Shown piece after piece: positions 1 through 64,000 of a DNA stretch of 64,000 bases (position 1 is the stretch's first letter; the number at the start of each line of letters is the position of its first letter). The DNA is from an uncultured Ignatzschineria sp. Lineage in GTDB: Bacteria > Pseudomonadota > Gammaproteobacteria > Cardiobacteriales > Wohlfahrtiimonadaceae. The position numbers and the translations under genes are program-made. The stretch covers positions 1-64,000 of the forward strand of contig CALZEE010000009.1 of the NCBI GenBank assembly GCA_945639195.1, read 5' to 3'. The notes under the pieces are model-generated. The model was not told the origin of the DNA. It did no database searches and saw only the letters and a program-made list of their open reading frames with translations.

Positions 1-172
1 CAACGCCGTCAATCGAGAAAGAGAATTCTACGCTTTTTAGGGAAAGATGCAACCCTTTTCTCAATTTATTTCATTATTTCTCACAAAATACCCTTAACAT
101 ACTGAATTTACAATTATTTATATTTTAAACTTTTATCTACTTTCCAGCATTTTTTCATGAAAAAAGATTAAA
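1..172. other. AT-rich left-edge region without a recognisable gene
   Basis: No open frame with protein-like character is visible on either strand. The stretch is strongly AT-rich and lies downstream of sufS, so it is probably the spacer to the next gene outside the window. Confidence 0.4.
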
Positions 173-206
173 ACAATAAAAAAGCGTATCTAAAATTTAG
201 ATACGC
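173..206 (-). terminator. Probable intrinsic terminator of sufS
   Basis: An 11-base arm GCGTATCTAAA (184-194) is repeated as its reverse complement at 196-206. On the minus strand the hairpin is followed by a T-rich run (the A-rich plus stretch before 184). It sits 130 bases beyond the sufS stop, so read-through from sufS would end here. Confidence 0.7.
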
Positions 207-333
207 CTTGAACTTATCGCCGGATAGATTCTTCTATGAAGACAAATCCCCTTAAGACTCCTTATATAAGAGTAATGATATAGGACTTATACAATACGTC
301 TAGATTCACCGAATCACTTGCGACTCATTATAC

Positions 334-1551
334 TTATGCAAAGAGCGCAATAATCTTCTTTAATCCTGCGATAAGACGATCAATCTCTTCACTCGTGTTA
401 TAAATACCAAATGACATTCTTGCAGTTGCCGGCACCTTCATACGCTTCATAAGCGGTTGTGCACAGTGATGCCCTACGCGTACCGCAACCCCTTCATGAT
501 CTAACAACGTTCCGATATCATGCGGATGAATCCCTTTCACCACAAATGAGATCACGCCTGCTTTTTCTTTTGCCGTACCAATCACTCTGACCTCTGGAAT
601 ATCTTTCAATTGTTCCATCGCATATTGCAATAAAGCATCTTCATGCTGCACGATTGTGTCAAAACCGACTGACTCCACCCATTTCAATGCCACACCAAAA
701 CCAATCACGCCGGCAATATTTGGGGTACCCGCCTCAAACTTATTCGGTAATGGCGCAAATGTTGTCTTTTCAAATGTCACAACATCAATCATATCCCCAC
801 CGGTTTGATACGGTGGCATTGCTTCTAAGAGCGCCTCTTTACCATATAAAACACCCACACCTGTCGGTCCATAGAGTTTATGGGAAGAGAATACGTAGAA
901 GTCCGCATCAAGCGCTACAACATTCAACGGTTGGTGCACCGATCCCTGCGCGCCATCGATTAAGACCTTTGCCCCCACAGCATGGGCTTTATCAATAATG
1001 AATTTCACATCATTGATTGTCCCTAGGACATTCGATACTTGCGTTACAGCAACAATCTTCACTTTTTCATCAAGAAGTTTTTCATACTCATCTAATAAGA
1101 GCTCTCCGGCATCATTAATAGGGATAATCTTCAAGATTGCCCCACGCTCTTCACAGATCATCTGCCAAGGGACAATATTCGCATGATGCTCCATTTCAGA
1201 GATAATCACGACATCGCCGGCATTGAGCACCATTCTGCCGTAACTCTGCGCAACAAGATTAATGCTCTCTGTAGTACCTTTCGTAAAGATAATCTCTTTA
1301 GAAGATGATGCACCAATAAATTCTTTAACGATCTCTCTGACTGCTTCATACTCAATCGTCGATTTCTCGCTGAAGTAGTAAACACCCCGATGAATATTGG
1401 CATAATATTTCTCATAAACTTCTCGTTCCGCATCAATCACAATTTGGGGTTTTTGTGCCGATGCGCCCGTATCTAAAAATGCAACACGATGGCCTTTCAC
1501 TTCTTCTTCAAAGATCGGAAATTGTTGTCGGATTTTCGGTAATGCAATCAT
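334..1551 (-). CDS. sufS: SufS cysteine desulfurase (group II, PLP-dependent)
   Basis: Cysteine desulfurase that takes sulfur from L-cysteine as a persulfide and supplies it to the SufBCD scaffold for Fe-S cluster assembly in the cytosol. The 405 residues match the family length (E. coli SufS is 406). The PLP-binding lysine lies in the motif SSHKLYGPTG near residue 226, and the persulfide cysteine is residue 363 in HHCAQP. The N-terminal block reading FLDTGASAQKP is typical of the SufS/CsdA group and not of IscS. It is last in the suf cluster but is separated from sufD by about 320 bases. No sufE or sufU partner is visible, so the sulfur acceptor must be encoded elsewhere or be absent. Confidence 0.95.
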   Translation of the reverse strand: MIALPKIRQQFPIFEEEVKGHRVAFLDTGASAQKPQIVIDAEREVYEKYYANIHRGVYYFSEKSTIEYEAVREIVKEFIGASSSKEIIFTKGTTESINLVAQSYGRMVLNAGDVVIISEMEHHANIVPWQMICEERGAILKIIPINDAGELLLDEYEKLLDEKVKIVAVTQVSNVLGTINDVKFIIDKAHAVGAKVLIDGAQGSVHQPLNVVALDADFYVFSSHKLYGPTGVGVLYGKEALLEAMPPYQTGGDMIDVVTFEKTTFAPLPNKFEAGTPNIAGVIGFGVALKWVESVGFDTIVQHEDALLQYAMEQLKDIPEVRVIGTAKEKAGVISFVVKGIHPHDIGTLLDHEGVAVRVGHHCAQPLMKRMKVPATARMSFGIYNTSEEIDRLIAGLKKIIALFA

Positions 1552-1871
1552 ATTATGCCTCTACGTTAATTATCATGGACTGATTCGAGAATTTTCAGAA
1601 TTCCATTATCAATCGATGTTGTTATTTCTAATATATTGTTTAACGACATAAATCGTTAATTGTATTTAGCCTGAGAGTGATATTTTCAATACTCTTTTAC
1701 TATTCTATGGATATAAAACAATCTCAATATTGACCGCTAGATCTCATCAGAGATTTTAGTTCTATACAGCTACTTAGCAAAAGAGCATGAGAATCAAATA
1801 TCCCACGCTCTTCATCTTTAATGCTATTTAATCCTGCTTGCTTTCTCACCAGCCATGATAACTGCCCGGCA
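1552..1871. other. sufD-sufS intergenic region with possible internal terminator
   Basis: This gap of about 320 bases interrupts an otherwise tight cluster. On the minus strand the stretch 1780-1816 can fold into an imperfect hairpin (AAGAGCGTGGGA with TTCTCATGCTCTT) followed by a short T run, resembling a weak terminator or processing site after sufD. I found no convincing promoter or open frame. SufS may therefore be made from read-through or from its own weak promoter. Confidence 0.4.
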
Positions 1872-2954
1872 TTAAGCTAAAGCTTCAATATCTTTATCTA
1901 AACGGTGGTGGAACCAATCACGGATTGACTCGCTCTTCACTGTATCTATAATTTCTGAAGCGTAAGCACGAATCAAGATCGTTTTTGCTTCTGTCTCAGA
2001 GATTCCGCGTGAACGAAGATAGAACATATGGTCCGGATCGATAAATCCAACAGTCGCACCATGCGTACAACGTACATCGTCAGCATAGATAAGAAGACGA
2101 GGAATCGTTAAAGCTCTTGCGCCATCATTCAAAAGGAGTGAGCGCGTCATCTGATCTGCATTGATCTTTTGTGCATCTTGATACACATGAATCTGCGCAT
2201 CAAAGATTGATTCACCACGATCTTTCAAGATATTTTTAACTTGCTGGTTACTTTCGCAGTTTGGTACACGATGATCCATATCGATTACATGAGAGATATG
2301 TTCACGACCTTTTGCAATATTAAGGATATTAAGCTCGCTATAACCCTCTTCCCCATTCATATGAAGGCGAATATCTGAACGCGAAAGCTCACCCGCTGTT
2401 TGATAACTCATATAATGCACGTGGCTTTTTTCTGCTTGCTCTGCGGTAAAATCAAACAGACTTGAACCTTTATCACTGTTAAGGCCCGCACGGATAAATT
2501 CGATTTTTGCATTTTCCGCAACATCGACATTCATGCGACCCAAGTTAAGATAAGTGCCTTCACCGCCTTCAATCAGAAGAATCGAAGCTTCTACCTCTTT
2601 CTCAACAGTTAAGACGATATCAAAATCTACCTGAATGGCAGTATCGTTGCTTTCTGTGTAGTGATGGATCACAATCGGGCGATCGATCTTTGTTGATTGA
2701 ACTAAGCGAATCTCTAAAAGATTACTCGAAGCTCTGACCAAAACCCCTTCCGGCATTGATTGATCATTAATCCATCTAGCACTTACTTCGCCATTATAGA
2801 TCGGTAATACAACGGCATTTTCCGGCAATGTTTCGTTGACAGGTGCCGATGTTTCACGTGAAACGGGTGCATTCCATTCAACTCCAAAGAGCTTACGAAA
2901 AGGTGTATCTCTAAAACGCTCAAGACGAGCATTCTCTTTATAAACTGTTAGCAT
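1872..2954 (-). CDS. sufD: SufD, Fe-S scaffold complex subunit
   Basis: Subunit of the SufB-SufC2-SufD scaffold, needed for iron entry and paralogous to SufB. The C-terminal half carries the family signature: a right-handed beta-helix region, then CTHGATVGFID and the closing DHMFYLRSRGISETEAK segment, which is clear in the translation. I place the start at 2954 (protein MLTVYKENARLERF, 360 residues) and not at the longer frame opening at 3035. The shorter start has a good AAGGAG ribosome site overlapping the sufC stop, and the longer start would overlap sufC by 71 bases with no family similarity. Confidence 0.92.
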   Translation of the reverse strand: MLTVYKENARLERFRDTPFRKLFGVEWNAPVSRETSAPVNETLPENAVVLPIYNGEVSARWINDQSMPEGVLVRASSNLLEIRLVQSTKIDRPIVIHHYTESNDTAIQVDFDIVLTVEKEVEASILLIEGGEGTYLNLGRMNVDVAENAKIEFIRAGLNSDKGSSLFDFTAEQAEKSHVHYMSYQTAGELSRSDIRLHMNGEEGYSELNILNIAKGREHISHVIDMDHRVPNCESNQQVKNILKDRGESIFDAQIHVYQDAQKINADQMTRSLLLNDGARALTIPRLLIYADDVRCTHGATVGFIDPDHMFYLRSRGISETEAKTILIRAYASEIIDTVKSESIRDWFHHRLDKDIEALA

Positions 2955-2964
2955 TGAAATCTCC

Positions 2965-3735
2965 TTATTTATGGATACGTGTACCGCCCGCTTCTTCACC
3001 GCGGAATGCAACGTAACCGTCTTTTTCGAGTTCAAGCGCTAACTCTTTCCCGCCACTTTTTACAATTTTTCCGTCAGTCATTACATGTACATAATCAGGC
3101 TGCACGTAATCTAAAAGGCGTTGGTAATGCGTAATAAGTAAGAATCCACGTTTTTCATCACGAAGTGAGTTGATTCCTTCAGAGATAACGCGAAGCGCAT
3201 CAATATCAAGACCCGAGTCAGTTTCATCAAGCACAGCAAACTTAGGTTCTAATACGAGCATCTGTAAGATCTCGTTACGTTTTTTCTCACCACCTGAGAA
3301 GCCGGCATTCACGGCACGTTTTAAGAAAGATGAATCCATTTTTACGGTTTTCATTTTTTCTTGGAGGAATTCGTAGAACTCAAGCGCATCTACTGGCTCT
3401 TCATTACGTGAACGGCGAATCGCATTCAGTGCACTACGTAAGAAATAATGGTTATTTACACCAGGTAATTCGGCAGGATATTGGAATCCTAAGAAGATCC
3501 CCATTTGCGCACGCTCATCAGGATCCATCTCTAAAACGCTTTTACCTTCAAAAAGGATATCGCCTTCTGTAATCTCATAACCTTCTTTACCGACGATCAC
3601 GTTTGCAAGTGTACTTTTACCCGAACCGTTTGGTCCCATGATTGCGTGTACTTTTCCTGCTTCGATATCTAAAGTGAGCCCTTTAAGGATTTCGGTTCCA
3701 TCTACTTCTACATGTAAATTTTTAATGCTTAACAT
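2965..3735 (-). CDS. sufC: SufC, Fe-S assembly ATPase
   Basis: ABC-type ATPase of the SufBCD complex. ATP binding drives dimerisation and opens the SufB-SufD interface for cluster building; it is cytosolic and not a transporter. The 256 residues contain Walker [10 protein letters not shown] near residue 35, signature [10 protein letters not shown] near 150 and Walker [13 protein letters not shown] near 170, followed by the switch histidine in [10 protein letters not shown]. This is the SufC pattern, with [12 protein letters not shown] replacing the usual D-loop of transporters. It lies between sufB (109 bases upstream) and sufD (10 bases downstream). Confidence 0.96.
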
Positions 3736-3844
3736 ATTTCCACTCTCATCTAATTTTATAATTCTGTTGTGCTATTTGAGGAAACAATCGATGCTTTAAT
3801 ACCATCTTCTCTGCTTCTCTCAGCAATAAATTCATTTTTTAGGT

Positions 3845-5302
3845 CTAGCCCACACTGCCTTCTAAACGAAGTTCAATGAGTTTTTGTGCTTCTACTGCGA
3901 ATTCCATCGGTAATTCGTCAAAGATCTCTTTACAGTAACCATTCACAATGAGGTTAATCGCATCTTCAGATGAGAGCCCACGTTGTTGACAGTAGAATAA
4001 CTGTTCTTCTGAAATCTTCGAAGTGGAGGCTTCATGCTCAACTTGTGAGCTCGCGTTACGCACATCAATGTATGGGAAAGTGTGTGCCCCACATTTGTCA
4101 CCCATTAAGAGTGAATCACACTGTGAGTAGTTATGAGATCCGGTAGCATTAGGTCCAATACGCACAAGTCCACGATATGAGTTTTCAGAATGCCCCGCAG
4201 AGATCCCTTTTGAAATAATCGTTGAACGGGTATTTTTACCAATATGAATCATCTTCGTTCCAGTATCTGCTTGTTGGCGATCTTTCACGAGCGCAACAGA
4301 GTAGAATTCACCGACAGATTCATCCCCTTTCAGAATACAGCTTGGGTATTTCCATGTAATAGAAGAACCCGTTTCAACCTGTGTCCAAGTAATCTTTGCT
4401 TGGAAGCCATCACAAATCCCGCGCTTGGTCACGAAGTTATAGATACCTCCCTCACCATTTTCATCCCCTGGATACCAGTTTTGTACAGTTGAATATTTGA
4501 TAGTCGCTTTCTCTTTTGCCACTAATTCAACAACTGCCGCATGCAATTGATTTTCATCACGCTGAGGTGCCGTACAACCCTCAAGGTATGATACGTAGCT
4601 TCCCTCTTCTGCAATGATAAGGGTGCGTTCAAACTGCCCAGTATTCGATGCATTAATACGGAAATACGTTGAAAGCTCCATCGGACATCTTTTACCTTTA
4701 GGGATAAAGACAAACGAACCATCTGTAAATACTGCCGCGTTTAATGCCGCGAAATAGTTATCATCATGGGGAACAACGGTTCCTAAATACGTTTTAACAA
4801 GTTCAGGATATTCTTGAACCGCTTCACTAAATGAACAGAAGATAATCCCCTGCTCTAAAAGACGTCCTTTATAACTTGTAGCAACAGAAACTGAGTCAAA
4901 GACCGCATCAACCGCAACGCCCGCAAGAATTTTTTGTTCTTCAAGTGGAATACCGAGACGCTCATACGTATAAAGAAGCTCAGGATCTACCTCATCTAAA
5001 CTCTTTGGTCCATCAGCCATTGATTTAGGAGCTGAGTAATAAGAGATTGATTGATAATCCATTGGCTCAATATTGAGATGTGCCCAATCTGGTGATTCCA
5101 TCTCAAGCCATGCACGATAAGCCGTTAAACGATATTCTAGTAACCATTCTGGTTCTTTCTTGATCGCGGAGATTTGACGAATAACATCTTCATCAAGTCC
5201 TGGAGGAAGCGTTTCTTGCTCAACATCAGTGGTGAAGCCGTACTTATACTCTTCACCTGCGAGGGCTTCGATTCTATCTTTTTCTGTAATTTCTGCTGTC
5301 AT
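3845..5302 (-). CDS. sufB: SufB, Fe-S scaffold subunit
   Basis: Main scaffold subunit of SufBCD, where sulfur and iron are assembled before transfer to carrier proteins. The 485 residues are close to E. coli SufB (495). Landmark segments are visible: the region [20 protein letters not shown], the beta-helix core with [19 protein letters not shown] (the conserved cysteine of this motif is present), and the C-terminal [22 protein letters not shown] block. It starts 28 bases after the regulator gene, so the two are cotranscribed from the promoter at 5.8 kb. Confidence 0.96.
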
Positions 5303-5330
5303 AATGTTCTAATAATCTTTATTAATTGGT

Positions 5331-5768
5331 TTATAAGGGACCTATGAGCCGAATATCAGCCTTTAGATCACTCGGAGAACCGAGAAGAGATTGCAATGTA
5401 ACTTCTGAAAAACTCTCATAGAGTTTCCGATTAATCACATGCCAATGTGGAGCAAGGTTACAACCCGTTGCCTTATCGCAGGGATTATCAAGATCATTAC
5501 AAGCATTCATTGCTACAGGCCCTTCAATAGCCTCAATGACATCAAGTAATGTGATATCCTCTGGATCTTTTTGCAATTGATAGCCCCCATAAACACCTCT
5601 TGTAGAAGTCAATAGTGCGGCTTTTACTAAAAGCTTTAACACCTTTCCTACAAGCGAGACATTTAGATCACAGATCTCGGCAAGCGTAGATGCGCTCATT
5701 CTCTCCTCTCTTACCGCAAGCTTGGTAAGCACTAGAAGGGCATAATCTGTTTCTCGGGTAATTCTCAA
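5331..5768 (-). CDS. Rrf2-family SUF regulator (IscR-like, Fe-S sensing)
   Basis: Winged-helix Rrf2 regulator of 145 residues. The N-terminus MRITRETDYALLVLTKLAV and the helix-turn-helix region around residues 25-55 are typical. Three cysteines near residues 90-105 (C-x6-C-x5-C, inside NACNDLDNPCDKATGC) followed by NLAPHW match the Fe-S ligand region of IscR-type proteins, so it probably binds a [2Fe-2S] cluster. It resembles the gammaproteobacterial SUF regulator group (Xanthomonas type). As the first gene of the suf operon with an IscR-like operator over its promoter, it most likely controls its own operon. Calling it iscR outright is not justified, because no isc genes are present. Confidence 0.88.
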   Translation of the reverse strand: MRITRETDYALLVLTKLAVREERMSASTLAEICDLNVSLVGKVLKLLVKAALLTSTRGVYGGYQLQKDPEDITLLDVIEAIEGPVAMNACNDLDNPCDKATGCNLAPHWHVINRKLYESFSEVTLQSLLGSPSDLKADIRLIGPL

Positions 5769-5790
5769 TGTAAAGACTCTCTAAAAATGA

Positions 5791-5826
5791 ATATAGGACT
5801 AATATAGTACTATATTAGTCCTAATT
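5791..5826. promoter_or_regulatory. Tandem overlapping IscR-type operators at the suf promoter
   Basis: A perfect 30-base palindrome spans 5794-5823 (each arm TAGGACTAATATAGT or its complement). Read as IscR type-1 sites (ATAnnnGACTnnnnnAGTCnnnTAT), 5791-5815 fits with one mismatch in the AGTC block, and the symmetry-related 5802-5826 fits almost as well. The two sites are offset by 11 bases, one helical turn. They cover the -10 and spacer of the suf promoter, so binding should repress. Sequence shows the palindrome; IscR-like recognition is inferred from the consensus and the adjacent Rrf2 gene. Confidence 0.75.
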
Positions 5827-5829
5827 CAA
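5801..5829 (-). promoter_or_regulatory. suf operon promoter
   Basis: On the minus strand TTGAAT (5829-5824) and TATATT (5806-5801) are separated by 17 bases, a good sigma-70 match. The first gene starts at 5768. The operator palindrome overlaps both the spacer and the -10. Confidence 0.75.
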
Positions 5830-5921
5830 ATTTGTTTTGATAATCTCAGCTATTTAGCGGACTTATAGAATTCTCACAAACTTTATAAGCCCACCACTTT
5901 GCTCAAATATCAAGCAACTAA

Positions 5922-7271
<1,350 letters not shown>

Positions 7272-7320
7272 CTATTATTTATCGTAATCGCTCAAAGATC
7301 AACTTGAGAGATTAATCAAT

Positions 7321-8598
7321 TTATTTAATGTTACGAATTGTTGGTCCAATATAACGTTGACGTGGACGACCAATCTTCATCTTAGGATCGCCAATCATCT
7401 CTGCCCAATGGCTGATCCAACCACTCGTACGAGCAATTGCAAACATTGGTGTGAACATCTCAACAGGAATACCTAACGCTTTGTAGATGATACCTGAGTA
7501 GAAGTCTACGTTCGGGTAGAGTTTACGCTCGATGAAGTACTCATCTTTCAATGCGATCTCTTCGAGTTTCACGGCAATTTCCATCAATGGATCGTTACCA
7601 TATTTCGCAAGAACCTGATCTGCAATACCTTTAATGATACGTGCACGTGGGTCAAAGTTTTTGTAAACACGGTGACCGAAGCCCATTAAGCGGAACGGAT
7701 CGTTTTTGTCTTTTGCTTTAGCAACATATTTTTCGATATTGCTAACATGACCAATCTCTTCAAGCATTACAAGTACTGCTTCGTTAGCACCACCGTGTGA
7801 TGGTCCCCAAAGAGATGCAATACCAGATGCGATCGCTGTAAATGGATCCGCGCCTGATGAACCCGCTAAACGAACTGTTGATGTTGATGCGTTTTGCTCA
7901 TGGTCCGCATGAAGCGTGAAGAGCACATCAATTGCTTTCTCAGCAACAGGATCAACTTCATAATCAGCACATGGTGTTGAGAACATCATTTGTAAGAAGT
8001 TACCTGCATATGAAAGATCATTGCGTGGATAACGAATAGGTTGACCTTGACCATGCTTATAGCAAGCAGCAGCGATTGTTGGCATTTTTGAAATTAAACG
8101 ATGCGCAATAATCATACGATGCTCTGGATCATAGATGTTCATTTTATCATGGTAGAAGCCCGCCATTGATGCAACTGAACCGACTAACATCGCCATTGGA
8201 TGTGAGTCGTAACGGAAACCTTGAAGGAATCCTTTCATGTTTTCATGCATCAATGAATGCGTCATGATGATCTCTTTAAATTCTTTTGATTGACCAGCAT
8301 CTGGTAACTCGCCATTCCAAAGAAGATAAGCAACATCTAAATAATCTTTTTGAGCAGCAAGTTGCTCAATCGGATAACCACGATAAAGAAGCTCGCCTTT
8401 ATCCCCATCAAGATAAGTGATCGCACTTTCACAGCTTGCTGTTGATACATAACCTGGGTCATAACTGAACATTGACATTTCATTGTTCAATTTCGCAATA
8501 TCGATGACCGAATTACCATAAACTGAATCCAAAATAGGAAACTCAGCTTCATGACCTGTTCTGTTATTCACAAAACTAACAGTATCTCTTTTACTCAT
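7321..8598 (-). CDS. gltA: Citrate synthase (type II)
   Basis: Condenses oxaloacetate and acetyl-CoA to citrate, the first TCA step. The 425 residues match the hexameric gram-negative type II enzyme. Visible landmarks are the N-terminal [11 protein letters not shown], the histidine segment [56 protein letters not shown] and the C-terminal [16 protein letters not shown] strong GGAGGAATGAAG ribosome site precedes the start. It is monocistronic or weakly linked to eno. Confidence 0.96.
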
Positions 8599-8751
8599 AC
8601 TTCATTCCTCCAGCTCTCAGTTTACACGCCCATAAGACGCTCTACATCAGCCAATTTTTAAAAAAACTCAAACTTGAGATAAATAATGTTGTTCGTCCAT
8701 CTTAGTACATTGGGATGCAATTTAAAATAGCCTCAAGAATTACTGCTCGAT

Positions 8752-9783
8752 TCAATTTTCTAATCGTGCTAATAGTAATCGGTTAATTTCTTCAATTAAC
8801 ACTGGGCCTTCATAAATAAATCCGCTATATAATTGCACTAAGGAAGCGCCGGCATCGAGCTTATCTAATGCATCTTTTGCACTCATAATCCCGCCAACGC
8901 CAATAATAGGGAAGCGTCCATCGCTCTCTTTTGCTAAAAAACGGATCACTTCTAACGATTTCTGTGTCAAAGGTGCTCCACTTAAGCCCCCTGCCTCATC
9001 TTTATCTGATGACAACAAGCCCTCTCTAGAAATCGTGGTGTTTGTCGCAATAATGCCGGCAATATCAGATTCATCGACAATTTCGACAATCTCTTTTAAC
9101 TGGTCTTCCGATAGATCTGGGGCAATTTTCAGCAAGATGGGTTTTGGCACCGGATACTCGCGGTTACGCATCTGTAGCGTACTGAGTAATGCTAATAAAG
9201 GTGCCTTCTCTTGAAGCTCTCTCAGATTCGGCGTATTGGGAGAACTTACATTTACGACAAAGTAATCCACAACCTCAAATAAGGCCTCAAAACAGCAGAG
9301 ATAATCATCGACAGCATTCTCATTCGGGGTAAGCTTGTTCTTGCCAATATTCCCCCCAATAATGAGTCCATGATCTCGCTTGAGCAATCTTATTCTCGCC
9401 GCCTCTACGCCATCATTATTAAATCCCATGCGATTAATAATGGCGTGATCCTCCACTAAACGGAATAATCTTTTTTGAGGATTTCCGGGCTGACCTTTAG
9501 GCGTAACCGTGCCAATTTCCACAAATGAGAACCCAAGAGCCCCCAATGCTTTATAGAGCTTGGCATCTTTATCAAAGCCCGCAGCTAACCCGACGGGATG
9601 CTTGAACTTTATTCCAAAAACTTCTCTCTCTAGCCGAGGATCATCCATCACGCCATGAGGATCTATGACCCTCTTTCGTATGAAAGGCAACTGATTTAAA
9701 AGACGAATCCCGATAAATGAGAGGTGATGTGATCGTTCAGGATCAACTCTAAATAAACATTTTTGAATAATTCGCTTTAACAT
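8752..9783 (-). CDS. pyrD: Dihydroorotate dehydrogenase (quinone), class 2
   Basis: Membrane-associated flavoenzyme that oxidises dihydroorotate to orotate with quinone as acceptor, step four of pyrimidine synthesis. The 343 residues include an N-terminal amphipathic extension typical of class 2 ([15 protein letters not shown]), [11 protein letters not shown], the catalytic serine region [25 protein letters not shown] and the FMN phosphate motif [20 protein letters not shown]. It is not near pyrF and pyrE, which lie at 33.6 kb in this window. Confidence 0.95.
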
Positions 9784-9876
9784 GATTTAGGTCTTACAAA
9801 ATAGATAATGTTTTGAAGAATTTTTACATACAAAGCAGTTTTTTCTCACTGCGCTGTTGCACCCTTTATTTTTTTC

Positions 9877-9909
9877 AAAAAAAAAGCATCTCAATATGAG
9901 ATGCTTTTC
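9877..9909 (-). terminator. Intrinsic terminator of rpmE2
   Basis: The hairpin AAAAGCATCTCA / TGAGATGCTTTT is followed on the minus strand by a run of eight or more T. It lies about 30 bases after the rpmE2 stop. Confidence 0.85.
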
Positions 9910-9938
9910 TTAAATACCATTTTCTTCGTTCACAAAGA

Positions 9939-10181
9939 TTAACGACCGTATTTTTTACGGAAGCGATCAACACGACCTTCAGCGTCAAGAATATTTTGTT
10001 GACCTGTGAAGAATGGGTGTGATGCAGAAGTAACTTCCATACGAACTAATGGGTATTCGTTACCGTCTTCCCATTTGATTGTATCTTTAGTTGAAATTGT
10101 TGAACGAGTTAAAATTGCAAAATCGCTTGATGCATCTTGGAATACAACTGGGCGATAATTGATTTGGTTTTCTTTTGACAT
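9939..10181 (-). CDS. rpmE2: Ribosomal protein L31, type B (zinc-independent)
   Basis: An 80-residue 50S subunit protein. The segment [27 protein letters not shown] is the L31 signature. There are no CxxC zinc ligands, so this is the type B paralogue that in many bacteria replaces zinc-binding L31 under zinc shortage. No Zur-like site was evident to me in the roughly 150 bases upstream, so regulation is uncertain. It may be the only L31 of this organism; the window cannot say. Confidence 0.93.
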
Positions 10182-10334
10182 AGTTATTTTTCCATTAATT
10201 AATGTTTATTGGCCTACTTAAAAATGCACTTAGGATTCGTCAATCCAAAGCTTCATGCATTAAAAAATAATCAAGACGAGAATTTTACTGTAAACCCCCG
10301 TTCTTTGCAAATATTTCAGCTTTGGAAGGGATTT

Positions 10335-11591
10335 CTAGCCCTTCATCATTTGGAAGAACTCGGCATTTGTCTTCGTATCTCTCATTCTATCGAGCATAAA
10401 CTCAGCCGCTTCAATTTCATCCATTGGGTGGATTAATTTGCGTAAAATCCACATTTTCTGGAGTTCTTCCGGCGCCATTAAGAGCTCTTCACGACGCGTT
10501 CCAGAGCGGTTTACGTTGATTGCCGGGAAGATACGTTTCTCTGCAATACGGCGATCTAATTGAATCTCCGAGTTCCCTGTTCCTTTGAATTCTTCAAAGA
10601 TTACTTCATCCATTTTAGAACCCGTATCAACCATTGCTGTGGCAATAATCGTTAAGCTTCCACCATGTTCAATATTTCGTGCAGCACCAAAGAAACGCTT
10701 TGGTCTATGAAGCGCATTAGCATCAACCCCGCCTGATAACACCTTTCCTGATGAAGGAACAACGGTATTATAAGCACGTGCTAATCGTGTCATAGAGTCT
10801 AATAGAATAACCACATCTCTACCATGCTCAACTAATCTACGCGCTTTTTCGATAACCATCTCTGCCACTTGCACGTGACGAAGTGCAGGCTCATCAAATG
10901 TTGATGCAACCACATCCCCTTTTACAAGGCGTTGCATCTCTGTTACTTCTTCAGGGCGCTCATCAATTAAGAGTACGATAAGGTATGCTTCAGGATGGTT
11001 AATCGCGATAGATTGCGCGATGTTTTGCATCATAATCGTTTTACCTGCTTTGGGCGGTGCCACGATCATACTACGTTGCCCTTTACCAATTGGCGCCACA
11101 ATATCAATCAATCTTGCCGTGATATCTTCACTAGAACCATTCCCTAATTCCATTTTAAGCGGTTCATTAGGATGAATCGGTGTGAGGTTTTCAAAAGCAA
11201 TTTTACGGCGATTTTTACTCACAGATTCGTAGTTAATCTCGTTAACTTTTACGAGTGCGAAATATTTTTCATTATCTTTAGGCGCGCGAATAACACCTGA
11301 AACGGTATCTCCAGTACGGAGATTAAAACGTCTAATTTGTGAAGGACTAATGTAAACATCATCAGGACCGGCTAAGAATGAGCTATCGACTCCACGCAGG
11401 AAACCATACCCATCATTTAAGACTTCAAGAACTCCATCTCCAATAACCTCTCCGCCTTTTTCTGATTGTTCTTGTAAAATCGCGAAGATAAGCTCATGTT
11501 TTTTAGCGCGCATTAAGCCTTGAATATTTAACTCTTCGGCAATATCAACTAACTGTTGAGCGGTTTTTTGTTTTAATTCTGTTAAATTCAT
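10335..11591 (-). CDS. rho: Transcription termination factor Rho
   Basis: Hexameric RNA helicase that ends transcription at unstructured C-rich RNA. The 418 residues are standard (E. coli 419). In order are the N-terminal [20 protein letters not shown] helical domain, the RNA-binding OB fold with [22 protein letters not shown], Walker A PPKAGKT near residue 180, Walker [17 protein letters not shown] near 265, and the Q- and R-loop region to the C-terminus. No insertion or unusual domain is present. Confidence 0.97.
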
Positions 11592-11785
11592 AGATTATTA
11601 TATTTAATGTATAAGGAAGGTTTCTAAAACATGTTTAGAATATAAAAGAGGTTTTATTCTGTGGATAATAGGCATTTTGCCCCTGCATTTCCTAAAAAAG
11701 CCCTAAAGCTTACAAATACGTGGAAATGGATATGATATATAAGTTATTAGCAGAAGTTTATGCTGTATCGCACATTCGTGCAACT

Positions 11786-12436
11786 TTATTTCTCAACTTT
11801 ATGTCTTGAGATCAAGGCTTTTAAGATCTCGATGCCAATCGGTAATGCCGAGATAAAGACAATTCCAACCACGACTAAAGAGAAGTGCTTCTGCACAATC
11901 GGTGTGGTTCCAAAAAAGAAACCCGCTCCCAACATACTCACGGTCCAAAGTAATGCACCGGTTACATTATAGAAACCAAATCGACGATAGCACATCTGAC
12001 TAGCACCCGCGACAAATGGGGCAAAGGTTCGTACGATGGGAATAAAACGCGCCAAAATAATGGTTTTACCACCATGTTTTTCATAGAACGCTTCCGTTTT
12101 ACGAAGGTATTTTAATTTGAAGATCTTCGCATCTTCTTTAAATGGCTTAATCCCGACATGCTTCCCTATTTGGTAGTTAACCGCATCCCCTAAAATTGCC
12201 GCGATCAGCAGCGTTCCCAAAAGAATCCAGATATTCATCATTCCCATTGCTGCTAACGCGCCTGCGGCAAAAAGGAGGGAATCTCCTGGAAGAAAAGGGG
12301 TCACGACAAGCCCTGTCTCGCAAAACACAATCAATATCAAGATCGCATAGATCCAATAACCATAGTTTTGCACGATGACTTCTAAATATTTATCGATATG
12401 AAGAAAAACATCTACTGCCTGCATCAACCAATCCAT
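11786..12436 (-). CDS. DedA-family membrane protein
   Basis: Integral inner-membrane protein of 216 residues with about five to six hydrophobic segments. The DedA/VTT core is clear: FCETGLVVTPFLPGDSLLFAAGALAA, then GDAVNYQIGKHVG, and the arginine motif ARFIPIVRTFAPFVAGASQM. Family members support undecaprenyl phosphate or phospholipid flipping and membrane-potential homeostasis. It lies 122 bases after lolD on the same strand and may share its transcript. The specific paralogue cannot be named. Confidence 0.88.
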   Translation of the reverse strand: MDWLMQAVDVFLHIDKYLEVIVQNYGYWIYAILILIVFCETGLVVTPFLPGDSLLFAAGALAAMGMMNIWILLGTLLIAAILGDAVNYQIGKHVGIKPFKEDAKIFKLKYLRKTEAFYEKHGGKTIILARFIPIVRTFAPFVAGASQMCYRRFGFYNVTGALLWTVSMLGAGFFFGTTPIVQKHFSLVVVGIVFISALPIGIEILKALISRHKVEK

Positions 12437-12557
12437 CTGTATCCTTACTTAGTAATTTGTCTATATGATTTCCTGTCTCACAAGATCTGTTTCGATAAGA
12501 AAACAGCCCTGTGAGAACAGTCTTAAAGCAATGAGCGAAATTCAAAAGCCTATTGCT

Positions 12558-13283
12558 TTATATTTCACTCGCCGTTAATGGTCGTAACATCGAATCTTGT
12601 AAGCGCCAACATTGATCCATCTTTCGGGCGAGAGAGTTATCATGCGTCACCACAATCAAGGCAGTTCCCACCTCATCATTAATCTCACACATCAGATCAA
12701 AGATAGCATGCGCATTATCCTCATCAAGATTTCCCGTAGGCTCATCCGCTAAAACAGCTGAAGGCTTTGTCACTAACGCTCTAGCGATCGCAACACGTTG
12801 TCGCTCTCCTCCTGATAATTTCCCAGGATGGTGCGATAAACGATGTGTCAGTCCCACGCGCCCCAGAAGCACCTCAGCTTCATTACGAGCTTTCGCAATA
12901 TTCATCCCGCCAATAACCAGTGGTAAGGCGACATTATCGAGTGCGGAAAACTCCGGCAATAGATGATGGAATTGATAGATAAAGCCTAAGTATTCATTAC
13001 GAAGATACCCGCGTTTTGCTTCAGACTCTTTATTAAAGTGATGCCCACTCAGGAAGATATCACCACTGGTGGGATGATCTAATCCGGAAATAATATGCAT
13101 TAAAGTACTTTTACCTGCACCACTAGAACCGACAATCGCAATCCGATCGCCTTTGTGGATCTGGAAATTAAGATCCTTAAATATCTCTATCTCATCTTTT
13201 TGATCAATAAAGACCTTCGAGATATGACGAACATCTAGCACAGGGGATATATTTGAATCCCGTTCATTCAAAATATTACTCAT
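12558..13283 (-). CDS. lolD: LolD, lipoprotein-release ABC ATPase
   Basis: ATPase that powers release of outer-membrane lipoproteins from the inner membrane to LolA. Walker A GSSGAGKST, signature LSGGERQRVAIARAL and Walker B AVLADEPTGNLD are present, together with FIYQFHHLLPEFSALDNV, which is typical of LolD. I set the start at 13283 (MSNILNERD, 241 residues): its ATGAGTAA overlaps the stop of the upstream permease, implying translational coupling. The longer frame to 13343 would overlap the permease by more than 60 bases. No second permease gene follows, unlike the lolCDE order. Confidence 0.9.
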   Translation of the reverse strand: MSNILNERDSNISPVLDVRHISKVFIDQKDEIEIFKDLNFQIHKGDRIAIVGSSGAGKSTLMHIISGLDHPTSGDIFLSGHHFNKESEAKRGYLRNEYLGFIYQFHHLLPEFSALDNVALPLVIGGMNIAKARNEAEVLLGRVGLTHRLSHHPGKLSGGERQRVAIARALVTKPSAVLADEPTGNLDEDNAHAIFDLMCEINDEVGTALIVVTHDNSLARKMDQCWRLQDSMLRPLTASEI

Positions 13284-14565
13284 AACGAAGCGCCTCCGCT
13301 GGTTGAGTTCTTGATGCTTTCCACGCAGGATAGAGTGTTGCAATACTCGCTAAGATAAAGGCAATGCCGGCAATCAATGCAACATCTGAGAAGAGTACAA
13401 TCGAAGGAATTTCTGAAATAGGATAAATGCTAGGCTCAAAGATCGTTTTCCCCACTAAGCCCTCTATCCACTTCACAATATCAGCCACATTAAGGGCGAT
13501 GAGTAATCCTAAAATAATCCCGATAACCGCGCCAAAGAAGCCAATAAATGTGCCTTGTACCATAAAGATTGCCATGATCTTACGAGGCGGCATTCCCAAT
13601 GTTCGTAATATCGCTATCTCAGAACGCTTCTCAGTAACCACCATCACAAGCATGGATACCACGTTAAAGACTGCTACAGCCACAATCAAGCTCATAATAA
13701 GGAACATCGAAATCTTTTCAATCTCAATCATCTTAAAGAGTGCGGCAAACTGATTCACCCATGTATAAACCGCATAATTCTCCGGCAACTCAGGCTTTAT
13801 TTGTAATAAGTATGCCGTTTCTCGGGCCTTCATCGGATCGTCGAGTTTTAAACGGATTCCTGTGACCGCATCGGCAGGAACACGATAAAGAATGCCGGCA
13901 TCTTTCATATTCAGAAAGATATGGCTAATGTCGTATTCATAAACACCCGCTCTAAAGAAGCCAACGATCTTTAAGCGTTTCATTCTGGGAGAAACACCGG
14001 CAACAGTAACGTTAATATCCGAAGTGACTAAAGAGATATAATCGCCAATGCCCACGTCTAATTGACTCGCCATATCTCGGCTAATCATGACGCTAAAGGG
14101 CGTTTCATTGAGGATATCAAAGCTTCCTTCGGTTAAAAATCCTGTTTCAGGATCTACCACCATAATAGAATCTGTTAAGGGAGAAACACGCGGTTCATAC
14201 TCCGGCATAATGCCATAAGCTTTGACCGGTAACATCGTCCCTGATGAATTTATCAGCCCCTGCCCTTCTATAAAGGGCGCACTACCGACAACATTATTCT
14301 CACTTTCCGTTAAGGATAATAGCGGCTCCCAGTTTTCAATAAATCCGGTCTTATCATTTAAGATCTGATTATGAAATGCCATCGCAATACTGCGTTCGGC
14401 CACCTCTTTTTGGAAGCCATTCATGACAGAGAGGACAACAATCATCGTCATCACACCAAGGGCGATACCACCGATGGAGACAAATGAGATGAATGAGATA
14501 AAGTTATTTTTCCGTTTGGCTGCGGTATAACGAAGGCCAATAAACAGGGGTAAAGGTCTAAACAT
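13276..14565 (-). CDS. LolC/LolE-family lipoprotein-release permease
   Basis: Inner-membrane permease partner of LolD. There is an N-terminal membrane segment (ISFVSIGGIALGVMTMIVVLSVMNGF), a large periplasmic domain of about 220 residues, then three C-terminal membrane segments including the FtsX-like VTEKRSEIAILRTLGMPPRKIM. The ATG at 14565 (MFRPLPLFIGLRY, 429 residues) is preferred over a GTG two codons upstream. It is the only Lol permease here, so it could be LolC with LolE elsewhere, or a single LolF-type permease working as a homodimer. The name is left open for that reason. Confidence 0.88.
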   Translation of the reverse strand: MFRPLPLFIGLRYTAAKRKNNFISFISFVSIGGIALGVMTMIVVLSVMNGFQKEVAERSIAMAFHNQILNDKTGFIENWEPLLSLTESENNVVGSAPFIEGQGLINSSGTMLPVKAYGIMPEYEPRVSPLTDSIMVVDPETGFLTEGSFDILNETPFSVMISRDMASQLDVGIGDYISLVTSDINVTVAGVSPRMKRLKIVGFFRAGVYEYDISHIFLNMKDAGILYRVPADAVTGIRLKLDDPMKARETAYLLQIKPELPENYAVYTWVNQFAALFKMIEIEKISMFLIMSLIVAVAVFNVVSMLVMVVTEKRSEIAILRTLGMPPRKIMAIFMVQGTFIGFFGAVIGIILGLLIALNVADIVKWIEGLVGKTIFEPSIYPISEIPSIVLFSDVALIAGIAFILASIATLYPAWKASRTQPAEALRYE

Positions 14566-14882
14566 AATCACTCATTTTGTAGCGAAATAAGAAAGTCAGT
14601 ATAAAGGAATCATGGGAGTTATTAAGCATTTTTGAAAACTTTTATAAAACTCCCGGCATTCTCTCTAGCCATATTAAAATAAGAGGGGGATCAATCCCTC
14701 GCTTTAGAAAAATCGTGCCTCAAACAGGCTTGCATAATATCGGATAGAATTCTCCTCTATCTTATAGGAGATACAGATAATGCTCTAAGTTCATTCGTCC
14801 GCATTCAGAAAACCTCCTCATAATATTTATTCATTATCAGATCCCTATGTGAAAGGATGCCATTACAAAAGATGCGCAACAC
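14566..14882. other. Intergenic region between lol operon and lrp-like gene
   Basis: No open frame is evident. A TATACT element on the minus strand near 14595 could be the -10 of the lol promoter. The word CCGGCATT occurs at 14653-14660 outside any gene. A short inverted repeat, GAGGGGGATC / GATCAATCCCTC, lies near 14690. Confidence 0.35.
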
Positions 14883-15356
14883 CTAACGAATCGGGAAGTT
14901 ACGCTCAGCGATGACATTCTTCATCACAATCGTTGAGGTTAATCGCAAAATACTGGGGATTTTAGAGAGCTTTTCATCGTAGAGCTTTTGGAAATCCTCA
15001 AGGCTTTTTGCAACCACATGGAGCATATAATCAGGATCTCCAAATAAACGCTGCGCTTGCACGATTTGTGGAATATCCACCAAGGCATTCTCAAGCTTTT
15101 CAATAGAGTCATTATTCCCCTCCTTCAACTTCACAAACACAATTGCCGAAAACTGTAATCCAATCTTACGCGGATCAAGCTGGGCTGAATAACCTGTAAT
15201 CGCCCCTGAATCTTCCAATTGTTTTACGCGTCTGTGGCAAGGAGAGAGGCTTAATCCCACATGATTTGCCAAATCGGTAATCGACATTCGACCCGATTTT
15301 TGTAGCGCTGAAAGAATTTTTTTATCTATTGCATCCATCTGGAAGATTCCACTCAT
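14883..15356 (-). CDS. Lrp/AsnC-family transcriptional regulator
   Basis: DNA-binding regulator of 157 residues: helix-turn-helix at about 10-60 (DAIDKKILSALQKSGRMSITDLANHVGLSLSPCHRRVKQLE) and an effector-binding RAM domain after it, ending IVMKNVIAERNFPIR. Family members respond to amino acids. A second possible start is the methionine at 15338 (MDAIDKK); neither has a strong ribosome site. It is divergent from a LysE/RhtB exporter 131 bases away, the classic arrangement in which an Lrp-type regulator controls an amino-acid exporter. The effector is unknown. Confidence 0.88.
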   Translation of the reverse strand: MSGIFQMDAIDKKILSALQKSGRMSITDLANHVGLSLSPCHRRVKQLEDSGAITGYSAQLDPRKIGLQFSAIVFVKLKEGNNDSIEKLENALVDIPQIVQAQRLFGDPDYMLHVVAKSLEDFQKLYDEKLSKIPSILRLTSTIVMKNVIAERNFPIR

Positions 15357-15487
15357 AAACCATCATAAAAAAGGGAACTTTGAAAGAAAATCCCCGCCAA
15401 TAAGCGATATTATCTCTCATTCTTATACCTTTATTAGAAGTATTTTCCAATTTTACGTTATTTTTTAGAAAAAGTGAGTCAATTGCA

Positions 15488-16105
15488 ATGGATTTAGGAA
15501 TTTTAATCACCTTCTGGACGGTATCGTTCCTGTTTGTCATTACCCCAGGTGCTGATTGGGCGTATGCCATTTCTGCCGGCATCCGCGGTAAGGTCGTATT
15601 ACCGGCTGTCTCCGGCATGCTTCTTGGGCATTTCCTTGCAACCGTTGTTGTCGCGCTCGGTGTGGGAGCATTACTCGCTAAAAACCCCCCGATTATGATG
15701 ATCATCACGCTACTTGGCGCAGGTTACCTGCTCTGGATAGGCACAAGCCTTGTCCGTTCGCCCTCGCGCCCAAGTGAAGCAGATCTTGCGGAGATGGGAA
15801 CTGCCAAAAACTGGGCATTAAAAGGCTTTTTCGTGAGTGGACTGAATCCCAAAGTATTGCTTCTTTTTCTGGCACTGCTGCCCCAGTTTACAGATCCAAA
15901 CTCATCTTGGGATCTCTCCTTTCAACTCGTGTTACTAGGATTGATACATATTTTTAGTAGCTTCATCGTCTATTCCCTCGTCGGTTATGGCTCTCAAACG
16001 GTGCTTCAAACGCGCCCACTTGCCGCAGAGATCGTCAGTCGAATCTCCGGCATTTTAATGGTGGTGATTGCCCTATTGTTGATTATTGATCAGATACGAC
16101 ATTAG
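15488..16105 (+). CDS. LysE/RhtB-family amino-acid exporter
   Basis: Inner-membrane exporter of 205 residues with about six membrane segments. The start MDLGILITFWTVSFLFVITPGADWAYAISAGIRG carries the family PGP-like motif (TPGADW), and the central GFFVSGLNPKVLLLFLALLPQF is the second hallmark. Substrates in the family include lysine, threonine, homoserine and leucine; this one cannot be assigned. It is followed by a strong bidirectional hairpin and faces the Lrp-like gene. Confidence 0.88.
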   Translation: MDLGILITFWTVSFLFVITPGADWAYAISAGIRGKVVLPAVSGMLLGHFLATVVVALGVGALLAKNPPIMMIITLLGAGYLLWIGTSLVRSPSRPSEADLAEMGTAKNWALKGFFVSGLNPKVLLLFLALLPQFTDPNSSWDLSFQLVLLGLIHIFSSFIVYSLVGYGSQTVLQTRPLAAEIVSRISGILMVVIALLLIIDQIRH

Positions 16106-16162
16106 CCCATCAATCAGGACATTCGACGGATCGAATGTCGTTATGACAAAGCGACCGCTACA

Positions 16163-16197
16163 AAAAAGCCCTCAACTTAAAAATTGAGGGCTTTTGC
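16163..16197. terminator. Bidirectional terminator between lysE-like gene and scpB
   Basis: The hairpin AAAAGCCCTCAA / TTGAGGGCTTTT has A/T tails on both sides. It lies between convergent genes and can serve both. Confidence 0.85.
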
Positions 16198-16249
16198 GAT
16201 CAAACAGAGGAGATATCCATGATTACTTCGAATCTATGCGATACGTTCG

Positions 16250-16831
16250 TTAAATCACCAATGAAGATTCTTCACTCTCTGTCATCTCACTAAAAAGACT
16301 TGCAAGCTCCGGCAATGGGGGAAGCTCTTTTAAGGACTTCAGATTGAGATCATCTAAAAACTGCTCAGTTGTGGCATAGAGCATTGGTCTTCCCGGCACT
16401 TCTTTTCGACCGACAACCTTAATCCATTCACGATCTTCCAATGTTTTTAAGATATTACTACCCACAGCAACCCCGCGCACTGCTTCGATATCGCCACGTG
16501 TCACAGGCTGTTGATAAGCAATAAGCGCTAAAGTTTCGAAAAAAGCCGTACTATATCGCTGCTGTTTTGCTTCAAAGAGTTTTCCAACCCACGATGCAAA
16601 TCGCTCGGGCACTTGAAAACGCCAACCAGATGCGACCTCGACTAATTCAATCCCTCCATTAATGACTTGATAATGGGCTTCTAATTCAAAAAGCGCACGG
16701 ATAATATCACTCTCAGCATAATCCTCACTATCTAAAATCGTTAGGATCTCTTTTAAAGAGAGCGGTACTTCAGACGCCATTAAGATCGCTTCTAATAAGG
16801 CTTTTAATGTTTGTTCATCGTTATTTATCAA
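16250..16831 (-). CDS. scpB: ScpB, chromosome segregation and condensation protein
   Basis: Kleisin-associated winged-helix protein that acts with ScpA and Smc in chromosome condensation. The 193 residues contain two winged-helix domains. The conserved segment is FFETLALIAYQQPVTRGDIEAVRGV followed by LKTLEDREWIKVVGRKEVPGRPMLYATT, a firm ScpB signature. ScpA is not beside it; the upstream neighbour is holA, 66 bases away on the same strand. The start at 16831 is the only reasonable one. Confidence 0.92.
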   Translation of the reverse strand: MINNDEQTLKALLEAILMASEVPLSLKEILTILDSEDYAESDIIRALFELEAHYQVINGGIELVEVASGWRFQVPERFASWVGKLFEAKQQRYSTAFFETLALIAYQQPVTRGDIEAVRGVAVGSNILKTLEDREWIKVVGRKEVPGRPMLYATTEQFLDDLNLKSLKELPPLPELASLFSEMTESEESSLVI

Positions 16832-16897
16832 AACAGTATTCTCGTATCATGATTGATTGATGTCCTTTAATATTTCTATGACATCTATTTTGAGAGA

Positions 16898-17935
16898 TTA
16901 TCGCACGACAGGAATCGCACTTAAAGAGAGTAATCGCTTTCCTGATAACGCAAAAGCCACCCGGCGAATCGCATTCCAAGGATTCTCTTTAATCTGACCT
17001 TTTATTGCACCATCAATCTGCACAACCATCTTCATCGTATTTTTCCACGTCCGGAGATTCATCCGTGATAGCGCTTGTTGATATAGCGGTTGTTTATTAC
17101 GCCAGACTTTAGAGAGAACCTGTTGCATATTTTTACCTTGATGCAACTCAAAGAGCATATCACCCAGTGTTGCGATCTCTTTCTGTAATAAGTAGTTTAC
17201 CAATACAGCGGGCTCACCTTCTTCTTCAAAAGCCGTAATAATACGATTAATGCGGACAATATCGCCTTCCAAAATCGCATCACTTAAATCAAAGGCAATA
17301 AATTTCGAACTCTGCGTCAATGCACTTTTCAAATCTTCTGCCGAAAGCATTTTATCGCCATAGTAGAGCGCTAAGTAATCTAACTCTTGAATCACAGAAA
17401 AGAGATTGCCTTCATTATTTTGCGCCAATAGATCCACTGCATCTTTTTGTAATTGGAGCTGTCGCTGTTTGGCCTCACCATAAATCCAACCGGGATACTC
17501 ATGCACACGAGGTGGATAAATAATAGAAACAATGCCGGCTTTATCTGCAGCCATTACCCATTTTGATTTCTGCTGTGCTGATTTCAATTGCGGAATAGAG
17601 ATCAGTAAAAAAAGATCTGGTAAAGGATTCTGTAAGTAATTTTCAATTGCCGTTTGTGCTTTTTTATCTGGAGTATTATTAAAACGGAGTTCTATAATCT
17701 TTTTTTCAGAAAAGAGCGATAACGATTGCGTCGCACTAATAAAGTTATGCCAGTCGAATTTACCATCAACCTCAAAAAGATCTCGTTCCGTAAATCCATT
17801 ATCGCGATAAAAAGCACGCGCCTGATCTGCTAAATTAAGAGACAGATAGGGCTCATCACCTGAGATCAACAAAACGGATACTCTGGCCGCATGATTCTTT
17901 AAAGCAGGCATCACTTCATAGGACTTTAACCGCAT
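16898..17935 (-). CDS. holA: DNA polymerase III delta subunit
   Basis: Clamp-loader subunit that opens the beta ring. The 345 residues match E. coli HolA (343). An N-terminal ATPase-like fold without P-loop starts with VLLISGDEPYL; the delta signature regions FDWHNFISATQSLSLFSEKKIIELRF and FAFDLSDAILEGD-type segments are visible, and the C-terminus ends with a helical collar. It is transcribed ahead of scpB. In many gammaproteobacteria holA follows lptE, which would be upstream of 17935, but here there is a 300-base gap and a divergent operon. Confidence 0.9.
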   Translation of the reverse strand: MRLKSYEVMPALKNHAARVSVLLISGDEPYLSLNLADQARAFYRDNGFTERDLFEVDGKFDWHNFISATQSLSLFSEKKIIELRFNNTPDKKAQTAIENYLQNPLPDLFLLISIPQLKSAQQKSKWVMAADKAGIVSIIYPPRVHEYPGWIYGEAKQRQLQLQKDAVDLLAQNNEGNLFSVIQELDYLALYYGDKMLSAEDLKSALTQSSKFIAFDLSDAILEGDIVRINRIITAFEEEGEPAVLVNYLLQKEIATLGDMLFELHQGKNMQQVLSKVWRNKQPLYQQALSRMNLRTWKNTMKMVVQIDGAIKGQIKENPWNAIRRVAFALSGKRLLSLSAIPVVR

Positions 17936-18248
17936 AATTCTAATCTCTATCTCTTAATAAAACATAAGGCGTTAGTATACTACGACTTCTTAATTTACGG
18001 TTGATCTCTCCCGATTGATTTATATCTAAACATTCAATAAAAAAATATTATATAAGCAACCTTTGTAAAAATGACGTGTTGCATGCAATCTGTTATAAAG
18101 AATGGTATTTAAAACAAAATAGCACTATACAAAGGCGCGACTTTACGCTAAATATAAGCTTATATGTCAGTTTTTATCGTGAATTGTATTTAATATTAAA
18201 AAAACAGATAAAAATGATGTGCGTTATCCACTTGGAGGAATTTATATA
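17936..18248. other. Divergent promoter region between holA and the TAXI-TRAP operon
   Basis: AT-rich region with no gene. Just before the TAXI gene, 18224-18232 reads TTATCCACT, one base from the DnaA box, and a strong GGAGG ribosome site lies at about 18233. I could not place a convincing promoter pair. Confidence 0.4.
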
Positions 18249-19232
18249 ATGACTAAAAAATTTGGACTCAAAAAATTACTAATGATCACTACACTCTCAA
18301 CGTTACTCGTTGCTTGTGGTGATGATAAAGCAGAAAGCGCAGATAAAGCGAATGCACTTGATACGCGCTTTGTAACCATCGCAACAGGAGGATCATCAGG
18401 TCCTTACAATATTATTGGTACAACACTCGGTCAGATCTATTCAAAAACCTATGATGTAAACTCTAAAGCACAATCAACCGGCGCATCCATTCAAAACGTG
18501 AACCTTGTAAACCAAGGCAAAGCAGAAATGGCACTGACAATGAGTGATGTATTAAGCCAAGCAATCGATGGTACAGGCTCATTCCCTGAAAAAGTAGAGA
18601 ACGTCTTACAAGTTGCGGCGCTTTATCCAAACTATGTACAGATCGTAACGTCTAAAAAATCAGGCATCAAAACAATGGATGACCTTAAAGGGAAACGTGT
18701 TGCAGTAGGTGACCTTAACTCAGGAACTGAGATGAATGCGCGTGCACTCCTCGATGGTCATGGAATTACGTATAACGATCTTAAAGTCGACTACTTAGGT
18801 TTCTCTGAAGCAGTAGATGCGCTTCGTGGTGGTAAAATTGATGCAGCAGTTTTAACAAGTGGTTTACCGAATGCATCAATCATGGAACTTGAGCAAGGAT
18901 TTGACCTTCAACTCGTAGAAATCAGAAAGCAAAAAGTTGATGATATCGCAAAAGATCAATCATACTTCTTATCAGCAGAGATTCCTGCAGGGACTTATGG
19001 TAATGCAGATCCAATCCCTACAGCGATCATTGTGAATGCGTTGGTTGCTCGTAAAGATTTGAGTGAAGATGACGTTTATAAACTCACAAAAACATTCTTC
19101 GAGAACTTAGATAATCTTGCAAACGCACACCAAGCAGCAAAAGGGATTTCTCTTGAAAATGCCCAAAATGGTTTAGTAGCACCGCTCCATCCTGGCGCGC
19201 AGAAGTACTACGATGAGCAAGCAAATAAGTAA
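18249..19232 (+). CDS. TAXI-family TRAP transporter solute-binding lipoprotein
   Basis: Periplasmic binding component of a TAXI-type tripartite transporter. The preferred start at 18249 (MTKKFGLKKLL) follows a GGAGG site. It gives a lipoprotein signal peptide with lipobox LLVAC, the lipidated cysteine being residue 23. The mature protein opens RFVTIATGGSSGPYNIIGTTLG, the TAXI hallmark, and continues with MTMSDVLSQA and MDDLKGKRVAVGDLNSGTE. The 327 residues are typical. Substrates of the family include glutamate and dicarboxylates; the ligand here is unknown. It overlaps the next gene by 20 bases. Confidence 0.93.
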   Translation: MTKKFGLKKLLMITTLSTLLVACGDDKAESADKANALDTRFVTIATGGSSGPYNIIGTTLGQIYSKTYDVNSKAQSTGASIQNVNLVNQGKAEMALTMSDVLSQAIDGTGSFPEKVENVLQVAALYPNYVQIVTSKKSGIKTMDDLKGKRVAVGDLNSGTEMNARALLDGHGITYNDLKVDYLGFSEAVDALRGGKIDAAVLTSGLPNASIMELEQGFDLQLVEIRKQKVDDIAKDQSYFLSAEIPAGTYGNADPIPTAIIVNALVARKDLSEDDVYKLTKTFFENLDNLANAHQAAKGISLENAQNGLVAPLHPGAQKYYDEQANK

Positions 19233-19713
19233 GTATCACTGTTTTATTGGGGTGACGTTAATCGTCACCCTCCTTCTTCTCCTCTTGGGAAGTCTTTCTC
19301 CTAAACGGACCACAACCGTTTCCTACATTGACCAACAATGTAAAATCACTGACGAACAATTCGCCCTATCCTGGATTCACTCTGTTGATAAAACTCCTTG
19401 GGTTGAATATTACCGCCGAGATAAAGCTGCCTTTCTACTGACAGAAACAGAATTTAGAACCTTCGGTGCCGGCGTTCCTCATGATGGAGAAGTTATTCCT
19501 ACTACCAATGGTATGATTCGCTATCGCGTCAATCTACCAATGACCGAAATCAACTGGGTTGTCGATAAAGAAGTGCAATCAACCATTGTGCTTTCTAACG
19601 GTGGTCGCTTTGAGATTTTTAAAGAGACCGATCGCTACCAACCTATCTATATCACCAACCAATCTTTAAATTTTTGGCAACGTTTGTTTATAAGGAATTG
19701 TCATGAGTCGTAA
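19213..19713 (+). CDS. DUF1850 membrane-anchored protein of the TAXI-TRAP operon
   Basis: Protein of 166 residues with one N-terminal membrane segment (FIGVTLIVTLLLLLLGSL) and a periplasmic beta-rich domain containing LSWIHSVDKTPWVEYYR and GAGVPHDGE, the DUF1850 pattern. This family is regularly encoded between TAXI binding proteins and fused TRAP permeases, as it is here. It overlaps both neighbours (20 and 11 bases), and no ribosome site precedes it, so translational coupling is likely. Its biochemical role is unknown. Confidence 0.85.
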   Translation: MSKQISKYHCFIGVTLIVTLLLLLLGSLSPKRTTTVSYIDQQCKITDEQFALSWIHSVDKTPWVEYYRRDKAAFLLTETEFRTFGAGVPHDGEVIPTTNGMIRYRVNLPMTEINWVVDKEVQSTIVLSNGGRFEIFKETDRYQPIYITNQSLNFWQRLFIRNCHES

Positions 19714-21721
19714 TGAGACCGAAGCCTATCATATTGCAGATGCAATCCCTGCAGATACTGATCAAATCCTCGAAAAATTTGACCGCGAATCTGTAGTGAG
19801 AACCCCAAGTAGCAAAAATTTACGCTACTTCATCTCCTGTTTTGCAATCTTCTATTCGTTGTTCCATCTTTGGACAACATACAACCCTATGCCAGAACTT
19901 CTCTACAGAGCGACGCACGTCTCTGTAGGTATTGCCCTTGTATTTTTAATTTACCCAACCTATCAAAAACAACGTCGAGACCAAATCGCGTGGTATGACT
20001 GGATTCTTGTTGTTCTCTCGTTTGTTTCTCTTGCATATCTCTTTAAAGAGTACAATGCGATTGCGACGGTTCGGGGTGGTATTGCCAATAACATGGATAT
20101 TGCTATGTCGATTATGACCATTGCATTAGTCATGGAAGCTGCGCGCCGCGTAATGGGCTTAATTCTCCCAATGCTTGCCGCAATCTTCTTACTCTATCCG
20201 TTCTTAAGTGACTACAGCTTCATGCCTAGAATCCTGCAAACGCGCCCGTTTGATCTCAGCGATATCTTTGGCCATCTCTATATCACAACCGAAGGTCTCT
20301 ACTCATCAGCGATCGGTGCGTCAGTATCCTTCATCTTCCTCTTTATCCTCTTTGGCGCGTTCCTCAATAAATCAGGCATGGGACAACTCTTTAATGACCT
20401 AGCATTAGCGATTGCGGGTCATAAACAAGGGGGACCGGCAAAAGTAGCGGTTGTAGCAAGTGGATTCATGGGAAGTATCAATGGATCAGCTGTCGGAAAC
20501 GTTGTCGGTACTGGGGTTTTCACAATCCCAATGATGAAAAAAGTAGGCTACAGTAAAAACTTTGCCGGCGCCGTTGAAGCAAGTGCGTCAGTAGGGGGAC
20601 AAATCTTACCGCCAATCATGGGGGCAAGTGCCTTCATCATGGCAGAAACAACAGGGATTTCTTACGCTACGATTGCCTTAGCAGCGCTCTTCCCGGCATT
20701 ACTCTACTACCTTGGCGTTATTGCACAGGTTCACTTTAGAGCCGGTAAAGATAACCTTAAAGGGATTCCGAAAGCAGATTTACCACGTGTGAAAGAAGTT
20801 CTTAAAGAGCGTGGTCACCTTCTCTTACCGATCTTTGCGTTAGTCTATTTCCTCGGCAATAACGTTCCTATTGCATTTGCGGCGTTTAACACAATTGCGA
20901 TTGCCATTGTTGTCAGCCAATTCCGTAAAACAACCCGTATGAGTTTCAAAAACATCTTAGAAGCATTAGAAGATGGTGCAAGACAATCGCTCTCAGTAAT
21001 GGCAGCGTGTGCGGTCATTGGTGTTGTGATTGGGGTATTAAGTTTAACCTCCGCTGCAACAGAACTCATTGGTTCAATCACCGGTTCTGGTGAAGGGATG
21101 CTCTTTATAACGCTCTTCTTAACGATGATCGCGTCAATGGTATTAGGAATGGGCTTACCATCAATTCCGGCATATATCATTACCGCAACGATTGCGGCAC
21201 CGGCATTAGCGAATATCGGGATTCCAACAATTGTTGCGCATCTCTTCGTCTTCTACTTTGGACTCTTTGCTAATATTACACCGCCTGTTGCCCTTGCCTC
21301 ATTTGCAGGTGCGGGAATTGCCGGCGGCGACCCAATGAAAACAGGTTGGCAGTCATTAAAACTCTCGGTAGCGGGCTTTATCGTTCCCTTCATGTTTGTT
21401 TATAACCCGGCAATGTTGATGATTGATACTACCGGTTTACCAATGAATGCAACGGAATTCCCAATGCCTCCAATCTTCGATATGATTAGTATTACTGTCA
21501 CCTCAATTATCGGAATCATTGCCCTGAGCTCAGCGGTTGAGGGTTACTTCAAAATCAACTTCAGCGCAATCGGCCGCATCATTCTCGCTGCCGGCGCGAT
21601 GATGCTGATTATCCCTGAAACAATCACAGATATCATCGGAATTACCATTGTATTAGCCATTATCATCATCAATGCTAAACAGCTCCCGATTAGATTGATT
21701 AATAAGCTTTCAGTGGCGTAA
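19703..21721 (+). CDS. Fused 4TM/12TM TRAP transporter permease
   Basis: Large integral membrane protein of 672 residues in which the small (DctQ-like) and large (DctM-like) TRAP subunits are fused, as is usual for TAXI systems. Central motifs are GFMGSINGSAVGNVVGTGVFTIP and VEASASVGGQILPPIMGASAFIMAE, with the related C-terminal repeat VLGMGLPSIPAYIITATIAAPAL and FGLFANITPPVALASFAGAGIAGGDPMKTG. Transport is driven by an ion gradient and not ATP. With the binding protein and DUF1850 it forms a complete three-gene operon closed by a terminator. Confidence 0.94.
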   Translation: MSRNETEAYHIADAIPADTDQILEKFDRESVVRTPSSKNLRYFISCFAIFYSLFHLWTTYNPMPELLYRATHVSVGIALVFLIYPTYQKQRRDQIAWYDWILVVLSFVSLAYLFKEYNAIATVRGGIANNMDIAMSIMTIALVMEAARRVMGLILPMLAAIFLLYPFLSDYSFMPRILQTRPFDLSDIFGHLYITTEGLYSSAIGASVSFIFLFILFGAFLNKSGMGQLFNDLALAIAGHKQGGPAKVAVVASGFMGSINGSAVGNVVGTGVFTIPMMKKVGYSKNFAGAVEASASVGGQILPPIMGASAFIMAETTGISYATIALAALFPALLYYLGVIAQVHFRAGKDNLKGIPKADLPRVKEVLKERGHLLLPIFALVYFLGNNVPIAFAAFNTIAIAIVVSQFRKTTRMSFKNILEALEDGARQSLSVMAACAVIGVVIGVLSLTSAATELIGSITGSGEGMLFITLFLTMIASMVLGMGLPSIPAYIITATIAAPALANIGIPTIVAHLFVFYFGLFANITPPVALASFAGAGIAGGDPMKTGWQSLKLSVAGFIVPFMFVYNPAMLMIDTTGLPMNATEFPMPPIFDMISITVTSIIGIIALSSAVEGYFKINFSAIGRIILAAGAMMLIIPETITDIIGITIVLAIIIINAKQLPIRLINKLSVA

Positions 21722-21762
21722 ATATTCTAAATATAGCAATATATTTTTCATTGATAACAACA

Positions 21763-21790
21763 AAGCCCCCTCAATTGAGGGGGCTTTTTT
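21763..21790 (+). terminator. Terminator of the TAXI-TRAP operon
   Basis: The hairpin AAGCCCCCTC AATT GAGGGGGCTT is followed by TTTTT, 42 bases after the permease stop. Confidence 0.88.
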
Positions 21791-21835
21791 ATGCATTCTA
21801 AATTACGCTTAATAGATACAAATAGGTTTAAACCA

Positions 21836-22261
21836 TTAAAAAAGCACACCTTGTATCGGATCGTAATCAATTCCTTGCAGTGCTAGCCAATGCGCTAATA
21901 CTTGTAAGATATATTGTCGCTCTGTCGGCGTTAAAGCATGATCAGCAGAGATATTATGCCATTGCATCAAACATCCCCGGCAACAAGTTCCTGTGGCATG
22001 CTGCGCCACAAATATAGGATGCCCTTTCATGGGGGTTTGTGCGCCATCATTAACAGGATTAAGGGGGGCTAAGCGCTTATTAATGAATCGTGCACCTTCC
22101 AACAAAATCACGTCCATCGACTTATTTTGAAGCTGAGAAATTTCTCGCTCTCGCAATTTAAATCGAGATCTAAAAGCATCATTTTGAAGTGCTTCAAATA
22201 TTGTATTCATTTTATATTGCATGGTATCTGGGACTATCGGCATCTGTTCTAAAGCAGTCAT
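21836..22261 (-). CDS. DUF4186 family protein
   Basis: Small soluble protein of 141 residues. The segment FRSRFKL and then KGHPIFVAQHATGTCCRGCLMQWHNI are characteristic of DUF4186, with a CCRGC cysteine cluster next to histidines that could bind metal. No biochemical function is known to me. An AAGGAAG site precedes the start. It stands alone between two terminators. Confidence 0.8.
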   Translation of the reverse strand: MTALEQMPIVPDTMQYKMNTIFEALQNDAFRSRFKLREREISQLQNKSMDVILLEGARFINKRLAPLNPVNDGAQTPMKGHPIFVAQHATGTCCRGCLMQWHNISADHALTPTERQYILQVLAHWLALQGIDYDPIQGVLF

Positions 22262-22637
22262 CTTTATCTACTTCCTTCGTAATTTGTCACGAAACACTCA
22301 GATAATCACCCTAAAAAATGAAAGGTTCCTGAGGCAAATGGAGAACAATTATGAAGCGGTTCTAATCTCACTCAGCCTACCACTTTATCCTTTACGAGGG
22401 AGATTTTAATGATCTTTTATAAAGCGTGATTCATCGTACTATTTACAACGAAAAATGCATTGTAAGTAGTGGGACCAACATTCACTCTCTAGATGAGGTA
22501 AGTGATAATGACTTATTCTTGGGTATAAAGAGATAAATATTATCTATGACATATAAAAGAATCGCCTTTCATTGTGAATGAAAGGCGATTGTTATTTGTA
22601 ATATTCTTATTCAGAATGCTCTCAGAAAGAAGATCCC
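22262..22637. other. Intergenic region with terminator at 22560-22590
   Basis: Mostly without genes. The clear element is a 14-base perfect inverted repeat (AATCGCCTTTCATT at 22560-22573, complement at 22577-22590, GTG loop), a likely terminator for the poxB pair on the minus strand. The rest is AT-rich and probably holds the promoter of the DUF4186 gene. Confidence 0.6.
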
Positions 22638-24365
22638 TTAACGCTTGAGGAAATTATCCTTTAACATATCAAAAAATGTCTCCCCTTCCCCACCGATAAT
22701 TGATTTCATGCCGTAGAGCGTCATGTTTTCATAATTTGAGGGTGTGCTATGTGGGGGGAATATTAATTCTAAACGACTCGTATGAACATCCAAAAGAGCC
22801 GGACCATCATGTGCAAGGAAAGCTTTTACCGTCTCTTCTAATTCATGTGATCCCTTTGCCGAAAATCCTTTAATACCAATAGCATCAGCCATCTTTGCAA
22901 AATCAGGATTGTGTAAATCAGTATAGCTATTAACCATACCATCAGCCTTCATCTCTAGCTCCACAAAATCGAGCGTACCATTATTCACAATCGCAATCTT
23001 AATCGGTAACTGCTCTTGAACAACGGTTAAAAGATCTCCCATCAACATCGTCATTCCACCATCACCACAAAGTGCAATCACTTGTTTTTGAGGATGTGAT
23101 TTCTGCAGCCCAATCGCCTGCGGCATTGCATTCGCCATTGTTCCATGTTTTAAGGAAATGAGGGTTCTTCGCTTACCATTCGTTTCAAAGTGACGTAACA
23201 ACCAGACGGTTGCAGAGCCCCCATCTGCCGTCGCAAAAGCATCTTCTGCGGCATATTCACTTAAGAGCTCTGTAAGATATTGTGGGTGAATAAGATCTTC
23301 ACTCTTTGCCACAGCCTTCTTATCAAGCTTGACGATACATTTTTTATGAAGAGCAACGTACTTATCTAAAAAAGTCGTTGATGTTTTTGTCTCAAGATGA
23401 GGTAAAAGCTGTTGAATCGTCTCTTTAATATGACCAATGACGCCAAGTTCAATGGCATGTCGAAGACCGAGTTTTGCAACATCAATATCCACCTGAATAA
23501 TTTTGGCATGTTTCGGATAAAACTGTGACCATGCGAAATCCGCCCCTAAAATAATCAGCGTATCGCAATGCTCGATCATCTCATAACCTGACTTCACACC
23601 CATCATCCCGGTCATTCCAACATTATAAGGATTATTACCCTCAACAAAGTCCTTCGCCCGAGAAGTATGGGCTATGGGAGCTTTGAGCATCTCCGCAAGT
23701 GCGATCAATTCAGCATGCGCCCCTTCACAACCTGCTCCGGCATAAATACCCACCTTATCGCCGGCATTGATGATCTCTGCCATTTTGAGGATTTCTGAAG
23801 CTTCTGGGTAAATAAGGGGTTGTTTAGCAGGATATAACTGCCCTACCGGAAGATCTTCTACCGTTGTAGCACTAATATCAGAAGGGAGAATCACTACGGC
23901 AACGCCACGCTTTGATAACGCTTCCTGACACGCGGTCATCACGATACGCTTTGCTTCTTGAGGGTTTCGAACTTCTTCGCAATAAACAGAGCATCCTTCG
24001 TAAATCGGTTTATAGTCGACTTCTTGAGGAAAATTTGTCCCCAAAACAGCGGTCGGTAACTGGCTTGCGATTAAAACAACCGGTGCACCATTACGATGGC
24101 TTTCAAATAAACCATTAATAAAATGTAAACTACCAGGGCCACACGAACCTGCGCAGGCAGTTAATCCTTTTGTCATAAAAGATTCCGCACCGGCAGCAAA
24201 TCCGCCCACCTCTTCATGACGCATATGAACCCACTCAATGTCCGTATGAAAGCGCATCGCATTTGTCACATCATTAAGCGTATCACCGACAACCCCATAA
24301 CAACGCTTTACCCCAAAGTGTGCCAACGTTTCGACGACAATCTGAGCCACTTTTTTCTGAGCCAT
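22638..24365 (-). CDS. poxB: Pyruvate dehydrogenase (quinone), PoxB-like, downstream copy
   Basis: Peripheral membrane flavoprotein that oxidatively decarboxylates pyruvate to acetate and CO2, passing electrons to quinone. The 575 residues align along the full E. coli PoxB (572): RHEEVGGFAAGAE, CAGSCGPGSLHFINGLFESHRN, TPP-binding GDGGMTMLMGDLLTVVQ followed by NNGTLDFVELEMK. The C-terminal amphipathic tail (SIIGGEGETFFDMLKDNFLK) corresponds to the lipid-binding peptide. It follows its near-duplicate by 9 bases, so the two are cotranscribed. By eye the two are about three quarters identical. Confidence 0.9.
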   Translation of the reverse strand: MAQKKVAQIVVETLAHFGVKRCYGVVGDTLNDVTNAMRFHTDIEWVHMRHEEVGGFAAGAESFMTKGLTACAGSCGPGSLHFINGLFESHRNGAPVVLIASQLPTAVLGTNFPQEVDYKPIYEGCSVYCEEVRNPQEAKRIVMTACQEALSKRGVAVVILPSDISATTVEDLPVGQLYPAKQPLIYPEASEILKMAEIINAGDKVGIYAGAGCEGAHAELIALAEMLKAPIAHTSRAKDFVEGNNPYNVGMTGMMGVKSGYEMIEHCDTLIILGADFAWSQFYPKHAKIIQVDIDVAKLGLRHAIELGVIGHIKETIQQLLPHLETKTSTTFLDKYVALHKKCIVKLDKKAVAKSEDLIHPQYLTELLSEYAAEDAFATADGGSATVWLLRHFETNGKRRTLISLKHGTMANAMPQAIGLQKSHPQKQVIALCGDGGMTMLMGDLLTVVQEQLPIKIAIVNNGTLDFVELEMKADGMVNSYTDLHNPDFAKMADAIGIKGFSAKGSHELEETVKAFLAHDGPALLDVHTSRLELIFPPHSTPSNYENMTLYGMKSIIGGEGETFFDMLKDNFLKR

Positions 24366-24374
24366 AATAATCCC

Positions 24375-26102
24375 CTATTTCTTCAAAAAGTTATCTTTTA
24401 ATAGATTCATAAAGGTATGTCCTTCCCCACCTAAAATGGCTTTAGAGCCATAAAGTGCCATATTTTTAAAATTAGAAAATTCCGTATGTGGTGGCCAAAT
24501 CAGTTCAAGACGGCTCACATGCACATCTAATAATGCAGGTCCCTCATGAGCTAGAAATGCCTGCACAGTCTCTGCTAATTCATGGGAATTATTGACTAAG
24601 AAGCCTTTAATACCGATTGCCTCTGCCACTTTTGCAAAGTCCGGATTATGTAGATCTGTATAGCTATTTAAGATTCCCTCAGCTTTCATCTCAAGCTCGA
24701 CAAAGTCTAACGTTCCATTATTCAAAACTACCACTTTTACGGGGAGTTTTTCTTGAACTAATGTTAATAAATCCCCCATTAACATCGCTAATCCACCATC
24801 TCCTGAAACCGAAATCACCTGCCGATTAGGAAAGGCTTTTTGCAATCCAATCGCTTGTGGCATCGCATTCGCCATGGTGCCATGCTTCATTGATAACAAC
24901 GTACGGCGCTGACCATTAGTATGGAAATGGCGCGTAACCCAAGCCATCGCAGTTCCTGTATCCCCAGTCATCATGGCATCTTCCGTCGCATGTTCACTCA
25001 AAAGTTCTAAGAGATATTGAGGATGAATTAACGAGGCACTTTCTGCGATCGCTTTCTGATTGAGTTTTGCCATAGTTTCACTATGCATCTGCGTATATCG
25101 ATCTAAAAATGCGCTATCTGTTTTTTCTTGTAAACTCGGTAAAAGGGCCGTAATAGTATCTTTGACTCGCCCTAAGACGCCCAATTCAATGGCATGTCGT
25201 AACCCCAGCTTTCCGGCATCTAAATCCACTTGAATGATTTTGGCATCTTTAGGATAAAATTGTGACCATGCAAAATCTGCCCCTAAAATAAGTAACGTAT
25301 CGCAGTTTTTGATCATCTCATAACCAGACTTAACCCCGAGCATCCCTGTCATTCCAACATTATAAGGATTATTTCCTTCGACAAAATCTTTTGCTCTTGA
25401 GGTATGCGCAATAGGCGCTTTTAACTTTTTACAAAGGGCGATCAATTCATCATGAGCGCCTTCACAGCCAAACCCTGCAAAAATCCCGACTTTCTGACCG
25501 GCATTAATTATATCTGCCATCTTGCTGATTTCAGTCTCATCAGGTCGAATGATGGGCACTTTCGGCTGATAACGCTGTAAAATAGGTAAGTCTTCGACCT
25601 CAGTTGCACTAATATCTGAAGGGAGAATCACAACAGCAACTCCCCGCTTTGTTAATGCTTCCTGACAAGCGGTCATAATCACGCGCTTTGCTTCATGGGG
25701 GTTTTTAACCTCTTCACAAAATACAGAACAGGTCTTATAGATGGGCATATAATCAACTTCTTGAGGGAAGTTAGTGCCTAAGACATTCGTAGGTAATTGG
25801 CTCGCAATTAATACAACTGGTGCGCCGTTACGATGGCTTTCAAATAATCCATTAATAAAGTGTAAGCTTCCCGGACCACAAGATCCTGCACAAGCAGTTA
25901 AATTATCGGTCATTAATGCCTCAGCACCCGCAGCAAAACCGCCCGCTTCCTCATGGCGCATATGTACCCACTCAATATTTGAATGATGTCGCATAGCATC
26001 TGTCACATCATTTAAGGTATCACCAACAACCCCATAACAACGCTTAACACCAGCATTTTCAAGTGCTTCTACAACAATACGTGCGACTTTTTTCTTAGAC
26101 AT
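24375..26102 (-). CDS. poxB: Pyruvate dehydrogenase (quinone), PoxB-like, upstream copy
   Basis: Same 575-residue architecture as the neighbouring copy: N-terminal TPP-pyrimidine domain with HMRHEEAGGFAAGAEALMT, central FAD domain, and C-terminal TPP motif GDGGLAMLMGDLLTLVQ. Differences are spread along the length (for example GDTGTAMAWVTRHF where the other has ADGGSATVWLLRHF), as expected of an old duplication that has kept both copies intact. It is first in the transcript. Pyruvate specificity is inferred from overall similarity to PoxB; another 2-oxo acid is possible for one copy. Confidence 0.9.
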   Translation of the reverse strand: MSKKKVARIVVEALENAGVKRCYGVVGDTLNDVTDAMRHHSNIEWVHMRHEEAGGFAAGAEALMTDNLTACAGSCGPGSLHFINGLFESHRNGAPVVLIASQLPTNVLGTNFPQEVDYMPIYKTCSVFCEEVKNPHEAKRVIMTACQEALTKRGVAVVILPSDISATEVEDLPILQRYQPKVPIIRPDETEISKMADIINAGQKVGIFAGFGCEGAHDELIALCKKLKAPIAHTSRAKDFVEGNNPYNVGMTGMLGVKSGYEMIKNCDTLLILGADFAWSQFYPKDAKIIQVDLDAGKLGLRHAIELGVLGRVKDTITALLPSLQEKTDSAFLDRYTQMHSETMAKLNQKAIAESASLIHPQYLLELLSEHATEDAMMTGDTGTAMAWVTRHFHTNGQRRTLLSMKHGTMANAMPQAIGLQKAFPNRQVISVSGDGGLAMLMGDLLTLVQEKLPVKVVVLNNGTLDFVELEMKAEGILNSYTDLHNPDFAKVAEAIGIKGFLVNNSHELAETVQAFLAHEGPALLDVHVSRLELIWPPHTEFSNFKNMALYGSKAILGGEGHTFMNLLKDNFLKK

Positions 26103-26297
26103 AAACTCTCCCTATATGAGAAGGCAGTAAAAAAACTATACATTCATTGTAATGTTTTTACTCAAACCTACAAAGCGTTTATCTTTTAAATATAAAGACT
26201 CAGAGTCATCTCTGAAAATTCCCCTTATGAAGGTGAATTAAATATGCAGTTAAAGCTAAGAAGAGGATTGAAGAATCGCCCTATTGATCAGCATCTC

Positions 26298-27704
26298 TTA
26301 CGATAAGGTTTTTAGGCCTTCAATAAGATCAAGAGGCGTAAAGGAGAAATCATTTATCGGGGAGTATTTCGCCACTAAACTGTGCGCTAGCACACTCTGA
26401 ATTGCCGCCTCTAAACTACTATTGCCTTGCGCTAACAGTGCGCCAATCATGCCCGCTAACACATCCCCACTGCCCCCTTTAGCTAATCGATTAGTTCCTA
26501 ATGTCGAGATATAAACAATCCCCTGCTGAGCAATGAGCGTATTCGCCCCTTTCAGCAATAATACACCGCGATATTCAAGGCTAAAAGCACGTGCTAGCTT
26601 AAGACGATTCTGTTGAATCTCCTCAACCGTATATGTTTTAGAGCTATCGATCCCGGCATTATGCAAAAGCGTCGAAAACTCTTTGGGATGAGGCGTGAAA
26701 ACAACGTCTGTTTTATCTTTTAGAGATTGGATAAAATTTTCTGAATAACAGAGATCAGCATCAACAATAAGGGGATAGTTTAATAATTGAGTCAAATTTA
26801 CATGATCAATATTCTCCCCTAAGCCCATTCCCACAGCAATTGCCGTTGTTTTTTCCGATATTTCCGGCATTTGCATAATCTCACTGGGTTTATCACCAAC
26901 GCCTACTAATGCCACAATGCCGGCACCGAAACGTGTTGCCGCAAGGCTACTTAAAATACTTGCGCCTGATTGTGCCCCTTTAATCACACTTAAGAATCCA
27001 TAACTGCCTTTATGTGAATTTGCCACTGATCGAAAAGGCAGTCGTAAATCTGATTCATCCAGTAAAAAAGTATCGGTCTCACTTTCATAAAAAGTACGGG
27101 GAATCCCAAGATCCGCCACGATGATCTCCCCTACAGCATCTTTCACCCGATCTTCCAAGAGATCCTCTTTTAGAGCGCCCATTGTCACAGTAATATCTGC
27201 TTTAAAAGGATGTTCATAGAGCCCGGTTGGGATATCACAAGCAATTTTAAGCCCTTGTCTGTGATTCAAAGTATGCAGGAAATTTTTCAATGTTGTAGAT
27301 ATCTGCCGGTGCTGAGCGGCGCCAAATAGTGCATCCACATAGATATCCGCCTCAGGCAATGCATCTATTGCCATCGATTCATGATGCTCTATCAAGGGAA
27401 TACCCAGCTTAAGCGCTCTATCGCGTTGCTTGATAGCCATATTGGATTTCGCTGTATAAAGCGCAAGAATCGTCACTTGATATGCCGGCATTAAAAGCCG
27501 GGCAAGCGCATAACCATCAGCGCCATTATCACCAGGACCACAAAGAATAAGTACCCGGCAATGCTCATGATTAACCGCTCTACGCTTGTGTAGGATATCG
27601 GCTATCGAGCGTGCTGCATGCTCCATCATTATATCGCTCGAAAGATCATATCGATCTTGTGCCCTGCGATCTAAGGTTAAACACTCTTTAAATACTTTTT
27701 GCAT
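26298..27704 (-). CDS. nnr: Bifunctional NAD(P)HX epimerase/dehydratase
   Basis: Repairs hydrated NAD(P)H. The N-terminal YjeF_N epimerase domain (about 1-210) shows LILCGPGDNGADGYALARLL, and the C-terminal ADP-dependent dehydratase domain (about 225-465) shows SHKGSYGFLSVIKG, FTPHPKEFSTLL and NRLAKGGSGDVLAGMIGALL. The start at 27704 (MQKVFKECL, 468 residues) has a very strong GAGGGGGAA ribosome site; the frame extends 14 codons further upstream without one. In other gammaproteobacteria this gene leads the tsaE-amiB operon; here it is alone. Confidence 0.93.
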   Translation of the reverse strand: MQKVFKECLTLDRRAQDRYDLSSDIMMEHAARSIADILHKRRAVNHEHCRVLILCGPGDNGADGYALARLLMPAYQVTILALYTAKSNMAIKQRDRALKLGIPLIEHHESMAIDALPEADIYVDALFGAAQHRQISTTLKNFLHTLNHRQGLKIACDIPTGLYEHPFKADITVTMGALKEDLLEDRVKDAVGEIIVADLGIPRTFYESETDTFLLDESDLRLPFRSVANSHKGSYGFLSVIKGAQSGASILSSLAATRFGAGIVALVGVGDKPSEIMQMPEISEKTTAIAVGMGLGENIDHVNLTQLLNYPLIVDADLCYSENFIQSLKDKTDVVFTPHPKEFSTLLHNAGIDSSKTYTVEEIQQNRLKLARAFSLEYRGVLLLKGANTLIAQQGIVYISTLGTNRLAKGGSGDVLAGMIGALLAQGNSSLEAAIQSVLAHSLVAKYSPINDFSFTPLDLIEGLKTLS

Positions 27705-28252
27705 GCTATTCCCCCTCATCCATCTCGATTCATCATTATCACTCATTAGAATAATCGGAGCTACTCTTCAAGCCATAACTTGAAGATATGGACTAACAAA
27801 AAATCTGTTTTAAGACATGCGCTTTCTTAGCTTTTCTTATGTAGCGACCTTGAGTGTTTTCCTTGCCAATCCACCTTGATAAATTTTATTTATCGATTAT
27901 CTATAATCGGAGGATTACCTAAGTATCATTTTTTATGATGGATAAAGTATAGGGCTCGAAATTTACTAAAAAGAAATCTCTCGGAATGCGCTAAATAGCG
28001 TTTATATCACGCAATACCCAAGCAGCGATATCTCAAAAATATCTATCACAAAACTGATAGATATAACGCGCATGCATATATCAATAACAATCTTTGTGGG
28101 TTCGTCTATCGGGGATTGCCCCCATCAAATAATATGCGGATCATTCACTGAAAGAATCCCAACATCACCAATCTGCATTAGCGATAAGCGATTGTTTTTC
28201 TGTGATCAATGATTAAATTATAGCCATAAAATGATGGAAAACAATCTATTTA
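27705..28252. other. 550-base region without a recognisable gene
   Basis: No convincing coding frame, tRNA or riboswitch found. It contains two AT-rich inverted repeats: GATAAATTTTATTTATC near 27880, and ATATCTATCA / TGATAGATAT near 28037-28062. It separates nnr from the BASS-family gene, both on the minus strand. It could hold a promoter for nnr or the remains of a lost gene. Confidence 0.35.
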
Positions 28253-28287
28253 TCAAAAAAAAGCAGTGGCTAATTAGCCACTGCTTT
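28253..28287 (-). terminator. Terminator of the BASS-family gene
   Basis: The hairpin AAAGCAGTGGCTAATTAGCCACTGCTTT is followed on the minus strand by a run of eight T, 62 bases past the stop. Confidence 0.85.
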
Positions 28288-28349
28288 CATAAAAATAAGG
28301 GGGAAATACTGGTATCAATATATTGAAATTACCGCTAATAAGTCTCGCC

Positions 28350-29297
28350 TTATTTGGCTTTTTTGACTGTTTTTCTAGAGGACCAATAAGTCGCTAATAA
28401 CGGACCTGAAATATTATGCCAAAAACTAAAAATAGCGCTCGGAACAGCTGTCACAGGATCTAATGCAAAGTGTGTTTTTGCCAGAGCGGCACCTAAACCT
28501 GAGTTCTGCATTCCGACTTCGATAGCAACAGCTTTACTATCTGGATAATCAAGTTTAAAGAATTTTGCCGCCCAAAAACCTAATAGATATCCAAGGCCAT
28601 TATGAAGAATAACAACCCCAAAGATTAGTAACCCTGATTCAATAATCGACTGTTTACTACCACTCACAACCGCGGCTACAATAAGTACAATCGCCACAAC
28701 AGATACTAAAGGTAGAACTTCGGTTGCTTTCGCAATTGAAGACTTAAAGATCATTCGTAAAATAACCCCTAAAGCGATCGGTAATAATACCATCTTGAGA
28801 ACAGAGATAAACATCGCTCCCATCGAAATATCAATCCACTGACTCGCAAGAAGATAGAAAATGACAGGGGTTAAAAGTGGCGCTAATAGCGTCGAAACAG
28901 AGGTACATGCCACAGATAAAGCAATGTTTCCTTTCGCAAGATAAGTCATGACATTTGATGCAGTGCCACCAGGACATGAACCAACGAGAATAACACCAAC
29001 CGCAATTGCCGGTGGCAGCATGAAGAGCATCGACAATGCATAAGCAATCAGTGGCATGATAATGAATTGTGCAACGACCCCTAAAATAACCGCTTTAGGA
29101 TGTTTAAGAATCTCGCTAAAGTCCGTCAGTGTTAAGGTCATTCCCATTCCGAGCATCACAATACCTAAAAGCCACGGAATATAAGGTCCAATAATTTTAA
29201 AGGCATCAGGTGCAGCAAAAGCGAGCCCTGCAAATAATAACACCCAAAGGGCAAAAGTTTTTCCGACAAACTGACTCAGACGGATAAGGGGTTGCAT
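28350..29297 (-). CDS. Bile acid:sodium symporter (BASS) family transporter
   Basis: Integral membrane protein of 315 residues with about nine to ten membrane segments. Family motifs are [54 protein letters not shown] and the sodium-site segment [18 protein letters not shown]. Bacterial members carry pantoate, 2-oxo acids or other organic anions with sodium; no substrate can be named here. The start at 29297 ([10 protein letters not shown]) has an AGGAGATATC site. The longer frame to 29390 adds 31 residues without family similarity. Confidence 0.88.
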
Positions 29298-29479
29298 TGA
29301 GATATCTCCTCTAGTTTCTCTACCAAAATTGGCATGATTATTATGATAATGAATGATGAATATACCGTTTTTTATCAGAATCATATCCATTGAATACGAC
29401 TTTAGAAGTTTGATTCCTATTGATAAAAAACCCGTATTTATCGATCATACCCTATCTTTTCATTTTGATGAAAGAGGAT

Positions 29480-29501
29480 ATTTTAAACTGTCGTTTAAAA
29501 T
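29480..29501. repeat. Short AT-rich inverted repeat
   Basis: ATTTTAAAC and its complement GTTTAAAAT are separated by TGTC. It lies between the trpE stop and the BASS-family start, and could be a weak trpE terminator or an operator of the BASS gene. Confidence 0.35.
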
Positions 29502-29563
29502 AAAAAATACCGCAATTTACCCCATTTAATGATCACATTTTGCGCCTCAAAAATCACTTCGCA

Positions 29564-31258
29564 TTACAATACGGCGTTTTGTCGTGATTTTAAGATGGCC
29601 ATTACTACGCTACTCGCTTTATTTTCTGTCTCTTCTACTTCGCTATCGGCAACCGAATCCTCCACAATGCCGGCGCCCGCTTGTACTTTTGCAATCCCAT
29701 CTTGCACATACGCTGATCGAATCACGATAGCGCTATCAAAGCGATCACCATGTAGAGTTCCTTGAATATAGCCTATCGCTCCGCCATAACTTCCGCGTGC
29801 TTGGGTTTCATAACGGTAGATCTCTTCCATTGCATAGACTTTAGGTGCACCTGTTAACGTCCCCATATTCATAACCGCTAAATAGGCATCAATCGGGGAT
29901 AATCCTTCCTTTAAAGTCCCGGCAACACGGGAGACTAAATGCATAACGTAACGATAGCGGTCAATCTTCATCAACTCTTTAACATGTATAGAACCCGCTT
30001 CGGATATCTGCGATAAATCGTCCTTTGCAAGATCGACAAGCATAAGATGCTCTGACACTTCTTTTTTATCAGAAACCAACAGCGCTTCCATCTGTGCATC
30101 TAGCTCAGCATCAATCTCACCATTAATCTGTCCTCGCTTTTTAGTCCCAGCAATTGGGTAGAGCTCGAGCTCTCTTGTATCAGGTGAATATTTTAATGCC
30201 GACTCTGGCGATGCACCAAACAACGTGAATTCTTCATCATGTAAATAAAAGAGATAAGGGCTTGGATAGGCGCGTTTTAATGCAGCATAGCTCGCTAATG
30301 GATCTGGACATGGCAGCGTGAAGGCGCGTGAAGGGACGATCTGCTGCAATTTCCCTGTCTTGATTTCCCCAATAAAATGATTCACAGCATTCTTAAATCC
30401 TGCAGGATCAGGAATACTCACCCCATTATTTGCATGAATAATCGGTTCTGAAATTTCAAACTGTGGATAACTCTGGGGAGAACTTTGCGGATTAGATGAA
30501 GATAAAGCATTAGCTGTATCTTGCGCGGCAATTATCAATTCATCTGTGGATAACTCTGGGGATAGTGTGGGGAAATTATTATGACCCTTGTAGGAATCAG
30601 CGTTAAGCGCATTGATGATCGATTCATAACGCTCGGCACTTGCATTAAATGTTCGATAAGCCTCAAGGCGCGTTGTTTCAATCGCATCGAGATAGAGATG
30701 TTCATACGTTGCAATATTTGTCTCGTGATCAAGCTCGATCATCTCTTCTGCAAAATAGAGGCATAAATCACGTTCTCGTCCTTGATCTGGAATCGGTACT
30801 TGATAAAACTCGCCGACTAAATCATATCCGAATAATCCTCCAATAAAAGGATTAAACTCTGGGTTTTTAAGCGCAAGTAAGGCATCAAGAATCGTTAGAA
30901 CTCCTCTAGGATATCTGACTTTATCTGACCTAAAGTAAAACTCTGCGATCTCATCGGTATGTTGTTGTAGCGCTTCGGGATAACTATTTTTTAAATAGGT
31001 CAGAAGATATTTCCCCACTAAAGAGGTCGCTTTTACCGTTACAAGATCTTTAAGTGCTGTAATTCTTAAAGAGACTTTCGTCACTAACATACTTTTTAAA
31101 GCGCGTTGATCATCCGTATTCGCGGACTCAAAAAGCATGGCATGCTTTTTATGACCTTCTTGAATAATATGTTGAAAGAGTGCAAATGGCTCGAAATCGG
31201 TAGAAATCTCTCTACTAATCGTGAATACTTCTGATCTTTTAAAAATCACGTCTGACAT
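29564..31258 (-). CDS. trpE: Anthranilate synthase component I
   Basis: Makes anthranilate from chorismate using ammonia from the glutaminase subunit TrpG, the first step of tryptophan synthesis. The 564 residues are slightly longer than E. coli TrpE (520). The chorismate-binding catalytic half (from about 280) has QIVPSRAFTLPCPDP, FGASPESALKY, PIAGTKKRG, LMLVDLAKDDLSQISEAGSI and GTLTGAPKVYAMEEI. PabB was the alternative; the leader with tandem Trp codons directly upstream decides for trpE. A low-complexity linker (about 235-270) contains a repeated 19-base element. No trpG follows, so the glutaminase must be encoded elsewhere. Confidence 0.92.
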   Translation of the reverse strand: MSDVIFKRSEVFTISREISTDFEPFALFQHIIQEGHKKHAMLFESANTDDQRALKSMLVTKVSLRITALKDLVTVKATSLVGKYLLTYLKNSYPEALQQHTDEIAEFYFRSDKVRYPRGVLTILDALLALKNPEFNPFIGGLFGYDLVGEFYQVPIPDQGRERDLCLYFAEEMIELDHETNIATYEHLYLDAIETTRLEAYRTFNASAERYESIINALNADSYKGHNNFPTLSPELSTDELIIAAQDTANALSSSNPQSSPQSYPQFEISEPIIHANNGVSIPDPAGFKNAVNHFIGEIKTGKLQQIVPSRAFTLPCPDPLASYAALKRAYPSPYLFYLHDEEFTLFGASPESALKYSPDTRELELYPIAGTKKRGQINGEIDAELDAQMEALLVSDKKEVSEHLMLVDLAKDDLSQISEAGSIHVKELMKIDRYRYVMHLVSRVAGTLKEGLSPIDAYLAVMNMGTLTGAPKVYAMEEIYRYETQARGSYGGAIGYIQGTLHGDRFDSAIVIRSAYVQDGIAKVQAGAGIVEDSVADSEVEETENKASSVVMAILKSRQNAVL

Positions 31259-31301
31259 ACTTTCCCTCTTTTATATAATTTGTGCCGCAATATTGAGAGG
31301 T

Positions 31302-31332
31302 AAAAGAAAAAGCCCGCAAAATATTGCGGGCT
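31302..31332 (-). promoter_or_regulatory. trp attenuator terminator with competing antiterminator
   Basis: On the minus strand the hairpin GCCCGCAA-TATT-TTGCGGGC (31331-31312) is followed by TTTTTCTTTT, an intrinsic terminator between trpL and trpE. The upstream leader contains GCGGGC (31392-31387), which can pair with the 5' arm of the terminator as antiterminator. With the tandem Trp codons of trpL this gives the classic ribosome-stalling switch: low Trp-tRNA favours read-through into trpE. Confidence 0.88.
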
Positions 31333-31360
31333 TTTAATTTTTCATCATTGTTTTCTTTTT

Positions 31361-31450
31361 CTATTTTTGACTCACACACAATGATTGCCCGCACATAAAT
31401 GAGCGTAACCACCAACGACGAAAAGATCGAATTGAAGTTGTAGCAAGCAT
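31361..31450 (-). CDS. trpL: trp operon leader peptide
   Basis: A 29-codon leader ORF, starting MLATTSIRSFRRWWLRSF and ending at the TAG at 31363-31361. Two consecutive Trp codons (residues 13-14) and several Arg codons sit where a stalled ribosome would free the antiterminator segment at 31387-31392. An AGGA ribosome site precedes the ATG. The stop lies about 30 bases before the attenuator hairpin. The ORF is too short for automatic gene callers, but codon content, position and the downstream structures make the call strong. Confidence 0.9.
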   Translation of the reverse strand: MLATTSIRSFRRWWLRSFMCGQSLCVSQK

Positions 31451-31836
31451 GAATAAATTCCTAAATATTTTTTAATATTTGTAATAGGGTGTCATAGAAA
31501 AACGAACAATTTTGGTTCTCTAAAATCAATATTCTTATGAATTCTATCAATCAGTAAACCATGAAAGCCCTTGAATTTAGGGCTGTAAGATACATTTTTA
31601 GATTCTTTTTTTATCGTGACGCATTTGAATCATGATAAAAAAAGAACCCTGATCTTCTAGAAATTCTTAGGATATAATTTGCATGGTTTTTGGAGGAAGT
31701 CAACAAATTTTATTTCTAAAAGTCAGGGCCAAGAGCAGAAACTATTAAACTATCAACTTAAAAGCATGACGATTTTGCGTCATATAAAAAGGATTTTAAA
31801 AGCACATTCAAAAAAATAATTTCAAAAATATCGCTT
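31451..31836. other. trp promoter region and 3' end of the siderophore-binding gene
   Basis: No gene seen. Upstream of trpL a weak pair TTGTTC/TATTAC with 17-base spacing could be the trp promoter; I see no good TrpR operator. Nearer the binding-protein gene lies a 17-base-pair stem-loop at 31603-31646 (TTCTTTTTTTATC with its complement, one G-T pair), which may end that gene. Confidence 0.4.
31603..31646. repeat. AT-rich inverted repeat, possible bidirectional terminator
   Basis: The arms TTCTTTTTTTATC-TGA and TCA-GATAAAAAAAGAA pair over 17 positions, allowing one wobble, around a loop of ten bases. The stem itself carries the T-rich tract. Confidence 0.45.
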
Positions 31837-32703
31837 TTATTTCAATGCAGAAGCAATTTCTTTTGCTTGCGCTTCAATACTCATCAAACCATTACCAGAG
31901 AGATACCACAGAGTAGGATCTAGATAGACCACTTCGATCTCTTCACCTGCGCCATTGGTGACCTTTGATGTTACTTCTGCTTTAAACGTATCTAACACCA
32001 TCGGCGTTTGGCCAATTGCAGCGCTTCTATCAATGATAAAAATCACATCGGGTTTAACCGTTTCAAGGTATTCAACATCTGCAGCCTGACGATCTTCTTT
32101 AGGAGATGTCTCTGCATTTTTAACGCCTAAGAATTGATGAATAAACTTGGCTGAACCACTTGTGGGGGTTGCGCCATATTTTCCATCATTGTGAATCACG
32201 ACTAAAGCATTCTTCTCGCTTTTTGCGATCTCGGCTTTAATGCCCGCTAATGTGGTATTTAAAGCATTTAATGAGGCATTTGCTTCAGTCTCAGCATCCA
32301 CTAATTTTGCAAGTTCAAGAATATTTTGACTCACAGACGCATAGTAATCATCGGGGTTTGCCGTAAAGTTTAAAACAGGCGCATATTGACTCAACTCTTC
32401 AACTCGCCCACCTAATCTTGGCGAAATAACAATAAATGCCGGCTTAATCTCTGTCAATAAATCAAGATTAGGTGCTTTCATACCACCACTATCTTGCATA
32501 TTCGTTTGATCTATCTGACCTAGATATTGTGGCAAGTTAGTCACAGGTAACGCCAGAATCGCATCGGTTTTATCGAGGGCTTTTAAGGTATCAACCGCTC
32601 CAAAATCCATCACAACGCCTTTTGCGGCTTCTGTCGGATTGGCAAGCGATAAACTCATCATCAAAGGGAGGGCTAAAAGGCTGCGTTTTAATAAAGTCTT
32701 CAT
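31837..32703 (-). CDS. Periplasmic iron-siderophore binding protein (FatB/CeuE type)
   Basis: Substrate-binding protein of 288 residues with a signal peptide (MKTLLKRSLLALPLMMSLSLANPTEA) and the class III fold of Fe-siderophore receptors: MDFGAVDTLKALD, PNLDLLTEIKPAFIVISPR, then LETVKPDVIFIIDRSAAIG. A long central helix links two lobes. No lipobox is present. A good Fur box about 180 bases upstream supports iron control. No permease or ATPase gene is adjacent, so it either serves a system encoded elsewhere or is left over from a larger cluster. The siderophore is not identifiable. Confidence 0.85.
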   Translation of the reverse strand: MKTLLKRSLLALPLMMSLSLANPTEAAKGVVMDFGAVDTLKALDKTDAILALPVTNLPQYLGQIDQTNMQDSGGMKAPNLDLLTEIKPAFIVISPRLGGRVEELSQYAPVLNFTANPDDYYASVSQNILELAKLVDAETEANASLNALNTTLAGIKAEIAKSEKNALVVIHNDGKYGATPTSGSAKFIHQFLGVKNAETSPKEDRQAADVEYLETVKPDVIFIIDRSAAIGQTPMVLDTFKAEVTSKVTNGAGEEIEVVYLDPTLWYLSGNGLMSIEAQAKEIASALK

Positions 32704-33448
32704 CTACATCTCTCTTTTCATTCAAAGGGGCTTTTGATCAATTTGATAGAATCAATATCGGTTGCCAGTTCGGCATATTGATCTACTTAAATTTGGTTTT
32801 AGATAGATTTAGCACTATCTATCTAAAAGGGAGCTGTTCTCTTAAATTCAAGAACCTTTTTCTCAACTAATTCTTAATTGCTGTTGAGAATCATTATTAT
32901 TAGATAGTTAATTGCATTTGTCTACTGTTTTTAACGTATTTTTTTATCTGTTTATTTATCTCTATAAGATCAATGTCTTATATTTTAAATTTTCCAAATA
33001 ATTTCTAAAAAACTTCTAAACGGGGTCTCTTTTTTGCTAAAAATTGAATTTTTCTGTGGGTATAAGCCTGTGATTCTTGAAATTTATGCAGCCTCTTATA
33101 CAGAATCACGTCTTAATCGGTTGATAGATCATTCGATAATCTTTAAACAATGATCTCCGCCGACTTTCTACCTATCAATCTTGATAACGGTATCTTTAAT
33201 AAAACAAATCCCCTTATTAGTCCTTCGCAATAATAGTAAGCATGCCAACACCACAGCATCAATAGGATCTGTCATTAAAAGTTGATCGCTATTTCAGCAC
33301 CTTCTATCTTTTTTAAGATTTTTATCCAAAGTTATTCCCGGGGATCTCCTAAGGGTTATAAACAGAGTTATCCACAAGCTAGCATCTCATATCGATATTA
33401 TTAAATGAACCAATCCCCACTATTTTTACCTTCATAGAGCGATCTGTC
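32704..33448. other. Divergent region between Fur-regulated gene and pyr leader
   Basis: About 750 bases without a recognisable gene, AT-rich. It holds the Fur box (32885-32899) and a perfect DnaA box TTATCCACA at 33368-33376 inside the longer word AACAGAGTTATCCACAA, which recurs at 41 and 44.6 kb. Short frames here show no family-like sequence. Confidence 0.4.
32885..32899 (-). promoter_or_regulatory. Fur box
   Basis: The minus-strand word TAATAATGATTCTCA fits the 7-1-7 Fur consensus TGATAATnATTATCA at 12 of 14 defined positions. It lies upstream of the siderophore-binding protein gene that starts at 32703. Confidence 0.7.
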
Positions 33449-33477
33449 TTCCCATTCATAGAATCGGGTGTTAAAAT
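33449..33477 (+). promoter_or_regulatory. Promoter of the pyrFE leader
   Basis: TTCCCA (33449-33454) and TAAAAT (33472-33477) are separated by 17 bases, a moderate sigma-70 match. It is placed correctly for a short leader RNA beginning near 33485. Confidence 0.5.
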
Positions 33478-33524
33478 ACTGCCAATTTTTAAAATCATCG
33501 AAAACAACTGTAAGGAGAGTAGTT

Positions 33525-33575
33525 ATGAATATCTGTACAACACGCATTCGCCACTCTTCTTACATTATGAAATAG
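33525..33575 (+). CDS. Candidate pyr leader peptide (16 residues)
   Basis: The ORF MNICTTRIRHSSYIMK has a strong TAAGGAGAG ribosome site six bases upstream. Its TAG stop (33573-33575) lies inside the 5' arm of the terminator that follows. The second half of the ORF is pyrimidine-rich (CACTCTTCTTACATT). This layout matches translation-coupled, UTP-sensitive attenuation as known for enterobacterial pyrBI and pyrE: when UTP is scarce RNA polymerase pauses, the ribosome catches up and blocks the hairpin. The ORF itself is seen; the mechanism is inferred. Confidence 0.7.
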   Translation: MNICTTRIRHSSYIMK

Positions 33576-33600
33576 CCGACAATAAGTCGGCTATTTTTTT
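33572..33600 (+). terminator. Attenuator terminator before pyrF
   Basis: The hairpin ATAGCCGAC-AATAA-GTCGGCTAT runs straight into seven T, a strong intrinsic terminator 26 bases before the pyrF start. It would silence pyrFE unless a ribosome translating the leader prevents folding. Confidence 0.85.
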
Positions 33601-33625
33601 GGAAAAATAAAAGAAAGAACTCACA

Positions 33626-34336
33626 ATGACAAAACCAATTATTGCTCTCGACTTTCCAAACTACCTTGAAACCAAGGCATTTTTGGAAATGATGCCAAAA
33701 GAAGAAGAACTCTATATCAAAATCGGTATGGAACTCTTCTACAATGAAGGCCCAATGTTAGTAGAAACACTTAAAGCACGTGGCTACGAAGTTTTCTTAG
33801 ATCTTAAACTCTACGATATTCCTAACACCGTTAAAAGTGCCATGATTGGGCTTGCTAAAATGGGTGTTGATATGGTGAACGTCCATGCTGCCGGCGGTAA
33901 ACGCATGATGGAAGAAGCGCTTGAAGGGTTAGAGATCGGGAGTGGAAACTCAAAAAGACCTCGCTTAATTGCCGTGACGCAGCTCACAAGTATGAGCGAA
34001 AAAGAGATGCAACAAGAGCAAAATATTCAAACAAGCTTACTCGAGTCAGTCATTCACTACAGTAAAATGACAAATAACTCAGGTCTTGATGGCGTTGTTT
34101 GCTCTGCACTTGAAGCAAAAATGGTGAAAGAAAACACCCGCGAGAGTTTCCTCTGCGTAACGCCGGGAATTCGCCTTGCCTCAGATGCAGCAGATGACCA
34201 AAGAAGAATCATGACACCGTTTGATGCAAAACAAAATGGTTCAAGCTATATCGTTGTAGGACGATCAATCACACAAGCAAAAGATCCTCTTAAAGCTTAT
34301 TACACTGTTAAAGAAGAATGGGAAAGAACACTATGA
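33626..34336 (+). CDS. pyrF: Orotidine 5'-phosphate decarboxylase
   Basis: Last step of UMP synthesis. The 236 residues are the usual class I length. Motifs are PIIALDFPN near the start, the catalytic [15 protein letters not shown] (Lys and Asp network) near residue 60, VTQLTSM, and the phosphate-binding PGIRLA and [12 protein letters not shown]. Its TGA overlaps the ATG of pyrE, so the two are translationally coupled. Expression is expected to pass through the leader terminator at 33.57-33.6 kb. Confidence 0.96.
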
Positions 34337-34959
34337 TTAAAAATGACGTTGCTGAAGCACTCCTCTCCATTAATGCTGTATCGCTCTCACCAAATGAGCC
34401 ATTCACTTGGGCATCGGGTTTAAAATCACCGATCTACTGCGATAATAGATTAATCGTGAGCTATCCTGAGGTTCGTAAATTTATCTCTAAAAATCTCATT
34501 AAGCTTATTCAAGAAAATTTCCCTGAAGCAGAAGTGATTGCCGGAACAGCTACCGCTGGTATTCCCCACGCATCATGGGTAAGTGCTGTTTTAGAAAAAC
34601 CAATGGTTTATGTGAGAAGCTCGCCGAAAAAACATGGCCGTGGAAATATGATCGAAGGGATCATTACTCCTGGTCAAAAAGTGGTAATTGTTGAAGACTT
34701 AATCTCCACTGGCGGCAGCTCAATTACCTGTGCGCACGCACTTCGTGATGCCGGCGCTGATGTGATTGGCGTTGCAGCAATCTTCTCTTATGAGCTTCCT
34801 ATCGCTGCAGAAAACTTTGGGAAAGAGGAACTCCGTTACGCAACTTTAAGCAACTATCCTGCGCTTGTTGAAACGGCGTTAAAGAAAAATATTATCACTG
34901 AAGAAGAGCGTGTTGCGCTGACTGAGTGGAATAAAGATCCGGGTAGCTGGGGTAAATAA
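34333..34959 (+). CDS. pyrE: Orotate phosphoribosyltransferase
   Basis: Makes OMP from orotate and PRPP, the step before PyrF. The 208-residue start at 34333 ([11 protein letters not shown]) overlaps the pyrF stop as ATGA, which is preferred over an in-frame ATG five codons upstream. Visible features: [28 protein letters not shown], the basic loop [15 protein letters not shown] and the PRPP-binding [14 protein letters not shown]. Pairing with pyrF is efficient, since OMP passes directly to decarboxylation. Confidence 0.96.
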
Positions 34960-34965
34960 TCAATT

Positions 34966-35325
34966 ATGACGATGGAATTGATCACCACAATTGTGGAAAT
35001 TCTCGTAAATATTCTCAATGCTTTCTCCGTAATTATTCTATTGGTCGGCGTTGTGAAAGCAGCTTGGGATTTCTTAAAAAATGAGTTTTCCAAAGGCGAT
35101 CGTTTTGAGATTGCGAATAAGAATAATGGCATTAAGATCTACTTAGGTTCCTATATTCTGCTGAGTTTAGAAGTATTGATTGCATCAGATATTATCGAAA
35201 CAATCATGAATCCTTCTATCGACGATATGCTGATTCTTGCCGGCATTGTTGTTATCAGAACTGCAATCTCCTACTTCCTCGGAAAAGAGATTGAAGCCGG
35301 CATGGGCGAACAAGAGAAACGTTAA
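34966..35325 (+). CDS. DUF1622 membrane protein
   Basis: A 119-residue protein, mostly hydrophobic, with about three membrane segments (ITTIVEILVNILNAFSVIILLVGVVKAAW, IYLGSYILLSLEVLIASDIIETIM, LILAGIVVIRTAISYFLGKEIEAG). The pattern GSYILLSLEVLIASDIIET is that of DUF1622. It begins six bases after pyrE, so it is the third gene of the operon. I know of no assigned function or link with pyrimidine synthesis. Confidence 0.8.
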   Translation: MTMELITTIVEILVNILNAFSVIILLVGVVKAAWDFLKNEFSKGDRFEIANKNNGIKIYLGSYILLSLEVLIASDIIETIMNPSIDDMLILAGIVVIRTAISYFLGKEIEAGMGEQEKR

Positions 35326-35360
35326 TCCCCGGCAATAGCAATTCTATTTTCAATATATTT

Positions 35361-35392
35361 AAAAGGCGCGCAATAAATATTGGGCGCCTTTT
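35361..35392 (+). terminator. Terminator of the pyrFE operon
   Basis: Hairpin AAAAGGCGC / GCGCCTTTT with the T-rich end on the plus strand, 35 bases after the DUF1622 stop. Confidence 0.75.
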
Positions 35393-35466
35393 GCGATGTA
35401 TAGATGCCGTCTCAGAATCGTCCTCAATGTTATTAAGGTGCTCAATACCTTCACCTTTACTCCATC

Positions 35467-35496
35467 AAAAAAGCCTCTTATATAAAGAGGCTTTTT
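35467..35496 (-). terminator. Terminator of the queF-yhhQ unit
   Basis: Hairpin AAAAAGCCTCTT-ATATA-AAGAGGCTTTTT with T runs on both strands; it lies about 65 bases past the yhhQ stop. Confidence 0.8.
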
Positions 35497-35562
35497 GTTG
35501 TTTATTGTTGAGTTCTTAATGCTGAGTTCTTAGTTTTCTAACCTAACATTAAAAATTAAAGA

Positions 35563-36219
35563 CTATACAGTCTCTTTCTTACCCACAAGATAGTTAGTTA
35601 AAACCTTTAAGATCACGCCATAAACCGGCAGGAAGAGAATGACTGAAATTCCCATTTTAAAGAAATAATCCACACTGCCCACTTCAACCAAATGCTCTGC
35701 CATGTAAGGATCATCTGTGCCGTAGAATGCGATACCAAAGAAGGCAATAGTATCTACAAGGTTGCCAATAATGCCGGAAAGAAGCGGTGCAACCCACCAG
35801 ACAAAATTCTGACGGAAGCGGTTAAAGACCACGATATCCATCAATTGCCCAATCACATAAGCGGCAAAACTCGCAAATGCAATTTGCGCCACTGCGCCAT
35901 AAAATTGTCCCAATGCAGAAACGCCTTGCCATGCACCATCTTCAAATAGTACCGAAACCAGATAGGAAACAACTAATGCCGGAAACATCGTGAAGAAGAT
36001 AATTTTACGCGCCTGCTTTGCACCAAAAATCCGTACCGTCAAATCTGTTGCTAGGAAGATAAAAGGATAACTAAACGCGCCCCATGTGGAATGAAAACCA
36101 AAGAGCGTCATCGGCATTTGGACTAAAAAGTTACTCGAAGCAATAACAATAATATGAAATAAAATTAACCACGGAAGCGCCTTGGATTGCTCCGTTGATT
36201 TAAATGCAATCTGTTCCAT
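35563..36219 (-). CDS. yhhQ: Queuosine precursor transporter (YhhQ/DUF165 family)
   Basis: Inner-membrane protein of 218 residues with about six membrane segments that imports the queuosine precursors preQ0 and preQ1 in E. coli. Family motifs are FPFIFLATDLTVRIFGAKQARKIIF-like sequence near 50 (AFSYPFIFLATDLTVRIFG) and LSGIIGNLVDTIAFFGIAF near 145. It lies 120 bases after queF on the same strand, and probably shares the preQ1 riboswitch upstream of queF, tying import to the cell's preQ1 level. Confidence 0.9.
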   Translation of the reverse strand: MEQIAFKSTEQSKALPWLILFHIIVIASSNFLVQMPMTLFGFHSTWGAFSYPFIFLATDLTVRIFGAKQARKIIFFTMFPALVVSYLVSVLFEDGAWQGVSALGQFYGAVAQIAFASFAAYVIGQLMDIVVFNRFRQNFVWWVAPLLSGIIGNLVDTIAFFGIAFYGTDDPYMAEHLVEVGSVDYFFKMGISVILFLPVYGVILKVLTNYLVGKKETV

Positions 36220-36339
36220 TTAAAACCTTTTTTAAAAGAAGAATCGCCTATTGAGAGGTTTTTCTCTCAATAATGCCTATGTTGTAGAAGATCATTAACC
36301 GCAAAGTGGTGCGTTAAATCACCGACTTTACATGAATCA

Positions 36340-36813
36340 TTAAAATGTAAAATTCTCTAATCGGCGCATCGCAACGGATTCCCAGCGCGTCTCTTTTTTA
36401 CCATAATTAGCATAAGGATGAATGGAGATCCCACCACGTGGTGTAAATTCTCCTCGCACTTCGATATAGAGCGGATCCATTAATGCGATTAAGTCATTAA
36501 GAATAATATTCACACAATCTTCATGGAAAGAGCCATGATTGCGGAAACTAAAGAGATAGAGTTTTAATGATTTACTCTCCACCATCTCAATCGTCGGGAC
36601 ATAAGAGATATAGATCGTGGCAAAATCAGGCTGATTCGTCATTGGGCAGAGTGTTGTAAACTCTGGGCAATGAAAATTCACAAAGTACTCACGATCAGGG
36701 TGATCATTTTTAAAAGTTTCTAAAATTGCCGGCGTATATTCTGTCGGATAAATCGTTGCCTGATTGCCGAGCAACGTTAAATTTTCAAGCTGATCTTTTT
36801 TGTTAGATTGCAT
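36340..36813 (-). CDS. queF: NADPH-dependent preQ0 reductase
   Basis: Reduces 7-cyano-7-deazaguanine (preQ0) to preQ1, a committed step toward queuosine in tRNA. The 157 residues are the short, single-domain QueF type. The nucleophilic cysteine lies in [20 protein letters not shown] (around residue 55), and the QueF motif [22 protein letters not shown] follows, with [12 protein letters not shown] near the end. Translation starts right behind the riboswitch, whose tail CTAGGA includes the ribosome site. Confidence 0.95.
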
Positions 36814-36820
36814 CTTTTTT

Positions 36821-36855
36821 CCTAGTTTTTTAATGTGGGATGGTTACGAACCACA
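36821..36855 (-). promoter_or_regulatory. preQ1-I riboswitch controlling queF
   Basis: On the minus strand the stem TGTGG (36855-36851) pairs with CCACA (36838-36834) around the loop TTCGTAACCATC, and is followed by the A-rich tail TTAAAAAACTAGG, the hallmark of preQ1-I pseudoknot aptamers. The tail merges with the AGGA ribosome site 8 bases before the queF ATG, so preQ1 binding should block translation initiation. No separate terminator hairpin is visible. Confidence 0.88.
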
Positions 36856-37123
36856 GAGACTATCGGAATCTATCCCAATAGTAAGAAGAGGCTTATTGTA
36901 TTTTCTTTAACGTACAATTACAACGGCTATTCCCGCTGTTTGCTCTCCCGTTCATCGCCTCTATATCTGTTCTATTATTCTCGCTTCAAGACTGTCTTTT
37001 ATTTTCTAATAAAATTATTTCTTTACTTTATCCCGATAAAAAGTGCGCAGTGATCGCTCAATTGCTATACTACTTCGCGCTTAAATTTCTCAATTTCTCC
37101 CACTAATTCATGAAGGATTTCTT

Positions 37124-38338
37124 ATGTCTCAGCACAATCACGTCCCTACTATCGAGAAAGGGGATCGGAAGACTCTGCTCGCTTCAACCCTTGGCTACGC
37201 CATGGATGGTCTTGATATTATGATTCTCGCTTTCGCCTTAATTCTCATCAAGGCGGAATTTGGTCTCACCGACGCACAAGGTGGGATGATTCAAACCATC
37301 ACCTTAATCGGGACTGTTATCGGGGGAATCGTCTTTGGGATGCTCGCTGATAAATATGGTCGTGTTCGCGTCTTTAACTGGACAATCCTTCTCTTCTCCG
37401 TCTTTACAGGTTTAGCCGCAATTTCGACATCTGCAGAGATGTTCACAACATTCAGATTTATTGCCGGACTCGGTCTTGGTGGTGAATTTGGAATCGGGAT
37501 GACATTAGTGGCTGAAACATGGCCTGCTAAAAAACGCTCACGCGCGACAGCCGTCGTTGCTATTGGTTTCCAAGTGGGGATCGTCTTAGCGGCACTCGTC
37601 AGCCTCCTCTCTCCTTACATCGGCTGGCACGGTATGTTCCTCATTGGGGCGCTTCCGGCAATTTTAGTCTGGTGGACGCGCCGTAACTTAAGCGAACCAG
37701 AAATTTGGTTACAAGTAAAAAGAGAGAATCGTAACAAAATCTCGATTAAACCCCTCTTTAAAGATTCACGCACAACCCTTACAACCATTGGTCTTATCAT
37801 CGCGACAAGTGTTCAAAACTTTGGATTCCACGGCATTATGATCTGGATGCCTACAATGCTTGCAAAAGAGCATGGCTTTACCCTTTCAGGCACTTTCTAC
37901 TGGACCTTAATCACTACGCTCGGCATGGTGATCGGTACGCTGACTTTTGGTGCTACCTCAGATAAGATTGGTCGTCGCCCTACTTATATCTTCTTCTTAA
38001 TCGTGAGTGCAGCCTTTGTATGGATCTACTTCCAACAATCAAACTACTACGTATTGATGTTCTTAGGCGCGATTTTAGGCTTCTTTGTGAATGGAATGAT
38101 GGGCGGCTACGGTGCGCTTCTCTCAGAACATTACCCCACTGAAGCTCGCTCTTCTGCACAGAATATTATCTTCAACTTAGGTCGTGGTATTGCGGGCTTT
38201 GCACCGCTGATTATTGGAACGCTGGCGATGCAATACAATATTAGTTATGCACTCGGAATGATCTCTGGGGTATATCTCTTATCAGCGCTCGCATTTATCT
38301 TCTTAATTCCAGAAACAAAAGGGAAAGCTCTCGATTAG
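37124..38338 (+). CDS. MFS transporter, metabolite:H+ symporter type
   Basis: Twelve-segment major facilitator of 404 residues. The motif GMLADKYGRVRVFNW after helix 2 and its C-terminal counterpart GATSDKIGRRPTYIF after helix 8 are clear. The N-terminus with GYAMDGLDIMILAFALILI (aspartate-containing helix 1) and GLGLGGEFGIGMTLVAETWP resembles the group that carries organic and aromatic acids or sialic acid. The substrate cannot be decided. It is a single gene with its own terminator. Confidence 0.85.
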   Translation: MSQHNHVPTIEKGDRKTLLASTLGYAMDGLDIMILAFALILIKAEFGLTDAQGGMIQTITLIGTVIGGIVFGMLADKYGRVRVFNWTILLFSVFTGLAAISTSAEMFTTFRFIAGLGLGGEFGIGMTLVAETWPAKKRSRATAVVAIGFQVGIVLAALVSLLSPYIGWHGMFLIGALPAILVWWTRRNLSEPEIWLQVKRENRNKISIKPLFKDSRTTLTTIGLIIATSVQNFGFHGIMIWMPTMLAKEHGFTLSGTFYWTLITTLGMVIGTLTFGATSDKIGRRPTYIFFLIVSAAFVWIYFQQSNYYVLMFLGAILGFFVNGMMGGYGALLSEHYPTEARSSAQNIIFNLGRGIAGFAPLIIGTLAMQYNISYALGMISGVYLLSALAFIFLIPETKGKALD

Positions 38339-38418
38339 TATTCACTTTTCAGTAGCACGATTATGATCCGCTTTTTTACAGGGTTTTCCTAAAAAAGAAG
38401 ATCTTTAATCTCCCAAAA

Positions 38419-38465
38419 GGAGAGACTTGAAAACGAAATAAAGTTTAAAAGTCTCTCCTCTTTGC
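38419..38465 (+). terminator. Terminator of the MFS gene
   Basis: GGAGAGACTT (38419-38428) and AAGTCTCTCC (38449-38458) form a 10-base stem with a 20-base loop, followed by a short T-rich stretch. Confidence 0.6.
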
Positions 38466-38621
38466 GTTTATACTAATCAATAATTATAAAAACGGAGGCT
38501 TTCTTGTCGTGCTAAATGCACTAAGTCTTTATAAAATCAATACAATCATTATATCTGAAGAGTGTGTATCCGATATTCCTCTTCTCTTTTTATAAGCCTA
38601 ACCGCTTAGGAGTTATCTAAT

Positions 38622-40832
38622 ATGTTGAAGATTCCTGCAAAAAAATTGCTCTTATCTCTCGTTCTTTCTTCCCTTCTTTTCCCGGCATTTAGCACCTCTA
38701 TTGCTGAAGAAGCAGCTCCTTCAAATGCAGAAACATTGATTAACTCTATTAATCAAGCAGAGGCTCTTGATATCCCCGCATTACTTAAAATGGATCGTTA
38801 TGAGCGCCATGAGCTCCTTACAGATAATGCCGAGCGTTTAAAGAAAAATGCCGAAGCAAACAAAGCAGATGATCTATTCCTTCTTGGATATTACTACTAT
38901 TCTGAGGGCGAGGATAACGCGACTGTTGCAGACTTTAAAAAAGCGAAAGAACTCTTCTTAAAAGCAGAAAAAGCCGGCTCTATCGATGCAACCTATCTAT
39001 TAGGTGAGCTCTATTTTTATGGAGAAGGCGTTTCTCAAAATTATGAAACTGCCACTAAATATTACGAAGAAGCCGGAGCGAAAGGTCAAAAAGATGCGAT
39101 CTTTAGCTTAGGTTCTATCTATATGACCGGTTATGGAACAGAAGCAAACCCGGTTAAAGCGATCGAATATTTAAAAAAAGCAGCGATGCTTAATGACAGT
39201 TCTTCAATCTCCACATTAGGGTACCTCTACGAATCAGGGGAGATTGAAGGTATCGAACAAGATCTTACAGAAGCAGCTTCTTGGTTCAAACTCGGTTGTG
39301 AGAATGGGGAAGAACGTCACTGTAATTCTTTCAATAAGATCTCCTTACAATTAAAATCATTCACAGAAGTGTTTAATGAAATTAAAGCCGAACAGGGAGA
39401 GATCCGCACGACAAATTTAAAACCACTTCCCAATACGATGGAGATGGCTGCCTTAGATGATACCTATCAGCGCTTATCTCATTTGAAGCCCCTAATGAAT
39501 GAACTCATCACTGGCACAGAACAAGGTAATGCGGATGCAACATACCTTCTTGGACTCTATTATGAAACTGTCGGAGACAGCGATTATGATGATGCCCCAT
39601 ATATTCAAGCAAAAGTACTCTATGAGAAAGCACAAGAACTAGGCTCCATTGATGCGCTCTACTCGCTTGGAGAACTCTATTACTACGGAAATGGGGTTGA
39701 GCAAGATTATGAAAAATCACTCGCTTACTACAGCAACCCGCTCCTTGCAGAATACCCTGAAGCGGTCTTTAGCCTTGGCGTTCAATATGACTCTGGGGAA
39801 GGCGTTGAACAAAGTTTTGAAAAGTCATTTGAACTCTTCAAAAAAGCCTCGGCACTCGGCCATGCTCCTTCCACCTTTAATGTTGGATATATGTATCATC
39901 ACGGCGAATTTGTGGACGTTGATTTAGAAGAAGCTAAAAAATGGTATCTCGAATCATGTACGGATGCCTATACCGATGGTTGCTCAGTCGCACAAAGTAT
40001 CACTGAACGCTTAGAGCGAGGCGATACAGAGACGAATCCCGCGCTCAACTCTCTCTTTGATGAGATTATGGACACCATTGAACCAGAGGCGGCTTTAGAA
40101 TTAACCACAGAAAGCATTTTGCAAGCCAATCAACGCTCTGCTCGTCAATTTCTAAACAGCCAAACAGAGACATTATTAGAAAAAATTAAAAATAATGAAG
40201 ATGCTGAAAGCCTCTTTTTAATGGGATATTTCTTCTACCTTGAAGGGCTTGAAAACGATCATTCACAATCGCTTGTACAATCAAAAGTGTTGATGGAAAA
40301 AGCCGCTGCACAAGGTAATGAAGAAGCTATTTTTTATCTTGGCAAATATTACTTTGAGGGAATAGGGACTGAAGCTGATATCGTCGAATCAAGAGTCCAT
40401 TTAGAACGCTTAAGAGAGAGTGATCATCCTGAAGCACTCTTCTACCTTGGGGCAATCTATGATGAAGGCATGGGCGTAGAAGTGGACCAAGAAACCTCTT
40501 TTAATCTCTACAAAAAAGCCGCTGAACTCGGTCATGCAGCCTCGGCTTACAATGTGGGATTCATGTATCAATATGGTGAGTTTGTTGATGCCGATAACGA
40601 GAAAGCATTGGAGTGGTACAAAAACTCATGCAATTTAGGAGATTCAGATGGCTGTAATCAAGCCGATACAATGAAAACCCTTCTTTCCCTCGAGGATGCT
40701 GCTGATGCCTGGGTTGATGAAAGCACCGAGGATCTCGCCGTTGAAGTTGAAGTTGAAGTCGAAAGTGATCGTGTTGAGGGAGAAATTAGAAATATCTTTG
40801 ATGATATTCTCAACATTGTTGTACCAAAGTAA
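38622..40832 (+). CDS. Exported Sel1-repeat protein with three ~220-residue modules
   Basis: A protein of 736 residues with a signal peptide (hydrophobic core LLLSLVLSSLLFPAF, likely cut after about residue 28). The rest is three homologous blocks of about 220 residues, each with around four Sel1-like alpha/alpha repeats (for example DATYLLGELYFYGEGVSQNY, EAVFSLGVQYDSGEGVEQSF, EALFYLGAIYDEGMGVEVDQ). Each block ends in a cysteine pair spaced C-x7-C: residues 226/234, 446/454 and 670/678. The same spacing makes disulfides in Helicobacter Hcp proteins. It is probably a periplasmic or secreted protein-binding scaffold; the partner is unknown. The acidic C-terminus contains a run of Glu-Val repeats. 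Confidence 0.85.
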   Translation: MLKIPAKKLLLSLVLSSLLFPAFSTSIAEEAAPSNAETLINSINQAEALDIPALLKMDRYERHELLTDNAERLKKNAEANKADDLFLLGYYYYSEGEDNATVADFKKAKELFLKAEKAGSIDATYLLGELYFYGEGVSQNYETATKYYEEAGAKGQKDAIFSLGSIYMTGYGTEANPVKAIEYLKKAAMLNDSSSISTLGYLYESGEIEGIEQDLTEAASWFKLGCENGEERHCNSFNKISLQLKSFTEVFNEIKAEQGEIRTTNLKPLPNTMEMAALDDTYQRLSHLKPLMNELITGTEQGNADATYLLGLYYETVGDSDYDDAPYIQAKVLYEKAQELGSIDALYSLGELYYYGNGVEQDYEKSLAYYSNPLLAEYPEAVFSLGVQYDSGEGVEQSFEKSFELFKKASALGHAPSTFNVGYMYHHGEFVDVDLEEAKKWYLESCTDAYTDGCSVAQSITERLERGDTETNPALNSLFDEIMDTIEPEAALELTTESILQANQRSARQFLNSQTETLLEKIKNNEDAESLFLMGYFFYLEGLENDHSQSLVQSKVLMEKAAAQGNEEAIFYLGKYYFEGIGTEADIVESRVHLERLRESDHPEALFYLGAIYDEGMGVEVDQETSFNLYKKAAELGHAASAYNVGFMYQYGEFVDADNEKALEWYKNSCNLGDSDGCNQADTMKTLLSLEDAADAWVDESTEDLAVEVEVEVESDRVEGEIRNIFDDILNIVVPK

Positions 40833-40871
40833 TCGCTTAAGACATCTTTGATAAAATCATTTCAAAACATC

Positions 40872-40910
40872 AAAACAGCCTAGAGATTTCCATCTCTAGG
40901 CTGTTTTTTT
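40872..40910 (+). terminator. Terminator of the Sel1-repeat gene
   Basis: The stem AAACAGCCTAGAGAT / ATCTCTAGGCTGTTT with a TTCC loop is followed by further T residues. Confidence 0.9.
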
Positions 40911-41029
40911 TATGAGGATATCCTCACATCTAAGTCTGGCTCAGCCGATCAAGACATTTATCTAAGACCTAAGGCTTTGATCAATCCTATATCATTGCCC
41001 AATATAGGACACACCCAAGCAACATAACC

Positions 41030-41761
41030 TCATTCCCATCCCAATGATGTTAACAGAGTTATCCACAACCTATCCAAAGGTGCTTCAATCGTGAGTTTTT
41101 TTTCAGTGGTCGGATGAATAAATGTAATTTTATGCGCATGCAATAACAATTGATCGACGTTAAATTCTCGCAAGAAGAGCCTATTATGCCGAAGATCCCC
41201 ATAAGTTGTATCTCCAACAATCGGATGAGATAAGTGATTCATATGACGACGTAACTGGTGCTTTCGGCCTGTTTCTGGTTTTAATTCGACCAAAGAATAA
41301 CGAGAGGTTGGGTATTTCCCTGTGGATAAGTTTAACTCTACTTGCTTTAAACCCCGATAAAAAGAACGCGCCGCTTGCGCCTCCTTTTCACCATGATCAC
41401 GATCCGCAATTTTATCTCTAATCACGCTCAGAGAGTGATCAATGATCCCCTCTCCTTCAACAAATCCTCGCACAATGGCAAGATAAGATTTATCGATCTG
41501 ATTATTCATAAATTGTTCAGATAAAAAACGCGCACTTTCCGCACTAAAAGCAAACAGTAATACCCCAGATGTAGGCCTGTCTAAACGATGCACAGGATAG
41601 AGATACTTCCCGACCTGATCCCGTAGATGCTGTAACACGATATCCGTCACTTTAGGATCTAATAAGGAGCGATGGACAAACCAACCACTGGGCTTATTAA
41701 TCGCAATGATTTCAGCGTCCTGATAGAGAATCTCTAAGGGCGGTTTTTCAGTATCTAGCAT
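41030..41761 (-). CDS. truC: tRNA pseudouridine-65 synthase
   Basis: RluA-family pseudouridine synthase acting on position 65 of tRNA. The catalytic aspartate lies in YPVHRLDRPTSGVLLFA near residue 64. LEILYQDAEIIAINKPSGWFVHRS at the start and LKPETGRKHQLRRHMNHLSHPIVGDTTYGD near 165 match TruC more closely than RluC/D, and the length (243) fits. It is the last of three closely spaced genes, aroA-pseudopilin-truC. A DnaA-box word lies inside its 3' end at 41059-41067. Confidence 0.88.
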   Translation of the reverse strand: MLDTEKPPLEILYQDAEIIAINKPSGWFVHRSLLDPKVTDIVLQHLRDQVGKYLYPVHRLDRPTSGVLLFAFSAESARFLSEQFMNNQIDKSYLAIVRGFVEGEGIIDHSLSVIRDKIADRDHGEKEAQAARSFYRGLKQVELNLSTGKYPTSRYSLVELKPETGRKHQLRRHMNHLSHPIVGDTTYGDLRHNRLFLREFNVDQLLLHAHKITFIHPTTEKKLTIEAPLDRLWITLLTSLGWE

Positions 41762-41789
41762 GATAATTTACTCGCGAAAAATGATCGCT

Positions 41790-42230
41790 TTAGTCGGGTT
41801 GAGAAAGGGATTTACTGTAGACAATATCTTGATCTAATTTTTTTCCACCTCGGCGTCGATCTTGACCGAGTGTAATCAATAGATATTGATCTGTACTTAC
41901 TTCGTAATAATAGGGAATACTCCAAGGATCAATCAAGATATTCGCTTGTATATAAGGCCCATTCCAGCGAGGATCATCAGGATCATTCACTAAGATTGCT
42001 AATTCTTCTTCGTTACTGGGATAGCGCGAAAAATCTTCCCGGAAAATCCCTAAAGCGCCCTCAATTGACCGTAAATTTTGGTGTGCCTTTGTTATTTTAG
42101 ATTCGTCATTAATCCCCATCACATTTTGCGAAAACATCGTGATTAAAATCGCGATAATCACCGAGAGTATCATCAGTTCAACTAATGAAAACCCCTGTTT
42201 ATAAAGCGTTTTAAAATGACTATTAAACAT
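41790..42230 (-). CDS. GspG-like type II pseudopilin (orphan)
   Basis: A 146-residue protein with a prepilin leader, KQG before FSLVELMILSVIIAILI, giving a standard prepilin peptidase site with Glu at mature position 5. The C-terminal part has the major-pseudopilin pattern SRYPSNEEELAILV and GPYIQ, LIDPWSIPYYYE, DRRRGGKKLDQDI, including the calcium-loop-like end. No other secretion or pilus genes are nearby; it sits 11 bases after aroA and 28 before truC. No strong ribosome site was seen. It could belong to a type II or type IV machine encoded elsewhere. Confidence 0.8.
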   Translation of the reverse strand: MFNSHFKTLYKQGFSLVELMILSVIIAILITMFSQNVMGINDESKITKAHQNLRSIEGALGIFREDFSRYPSNEEELAILVNDPDDPRWNGPYIQANILIDPWSIPYYYEVSTDQYLLITLGQDRRRGGKKLDQDIVYSKSLSQPD

Positions 42231-42241
42231 GCGTGTTTAGC

Positions 42242-43528
42242 TTATACCGTGACGTTGGAAAAAAGTTCAAAATAAGTGGGAAAGGTCTTATCCACACACT
42301 TAGGATCTAAAATCGTTAAGGATGATTTTAATGCAATCAATGAGAAACACATCGCGATGCGGTGGTCATCATACGTCTCAATCTCGACATTGTTATGCAG
42401 AGAATCCTGTGGATAAATCACCAAAGAATCTACGCCTTCTTCAACCTTAACGCCTAACTTTGTCAATTCTGTCGCCATTGCATGGATACGATCCGTCTCT
42501 TTCACGCGCCAGCTTCCAATATTTCGGAGTGTTGTCTTTTGGTCTCCAAAAACAGCCAAGGTTGCAAGAGTCATCGCAGCATCAGGGATATGATTACAAT
42601 CTAAGTCTATCCCTCTTAAAACGCCATTTTGAGGTGGAGAAACGACGATTTCATTCGCTCCCAAAGTCACTTCTGCACCCATTGCGATTAAAGCATCCAC
42701 AAAATGGATATCCCCTTGAATAGAATTTGTCCCAACACCTTTCACGGTTAAAGGACCACAAAGTGCACCTAGACCAAGGAAATAAGAGGCACTTGAAGCA
42801 TCACTCTCAACAAAGAAAGTTTTCGGAGAGACAAACTCCGCATCATGAGGAATGATAAATCGTTGATAATCATCATGGGCAATCTCAACGCCAAAAGCAC
42901 GCAGTAAAATCAGGGTGATTTCGATATACGGTTTGGAGATTAATTCCCCTTCGATCTCAATTTCGATACGCGTTTTAAGGTGCGGTAAGGTCATCAATAA
43001 TGCCGTTAAATACTGGCTTGAGACATTCCCTTTAATCGAAATTTTCTGTTTTTTAAGACTTCCCGGGCCTATTTTTAGCGGCGGGTAACCCGTATTTTGC
43101 AAATACTCGATATCAAAACCTAGGTCGCTTAACGCATCCACAAGATCTTTAATCGGGCGTTCGTGCATTCTTTCAATACCAGAGAGCTCGTATTCCCCCT
43201 GATTGATGGCAACTGCTGCGGTCAATGAACGGAAAGCGGTTCCGGCATTTCCTAAAAAGAGCTTCGCTTTTTTATTCGGGAATCCCCCAGAGTTACCCAC
43301 AACCTTGAAGGTTCTAGTCCCTTCGTCGATCAAAGAAACCGAAATTCCCAAGGTTGTTAACGCTTCTAGCATACGCTCTGTATCGTCACTTTTGAGAAGA
43401 TTTTGAATAATCGTTTCGCCATCCGTCATCGCCGCTAAGAGCAAGATTCGATTTGAAATGCTTTTAGAGCCAGGAATAATCACCTCGCCAGAGGCTTTAC
43501 TGATTTTGGGTAACAAAAGTTTTTCCAT
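42242..43528 (-). CDS. aroA: 3-phosphoshikimate 1-carboxyvinyltransferase (EPSP synthase)
   Basis: Shikimate-pathway enzyme joining phosphoenolpyruvate and shikimate 3-phosphate, needed for chorismate and so for TrpE. The 428 residues show the start motif GSKSISNRILLLAA, the central LFLGNAGTAFRSLTAAVA and the C-terminal WRVKETDRIHAMATELTKLG, with DHRIAMCFSLIAL at the end. The class boundary (type I or II) is not called. Two TTATCCACA words occur inside the gene (42288 and 42408). It leads the aroA-pseudopilin-truC operon. Confidence 0.95.
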   Translation of the reverse strand: MEKLLLPKISKASGEVIIPGSKSISNRILLLAAMTDGETIIQNLLKSDDTERMLEALTTLGISVSLIDEGTRTFKVVGNSGGFPNKKAKLFLGNAGTAFRSLTAAVAINQGEYELSGIERMHERPIKDLVDALSDLGFDIEYLQNTGYPPLKIGPGSLKKQKISIKGNVSSQYLTALLMTLPHLKTRIEIEIEGELISKPYIEITLILLRAFGVEIAHDDYQRFIIPHDAEFVSPKTFFVESDASSASYFLGLGALCGPLTVKGVGTNSIQGDIHFVDALIAMGAEVTLGANEIVVSPPQNGVLRGIDLDCNHIPDAAMTLATLAVFGDQKTTLRNIGSWRVKETDRIHAMATELTKLGVKVEEGVDSLVIYPQDSLHNNVEIETYDDHRIAMCFSLIALKSSLTILDPKCVDKTFPTYFELFSNVTV

Positions 43529-43720
43529 ACCGTTAAATCTTCCAAATAAGAAAGTGAACTAAAATTTTAGAGTATCGATCTTGATGATTTTTAAAGATCT
43601 TATCATACCACTAAATCCAAAAACTGCTGAAGCTGATTTCTCCAATAACATCCCGTTATATCGGTGATTTTAGGGTTTTATTGGTCGTCTAAAAGACGAT
43701 TTAAAACTGTTTTAAAAAAT

Positions 43721-43749
43721 AAAAGACCGCCCCTTAAAGGCAGTCTTTT
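43721..43749 (-). terminator. Terminator of the amino-acid binding-protein gene
   Basis: An imperfect stem, AAAAGAC-GCC / GGC-GTCTTTT, with A/T flanks, 26 bases after the stop. Confidence 0.65.
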
Positions 43750-43774
43750 AAAGCTTAACTTATTGATAATGATC

Positions 43775-44545
43775 TTATTTATCTTCACCATACACATCAT
43801 AATCGAAGTAACGTGCTTCCACTTCTTTGTAAGATCCGTCTAAGCGAGTTGCCTTGATAGCTTCGTTAAAACGCTCTAATAACGCATTGTCTGCTTTACG
43901 AATACCCACGCCTACGCCTTCACCAAACCACTCTTCTTCAAAGAAATCTGGTCCAATAAATTCAATTTTATCCGCATAGTCTTTTTGTAAATAACCGATA
44001 TCCAACGGAACAACGTCAGCAAATACGAGATCAATACGACCTGTTTCCAAATCCATCATTGCTTCATCAAGATTACGATAACTTCTGACATCTGAAGATC
44101 GTTTGTATTTGTCATTCATGTAGATTTCATGAATGGTTCCACTTTGAACGCCAATGCGTTTTCCTTTCAATCCTGCATCCGTAATATCGATGCTTTTACC
44201 TTTAGGAATCACGAAACGAGCAGGTGTTTGGTAGTACTTATTACTGAAGTTTACCGCTTTTTTACGGGTATCTGTAATCGACATGGATGCCAAAATTGCA
44301 TCGATACGTTTGGTGTTTAAGGAAGGGATTAATGCATCAAAATCGACTTGAACGATTTCGCATTTTTGTTCCATCTTCTCACAAAATAGTTTTGCTAAAT
44401 CAGGTTCAAAGCCTTCCATTACTTGGTTTTCAGAGATGTAGCTAAACGGAGGATAAGATCCTTCGATTCCAATTTTAATGACTTCTTGTCCCATTACTTG
44501 CGTGGCAAGTAACAATGAGCTTCCTAATAATAATTTTTTAAACAT
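43775..44545 (-). CDS. Polar amino-acid ABC transporter binding protein
   Basis: Periplasmic protein of 256 residues with a signal peptide ending near QVMGQ. The fold is that of the lysine/arginine/ornithine and glutamine binding proteins: IKIGIEGSYPPFSYI, GFEPDLAKLFCEKM, CEIVQVDFDALIPSL, MSITDTRKKAVNFS and LDEAMMDLETGRIDLVFADV. A cysteine pair (FCEKMEQKC) sits where the LAO/HisJ disulfide is found, favouring a basic amino-acid ligand. No permease or ATPase gene is adjacent, so the rest of the transporter is elsewhere. Confidence 0.88.
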   Translation of the reverse strand: MFKKLLLGSSLLLATQVMGQEVIKIGIEGSYPPFSYISENQVMEGFEPDLAKLFCEKMEQKCEIVQVDFDALIPSLNTKRIDAILASMSITDTRKKAVNFSNKYYQTPARFVIPKGKSIDITDAGLKGKRIGVQSGTIHEIYMNDKYKRSSDVRSYRNLDEAMMDLETGRIDLVFADVVPLDIGYLQKDYADKIEFIGPDFFEEEWFGEGVGVGIRKADNALLERFNEAIKATRLDGSYKEVEARYFDYDVYGEDK

Positions 44546-44911
44546 ACAAACCTCATGTCAAAAGAGTAGTTAGAATTCTTGTCTATATATTTCTATATTC
44601 ATCTCTTTATAGATTAAAGATAATGATAAGTAAACAGAGTTATCCACAAAAAAGGCGATTTATCTAGGGATAATGGTCTTTTTGACCCTGTTTTTTCTGT
44701 GAATATCCCCTTAGATAAATCTTCGGATGAGTAAATGGATAAATCAGCTAAATTTTTATCTCTAAGTTATCCACAGATTTCTACCCCTTCTTTGCGGATA
44801 ATTATCCTAAGGGGGACTTTTTACTATTCACGAGACGTAAAAAAACCGCTCTAAAGCGGTCTTTAAATGTAATTTTATTAAAACTAAACGTATTTTTTCA
44901 ACGGTTAATAA
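44546..44911. other. Intergenic region with two DnaA boxes and brnQ terminator
   Basis: No gene. Perfect TTATCCACA words at 44640-44648 and 44767-44775 sit among related AT-rich repeats (GGATAATG, GGATAATTATCC). A hairpin AACCGCT-CTAA-AGCGGTC at 44839-44863 with an A-rich plus-strand flank is the likely terminator of brnQ on the minus strand. Confidence 0.6.
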
Positions 44912-46243
44912 TTAGCTGTTTTGCTTGGTTTTAAGCGCTTTCCCTAAAATTAAACCGATGACAAATGCAGCAATTGCCGGGATCATCCAGCCCATTGAAC
45001 TCTCTTGATACGGAAGATACGCTAACCATTCTGTTAATTGGATTTTAATGGTTGAATCTCCAAACAGTTTAAGAATCTCTGTCAACATACTGATAATGAG
45101 CGTGACATAGATCGGTAATTGGAAGGCTAAATTAGGGATTCCTTTCAATAAACGGTTGATAAAGATTAAAACGATTAAAACGATCGTTAACGGATAGATA
45201 ATGAAAAGGATAGGTACCGCCCCACCAATAATCTGTCCCAAGCCTTGGCTTGCCAAAATGAAGCTAATAAGGGTGAAAATAACCGCATATGTACGATAAG
45301 AAATCTTATTGTAGAGTTCATGGAAGTAACTACTGACCGCTACGATAAGACCAATTGCCGTTGTTAAGCAGGCTAAAGAGACGATTAAGCTTAAGAGAAT
45401 ACGTCCTGCTTCACCATATGTTAAGCGAGCAACGCCCGTTAAAATAGATGTTCCCATATTTCCACCAGCAATCTCTTCTGGTGTTAAGGGATAGTTATTT
45501 CCGATCCAAGCGAGACAGATATACACCAATCCTAAACCAACGCCGGCAATGACTGCCGCGATAGAAGCTTGTTTGAAGATATCTTTTTGTGATGTGAGTC
45601 CGGTTGCTTTTACGGCTGTTAAAACGATCATCGCAAAGGCAACTGCCGCGATGGTATCCATTGTTTGATAGCCTTCAGAGAAGCCTACAAGGAAAGGTTC
45701 TTTCACAAACTGTGGACTTACCGTGGTGATTGGTGAATCTAATTTGAAGAACGCACTGATGATCAACAGAATAATCGTGATTAATAATGCGGGGGTTAAG
45801 ATTTTTCCAACGCGCTCAACGAGTTTTGTGGGATTTAATGCTAAATAAAATGCAAGTCCAAAATAAAAAACTGAGAATCCGACTTTAGAGACCATCGTCT
45901 CAATGCCGCCTTCTAAGAATGGAAGAACTGACATTTCGTAAGAAACCATTGCGGTTCTTGGAATTGCGAAGAAAGGTCCAATCGTTAAATAAATGGTGAC
46001 CATAAATAAAATGGCAAAGGCGGGATGAACGCGTTTGGCTTCTGAACGGAATCCATCTTCAGAAAAAGATCCCGCAATAATACCAATCAAGGGTAAACCG
46101 ACACCCGTAACAATAAAGCCCAGAATTGCAGGCATAAAGTTACTTCCACTTAACTGTCCAACGGTTGGGGGGAATATAAGGTTACCCGCACCAAAGAATA
46201 GGGCAAATAACATAAACCCTATAAATAATGTTCTTTTTGACAT
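44912..46243 (-). CDS. brnQ: Branched-chain amino-acid:cation symporter
   Basis: LIVCS-family carrier of 443 residues with about twelve membrane segments, importing Leu, Ile and Val with sodium or protons. The N-terminus MSKRTLFIGFMLFALFFGAGNLIFPP is the family signature, followed by FAIPRTAMVSYEM and EGYQTMDTIAAVAFAMIVL. It stands alone, flanked on both sides by intergenic regions carrying DnaA-box words. Confidence 0.92.
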   Translation of the reverse strand: MSKRTLFIGFMLFALFFGAGNLIFPPTVGQLSGSNFMPAILGFIVTGVGLPLIGIIAGSFSEDGFRSEAKRVHPAFAILFMVTIYLTIGPFFAIPRTAMVSYEMSVLPFLEGGIETMVSKVGFSVFYFGLAFYLALNPTKLVERVGKILTPALLITIILLIISAFFKLDSPITTVSPQFVKEPFLVGFSEGYQTMDTIAAVAFAMIVLTAVKATGLTSQKDIFKQASIAAVIAGVGLGLVYICLAWIGNNYPLTPEEIAGGNMGTSILTGVARLTYGEAGRILLSLIVSLACLTTAIGLIVAVSSYFHELYNKISYRTYAVIFTLISFILASQGLGQIIGGAVPILFIIYPLTIVLIVLIFINRLLKGIPNLAFQLPIYVTLIISMLTEILKLFGDSTIKIQLTEWLAYLPYQESSMGWMIPAIAAFVIGLILGKALKTKQNS

Positions 46244-46454
46244 ACAGACTCTCTATCAAATTTTAGCGTTTATCGTATTTCTACGATCGATATGAAATTT
46301 TCAAAACTAAAAGAACAAGTTTGATGTTTTTAGTTTTTCTATTGTCCATTGAAATAATGGGCAATTCGAAACTGCTCACGATCTAATAAATTCTTGATGG
46401 CTTTTATTAATATCATCTCTTTTATAAAGAATAGATGATGATGAGCAGTCGTAG

Positions 46455-46603
46455 TTATCCACAGTTTTTGGTAAAAAGCAGTGAATAACTTATCTTAAGC
46501 CTATTTTTAGCTGTTGAAAAGTCCATGCACAAATATCTGGATGAGTTTGTCGATAAAAAAAATGAAAGTTATCCACTAGTTATCCACATTTTTGTGGATA
46601 ACT
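46455..46603. other. Cluster of DnaA boxes with an 11-bp hairpin
   Basis: Within 150 bases are TTATCCACA at 46455-46463 and 46580-46588, its complement TGTGGATAA at 46593-46601, and the one-mismatch TTATCCACT at 46569-46577. The last two exact boxes form a perfect hairpin (AGTTATCCACA 46578-46588, complement 46593-46603, TTTT loop). The gap between brnQ and rdgB (46244-46653) holds no gene. This may bind DnaA as a replication-control site, but no dnaA, mnmG or rpmH is nearby. Confidence 0.6.
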
Positions 46604-46653
46604 TATCCTGTCTGGATCTGGATTTTTTGTGGGTAACTATTGTAAAATATTGA

Positions 46654-47247
46654 TTATAATGATTTTAGTTCTATGGATAGTTTTTTTAGGGCGATTGCAC
46701 GATGAGATATTTTATTTTTTTCAGCGCTCGATAATTCTCCAAAAGTTTGAGATTTATCAACATAATAAAAGAGAGGGTCATAGCCAAAGCCCCCTTTTCC
46801 AGAGACCTCATCCGTAATAAACCCATGAACTTCTCCTTCAGCAATAATTGGAACAGGATCTTTTTCATCTCTAATTAAGACTAATACGGCTTTAAAGTAG
46901 GCAGCTCTAGCCTCATCAGTCAAATGGTGCATTTTTTGCAGGAGTTTAATGTTATTTGCCTCATCAGTTGCGTCATCACTATATCGCGCAGAATAGATTC
47001 CCGGTTCCCCATTTAATGCCGGAACAACAAGACCGGAATCATCGGCAAGAGTTGGTAAACCACTGAGTTTTGCACCATTGCGGGCTTTAATTATGGCATT
47101 TTCAATAAAGGTAAGCCCAGTCTCTTCTGGATCTGAATTAATTCCTGCTTCTTTTAATGAGATAATATCAATGCCCAGGGGGGCAAACATCGTTTTAAAC
47201 TCAGCTATTTTCCCGGCATTATTGCTGGCGATAAGAATTTTTTTCAT
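46654..47247 (-). CDS. rdgB: dITP/XTP pyrophosphatase
   Basis: House-cleaning enzyme that hydrolyses deaminated purine triphosphates. The 197 residues show the family start KKILIASNNAGKIAEFKTMF, the Mg and active-site region DPEETGLTFIENAIIKAR and LADDSGLVVPALNGEPGIYSARY, and the end KGGFGYDPLFYYVDKSQTFGEL with ISHRAIALKKL. Length and motifs are standard. It stands alone, upstream of the DnaA-box cluster. Confidence 0.95.
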   Translation of the reverse strand: MKKILIASNNAGKIAEFKTMFAPLGIDIISLKEAGINSDPEETGLTFIENAIIKARNGAKLSGLPTLADDSGLVVPALNGEPGIYSARYSDDATDEANNIKLLQKMHHLTDEARAAYFKAVLVLIRDEKDPVPIIAEGEVHGFITDEVSGKGGFGYDPLFYYVDKSQTFGELSSAEKNKISHRAIALKKLSIELKSL

Positions 47248-47496
47248 GATTTGTAGGATTCCTTATATTTGAGGATCATTGGAAAAGAATGATAGATGAT
47301 TGATCGTAAAGCAGGATTATTTTTTTATTTCACGGAGATTATGCAAAAATAATTCAATATTTTAAAAATAACGAGTGTCATAAAGATAAAACAGCCTTTA
47401 AAAAATAAAATAAGAAAAGTGAAATTAAAAAGTAGATTAAGACGAATCTTTAAAAATTTTTAATAAAAAAGAGGATATAAAACATCGTCTTTTTTA

Positions 47497-47985
47497 TTAA
47501 TTATCTGTTTCAATCATTGCGATTGAAAAACGATCTTCAAGGGTATTTAAAATGCGTTGCAACTCACCATGTTGAGGCGTTTTTAATGCCGGAGATATTT
47601 CTAATAAAGGCACTAAGACAAAGGCTCTCTCCTGCATAAAAGGGTGAGGAACAGTGAGTCTATCCGTATTAATTGAGTCTTCATCAAAAAGAATGAGATC
47701 GATATCAAGTGTGCGAGGACCCCAATGAATGAGCCTTTCGCGATGATGAAGTAGTTCGATTGCTTGAATGGTGGTTAGTAGATCATCTGCACTTAAGGTT
47801 GTGGCTATTTTTACAGCAGCATTAATAAAGTCGGGTTGAGCCGGACCTATTGGTGGCGTTTTATAGAGGGATGATGTGATTAATAACTCAATATTATCAC
47901 TATTTTTAATCTCATTAATCGCACGATTTATTTGAGAAATAGGATCGTTAAGATTGGAACCAAGGGAGAGATAAGCGATGTGCAT
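47497..47985 (-). CDS. folK: 2-amino-4-hydroxy-6-hydroxymethyldihydropteridine pyrophosphokinase
   Basis: Transfers pyrophosphate to the pterin before dihydropteroate synthesis in folate production. The 162 residues begin IAYLSLGSNLNDP and carry the pterin and ATP-binding segment HRERLIHWGPRTLDIDLILFDE and LTVPHPFMQERAFVLVPL, a complete HPPK signature. Often paired with pcnB or panB; here no such neighbour is seen, the next gene upstream being a divergent cold-shock gene. Confidence 0.94.
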   Translation of the reverse strand: MHIAYLSLGSNLNDPISQINRAINEIKNSDNIELLITSSLYKTPPIGPAQPDFINAAVKIATTLSADDLLTTIQAIELLHHRERLIHWGPRTLDIDLILFDEDSINTDRLTVPHPFMQERAFVLVPLLEISPALKTPQHGELQRILNTLEDRFSIAMIETDN

Positions 47986-48139
47986 GTCAGACCTTTTTTA
48001 GAATAATTAAAATATATATCTTGCTTTTAAGGGAATTTACGCTTAATGTTAGTAACTGTCTACCTAAAGATGGGTACGGCAGTTTACTATTTTTAAATAT
48101 GGTTTTAGATCATATAGTTTTATTTTTTGAGGTTTTTTT

Positions 48140-48343
48140 ATGCGTATTGGAACTGTAAAATGGTTCAACGAATCTAAAGGATTCGGATTTATTACTCCTG
48201 ATGACGGTGGTGCTGATGTATTCGTACATTTCTCTACTATCCAAGGCGATGGCTTCCGTACATTAGCGGAAGGTCAAAAAGTTGAATTTGAAGCGAAAGA
48301 GTCAGATCGTGGTCTTCAAACAACTGTTTGTAAGCCTGCTTAA
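48140..48343 (+). CDS. Cold-shock (CspA-family) nucleic-acid-binding protein
   Basis: A 67-residue OB-fold protein with RNP1 KGFGFIT and RNP2 DVFVHFS motifs and the start [12 protein letters not shown]. It binds single-stranded RNA or DNA as an RNA chaperone. The upstream 150 bases are AT-rich, leaving room for a structured 5' leader. Whether it is truly cold-induced cannot be told from sequence, because constitutive members look alike. Confidence 0.93.
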
Positions 48344-48442
48344 TATTTATTAAGTAAGAGAGTAGGTCGTTTAGTTGTTCCATTGAATTGTTAGTTGATG
48401 CATTTTAATTAGTAACCTCTAGAACAAAAATCACCGAACATA

Positions 48443-48474
48443 AAAAAGCCTCTAATTTTATTAGAGGCTTTTTC
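48443..48474. terminator. Bidirectional terminator between cold-shock gene and icd
   Basis: The stem AAAAAGCCTCTAAT / ATTAGAGGCTTTTT has T tracts on both strands, between two convergent genes. Confidence 0.88.
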
Positions 48475-48495
48475 CTTGTCTCTATAAAAGAGATC

Positions 48496-49749
48496 TTACA
48501 TATTTACAATCATTACATCGCCAAATTCGCTTGTAGAGACTTCTGTTGCGTCAGTCATCATCTTAGCGAAGTCAGAGGTTACTTTCTTCGAAGAGATCGC
48601 ACCATTGAGCGCTTTGATCACAAGATCAGCAGCTTCAGACCAACCAAGGTGACGAAGCATCATCTCTGCTGATAAAATGAGCGAACCTGGGTTCACAATA
48701 TTTTTACCGGCAATATCAGGTGCTGTACCATGGGTTGCTTCAAAGATTGCGATTGAATCAGAAAGGTTTGCTCCTGGTGCAATACCAATGCCCCCAACTT
48801 GCGCAGCTAAAGCATCTGAGATGTAGTCACCATTTAAGTTTAAGGTTGCAACAACACTATATTTTTCTGGTTCAAAGAGAATACGTTGTAAGAACGCATC
48901 TGCAATACTGTCTTTAACGGTGATCATTTTCCCTGTTTTTGGGTTTTTGAATTCACACCAAGGACCATTGCCAATTAAGGTTGCGCCGAACTCTTCGCGT
49001 GCAAGCTCATATCCCCAATCACGGAAACCACCTTCGGTGAATTTCATGATGTTACCTTTATGAACGAGCGTGACGTTTGGTTTATCGTTATCGATCGCAT
49101 ATTGCATCGCTTTACGCACTAAACGTTGTGTTCCTTCTTTAGAAACAGGTTTCACACCAATCCCTGAAGTTTCAGGGAAACGGATTTTTGTAACGCCCAT
49201 CTCATTTTGTAAGAAGTCGATGACTTTTTTCACTTCAGGAGAACCCGCTTCCCACTCAATCCCTGCATAGATATCTTCAGAGTTTTCACGGAAAATTACC
49301 ATATCTACTTTTTCAGGCTCTTTCACAGGTGAAGGAACGCCTTGGAAGTATTGTACAGGACGCATGCAGAGGTAGAGATCAAGTGTTTGACGCATTGTAA
49401 CGTTGAGTGAACGAATACCACCGCCAACAGGGGTTGTTAAAGGACCTTTGATAGATACTACGAAGTCTTTTAATGCTTCGAGTGTCTCTTTAGGTAACCA
49501 TTCATCTTTCCCATAAACCTTGGTAGATTTTTCGCCGGCATAAACTTCCATCCATGCGATTTTCTTTTCGCCACCATAGGCTTTCTCTACTGCTGCATCG
49601 ATTACTTTTTGCATCACAGGCGTGATTTCAGCACCGACTTCATCCCCTTCAACGAATGGAATGATTGGATTGTTAGGCACATTTAACGAAAAATCTTTGT
49701 TGATTGTAATTTTTTCGCCAGCAGGCACGACAATATGTTGATAACTCAT
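48496..49749 (-). CDS. icd: Isocitrate dehydrogenase (NADP+)
   Basis: TCA-cycle enzyme making 2-oxoglutarate and NADPH. The 417 residues match E. coli Icd (416). Key parts are [51 protein letters not shown], with the substrate serine near 115, [32 protein letters not shown] with metal-binding aspartates, and [18 protein letters not shown]. The residues reading [15 protein letters not shown] near 45 are those of the NADP-specific gammaproteobacterial form. Confidence 0.96.
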
Positions 49750-49848
49750 AAACCCTCCAAAAATAAGATTAAAAAATTTAAATTAAAAACTCATAGCGAA
49801 CTTTTATCGAAAAAAGATAAAAGCTCTTATAAAAAAATCAATTAAAAC

Positions 49849-50769
49849 TTAACTCTGTTGGATGATGCGTTTTGGGCCAATGGAGGTTGGCGTATTAGGC
49901 GCACCGATCCCTAGAAACTGGTTATCGACACTATAGAGTCGATATAAATTACTATCGAGTGTACCCTCTATATGTATCCTTTGTCCATGAAGAATACGTG
50001 CAGAATCCTCGGCATTAAAGGTTAGTAAAGGGAGGTCTATCACGGCTCTATCCATCGGAAGTAGAAGCTTATCTAAAGATTCAAATTGTTCTGCAAGTGC
50101 CTCAAGCATTTCAAAAGAGACCATTACTTCATCTTCAAAGGGATGAATAGAGGTTCTTCTGAGCATGACAAGATGACCAAGCGAGCCTAATGCGAGAGCA
50201 ATATCTTCTGCTAAAACTCGAACATAAGTGCCTTTTGAACAGGTTACAGTTGCAGTGAATGTCTCTTCAGTAATTTCATCAAGTGTTAAGGCTTCAATCG
50301 TGATTTGGCGTGATTTCCGTTCAACCTCGATGCCTTCTCTCGCAAGCTCATAGAGTCTTTTACCCTCATGATGTAAGGCTGAGACCATGGGCGGAACTTG
50401 AGATATTTCACCTAAAAATTGATTAAAGACAGCTTCTAAAGCCTCTTTTGTCAGATCTTCTGGGAGTGCGGCTGTCTCAATAATTTCGCCTTCTTGATCT
50501 CCGGTTGAGGATTTTTCGCCAAGTTTACAGGTGAATTGATAGCTTTTATAGTTATCTAATAATTGTCCTGCAAATTTAGTCGCTTCGCCAAAGCAGATCG
50601 GAAGCATTCCCGTTGCCATCGGATCAAGCGTACCACTGTGCCCTGCCTTCTCAGCATTGAAAAGACGTTTAACACGTTGGAGAATATGATTGCTAGTAAT
50701 CCCTTTCGGTTTATCTAATAGCAAAATGCCGTCAATATGACGGCGTTTATGTTTAATCTTCTGATTCAT
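49849..50769 (-). CDS. truB: tRNA pseudouridine-55 synthase
   Basis: Makes the near-universal pseudouridine 55 in the T loop of tRNA. Motif GILLLDKPKGITSN near the start, catalytic Asp in GHSGTLDPMATGMLPICFGEATKF, and TCSKGTYVRVLAEDIALALG. I use the methionine at 50769 (306 residues), which matches family N-termini and overlaps rbfA by 17 bases; the frame continues ten codons upstream and the ribosome site is weak either way. Last gene of the rimP-nusA-infB-rbfA-truB operon; rpsO does not follow within this window. Confidence 0.92.
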   Translation of the reverse strand: MNQKIKHKRRHIDGILLLDKPKGITSNHILQRVKRLFNAEKAGHSGTLDPMATGMLPICFGEATKFAGQLLDNYKSYQFTCKLGEKSSTGDQEGEIIETAALPEDLTKEALEAVFNQFLGEISQVPPMVSALHHEGKRLYELAREGIEVERKSRQITIEALTLDEITEETFTATVTCSKGTYVRVLAEDIALALGSLGHLVMLRRTSIHPFEDEVMVSFEMLEALAEQFESLDKLLLPMDRAVIDLPLLTFNAEDSARILHGQRIHIEGTLDSNLYRLYSVDNQFLGIGAPNTPTSIGPKRIIQQS

Positions 50770-51145
50770 CTTTGCGACTTTCTTCTGCTTTCTTTTCATC
50801 GGAGCGAATCGCTTCCGTAATCAATGAGGTAATCGCATTACTTTTCTCAAGGAGATCATCGTAGACAAAGTGAAAACGAGGGATCGTCCGTAAGCGTAAG
50901 ATCTTACCTAGCTGGCGTCTGAATTCACCACCATATTCATGGAGGAGATCAATGACCTCACCTCGCTCTTCTTTTGGTCCAAGATACGTAATGTATACCT
51001 TGGCTTGAGAGAAGTCGCGGACGGTTTCCACTAAGGTAAGCGATACCATCATCGCACGTGAATCGCTAATTTCTTTTCGAATGAGCATAGAGAGCTCCTG
51101 ACGGAGCTGCTCATCTATGCGTTTTAAACGTGAATTATTACTCAT
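50753..51145 (-). CDS. rbfA: Ribosome-binding factor A
   Basis: KH-fold factor needed for late 30S subunit maturation and 16S processing. The 130 residues show RLKRIDEQLRQELSMLIRKE, DSRAMMVSLTLVETVRDFSQAKVYI and LRTIPRFHFVYDDLLEKS, the RbfA signature. Its ATG overlaps the infB stop by one base (TAATG), and its end overlaps truB, indicating tight coupling. Confidence 0.94.
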   Translation of the reverse strand: MSNNSRLKRIDEQLRQELSMLIRKEISDSRAMMVSLTLVETVRDFSQAKVYITYLGPKEERGEVIDLLHEYGGEFRRQLGKILRLRTIPRFHFVYDDLLEKSNAITSLITEAIRSDEKKAEESRKDESED

Positions 51146-53793
51146 TATAGTTTACGTTCTACTTCCACAGTTTCAAATACTTCGATTTGGTCTCCTGCGC
51201 GAACATCATTATAGTTCTTCACGCCGATACCACACTCAATGCCTGCACGGACTTCACTTACGTCATCTTTAAAGCGACGTAATGATTCAAGTTCGCCTTC
51301 ATAGATCACTATATTATCACGAAGTACGCGAATAGGACTATGTCGTTTGATTTGACCTTCAGTGACCATACAACCCGCAATTGCCCCAATTTTTGGAGAT
51401 CTAAAGACATCACGAACTTCTGCGATACCAATGATTTGTTCTTTAAATTGTGGAGCAAGTTTACCAATTAATGCTTTCGTGACTTCGTCAATCACATCAT
51501 AGATGACACTGTAGTAGTAGAGCGATAAGCCTTCTTCTTCAATGATTCTACGAGCACTATTATCTGCACGAACGTTAAATCCGATAACAAGCGCTTCAGA
51601 TGATACTGCTAAGTTAGCATCTGATTCAGTGATACCACCTACGCCACTTGCAACGACTGTTACTGTGACTTCATCATTTGATAATTCATGCAATGCATTC
51701 ACAATTGCTTCAATAGAACCTTGAACGTCTGCTTTAAGAACAATGTTAAGACGTTTTGTTTCTGTCTCGCCCATTGAGTTAAAGAGGTTTTCAAGCTTCG
51801 ATTTATGCTGTCTTGCAAGTTTGATTTCTCTGAATTTACCTTGACGGAAGAGGGCAATTTCACGTGCTTTACGTTCATCAGGAACAACCATGACTTCGTC
51901 ACCGGCATTTGGAACACCAGAAAGACCAATTACTTCTACAGGAATTGAAGGAGAAGCGCTCTCAACTTGTTTACCATTCTCATCAATCAATGCTCTTACG
52001 CGACCATATTCATAACCGGCAAGAAGGATATCGCCTTTTTTGAGGCAACCTGATTGTACGAGAATAGATGCAACAGGACCACGACCACGATCGAGTTTTG
52101 ATTCAATTACAGAACCACGAGCAGGACCTTCAGAGATCGCTTTAAGCTCAAGAACTTCTGCTTGAACTAAGATTTGATCTAATAAGTGATCGATGCCTTC
52201 TCCTGTTTTAGAGGAGACGAATGCAAAGAGGTTTTCACCACCCCAATCTTCTGAAACGATACCGTACTGAGTAAGCTCAGACATGATACGTTCTTTATCA
52301 GCTGCAGGTTTATCAACCTTTGTCACAGCAACAATTACTGGCGTATTCGATGCTTTAGCATGCTGAATCCCTTCAATTGTTTGTGGCATGATGCCATCAT
52401 CTGCTGCAATAACGAGTACAACGATATCTGTTACTTTCGCACCACGTGCACGCATTGCTGCGAACGCACTATGTCCTGGTGTATCGAGGAATGAGATAAC
52501 GCCTTTATCAGTTTTTACATGGTAAGCACCGATATGTTGCGTAATACCACCCGCTTCACCACTGGCAACGTGTTCTTTACGAATGTAGTCGAGTAGTGAT
52601 GTTTTACCATGGTCAACGTGACCCATGATTGTTACAACCGGTGGACGTGGTTTGATAAGATCAGATCCGCCTTGTTCAATTGATGCGATGAGCTCTTCTT
52701 CAAGTGGGTTTTCACTCACAAACTTGAAGGTATGACCCATCTCTTCAACTACAATTCCTGCAGTCTCACGATCAAGCAATTGGTTAATCGTCACCATTGA
52801 ACCTAAGTTCATAAGGGCTTTGATTACTTCAGCTGCTTTCACTGACATTTTGTGTGCAAGATCTGCAACGCTAATTGTTTCGCCTAAATCCACTTCAATC
52901 TGTTTAGTGACTGTCGGTAATTGGAAACCATGTTGTTGCGGTGCTTGCGAACGTTTTGACTGGCGACGATTATTACTGCTATTGCCACGCTTGTTCTCAC
53001 GTTTAAGAGAAATTTCAGCACGAAGATCTTTGTCATCACGATCATGACGACGGGTATTTGATTTACGAGATTTCTTCGCATCAGATGGCGCATCATTATT
53101 TGCGGCAGGCGCAGGTGCTGATGGCGCAGCTGGAGCTGTGCGTTTTACTGGTCTTGGTGAATCCTTAGCCGCAACACGTGGTTTTGGTTTCGGTTTCTCA
53201 ACAACAGGTTCAGGCGCAGGAGCTTCTTCCTCTTGTGTTTGGAATTGAATTGCGACTTTAGAGACAGGCTTTTCTGTAGCAGAAGCCATACGGTTGAGAC
53301 GTGCAATTTCTTCTTGCTGTGCACGATCACGTTGCTCTTTTTTCGCTTTTTCAGCTTCTTTCTTCACTTCAAGTTCGCGCTCGGCACGTTCTTTCGCTGC
53401 GTTTTGACGCACTTGTTGAGCTTTTTCAGCATCAAGGCGTTTTGCTTCTTGTTCCGCTTTACGTTTTGCTTCCATTTGTACTTTATCTATAGGTTCAGAA
53501 GCAGTAGCTGCTTCTTTTACAACGGTTTCTTTAGGTTCATTTGTGTCTACTGGAAGCGCTTCAGGCGTCGTTACCGCTGGGGCTACTGACTCATCCGCTG
53601 CAACTGAAAGATCCATTTCTTCAGGTGTTACAACACTATCTTCAACTTTCTGCTTCACATAAGTACGTTTACGGCGTACCTCTACAGGAACGGTACGCGC
53701 TTGCCCAGGAGCCGTTTCTACTTTGAGCTCCGTATGGGTTTTACGCTTTAACGTAATCTTAGATGGGGTTTTTGTATTATCTTTTTCACTCAT
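51145..53793 (-). CDS. infB: Translation initiation factor IF-2
   Basis: GTPase that brings fMet-tRNA to the 30S subunit. The start at 53793 ([12 protein letters not shown], 882 residues) has a GGAAGATAAG site. Order of parts: basic segment [14 protein letters not shown], a long charged low-complexity region (about 80-290), the second IF2_N domain [26 protein letters not shown] domain with [24 protein letters not shown] and TKVDKPAAD, then domains II-IV ending [24 protein letters not shown]. The first IF2_N subdomain found at the extreme N-terminus of E. coli IF2 appears to be missing. Confidence 0.95.
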
Positions 53794-53844
53794 TCTTATC
53801 TTCCAAGTAGACATCAATATGTCTATCTAAATTATCTGTTCATA

Positions 53845-55338
53845 TTATTCAAACCAGCTCTGTCTTGCAGCCATAATATACTTACTTGCATCTTCTTCAT
53901 CGATAGAGATGAGTTCACATAACTCATCAGTTGAGAGCTCCGCTAAGTCATCTAAGGTACGGATGTTGCTCTTCGCAAGTGTAATCGCAAGTAACTCATT
54001 ATCATCAAGTGCTGCAATGAGTTCAGGGGTAGGGGCTGATTCACCCAATGTTTGTAGGAGCGCTTTTTTACTATTGAGTGCTTCAACAGCTGCATCACGG
54101 AGGGCTTCTACAATATCTTCATCAAATTCGTCAATTTCAAGCATTTCAACGACAGGTACATACGCGACTTCTTCGATCGTTGAGAAACCTTCACGAATAA
54201 GGATTTCTGCAACTTCTTCATCAACGTTAAGACCTTTCATAAATAGATCGAGAATGCGTCCAGACTCTTTCTGATATTTCTGCTGAGCATCTTCGCTGCC
54301 CATAACGTTAAGTTCCCAACCCGTTAATTTAGATGCTAAACGAACGTTTTGACCACCACGGCCAATTGCTTGAGAGAGTTTGTCTTGGCTTACGGCGATA
54401 TCCATCATGTGACGATCTTCATCAACAACTACAGACATCACTTCAGCAGGTGACATGGCATTAATTACAAACTGTACGGGGTTTTGATCCCACAATACGA
54501 TATCAACACGCTCTCCAGCGAGTTCTTTTGTAATATTTTGTACGCGTGAACCTCTCATGCCCACACAAGCACCGACAGGATCGATACGTTGGTCATGGGT
54601 TTTAACCGCAATTTTCGCACGGCTACCAGGATCACGACTTGCACCAATGATTTCGATAGAGCCTTGATTAATCTCAGGGACTTCGATTTCAAAGAGCGCT
54701 TTAATAAGATCATCACTTCTTCTAGAGAGAATGATTTGAGGACCTCTTGGATTATCCATGCTGATCTCTTCGAGAACGGCACGAACTTGATTTCCAATAC
54801 GGAGCGATTCACGAGGAATCATATTCTCTTTAGGAAGGAAAGCTTCATCATTATCGCCGATATCCACAAAGAAATTACCGCGGTCAATACGTTTGATGGT
54901 TCCGCGAATAAGTTCACCGATACGATTTTCGTAACGACGCGCCATTTGCATTCTTTCTGCTTCACGAATTTTTTGGAAGATGATCTGTTTTGCTGTTTGA
55001 GCACCAATACGGGCAAACGGGATATTTTCAATCTCTTCTTCGATGAATGATCCAACTTCAATATCTGGATCATCAATTTGTGCAGCTGAAAGAGTGAGTT
55101 GGCAAGTTGGATTTTGCTCTTCTTGTGGAAGATTATCATCAACAATCATCCAACGACGGAATGTACGGTATGAACCATCTGTTTTATCAATCTCAATACG
55201 GAGATCAACATCAATCGCATATGTTCTACGAGCTGCCGCTGCTAACGCGAACTCTAATGCTGCAAAGATCTCATCACGAGAGATCCCTTTCTCATTAGAT
55301 ACGGTTTCCGCAACGAGCATTATTTCTTTATTATTCAT
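53845..55338 (-). CDS. nusA: Transcription elongation/termination factor NusA
   Basis: Binds RNA polymerase and nascent RNA, acting in pausing, termination and antitermination. The 497 residues (E. coli 495) include the N-terminal polymerase-binding domain (MNNKEIMLVAETVSNEKGIS), the S1 domain with RGTIKRIDRGNFFVDIG, two KH domains with GACVGMRGSRVQNI and AIGRGGQNVRLASKL, and two C-terminal acidic repeats (for example IEEVAYVPVVEMLEIDEFD and LDDLAELSTDELCELI). These repeats are typical of proteobacteria. Confidence 0.96.
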   Translation of the reverse strand: MNNKEIMLVAETVSNEKGISRDEIFAALEFALAAAARRTYAIDVDLRIEIDKTDGSYRTFRRWMIVDDNLPQEEQNPTCQLTLSAAQIDDPDIEVGSFIEEEIENIPFARIGAQTAKQIIFQKIREAERMQMARRYENRIGELIRGTIKRIDRGNFFVDIGDNDEAFLPKENMIPRESLRIGNQVRAVLEEISMDNPRGPQIILSRRSDDLIKALFEIEVPEINQGSIEIIGASRDPGSRAKIAVKTHDQRIDPVGACVGMRGSRVQNITKELAGERVDIVLWDQNPVQFVINAMSPAEVMSVVVDEDRHMMDIAVSQDKLSQAIGRGGQNVRLASKLTGWELNVMGSEDAQQKYQKESGRILDLFMKGLNVDEEVAEILIREGFSTIEEVAYVPVVEMLEIDEFDEDIVEALRDAAVEALNSKKALLQTLGESAPTPELIAALDDNELLAITLAKSNIRTLDDLAELSTDELCELISIDEEDASKYIMAARQSWFE

Positions 55339-55361
55339 TTGAGAAGTCTCTTTTATAAATT

Positions 55362-55838
55362 TTAAAAGTCGATCACGAGTTGTGCTCGGTCAATATTGGA
55401 TAACGGCACTAATATTGGCTCTTCAGAAAACTGATCATTTTCAAGTCTCATGAATACACTGATATCAGTATCTGTCACATCAACGACTCTACCTTGAAAA
55501 CGTCGGCGGTTATTGATTGCTGAACGCAATTGGAAGGCAATCAATTGATCTTTATAATCTGCAAATTGCTCAGGAGCAAAGAAGAAGCGATCAAGTCCAG
55601 GAGATGACACTTCTAATGTATATGCCATTGTTATAGGATCATGGACATCAAGAAGACCAGCAACTTGGTTGCTGACGATCTCACAATCTTCGATACCAAT
55701 GCCATCAGCCTTATCAATAAAGATACGGAGAATCGCATTTTTAGTATTCGGGTGGAACTCAATCCCCCAAAGAGTGTATCCCATCGCTTCGACTGAAGGG
55801 CTGAGGAGTTCTGTGAGGTTATAAGGATCTTTACGCAT
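55362..55838 (-). CDS. rimP: Ribosome maturation factor RimP
   Basis: Assists 30S subunit assembly. Family marks are LLSPSVEAMGYTLWGIEF, LRIFIDKADGIGIEDCEIVSNQVAGLLDVHDPI and YTLEVSSPGLDRFFFAPEQF. I choose the methionine at 55838 (MRKDPYNLTELL, 158 residues), which fits family length; twelve further upstream codons would run to the terminator after the tRNA. It heads the nusA-infB operon and follows tRNA-fMet, as in E. coli. Confidence 0.92.
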   Translation of the reverse strand: MRKDPYNLTELLSPSVEAMGYTLWGIEFHPNTKNAILRIFIDKADGIGIEDCEIVSNQVAGLLDVHDPITMAYTLEVSSPGLDRFFFAPEQFADYKDQLIAFQLRSAINNRRRFQGRVVDVTDTDISVFMRLENDQFSEEPILVPLSNIDRAQLVIDF

Positions 55839-55872
55839 AAAGGTAGCTTTCCATAAAAAAATTTGAATAAGC

Positions 55873-55899
55873 AAAAAGCCCGTTTAAGAACGGGCTTTT
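55873..55899 (-). terminator. Terminator between tRNA-fMet and rimP
   Basis: The hairpin AAAAGCCCGTT-TAAG-AACGGGCTTTT with a T-rich minus-strand flank lies just after the tRNA. Read-through is needed to express rimP-nusA-infB from the tRNA promoter, as the corresponding leader does in E. coli. Confidence 0.75.
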
Positions 55900-55908
55900 A
55901 TTATTATG

Positions 55909-55985
<77 letters not shown>

Positions 55986-55999
55986 TCAATGAAGTAGCT

Positions 56000-56028
56000 A
56001 TTATATATATGATATTGATAAATGCAAA
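56000..56028 (-). promoter_or_regulatory. tRNA-fMet promoter
   Basis: Minus-strand TTTGCA (56028-56023), 17-base spacer and a perfect TATAAT (56005-56000), 15 bases before the mature tRNA end. Confidence 0.7.
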
Positions 56029-56143
56029 CATTATTTCGCAAGAAAGCTCCTATTCTCTCTGCTTATCGGGTGTATTGAGTACATCAATTAGATGCCTTAT
56101 CCTCTCTTGGAGGCTATTTGCGATAAAAACTACAAATTATAAA

Positions 56144-56174
56144 AACTTATAAAGATACTGAATCTTTATAAGTT
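56144..56174. repeat. 13-base perfect inverted repeat
   Basis: AACTTATAAAGAT (56144-56156) and ATCTTTATAAGTT (56162-56174) around ACTGA. No T tail follows. It could be an operator or a stem-loop in an untranslated RNA; its role is unknown. Confidence 0.5.
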
Positions 56175-56796
56175 ATCTGTTTATAGAGGGGATAAATGGG
56201 CTTAATTTAAGGATTGTTGCTATTGAAAATAGCGGGTGATATTTATAAATTAAGACTCAATTGATGAGAAATAAGCGCCGATTAACAAAATTACGATACA
56301 TTCCCTGCGTTATTTTGATGGTTGATGATCGGCGTTCAATCAAAATTAGAGAGATACTTTTCTGCTGTTTATTGCTTTAGCGCATATTAGCGTGAAATAT
56401 TGATGGTGATCGATATCGATATTTACGCTTTGGCTCTCTATGATGATTAGACTTGGCATTTTGGTGAAATTTATCTTAAATACTATTCACCGCCTCGTAT
56501 GATCAATGCGTGATGATCATCAATGTATAGATATAGGATATAGATACCTATTATATTATCTATAAGATAAGCATATAGGCAGAAAGTCTCATATTTGACC
56601 ACGTGGGCTGATGCATGAGTCGATAGAAAGGTCATAACAAGGTGTATGGCTACTTTATTTATTAGATGATCTCATTGTCAAAAGACATCTCAGTAGATGA
56701 TTTGGCATGATTAATGGCGAATTAGATCACAATAGTGGCAAAAAAGTGTGTAGAATGACTAGCACTATTTTAAATATGCTTGATAAGAAGGGGATT

Positions 56797-57135
56797 ATGC
56801 CAGCTGTACTACTAATGGCCATCGCAATCTGTTTCGAAGTTCTGGGAACAGTCTGTATGAAGTTATCATATGGGTTTACAGAGGTTCTGCCCTCTATTCT
56901 TATGCTTGTTTTTTATGGCTTAGGCTTTGTGGCGTTTGTTGCTTGCATTGCCAAAATTCAAATATCTATCGCTTATGCGCTCTGGACTGCCATTGGTATG
57001 GTCGCGATCTCTTTAATAGATATTCTCTTTTTTGATTCGCACCTTTCAAATACAAAAATCATTGCTTTTGTCCTGATTAGTTTAGGCGTAATGGGATTAA
57101 CATTTGAACCACAGAAAAAGGTGAGTCATGGATAG
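56797..57135 (+). CDS. Small multidrug resistance (SMR) family protein, subunit A
   Basis: Four-helix inner-membrane protein of 112 residues from the start at 56797 (MPAVLLMAIAICFEVLGT), which has an AAGGGG ribosome site. The proton- and drug-coupling glutamate of helix 1 is present (CFEVLGTVCMKLSYGF), as are ISIAYALWTAIGMVAISLID and the helix 4 motif AFVLISLGVMGLTF. Family members export cationic compounds, guanidinium or polyamines. It overlaps the second SMR gene by 8 bases, so they probably form a heterodimer. Confidence 0.88.
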   Translation: MPAVLLMAIAICFEVLGTVCMKLSYGFTEVLPSILMLVFYGLGFVAFVACIAKIQISIAYALWTAIGMVAISLIDILFFDSHLSNTKIIAFVLISLGVMGLTFEPQKKVSHG

Positions 57136-57490
57136 TGTATTTGCGCTTTTAGATTTAGTGAATGTTTGGGTACTTCTCATTTTTGCCATTTTTTGCAGTG
57201 CTTTTGCAACAACAAGTCTGAAGTTTTTAGGGGGAGGTTCTTCAAAACTAACCTTAATTGGGGTTGTTGTAGGCTATACGTTATTCCTCTTTTTAATTAC
57301 ACTTGTTATGCGTCGTATCGATATGAGTATCGGTTATGCGGTATGGGCAGGGTTATCCACAGTCTTGATGACGATATCGGGTGCGGTATTCTTTAAAGAG
57401 CAGTTAACGGTCCAGAAAATTATTAGTTTAACGCTAGTTGTTGTGGGTGTGATTGTATTGAACTTGGCAGATGCGCACCTATATCTGTAG
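57128..57490 (+). CDS. SMR family protein, subunit B, lacking the helix 1 glutamate
   Basis: Four-helix SMR partner of 120 residues. IDMSIGYAVWAGLSTVLMTISGAVFFKE and IISLTLVVVGVIVLNL are clear family motifs. In helix 1 the sequence is FCSAFATTSLKF where homodimeric SMR proteins have an essential glutamate (AEVIGTTLMKF type), so the coupling residue is replaced by serine. This suggests an asymmetric heterodimer with one active carboxylate, from the subunit A copy. The substrate is unknown. Confidence 0.85.
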   Translation: MDSVFALLDLVNVWVLLIFAIFCSAFATTSLKFLGGGSSKLTLIGVVVGYTLFLFLITLVMRRIDMSIGYAVWAGLSTVLMTISGAVFFKEQLTVQKIISLTLVVVGVIVLNLADAHLYL

Positions 57491-57728
57491 CGAAATTGCG
57501 TAGATAGTAGTGTCTGATCTAAACAATTTAAGCGAGATTCATTGATTCAATATAATAATATTTTCTTTAATATAAATGAGAAAATAACGGCTAAACAGCG
57601 CTATATATTGAGAAGTAATTGAATTATTCTTACATGATAATGCATGCTTTGTGATTTGCTGTGTTAGAATCCCGCATATGAATAGGTAGAATAAGACACT
57701 TAGAACATCTTGTTTGAGGTAAAAGAGC

Positions 57729-58442
57729 ATGCAAAAAAAGATCAAAGTGGCATGTGGGAATTGTAGTTTACAACAACTTTGTCTCCCAGTCGGTTTAGAA
57801 AATAGCGAGTTTGTGAAACTCGAAAAAATTGTGCAAAGAGGAAAACCCCTCGCACGTGGAAAGCACATCTACTACCCAGGTGATCAATTTACATCACTAT
57901 ATGCAGTAAGATCTGGGGCAGTAAAAACATATAAAGTCGCGAATGATGGGACGGAGTATGTATCGAGCTTCTATCTTCCTGGAGAAATTATCGGGCTTGA
58001 TGCTTTGAGTTCAGGTAGCCATTCTTGTGGGGCTAAGACGCTAGAGACGACGAGTTTATGCGAGATTCCTTATAATCAGCTTGATACAATTGCCGTCACC
58101 ATTCCTAATATCTCAAGACAGTTATTGAAAATCATGAGTCATGAGATCAAATGTGATGAGCAGATGATGACGATGATTGGCTCTCAACCGGCAAAAGCAC
58201 GTTTAGTGGCACTCTTCTTAAGTCTTTCAAGTCGTTTAAAACGACGTGGATACTCCGCGACAGAGTTCTCTTTAAGTATGTCTCGTGCTGATATTGGGAG
58301 TTATTTAGGGCTTGCTGTCGAAACAGTTAGTCGTCTCTTGAAGAAACTTCAAGATCAAGGATTAATTGAGGTGAATCATCGCCAGATTAAATTGCTTGAA
58401 ATGGATCAGCTACGTGAGCTAGTGAGTTTAGAAATCCAGTAA
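57729..58442 (+). CDS. fnr: FNR-type oxygen-sensing transcriptional regulator
   Basis: CRP-family activator/repressor for the switch to low oxygen. The 237 residues have the N-terminal cysteine cluster CGNCSLQQLC (C-x2-C-x5-C) and a further cysteine in SHSCGAKTLETTSLCEIP, together the four ligands of an oxygen-labile [4Fe-4S] cluster. The helix-turn-helix SRADIGSYLGLAVETVSRLLKKLQ includes the VETVSR recognition helix that reads TTGAT-N4-ATCAA sites. A GAGGT ribosome site precedes the ATG. No good FNR site was found before the gene itself. Confidence 0.94.
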   Translation: MQKKIKVACGNCSLQQLCLPVGLENSEFVKLEKIVQRGKPLARGKHIYYPGDQFTSLYAVRSGAVKTYKVANDGTEYVSSFYLPGEIIGLDALSSGSHSCGAKTLETTSLCEIPYNQLDTIAVTIPNISRQLLKIMSHEIKCDEQMMTMIGSQPAKARLVALFLSLSSRLKRRGYSATEFSLSMSRADIGSYLGLAVETVSRLLKKLQDQGLIEVNHRQIKLLEMDQLRELVSLEIQ

Positions 58443-58472
58443 GCATAAAGACATTATCGCCAATATCGCGTA

Positions 58473-58511
58473 AAAACCTTCATTATAAAATCATTAATGA
58501 GGGTTTTTTAT
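58473..58511 (+). terminator. Terminator of fnr
   Basis: Stem AAAAACC-TCATTA / TAATGA-GGTTTTT followed by further T, about 30 bases after the stop. Confidence 0.7.
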
Positions 58512-58646
58512 TGCGTGATTAATGAAGAATGCCGGCAATCTTTGAAGAGCTATTAAAAAAAGCCTATGAACGAACAGCTGGTGATCGTGATCTTGCGGCT
58601 TCATAGAGAGATGCGTCGGATTGACAGAGAAAAATCAGCAGGGCGT

Positions 58647-58677
58647 AAAAAAGGGCTATATCAATAGCCCTTTTTTT
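58647..58677 (-). terminator. Terminator of the TyrP-like gene
   Basis: The stem AAAAAAGGGCTAT-ATCA-ATAGCCCTTTTTT has T runs on both sides, so it can serve both strands. Confidence 0.88.
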
Positions 58678-58712
58678 GTTGTTATGATCTTAATGAGTCA
58701 TCGGATGATAGC

Positions 58713-59963
58713 TTAACCTACGACGCTTGGGAGATTGAGGAGTTCAGGGAATGAGCCAATGATGATAATCCCTACTGCAAATAGCAGCGCGATAAGGAGT
58801 GAGATATTCCCACCTCTAACGCGGCGACCTTCAGGGTTAAGTTTGCGGGCTCTAAATACTAATAGTACCGGTAAAATCACCCCAATAAAGGCGAAAATCA
58901 CCCCGGCAAAACTAAAGGCGCTGAGGAAAATATTCGGATACGTAAAGCCCACAATGATGGGTGGGATAAAGGTAATCGCCCCGATCATGAGATTGTTTTT
59001 GCGCATATTGAAATGTGATAGAAGATCTTTAACCGCATTAGACAATCCTAAAGAGACACCGATATAAGAAGTTGTGAGAGCGAGTACAGAGAAAACTCTG
59101 ACGATTTCACTAATTGTCTTACTACCTGTCGTGACTTCAAATGCATGGATGAGACCATTGAGGCTAGGATCTTGATTCAGGATCGCCACTAACTCAGATT
59201 GTTGTAACACACCGTGTGTTGCGAGCTGCCAGATAATATAGATGATAAAGATGCCGGTTGAACCAAAGATACATGCGAGGCGAAGTTTTTGATTATCCCC
59301 TTGGAGATACTCATTGATCGTGGGGGTGCATATATGGAACCCAAAAGTCATAAAGAAGATAGGTAATGCCGAGAAGAGCAGGAGATTATTTGTCGGGGGA
59401 TATTGTAAGTTGCTGATAGAGAACTTTCCGAAGAGGAAGTAGAGCAACACAATGAAACTCAAGACTTTAAGACCAAAGAAGAGTCTATTGGTAATATCTG
59501 ACAGGGCAATGCCGATTGTGACAATAATGCCGAAGATAATGGCAAAGCTTAGCGCCGCTATTTTTCGGGCTTTCTCTGGATCTAAGTCAAGGGATTTGGG
59601 GATGAGATTAAAGAGGAGATCCCCGCTTCCTGTAATATAAGCGGTGAGCACTGCGTACATAAAGAAGAGCAGAATAAAGTTTACGATGAGCTTGCCTGTG
59701 AGACCAAAATATTGTTTTGTAATCCCGGCAATCCCGGCATCATTGGGGCTATATTGATGAACTTCAGCATAGAGAAGCGCCGTAAAGGTTAAGAGTACCC
59801 AGAGCGTTGCGAGGAGTAAGAAGGTCATGCCAAAACCCATTTGGGCTGAGGTCAGCGGCATAGCAAGCATACCGGCCCCCACTGCCGTACCGGCGATGAT
59901 AAGGGTACTGCCAAATACACGGTTTTTCACGTTGAGAATCCTTTGATGGTTAGAGAGAGTCAA
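58713..59963 (-). CDS. Aromatic amino-acid permease (TyrP/Mtr family)
   Basis: Eleven-to-twelve-segment permease of 416 residues in the hydroxy/aromatic amino-acid permease family. Opening VFGSTLIIAGTAVGAGMLAMPLTSAQMGF is the family signature, and IFFMTFGFHICTPTINEYLQGD is the central motif. Tyrosine or tryptophan are the usual substrates; this one cannot be separated by eye between TyrP and Mtr. Together with aroA and trpE it points to a flexible aromatic supply. Confidence 0.88.
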   Translation of the reverse strand: MTLSNHQRILNVKNRVFGSTLIIAGTAVGAGMLAMPLTSAQMGFGMTFLLLATLWVLLTFTALLYAEVHQYSPNDAGIAGITKQYFGLTGKLIVNFILLFFMYAVLTAYITGSGDLLFNLIPKSLDLDPEKARKIAALSFAIIFGIIVTIGIALSDITNRLFFGLKVLSFIVLLYFLFGKFSISNLQYPPTNNLLLFSALPIFFMTFGFHICTPTINEYLQGDNQKLRLACIFGSTGIFIIYIIWQLATHGVLQQSELVAILNQDPSLNGLIHAFEVTTGSKTISEIVRVFSVLALTTSYIGVSLGLSNAVKDLLSHFNMRKNNLMIGAITFIPPIIVGFTYPNIFLSAFSFAGVIFAFIGVILPVLLVFRARKLNPEGRRVRGGNISLLIALLFAVGIIIIGSFPELLNLPSVVG

Positions 59964-60240
59964 GAAGATGATTGAGTATCGCTTCTTTGAAGCTAGATCA
60001 TAGTGGAGAATAAATCAGAAGTCTAAGGAGTTTTACCGAGTAAAGATTACAGGGAATGAACAATATTTTAGATGTTTTTTATCATAAAGAACTTTTTTAA
60101 AGATAGTGAGTCCCTTTTTTTGAAAAAAAGCTGCCCTATTCGCCATACGCATTTTCTACTTAAAAACAGAAGGTTACTATTTTGGAGAGATTGAATATTG
60201 GTTTAATTTTACGCATTCTATGAGTATTTGTGAAATGGGG

Positions 60241-60268
60241 TTGACGAAGTCTGAATAATCTCTATAAT
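60241..60268 (+). promoter_or_regulatory. Promoter of the first tRNA-Lys gene
   Basis: TTGACG (60241-60246), 16-base spacer and TATAAT (60263-60268), 13 bases before the tRNA. Confidence 0.85.
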
Positions 60269-60281
60269 ACTAATCCTTCTC

Positions 60282-60356
60282 GGGTCATTAGCTCAGTGGT
60301 AGAGCAGTTGGCTTTTAACCAATTGGTCGAAGGTTCGAATCCCTCATGACCCACCA
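60282..60356 (+). tRNA. tRNA-Lys (TTT), copy 1
   Basis: A 75-base gene with encoded CCA. Loop CTTTTAA gives anticodon TTT; acceptor GGGTCAT pairs with ATGACCC and the T loop is TTCGAAT. It is identical to the copy at 60666. Confidence 0.95.
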
Positions 60357-60366
60357 AGATAGTAAA

Positions 60367-60393
60367 GAACCTCCATTCGTGGAGGTTTTTTTA
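60367..60393 (+). terminator. Terminator of tRNA-Lys copy 1
   Basis: AACCTCC-ATTCGT-GGAGGTT followed by six T. Confidence 0.88.
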
Positions 60394-60623
60394 CGTCTGA
60401 AATAAATGAAATGCATTATGAGCAATAATTTTTGTGTGAAAAATCTTTTTCTGAATTCAATGCGCAGAGATATCTCTTCGCGTTATTGAAAATCGGTTTT
60501 TCGAGTATTGTGCGATAAATAACTAGGACAATATTTCTTGAAATATTTTAGGGATTTAACGGGATTACAGGGCGCAACAGGAATCTTTTTTGAAAAAAGA
60601 TCGTTCTGACTTAAGAAATAGGG
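60394..60623. other. Spacer between the two tRNA-Lys units
   Basis: AT-rich, no gene seen. A TTTTTTGAAAAAA word near 60588 resembles one before the first copy near 60117, so the duplicated unit may include more than the tRNA and promoter. Confidence 0.4.
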
Positions 60624-60651
60624 TTGACGCAGAATGAAAAATCTCTATAAT
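60624..60651 (+). promoter_or_regulatory. Promoter of the second tRNA-Lys gene
   Basis: TTGACG (60624-60629), 16-base spacer and TATAAT (60646-60651), near-identical to the first promoter. Confidence 0.85.
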
Positions 60652-60665
60652 ACTAATTCTTCCTG

Positions 60666-60740
60666 GGGTCATTAGCTCAGTGGTAGAGCAGTTGGCTTTT
60701 AACCAATTGGTCGAAGGTTCGAATCCCTCATGACCCACCA
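60666..60740 (+). tRNA. tRNA-Lys (TTT), copy 2
   Basis: Same 75 bases as the copy 384 bases upstream, with its own promoter and terminator. Confidence 0.95.
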
Positions 60741-60747
60741 AATCAAG

Positions 60748-60774
60748 AAAACCTCCGCTTGCGGAGGTTTTTTT
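60748..60774 (+). terminator. Terminator of tRNA-Lys copy 2
   Basis: AAAACCTCCG-CTTG-CGGAGGTTTT followed by T. Confidence 0.88.
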
Positions 60775-60833
60775 ACGCCTGTCGGAATATCCCCTGTATG
60801 ATTTAAAGATGTCATATCACAAGAGGTTTGAGA

Positions 60834-62735
60834 ATGTTGGCAGAGATCCTTCCCCAAGTTCAGCACCCCACGCATCGTGAAACGCTCATTGTAACGTTAG
60901 ATGATGTTTATAGCGCAGAGATTGTTTGCCGGGAATTTTATGAACGTTTTCCTGAAGGCCTATGCTTTTCAGATGATGAAGCACTGTTGATTAACCCGCT
61001 CATTCTTCCTTTACGTGCCACGCGAGAATATTTAGGGCGAACGACTGCCGCGGTATTACTCGATATTCGTAGCGGATTTCCGCTGGATTACTTTTTATCT
61101 ATTGCCGCAACAATTTCAGCCGGAGGAATCCTCTTACTCTTAAGGGAAGGGCCTTTAGGGATGGCGGAGAGCGCACGTTTTCACTCTGAAATGATCCCAA
61201 CGCCCTTTTTCCATGATTATTTAGATCAGCTCTTCTCGCAATATTGTTATCAGTGGCAAGCGGGTGCTTTATCCGTACCTTTGAAAATGAAGGACGATAT
61301 CAACGAGCCATCGCATGAAACGGGCTATTTAATGCCGGCATTAAAGGATTGTCTTGATTTTGAAGGTGCGAGTGCTGAGCAGCAGGCGATTTTTACGTCA
61401 TTTATCTATGAGGATGAGGGAATCTATTCGCTTTTTGCACCAAGAGGAACGGGAAAGTCATGGCTCGGAGCGCATTTAATTCGTCATAACCCGGCATCAA
61501 CGATCTTAACGGCACCTAATAAAGGGGCGATAGAGCAGTATCAAAGCATCGAGGGCGTGAACTTCAAAGCCCCTGATTTACTCTTTTTAACGATTAAAGA
61601 GACAGATCTGCAACCAGAGACGCTAATTATTGAAGAGGCAGCCAAGATGCCATTAGCGCATTTAGAACGACTATGCCGGCGTTTTAAAAAAGTGCTGATG
61701 ATCTCTTCTGTTGAAAACTATGAAGGTACAGGGCAAGGGCTTCGCGAAAAGATTCATGATCTTGTGAAGGTCCGGCAAGCCTATCAGTTAACAGGTTTAA
61801 AGCGTTTTACGGCAGATGATCCGTTGAAAGCGTTATGTGACGCCTTAATGTTGAAGTCTCAAATAGAGGATGAGCCATTGGTCGGTGAAATATCTGCAAT
61901 GCCGGAAGGTCTTAAACCGCAGTTAATGGATCTTTCCGAGATTTGCTTGAATTATTATAATGACGCCAACATCAGTGAACTTCGCCAAGATTTGCCGCGT
62001 ATTACGGCGCTCTACCATCTTTTAAATAAAACCCACTACCAAACGAATATTCAAGATCTTCGGCGTCTATTTGATGGCGAGAAGCAGGTGATTGTGTTGG
62101 CGTATTATCAGCAAACGCTGATCGGTGCGATTTGGGCAATGGAAGAGGGTGGATTGCCAGAGGATCTTATTGAGGCGGTCTTTAGAGGATTAAGAAGACC
62201 AAAAGGTAATCTTGTGGCGCAGATGCTCACAAGTCAGAGCTACTTCCCAGAAGCGATGCGAGATCGTTCGGTGCGTATTTCACGAATTTCGGTCGAAGAA
62301 GCCTATCGAAGAGAAGGGATTGGTGCATTGATGGTACGTTTTTTAGAAGAGAAGCAACGAGGGCAATCTGATTTTATTTCTGTTAGCTTTGGACTAACAC
62401 CTTCCCTTTTAGCTTTTTGGGAGGCGCTTCATTATGAAATGGTACATCTGGGATTTCATTTAGATAAGACAACAGGACTTCATTCTGCAGTTGTTATTCG
62501 CCCTCTTTCGCAAAATGTACCTTGGATTATGGAATCTGTGCGTAAATTTCAGGCAGATTGTTATTTGAATTTAACGTGTCGAGACTATAAACCTGCGGTA
62601 ATGACAATTTTAAGTGAAAAATCTTTAAAAGATTCTTTTGATTATAGAGATGCAGCAGTAATCGAGGCTTTCGAGGATTTTAAGCGTGGAAAACACACGA
62701 TTTTGACCGCAAAATTGAGAAAAAACGGGAAATAA
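60834..62735 (+). CDS. tmcA: tRNA(Met) cytidine acetyltransferase
   Basis: Acetylates C34 of elongator tRNA-Met (ac4C) with acetyl-CoA and ATP or GTP. The 633 residues from the ATG at 60834 (MLAEILPQVQ, AAGAGG site; a TTG two codons earlier is less likely) contain an N-terminal DUF1726 domain, a helicase-like ATPase domain with Walker A FAPRGTGKSW near 207 and DEAD-like ETLIIEEAAKMPLAHL, and a GNAT domain with RISVEEAYRREGIGALMVRFLEE near 490. It sits between tRNA genes, but no tRNA-Met elongator is among them. Confidence 0.92.
   Translation: MLAEILPQVQHPTHRETLIVTLDDVYSAEIVCREFYERFPEGLCFSDDEALLINPLILPLRATREYLGRTTAAVLLDIRSGFPLDYFLSIAATISAGGILLLLREGPLGMAESARFHSEMIPTPFFHDYLDQLFSQYCYQWQAGALSVPLKMKDDINEPSHETGYLMPALKDCLDFEGASAEQQAIFTSFIYEDEGIYSLFAPRGTGKSWLGAHLIRHNPASTILTAPNKGAIEQYQSIEGVNFKAPDLLFLTIKETDLQPETLIIEEAAKMPLAHLERLCRRFKKVLMISSVENYEGTGQGLREKIHDLVKVRQAYQLTGLKRFTADDPLKALCDALMLKSQIEDEPLVGEISAMPEGLKPQLMDLSEICLNYYNDANISELRQDLPRITALYHLLNKTHYQTNIQDLRRLFDGEKQVIVLAYYQQTLIGAIWAMEEGGLPEDLIEAVFRGLRRPKGNLVAQMLTSQSYFPEAMRDRSVRISRISVEEAYRREGIGALMVRFLEEKQRGQSDFISVSFGLTPSLLAFWEALHYEMVHLGFHLDKTTGLHSAVVIRPLSQNVPWIMESVRKFQADCYLNLTCRDYKPAVMTILSEKSLKDSFDYRDAAVIEAFEDFKRGKHTILTAKLRKNGK
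61331..61342. repeat. Palindromic form of the dispersed CCGGCATT word
   Basis: AATGCCGGCATT is a perfect 12-base palindrome inside tmcA and contains the over-represented 8-base word on both strands. Other copies across the window occur as single-strand forms (for example 1217, 3302, 9052, 13363, 20693, 26653, 38682, 47213, 51902, 58528). Confidence 0.7.
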
Positions 62736-62757
62736 TTGTCTCATTAATAGGCAGGTG

Positions 62758-62786
62758 TTGACAGGGGGGTTCTTTCTCCCTATAAT
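62758..62786 (+). promoter_or_regulatory. Promoter of tRNA-Thr
   Basis: Consensus TTGACA (62758-62763), 17-base spacer and TATAAT (62781-62786), 22 bases before the tRNA. Confidence 0.92.
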
Positions 62787-62808
62787 TCTAATTCTGAAAT
62801 GTAGCACA

Positions 62809-62884
<76 letters not shown>

Positions 62885-62894
62885 CACAAAGAGA

Positions 62895-62925
62895 AGCCCA
62901 ACAACTTAGGTTGTTGGGCTTTTTC
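62895..62925 (+). terminator. Terminator of tRNA-Thr
   Basis: AGCCCAACAAC-TTAG-GTTGTTGGGCT followed by TTTT. Confidence 0.9.
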
Positions 62926-63209
62926 TATTGCGCGATTAAAAACTGTTGAAAAGCGCCCTTAGTGATTTAAGGGGGATATCCCCTTATTCTCATTTTTATT
63001 ACGACAGCTTGAGAATCATCAGGGCGGTTACGATGCGATCTTGAGCCCAGATATCTCGATCAAAGCTTTATCAATAGATGCCGGCATATGTGGGGCTATT
63101 GAGATAGGGTTCTCTCAAGGCGCTCGATTAAATAGTTTAAATGCAGTCTTTATCAGCAGAAGTTATCAGCAGACGTTATATCAATAATTATTCTTAATGT
63201 TTGCGGATA
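62926..63209. other. Intergenic region with an open frame lacking a start
   Basis: No gene is supported. The plus strand is open without stops from 62966 to the TAA at 63187 (73 codons), but it has no ATG near its beginning and no ribosome site. It may be chance or the remnant of a decayed gene. Confidence 0.3.
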
Positions 63210-63245
63210 AAAAATCCCGCAACCTTTTAAAGGTGCGGGATTTTA
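63210..63245 (-). terminator. Terminator of sdhE
   Basis: Stem AAAATCCCGCA / TGCGGGATTTT around an AAGG/CCTT pairing, with T-rich minus-strand flank, 20 bases past the stop. Confidence 0.85.
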
Positions 63246-63265
63246 TTAGTTGCTGTTTGGCGCGT

Positions 63266-63517
63266 TTAGTCTAAAAGATCTGGATTCATCTTCATGACGA
63301 GGGCCTTCATCTCCGGCGATGGATAATCCGCGCGGTGCATCAAGAGCAGATAGAGCTCTGGATCTTGCATATCGAGGAGTGAAAGATAGAGATCTTTCTC
63401 TTCATCAGGTGCATTTTCAAAGTGATTCGCAAGATAACGATCACAAAGCGCATCTAATTCCCTCATTCCTCGGCGTGAACGCCACTTTATTTTTCTAAGA
63501 TCATACTTATCACTCAT
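63266..63517 (-). CDS. sdhE: SdhE, FAD assembly factor
   Basis: An 83-residue helical protein that promotes covalent attachment of FAD to SdhA (and FrdA). The conserved motif RRGMRELD (family RGxxE) is residues 15-22, followed by FENAPDEEKDLYLSLLDMQDPELYLLLM, the typical SdhE end. It is encoded alone; the sdh genes are not in this window. Confidence 0.92.
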   Translation of the reverse strand: MSDKYDLRKIKWRSRRGMRELDALCDRYLANHFENAPDEEKDLYLSLLDMQDPELYLLLMHRADYPSPEMKALVMKMNPDLLD

Positions 63518-63862
63518 TAAAATAAACCTCTTTCATCAAAAATGTTGAACTTAAAATGATAGTAAAAGGGCAGTGTACTATGTTTCTAACGATCGATGAG
63601 GGAAACTTCCTGAATTTTTCAAAAAAACCGGCAGTTCCTTGATCCAACTGTTTATCAAAGATTTTTTAGAATTTATTTCTGCAATAAAGCGCTTATGAAA
63701 AGTCACATCGTTAAAAAAATGCGCAAAAGCTTCCCTTTTTTTGATATGATCTATGACCTGTTAGGAATTAGCACTGGAACGATTAGCACCACTTTTGCTT
63801 GATTATGTTCCACAACTTAGCTAGTATTCCCCCTTCAATAAATTAGTGACACGTGGTGAACT
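63518..63862. other. Divergent promoter region between sdhE and prmA
   Basis: No gene seen in these 345 bases. The region is AT-rich and presumably carries the promoters of both divergent genes; I could not fix a clear promoter pair. Confidence 0.4.
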
Positions 63863-64000
63863 ATGAATAAATGGTTTGAATTAACTCTGAAAGCTGACAT
63901 GCGTTTTAGTGCAGAAGCCTTAGATGAAGCATTGGTGGAATCGGGCGCTGTAGCGGTAACCATGAAAGATGGCGAAGATGAGCCGATATTTGAGCCGCTG
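63863..64000 (+). CDS. prmA: Ribosomal protein L11 methyltransferase (5' part, cut by window edge)
   Basis: The first 46 codons are present: MNKWFELTLKADMRFSAEAL, then EALVESGAVAVTMKDGEDEPIFEPL. This matches the PrmA N-terminal substrate-recognition domain, which ends in the same PxFEPLPGE motif. The SAM-binding domain lies beyond the window. The enzyme trimethylates L11 of the ribosome. Confidence 0.8.
   Translation, partial: MNKWFELTLKADMRFSAEALDEALVESGAVAVTMKDGEDEPIFEPL

Follow-up and report, generated by a model that had tools for sequence, protein, structure and literature searches.

Organization of the pyrF locus

The window, that is, the whole 64,000-nucleotide stretch of DNA analysed here, comes from a 2.45-Mb Ignatzschineria genome, and the closest named matches to its pyrF gene are Ignatzschineria species (97–98%). 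It contains pyrF, pyrE and a DUF1622 gene in one operon, preceded by a promoter, a short leader open reading frame (ORF) and an intrinsic terminator (Table 1). An initial annotation, made from the letters alone, had placed a leader ahead of pyrF-pyrE-DUF1622; the gene identities are borne out by matches to NF001273, PF00215, TIGR00336 and PF07784. The start of pyrE overlaps the stop codon of pyrF. The DUF1622 gene lies 3' of pyrE in every Ignatzschineria checked; it was not found in the sister-genus operon or in the Jeotgalibacillus loci compared.

Table 1 Features of the leader and operon (positions in the window)
Feature	Position	Strand	Basis
Predicted promoter (TTCCCA, 17 nt, extended -10 TGT-TAAAAT)	33449–33477	+	Consensus match; -10 conserved
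AATTTTT, predicted initially transcribed, candidate for UTP-dependent slippage	33484–33490	+	T run conserved; likeness to pyrBI
P1 5' arm TGTAAGGAGAGT, holding the leader SD	33509–33520	+	Minimum-energy fold; arm-swap test
Shine–Dalgarno sequence (SD) AAGGAG of the leader ORF	33512–33517	+	Sequence; found in all 11 leaders
Leader ORF, 16 codons and TAG (33573–33575), peptide MNICTTRIRHSSYIMK	33525–33575	+	Sequence; ORF kept in 11 of 11 leaders
Pyrimidine-rich tract, proposed UTP/CTP-sensitive pause region	33549–33568	+	Sequence; pausing inferred
P1 3' arm ACTCTTCTTACA, anti-SD in the pyrimidine tract	33553–33564	+	Fold; arm swap; pairing probabilities; pair counts
Intrinsic terminator (attenuator), 12-bp stem, AATAA loop, 7 T, holding the leader stop codon	33569–33600	+	Sequence; fold; core conserved
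pyrF, orotidine-5'-phosphate decarboxylase	33626–34336	+	NF001273 (308 bits); PF00215
pyrE, orotate phosphoribosyltransferase	34333–34959	+	TIGR00336 (149 bits, above cut-off)
DUF1622 gene, 119 amino acids	34966–35325	+	PF07784
Terminator-like hairpin 3' of the operon	35468–35496	+	Consensus scan

The leader ORF (ATG AAT ATC TGT ACA ACA CGC ATT CGC CAC TCT TCT TAC ATT ATG AAA TAG, preceded by TGTAAGGAGAGTAGTT) has a strong SD and closes inside the 5' arm of the terminator, as the initial annotation had described, and its second half is indeed rich in pyrimidines (15 of 20 bases). This tract is 36–40% U, with C as frequent as U; the pyrBI tract is more U-rich, and U content is higher in some relatives, the sister genus above all. 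The terminator stem pairs 33569–33580 with 33586–33597 (12 pairs, one of them G-U) and its T run spans 33594–33600. A simple terminator scan of the window missed it, probably because the stem runs on through A-T pairs into the T run. The leader as a whole (33509–33609, 101 nt) folds at -34.4 kcal/mol (z = -6.3), and none of 200 shuffled sequences folded as well.

The predicted promoter carries an extended -10 element at 33469–33477, followed by ACTGCC-AATTTTT with a predicted +1 at 33484/33485. Further upstream, at 33368–33376, a perfect DnaA box (TTATCCACA) is embedded in ACAGAGTTATCCACA and resembles part of E. coli oriC; single or paired DnaA boxes are found upstream of pyrF in several relatives too. 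A replication origin at 32704–33500 was considered and dropped: the region has one strict DnaA box and no cluster, and the GC-skew minimum lies instead at 52–56 kb.

Conservation of the leader

The layout is found at pyrF in all nine Ignatzschineria genomes and both sister-genus genomes examined. Each of these 11 leaders has an SD, an ATG, an open frame of 15–25 codons, a stop at the hairpin, a terminator and a T run. The CCGAC/GTCGG stem core and the T run are invariant, and the leader stop ends between -9 and +10 nt relative to the CCGAC core. The initial annotation had made its reading depend on conservation of the ORF frame among relatives, and the ORF is kept throughout, in two genera. 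A covariance model built for the leader scored 68–118 bits at a single strong site in each of these 11 genomes, the one at pyrF; in 85 other gammaproteobacterial genomes no score exceeded 39 bits. The layout was not found at pyrF in the other relatives inspected, most of which have pyrF directly after another gene, with no such leader. A search of Rfam gave the leader sub-threshold matches only, none above a gathering score.

Could the arrangement be an ordinary terminator next to an ORF that is open by chance, with no regulatory role? In the window alone the stop falls within the stem in 65% of shuffles when the frame is taken as open, and by itself its position there is unsurprising. Across six lineages, however, the distance from ATG to core varies (51, 52, 53, 57, 52 and 81 nt) and the frame closes at the hairpin each time; the corresponding shuffle chances are 0.65, 0.10, 0.34, 0.76, 0.11 and 0.09, with a product of about 2e-4 if the lineages are independent. 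Promoter, SD, ORF and terminator are conserved together in the 11 leaders, the ORF map of the window shows no gene on the + strand upstream of the leader that would need a terminator, and if termination were constitutive, the genes that follow would be silent. We thus regard a chance ORF as very improbable.

The leader peptides are unrelated between lineages (MNICTTRIRHSSYIMK, MKTTQIAIRFSLFIE, MGQVKIVTNHRSFYLMNNRH, MKQTRQTRCSQINHS, MQMNSITIYRSPYLF and MQKMIITCPQGTAFQAVLSLFIRFF), and a conserved leader peptide was rejected on this ground. Since both sequence and length of the peptide vary, what appears to be maintained is translation as such. Of the leader peptide proposed in the initial annotation, what stands is a conserved, translatable ORF; the peptide itself is not conserved between lineages, and the leader is thus not a peptide-specific one. 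The same comparison bears on attenuation by ribosomes stalling at amino-acid codons, for which a leader peptide and a terminator are both in place. No codon is repeated or conserved among the lineages, and folding the leader without the terminator 3' arm gave no antiterminator that pairs with the 5' arm. The stop moreover lies in the stem, whereas more than 20 bp separate the leader stop from the terminator in amino-acid attenuators (PMC4824070). Amino-acid attenuation was rejected on these three grounds, and we find it scarcely credible here. An attenuator that depends on PyrR was rejected as well, NF003549 having no match in the nine Ignatzschineria genomes.

Comparison of the leaders also brought out a feature absent from the initial annotation, which is the start region. 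The extended -10 element (TGnTAnAAT) is conserved across the Ignatzschineria leaders, a stretch of three or more T near +3 occurs in every one of the 10 leaders aligned, and AA precedes the T run within the genus; the sister genus has TATAATGCTACGC-GTTTTG. The E. coli pyrBI start region reads TATAATGCCGGAC-AATTTG, at the same distance from the -10 element, and the start is AATTTG in Proteus and Photobacterium and GTTTTG in Klebsiella. UTP-dependent slippage requires a T run and proceeds more readily when the initiating base is A (PMC6245113). The predicted Ignatzschineria start, a conserved extended -10 followed by AATTT(T), is thus like the slippage-prone start of pyrBI and would lend support to a pyrBI-like leader as a second feature, independent of the hairpins.

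The pyrimidine-rich tract pairs with the leader SD

In the minimum-energy fold, TGTAAGGAGAGT pairs with ACTCTTCTTACA over 12 bp to form a hairpin, P1, which makes the pyrimidine-rich half of the ORF an anti-SD (Table 1). The tract was as the initial annotation described it; its pairing with the leader's own SD had been overlooked. The 3' arm lies within the codons His-Ser-Ser-Tyr-Ile.

MAFFT alignment shifts the P1 3' arm by 1–3 columns in some lineages, and for this reason an alignment-free arm swap served as the main test of P1. Summed over the representatives, the leaders' own arms pair at -90.2 kcal/mol, compared with a mean of -69.9 kcal/mol over the 720 possible assignments, and rank 2 of 720; a second set of representatives behaved likewise. 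The comparison of sequences thus shows that the two arms co-vary between lineages. Against shuffled 3' arms, P1 scores z = -2.8 to -4.0 in 7 of the 11 leaders and about -2.4 in the two from the sister genus, and is weak in one species pair (z = -1.4 and -0.15 in G007 and G002). In an alignment fitted to the covariance model, 85% of P1 cells form a pair, versus 32–56% when the partner is slid; pair-wise covariation, from pair counts on the same alignment, is modest. In complete leaders the SD is paired with a mean probability of 0.76 or more in 10 cases out of 11 (0.55 in G002); before the tract emerges, the value is 0.17–0.58.

Timing and proposed mechanism

The order in which these structures become available was computed by exposing the RNA stepwise, with the active site set 14 nt ahead of the exposed end; the calculation is one of equilibrium. 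In the window the SD is 0.2–0.4 paired until polymerase reaches about 33568. It closes with polymerase at about 33572–33576 and is 0.99 paired at about 33576, as polymerase leaves the tract. With a ribosome placed at the stop codon, P1 and the terminator are both gone from the fold and the SD, freed again, is 0.34 paired.

From the sequence and these folds, we propose that the leader is a pyrimidine-responsive, translation-coupled attenuator of pyrF-pyrE-DUF1622 that works like those of E. coli pyrBI and pyrE, a reading to which we assign a probability of roughly two-thirds. The pyrBI/pyrE-type geometry put forward in the initial annotation gains support from all 11 leaders, from the stop at the hairpin and from the pyrBI-like start; UTP sensing is what we infer from them. 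When pyrimidines are plentiful, RNA polymerase would pass the pyrimidine-rich end of the leader fast, the emerging tract would pair with the leader SD and block ribosome loading, and the terminator would form, ending transcription before pyrF. When UTP, and perhaps CTP too, is scarce, polymerase would slow in the tract before the SD is closed off, allowing a ribosome to load, translate the 16 codons to the stop in the terminator 5' arm and cover the hairpin, with read-through into pyrF. The AATTTTT start may contribute UTP-sensitive slippage at initiation. Points against the proposal are the modest U content of the tract, the weak P1 of one species pair, the lack of sequence homology to pyrL and the shortness of the leader: with just 48 nt between ATG and stop, coupling would need a real pause of the polymerase. 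A ribosome ending close to a terminator can act in this way elsewhere: with a stop codon moved to 5 bp before a terminator, termination fell from about 90% to less than 10% (PMC4824070).

Locking of the SD is the least certain step of this scheme. P1 might instead be mainly a hairpin-stabilized pause site, as in his and trp leaders, that holds polymerase until the ribosome arrives; its overlap with the SD would then be secondary, and the system pyrBI-like with no SD lock. A terminator less than 100 bp into a gene is usually out of the ribosome's reach unless the polymerase pauses (PMC4824070), and P1 lies upstream of the terminator, as the 1:2 hairpin does in classical leaders. A mere pause hairpin would not need the register with the SD, however, and P1 pairs the SD itself in each lineage with a strong P1, including the sister genus with its 25-codon leader. 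We consider the pause-hairpin reading unlikely. Less likely still is a response of the leader to translation capacity in general, as set by ribosome availability or by inhibitors, in which the opening of P1 by a ribosome, and not nucleotides, would decide termination. The same anatomy would serve, but conservation of the pyrimidine-rich tract and of the AATTT start favours nucleotides as the signal, and the genes downstream are pyrimidine genes.

If the SD lock holds, the pause tract is also the anti-SD, and thus a fast polymerase would not only outrun the ribosome but also lock the site at which the ribosome starts. A single sequence would then turn polymerase pausing into ribosome loading, which would help to explain how a 16-codon leader can be tuned by ribosome arrival.

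Pyrimidine metabolism and origin of the operon

PyrB was not found in the nine Ignatzschineria genomes, in which there was only a match at the level of ornithine carbamoyltransferase (OTCase), and PyrC of either type gave nothing above cut-off in the six Ignatzschineria genomes searched; the same searches found PyrB and PyrC in a related genus (g2). PyrD (8755–9771), Upp, PyrE and PyrF are present. A genus with no recognizable PyrB or PyrC but with PyrD, PyrE and PyrF suggests that the operon may serve orotate salvage, and judging by its gene content the genus may need orotate, dihydroorotate or uracil from its surroundings. Ignatzschineria would then probably scavenge orotate or dihydroorotate, the pyrFE operon being the controlled step.

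The sister-genus operon goes on, 28 bp 3' of pyrE, to a gene for a major facilitator superfamily (MFS) protein of the aromatic acid/H+ symport type (1741–2928 of locus L131). Its orthologue in the window (37124–38338) is about 2 kb downstream, as it is in three other Ignatzschineria. The MFS protein is a candidate orotate transporter, and orotate uptake followed by conversion to UMP is our working idea.

Among the non-family loci compared, Jeotgalibacillus matches PyrF (58%) and PyrE (54–55%) best and has the same order, pyrF-pyrE; in most relatives pyrF stands in another gene context. The pyrF-pyrE pair may have come from Bacilli and then been placed under a new leader.

Comparison with known attenuators

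In E. coli pyrBI, polymerase runs ahead at high UTP and terminates, and at low UTP it pauses and a ribosome keeps the terminator from folding (PMC10135430). In its features, the Ignatzschineria leader agrees with the pyrBI/pyrE attenuators and departs from the amino-acid type. The controlled genes are pyrF-pyrE-DUF1622 and the genus has no PyrB, so we say that the leader works like, and not that it is, a pyrBI attenuator.

The leader shares with E. coli pyrL-pyrBI a promoter followed by an AATTT start, a short leader, a pyrimidine-rich tract and a terminator that could be blocked by the leading ribosome; no sequence homology was found between the Ignatzschineria leader and pyrL. The two differ in the genes downstream, pyrFE here, and in dimensions: 16 codons with 44–48 nt from ATG to stem here, compared with 44 codons and 88 nt in E. 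coli, where the ORF runs past the stem and does not end in it.

The predicted folds also agree in pairing the ribosome-binding site with a U-rich tract. Enteric pyrL leaders, taken from records of a plasmid collection (several of them chromosome-sized), were folded for comparison. In each of E. coli, Klebsiella, Proteus and Photobacterium, the fold of lowest energy pairs the ribosome-binding site with the U-rich tract before the attenuator. By shuffling, this pairing does not exceed what composition predicts for E. coli, Klebsiella and Proteus (z = -0.6 to 0.5), in which we accordingly do not claim it as shown, and is marginal in Photobacterium (z = -1.9); the Ignatzschineria P1, by contrast, is much stronger than its composition predicts. 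The modelled pairing in enteric leaders is thus a lead and not a result. In a literature comparison made without the main review, the papers found, PMC10135430 and PMC4824070 among them, do not discuss it. Two genome samples were searched for further pyrBI leaders, and no pyrL-like leader was seen. It is a tentative and on balance doubtful suggestion that a pause tract doubling as anti-SD, so that time spent in the tract sets ribosome loading, is an overlooked general part of pyrBI-type attenuation, as the topology of enteric pyrL hints, and is clearest and co-varying here, in an operon of organisms with no recognizable PyrB or PyrC. It would make a testable addition to the textbook model, namely a second role of the pause tract in closing the ribosome site of the leader.

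With the rph-pyrE attenuator of E. coli the leader has in common that translation ends at the edge of a terminator ahead of a unit containing pyrE, a dedicated leader ORF here taking the place of the upstream structural gene. In L058 and L059, the regions ahead of pyrB in genera g2 and g3, the gene directly 5' of pyrB stops about 11 nt short of a T-tailed hairpin, an arrangement that looks like that of rph-pyrE.

The trp and his attenuators likewise combine a leader peptide, an upstream hairpin and a terminator, but their sensing codons, antiterminator and gap between stop and terminator have no counterpart here. The PyrR-controlled pyr attenuators of Bacillus also act on pyr genes, including a pyrF-pyrE pair; there a protein binds the RNA, whereas Ignatzschineria, in which no PyrR was found, has a leader ORF. 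If our reading is correct, pyrimidine control of the repressor-free pyrBI style extends to a different operon, pyrFE, and to a different lineage.
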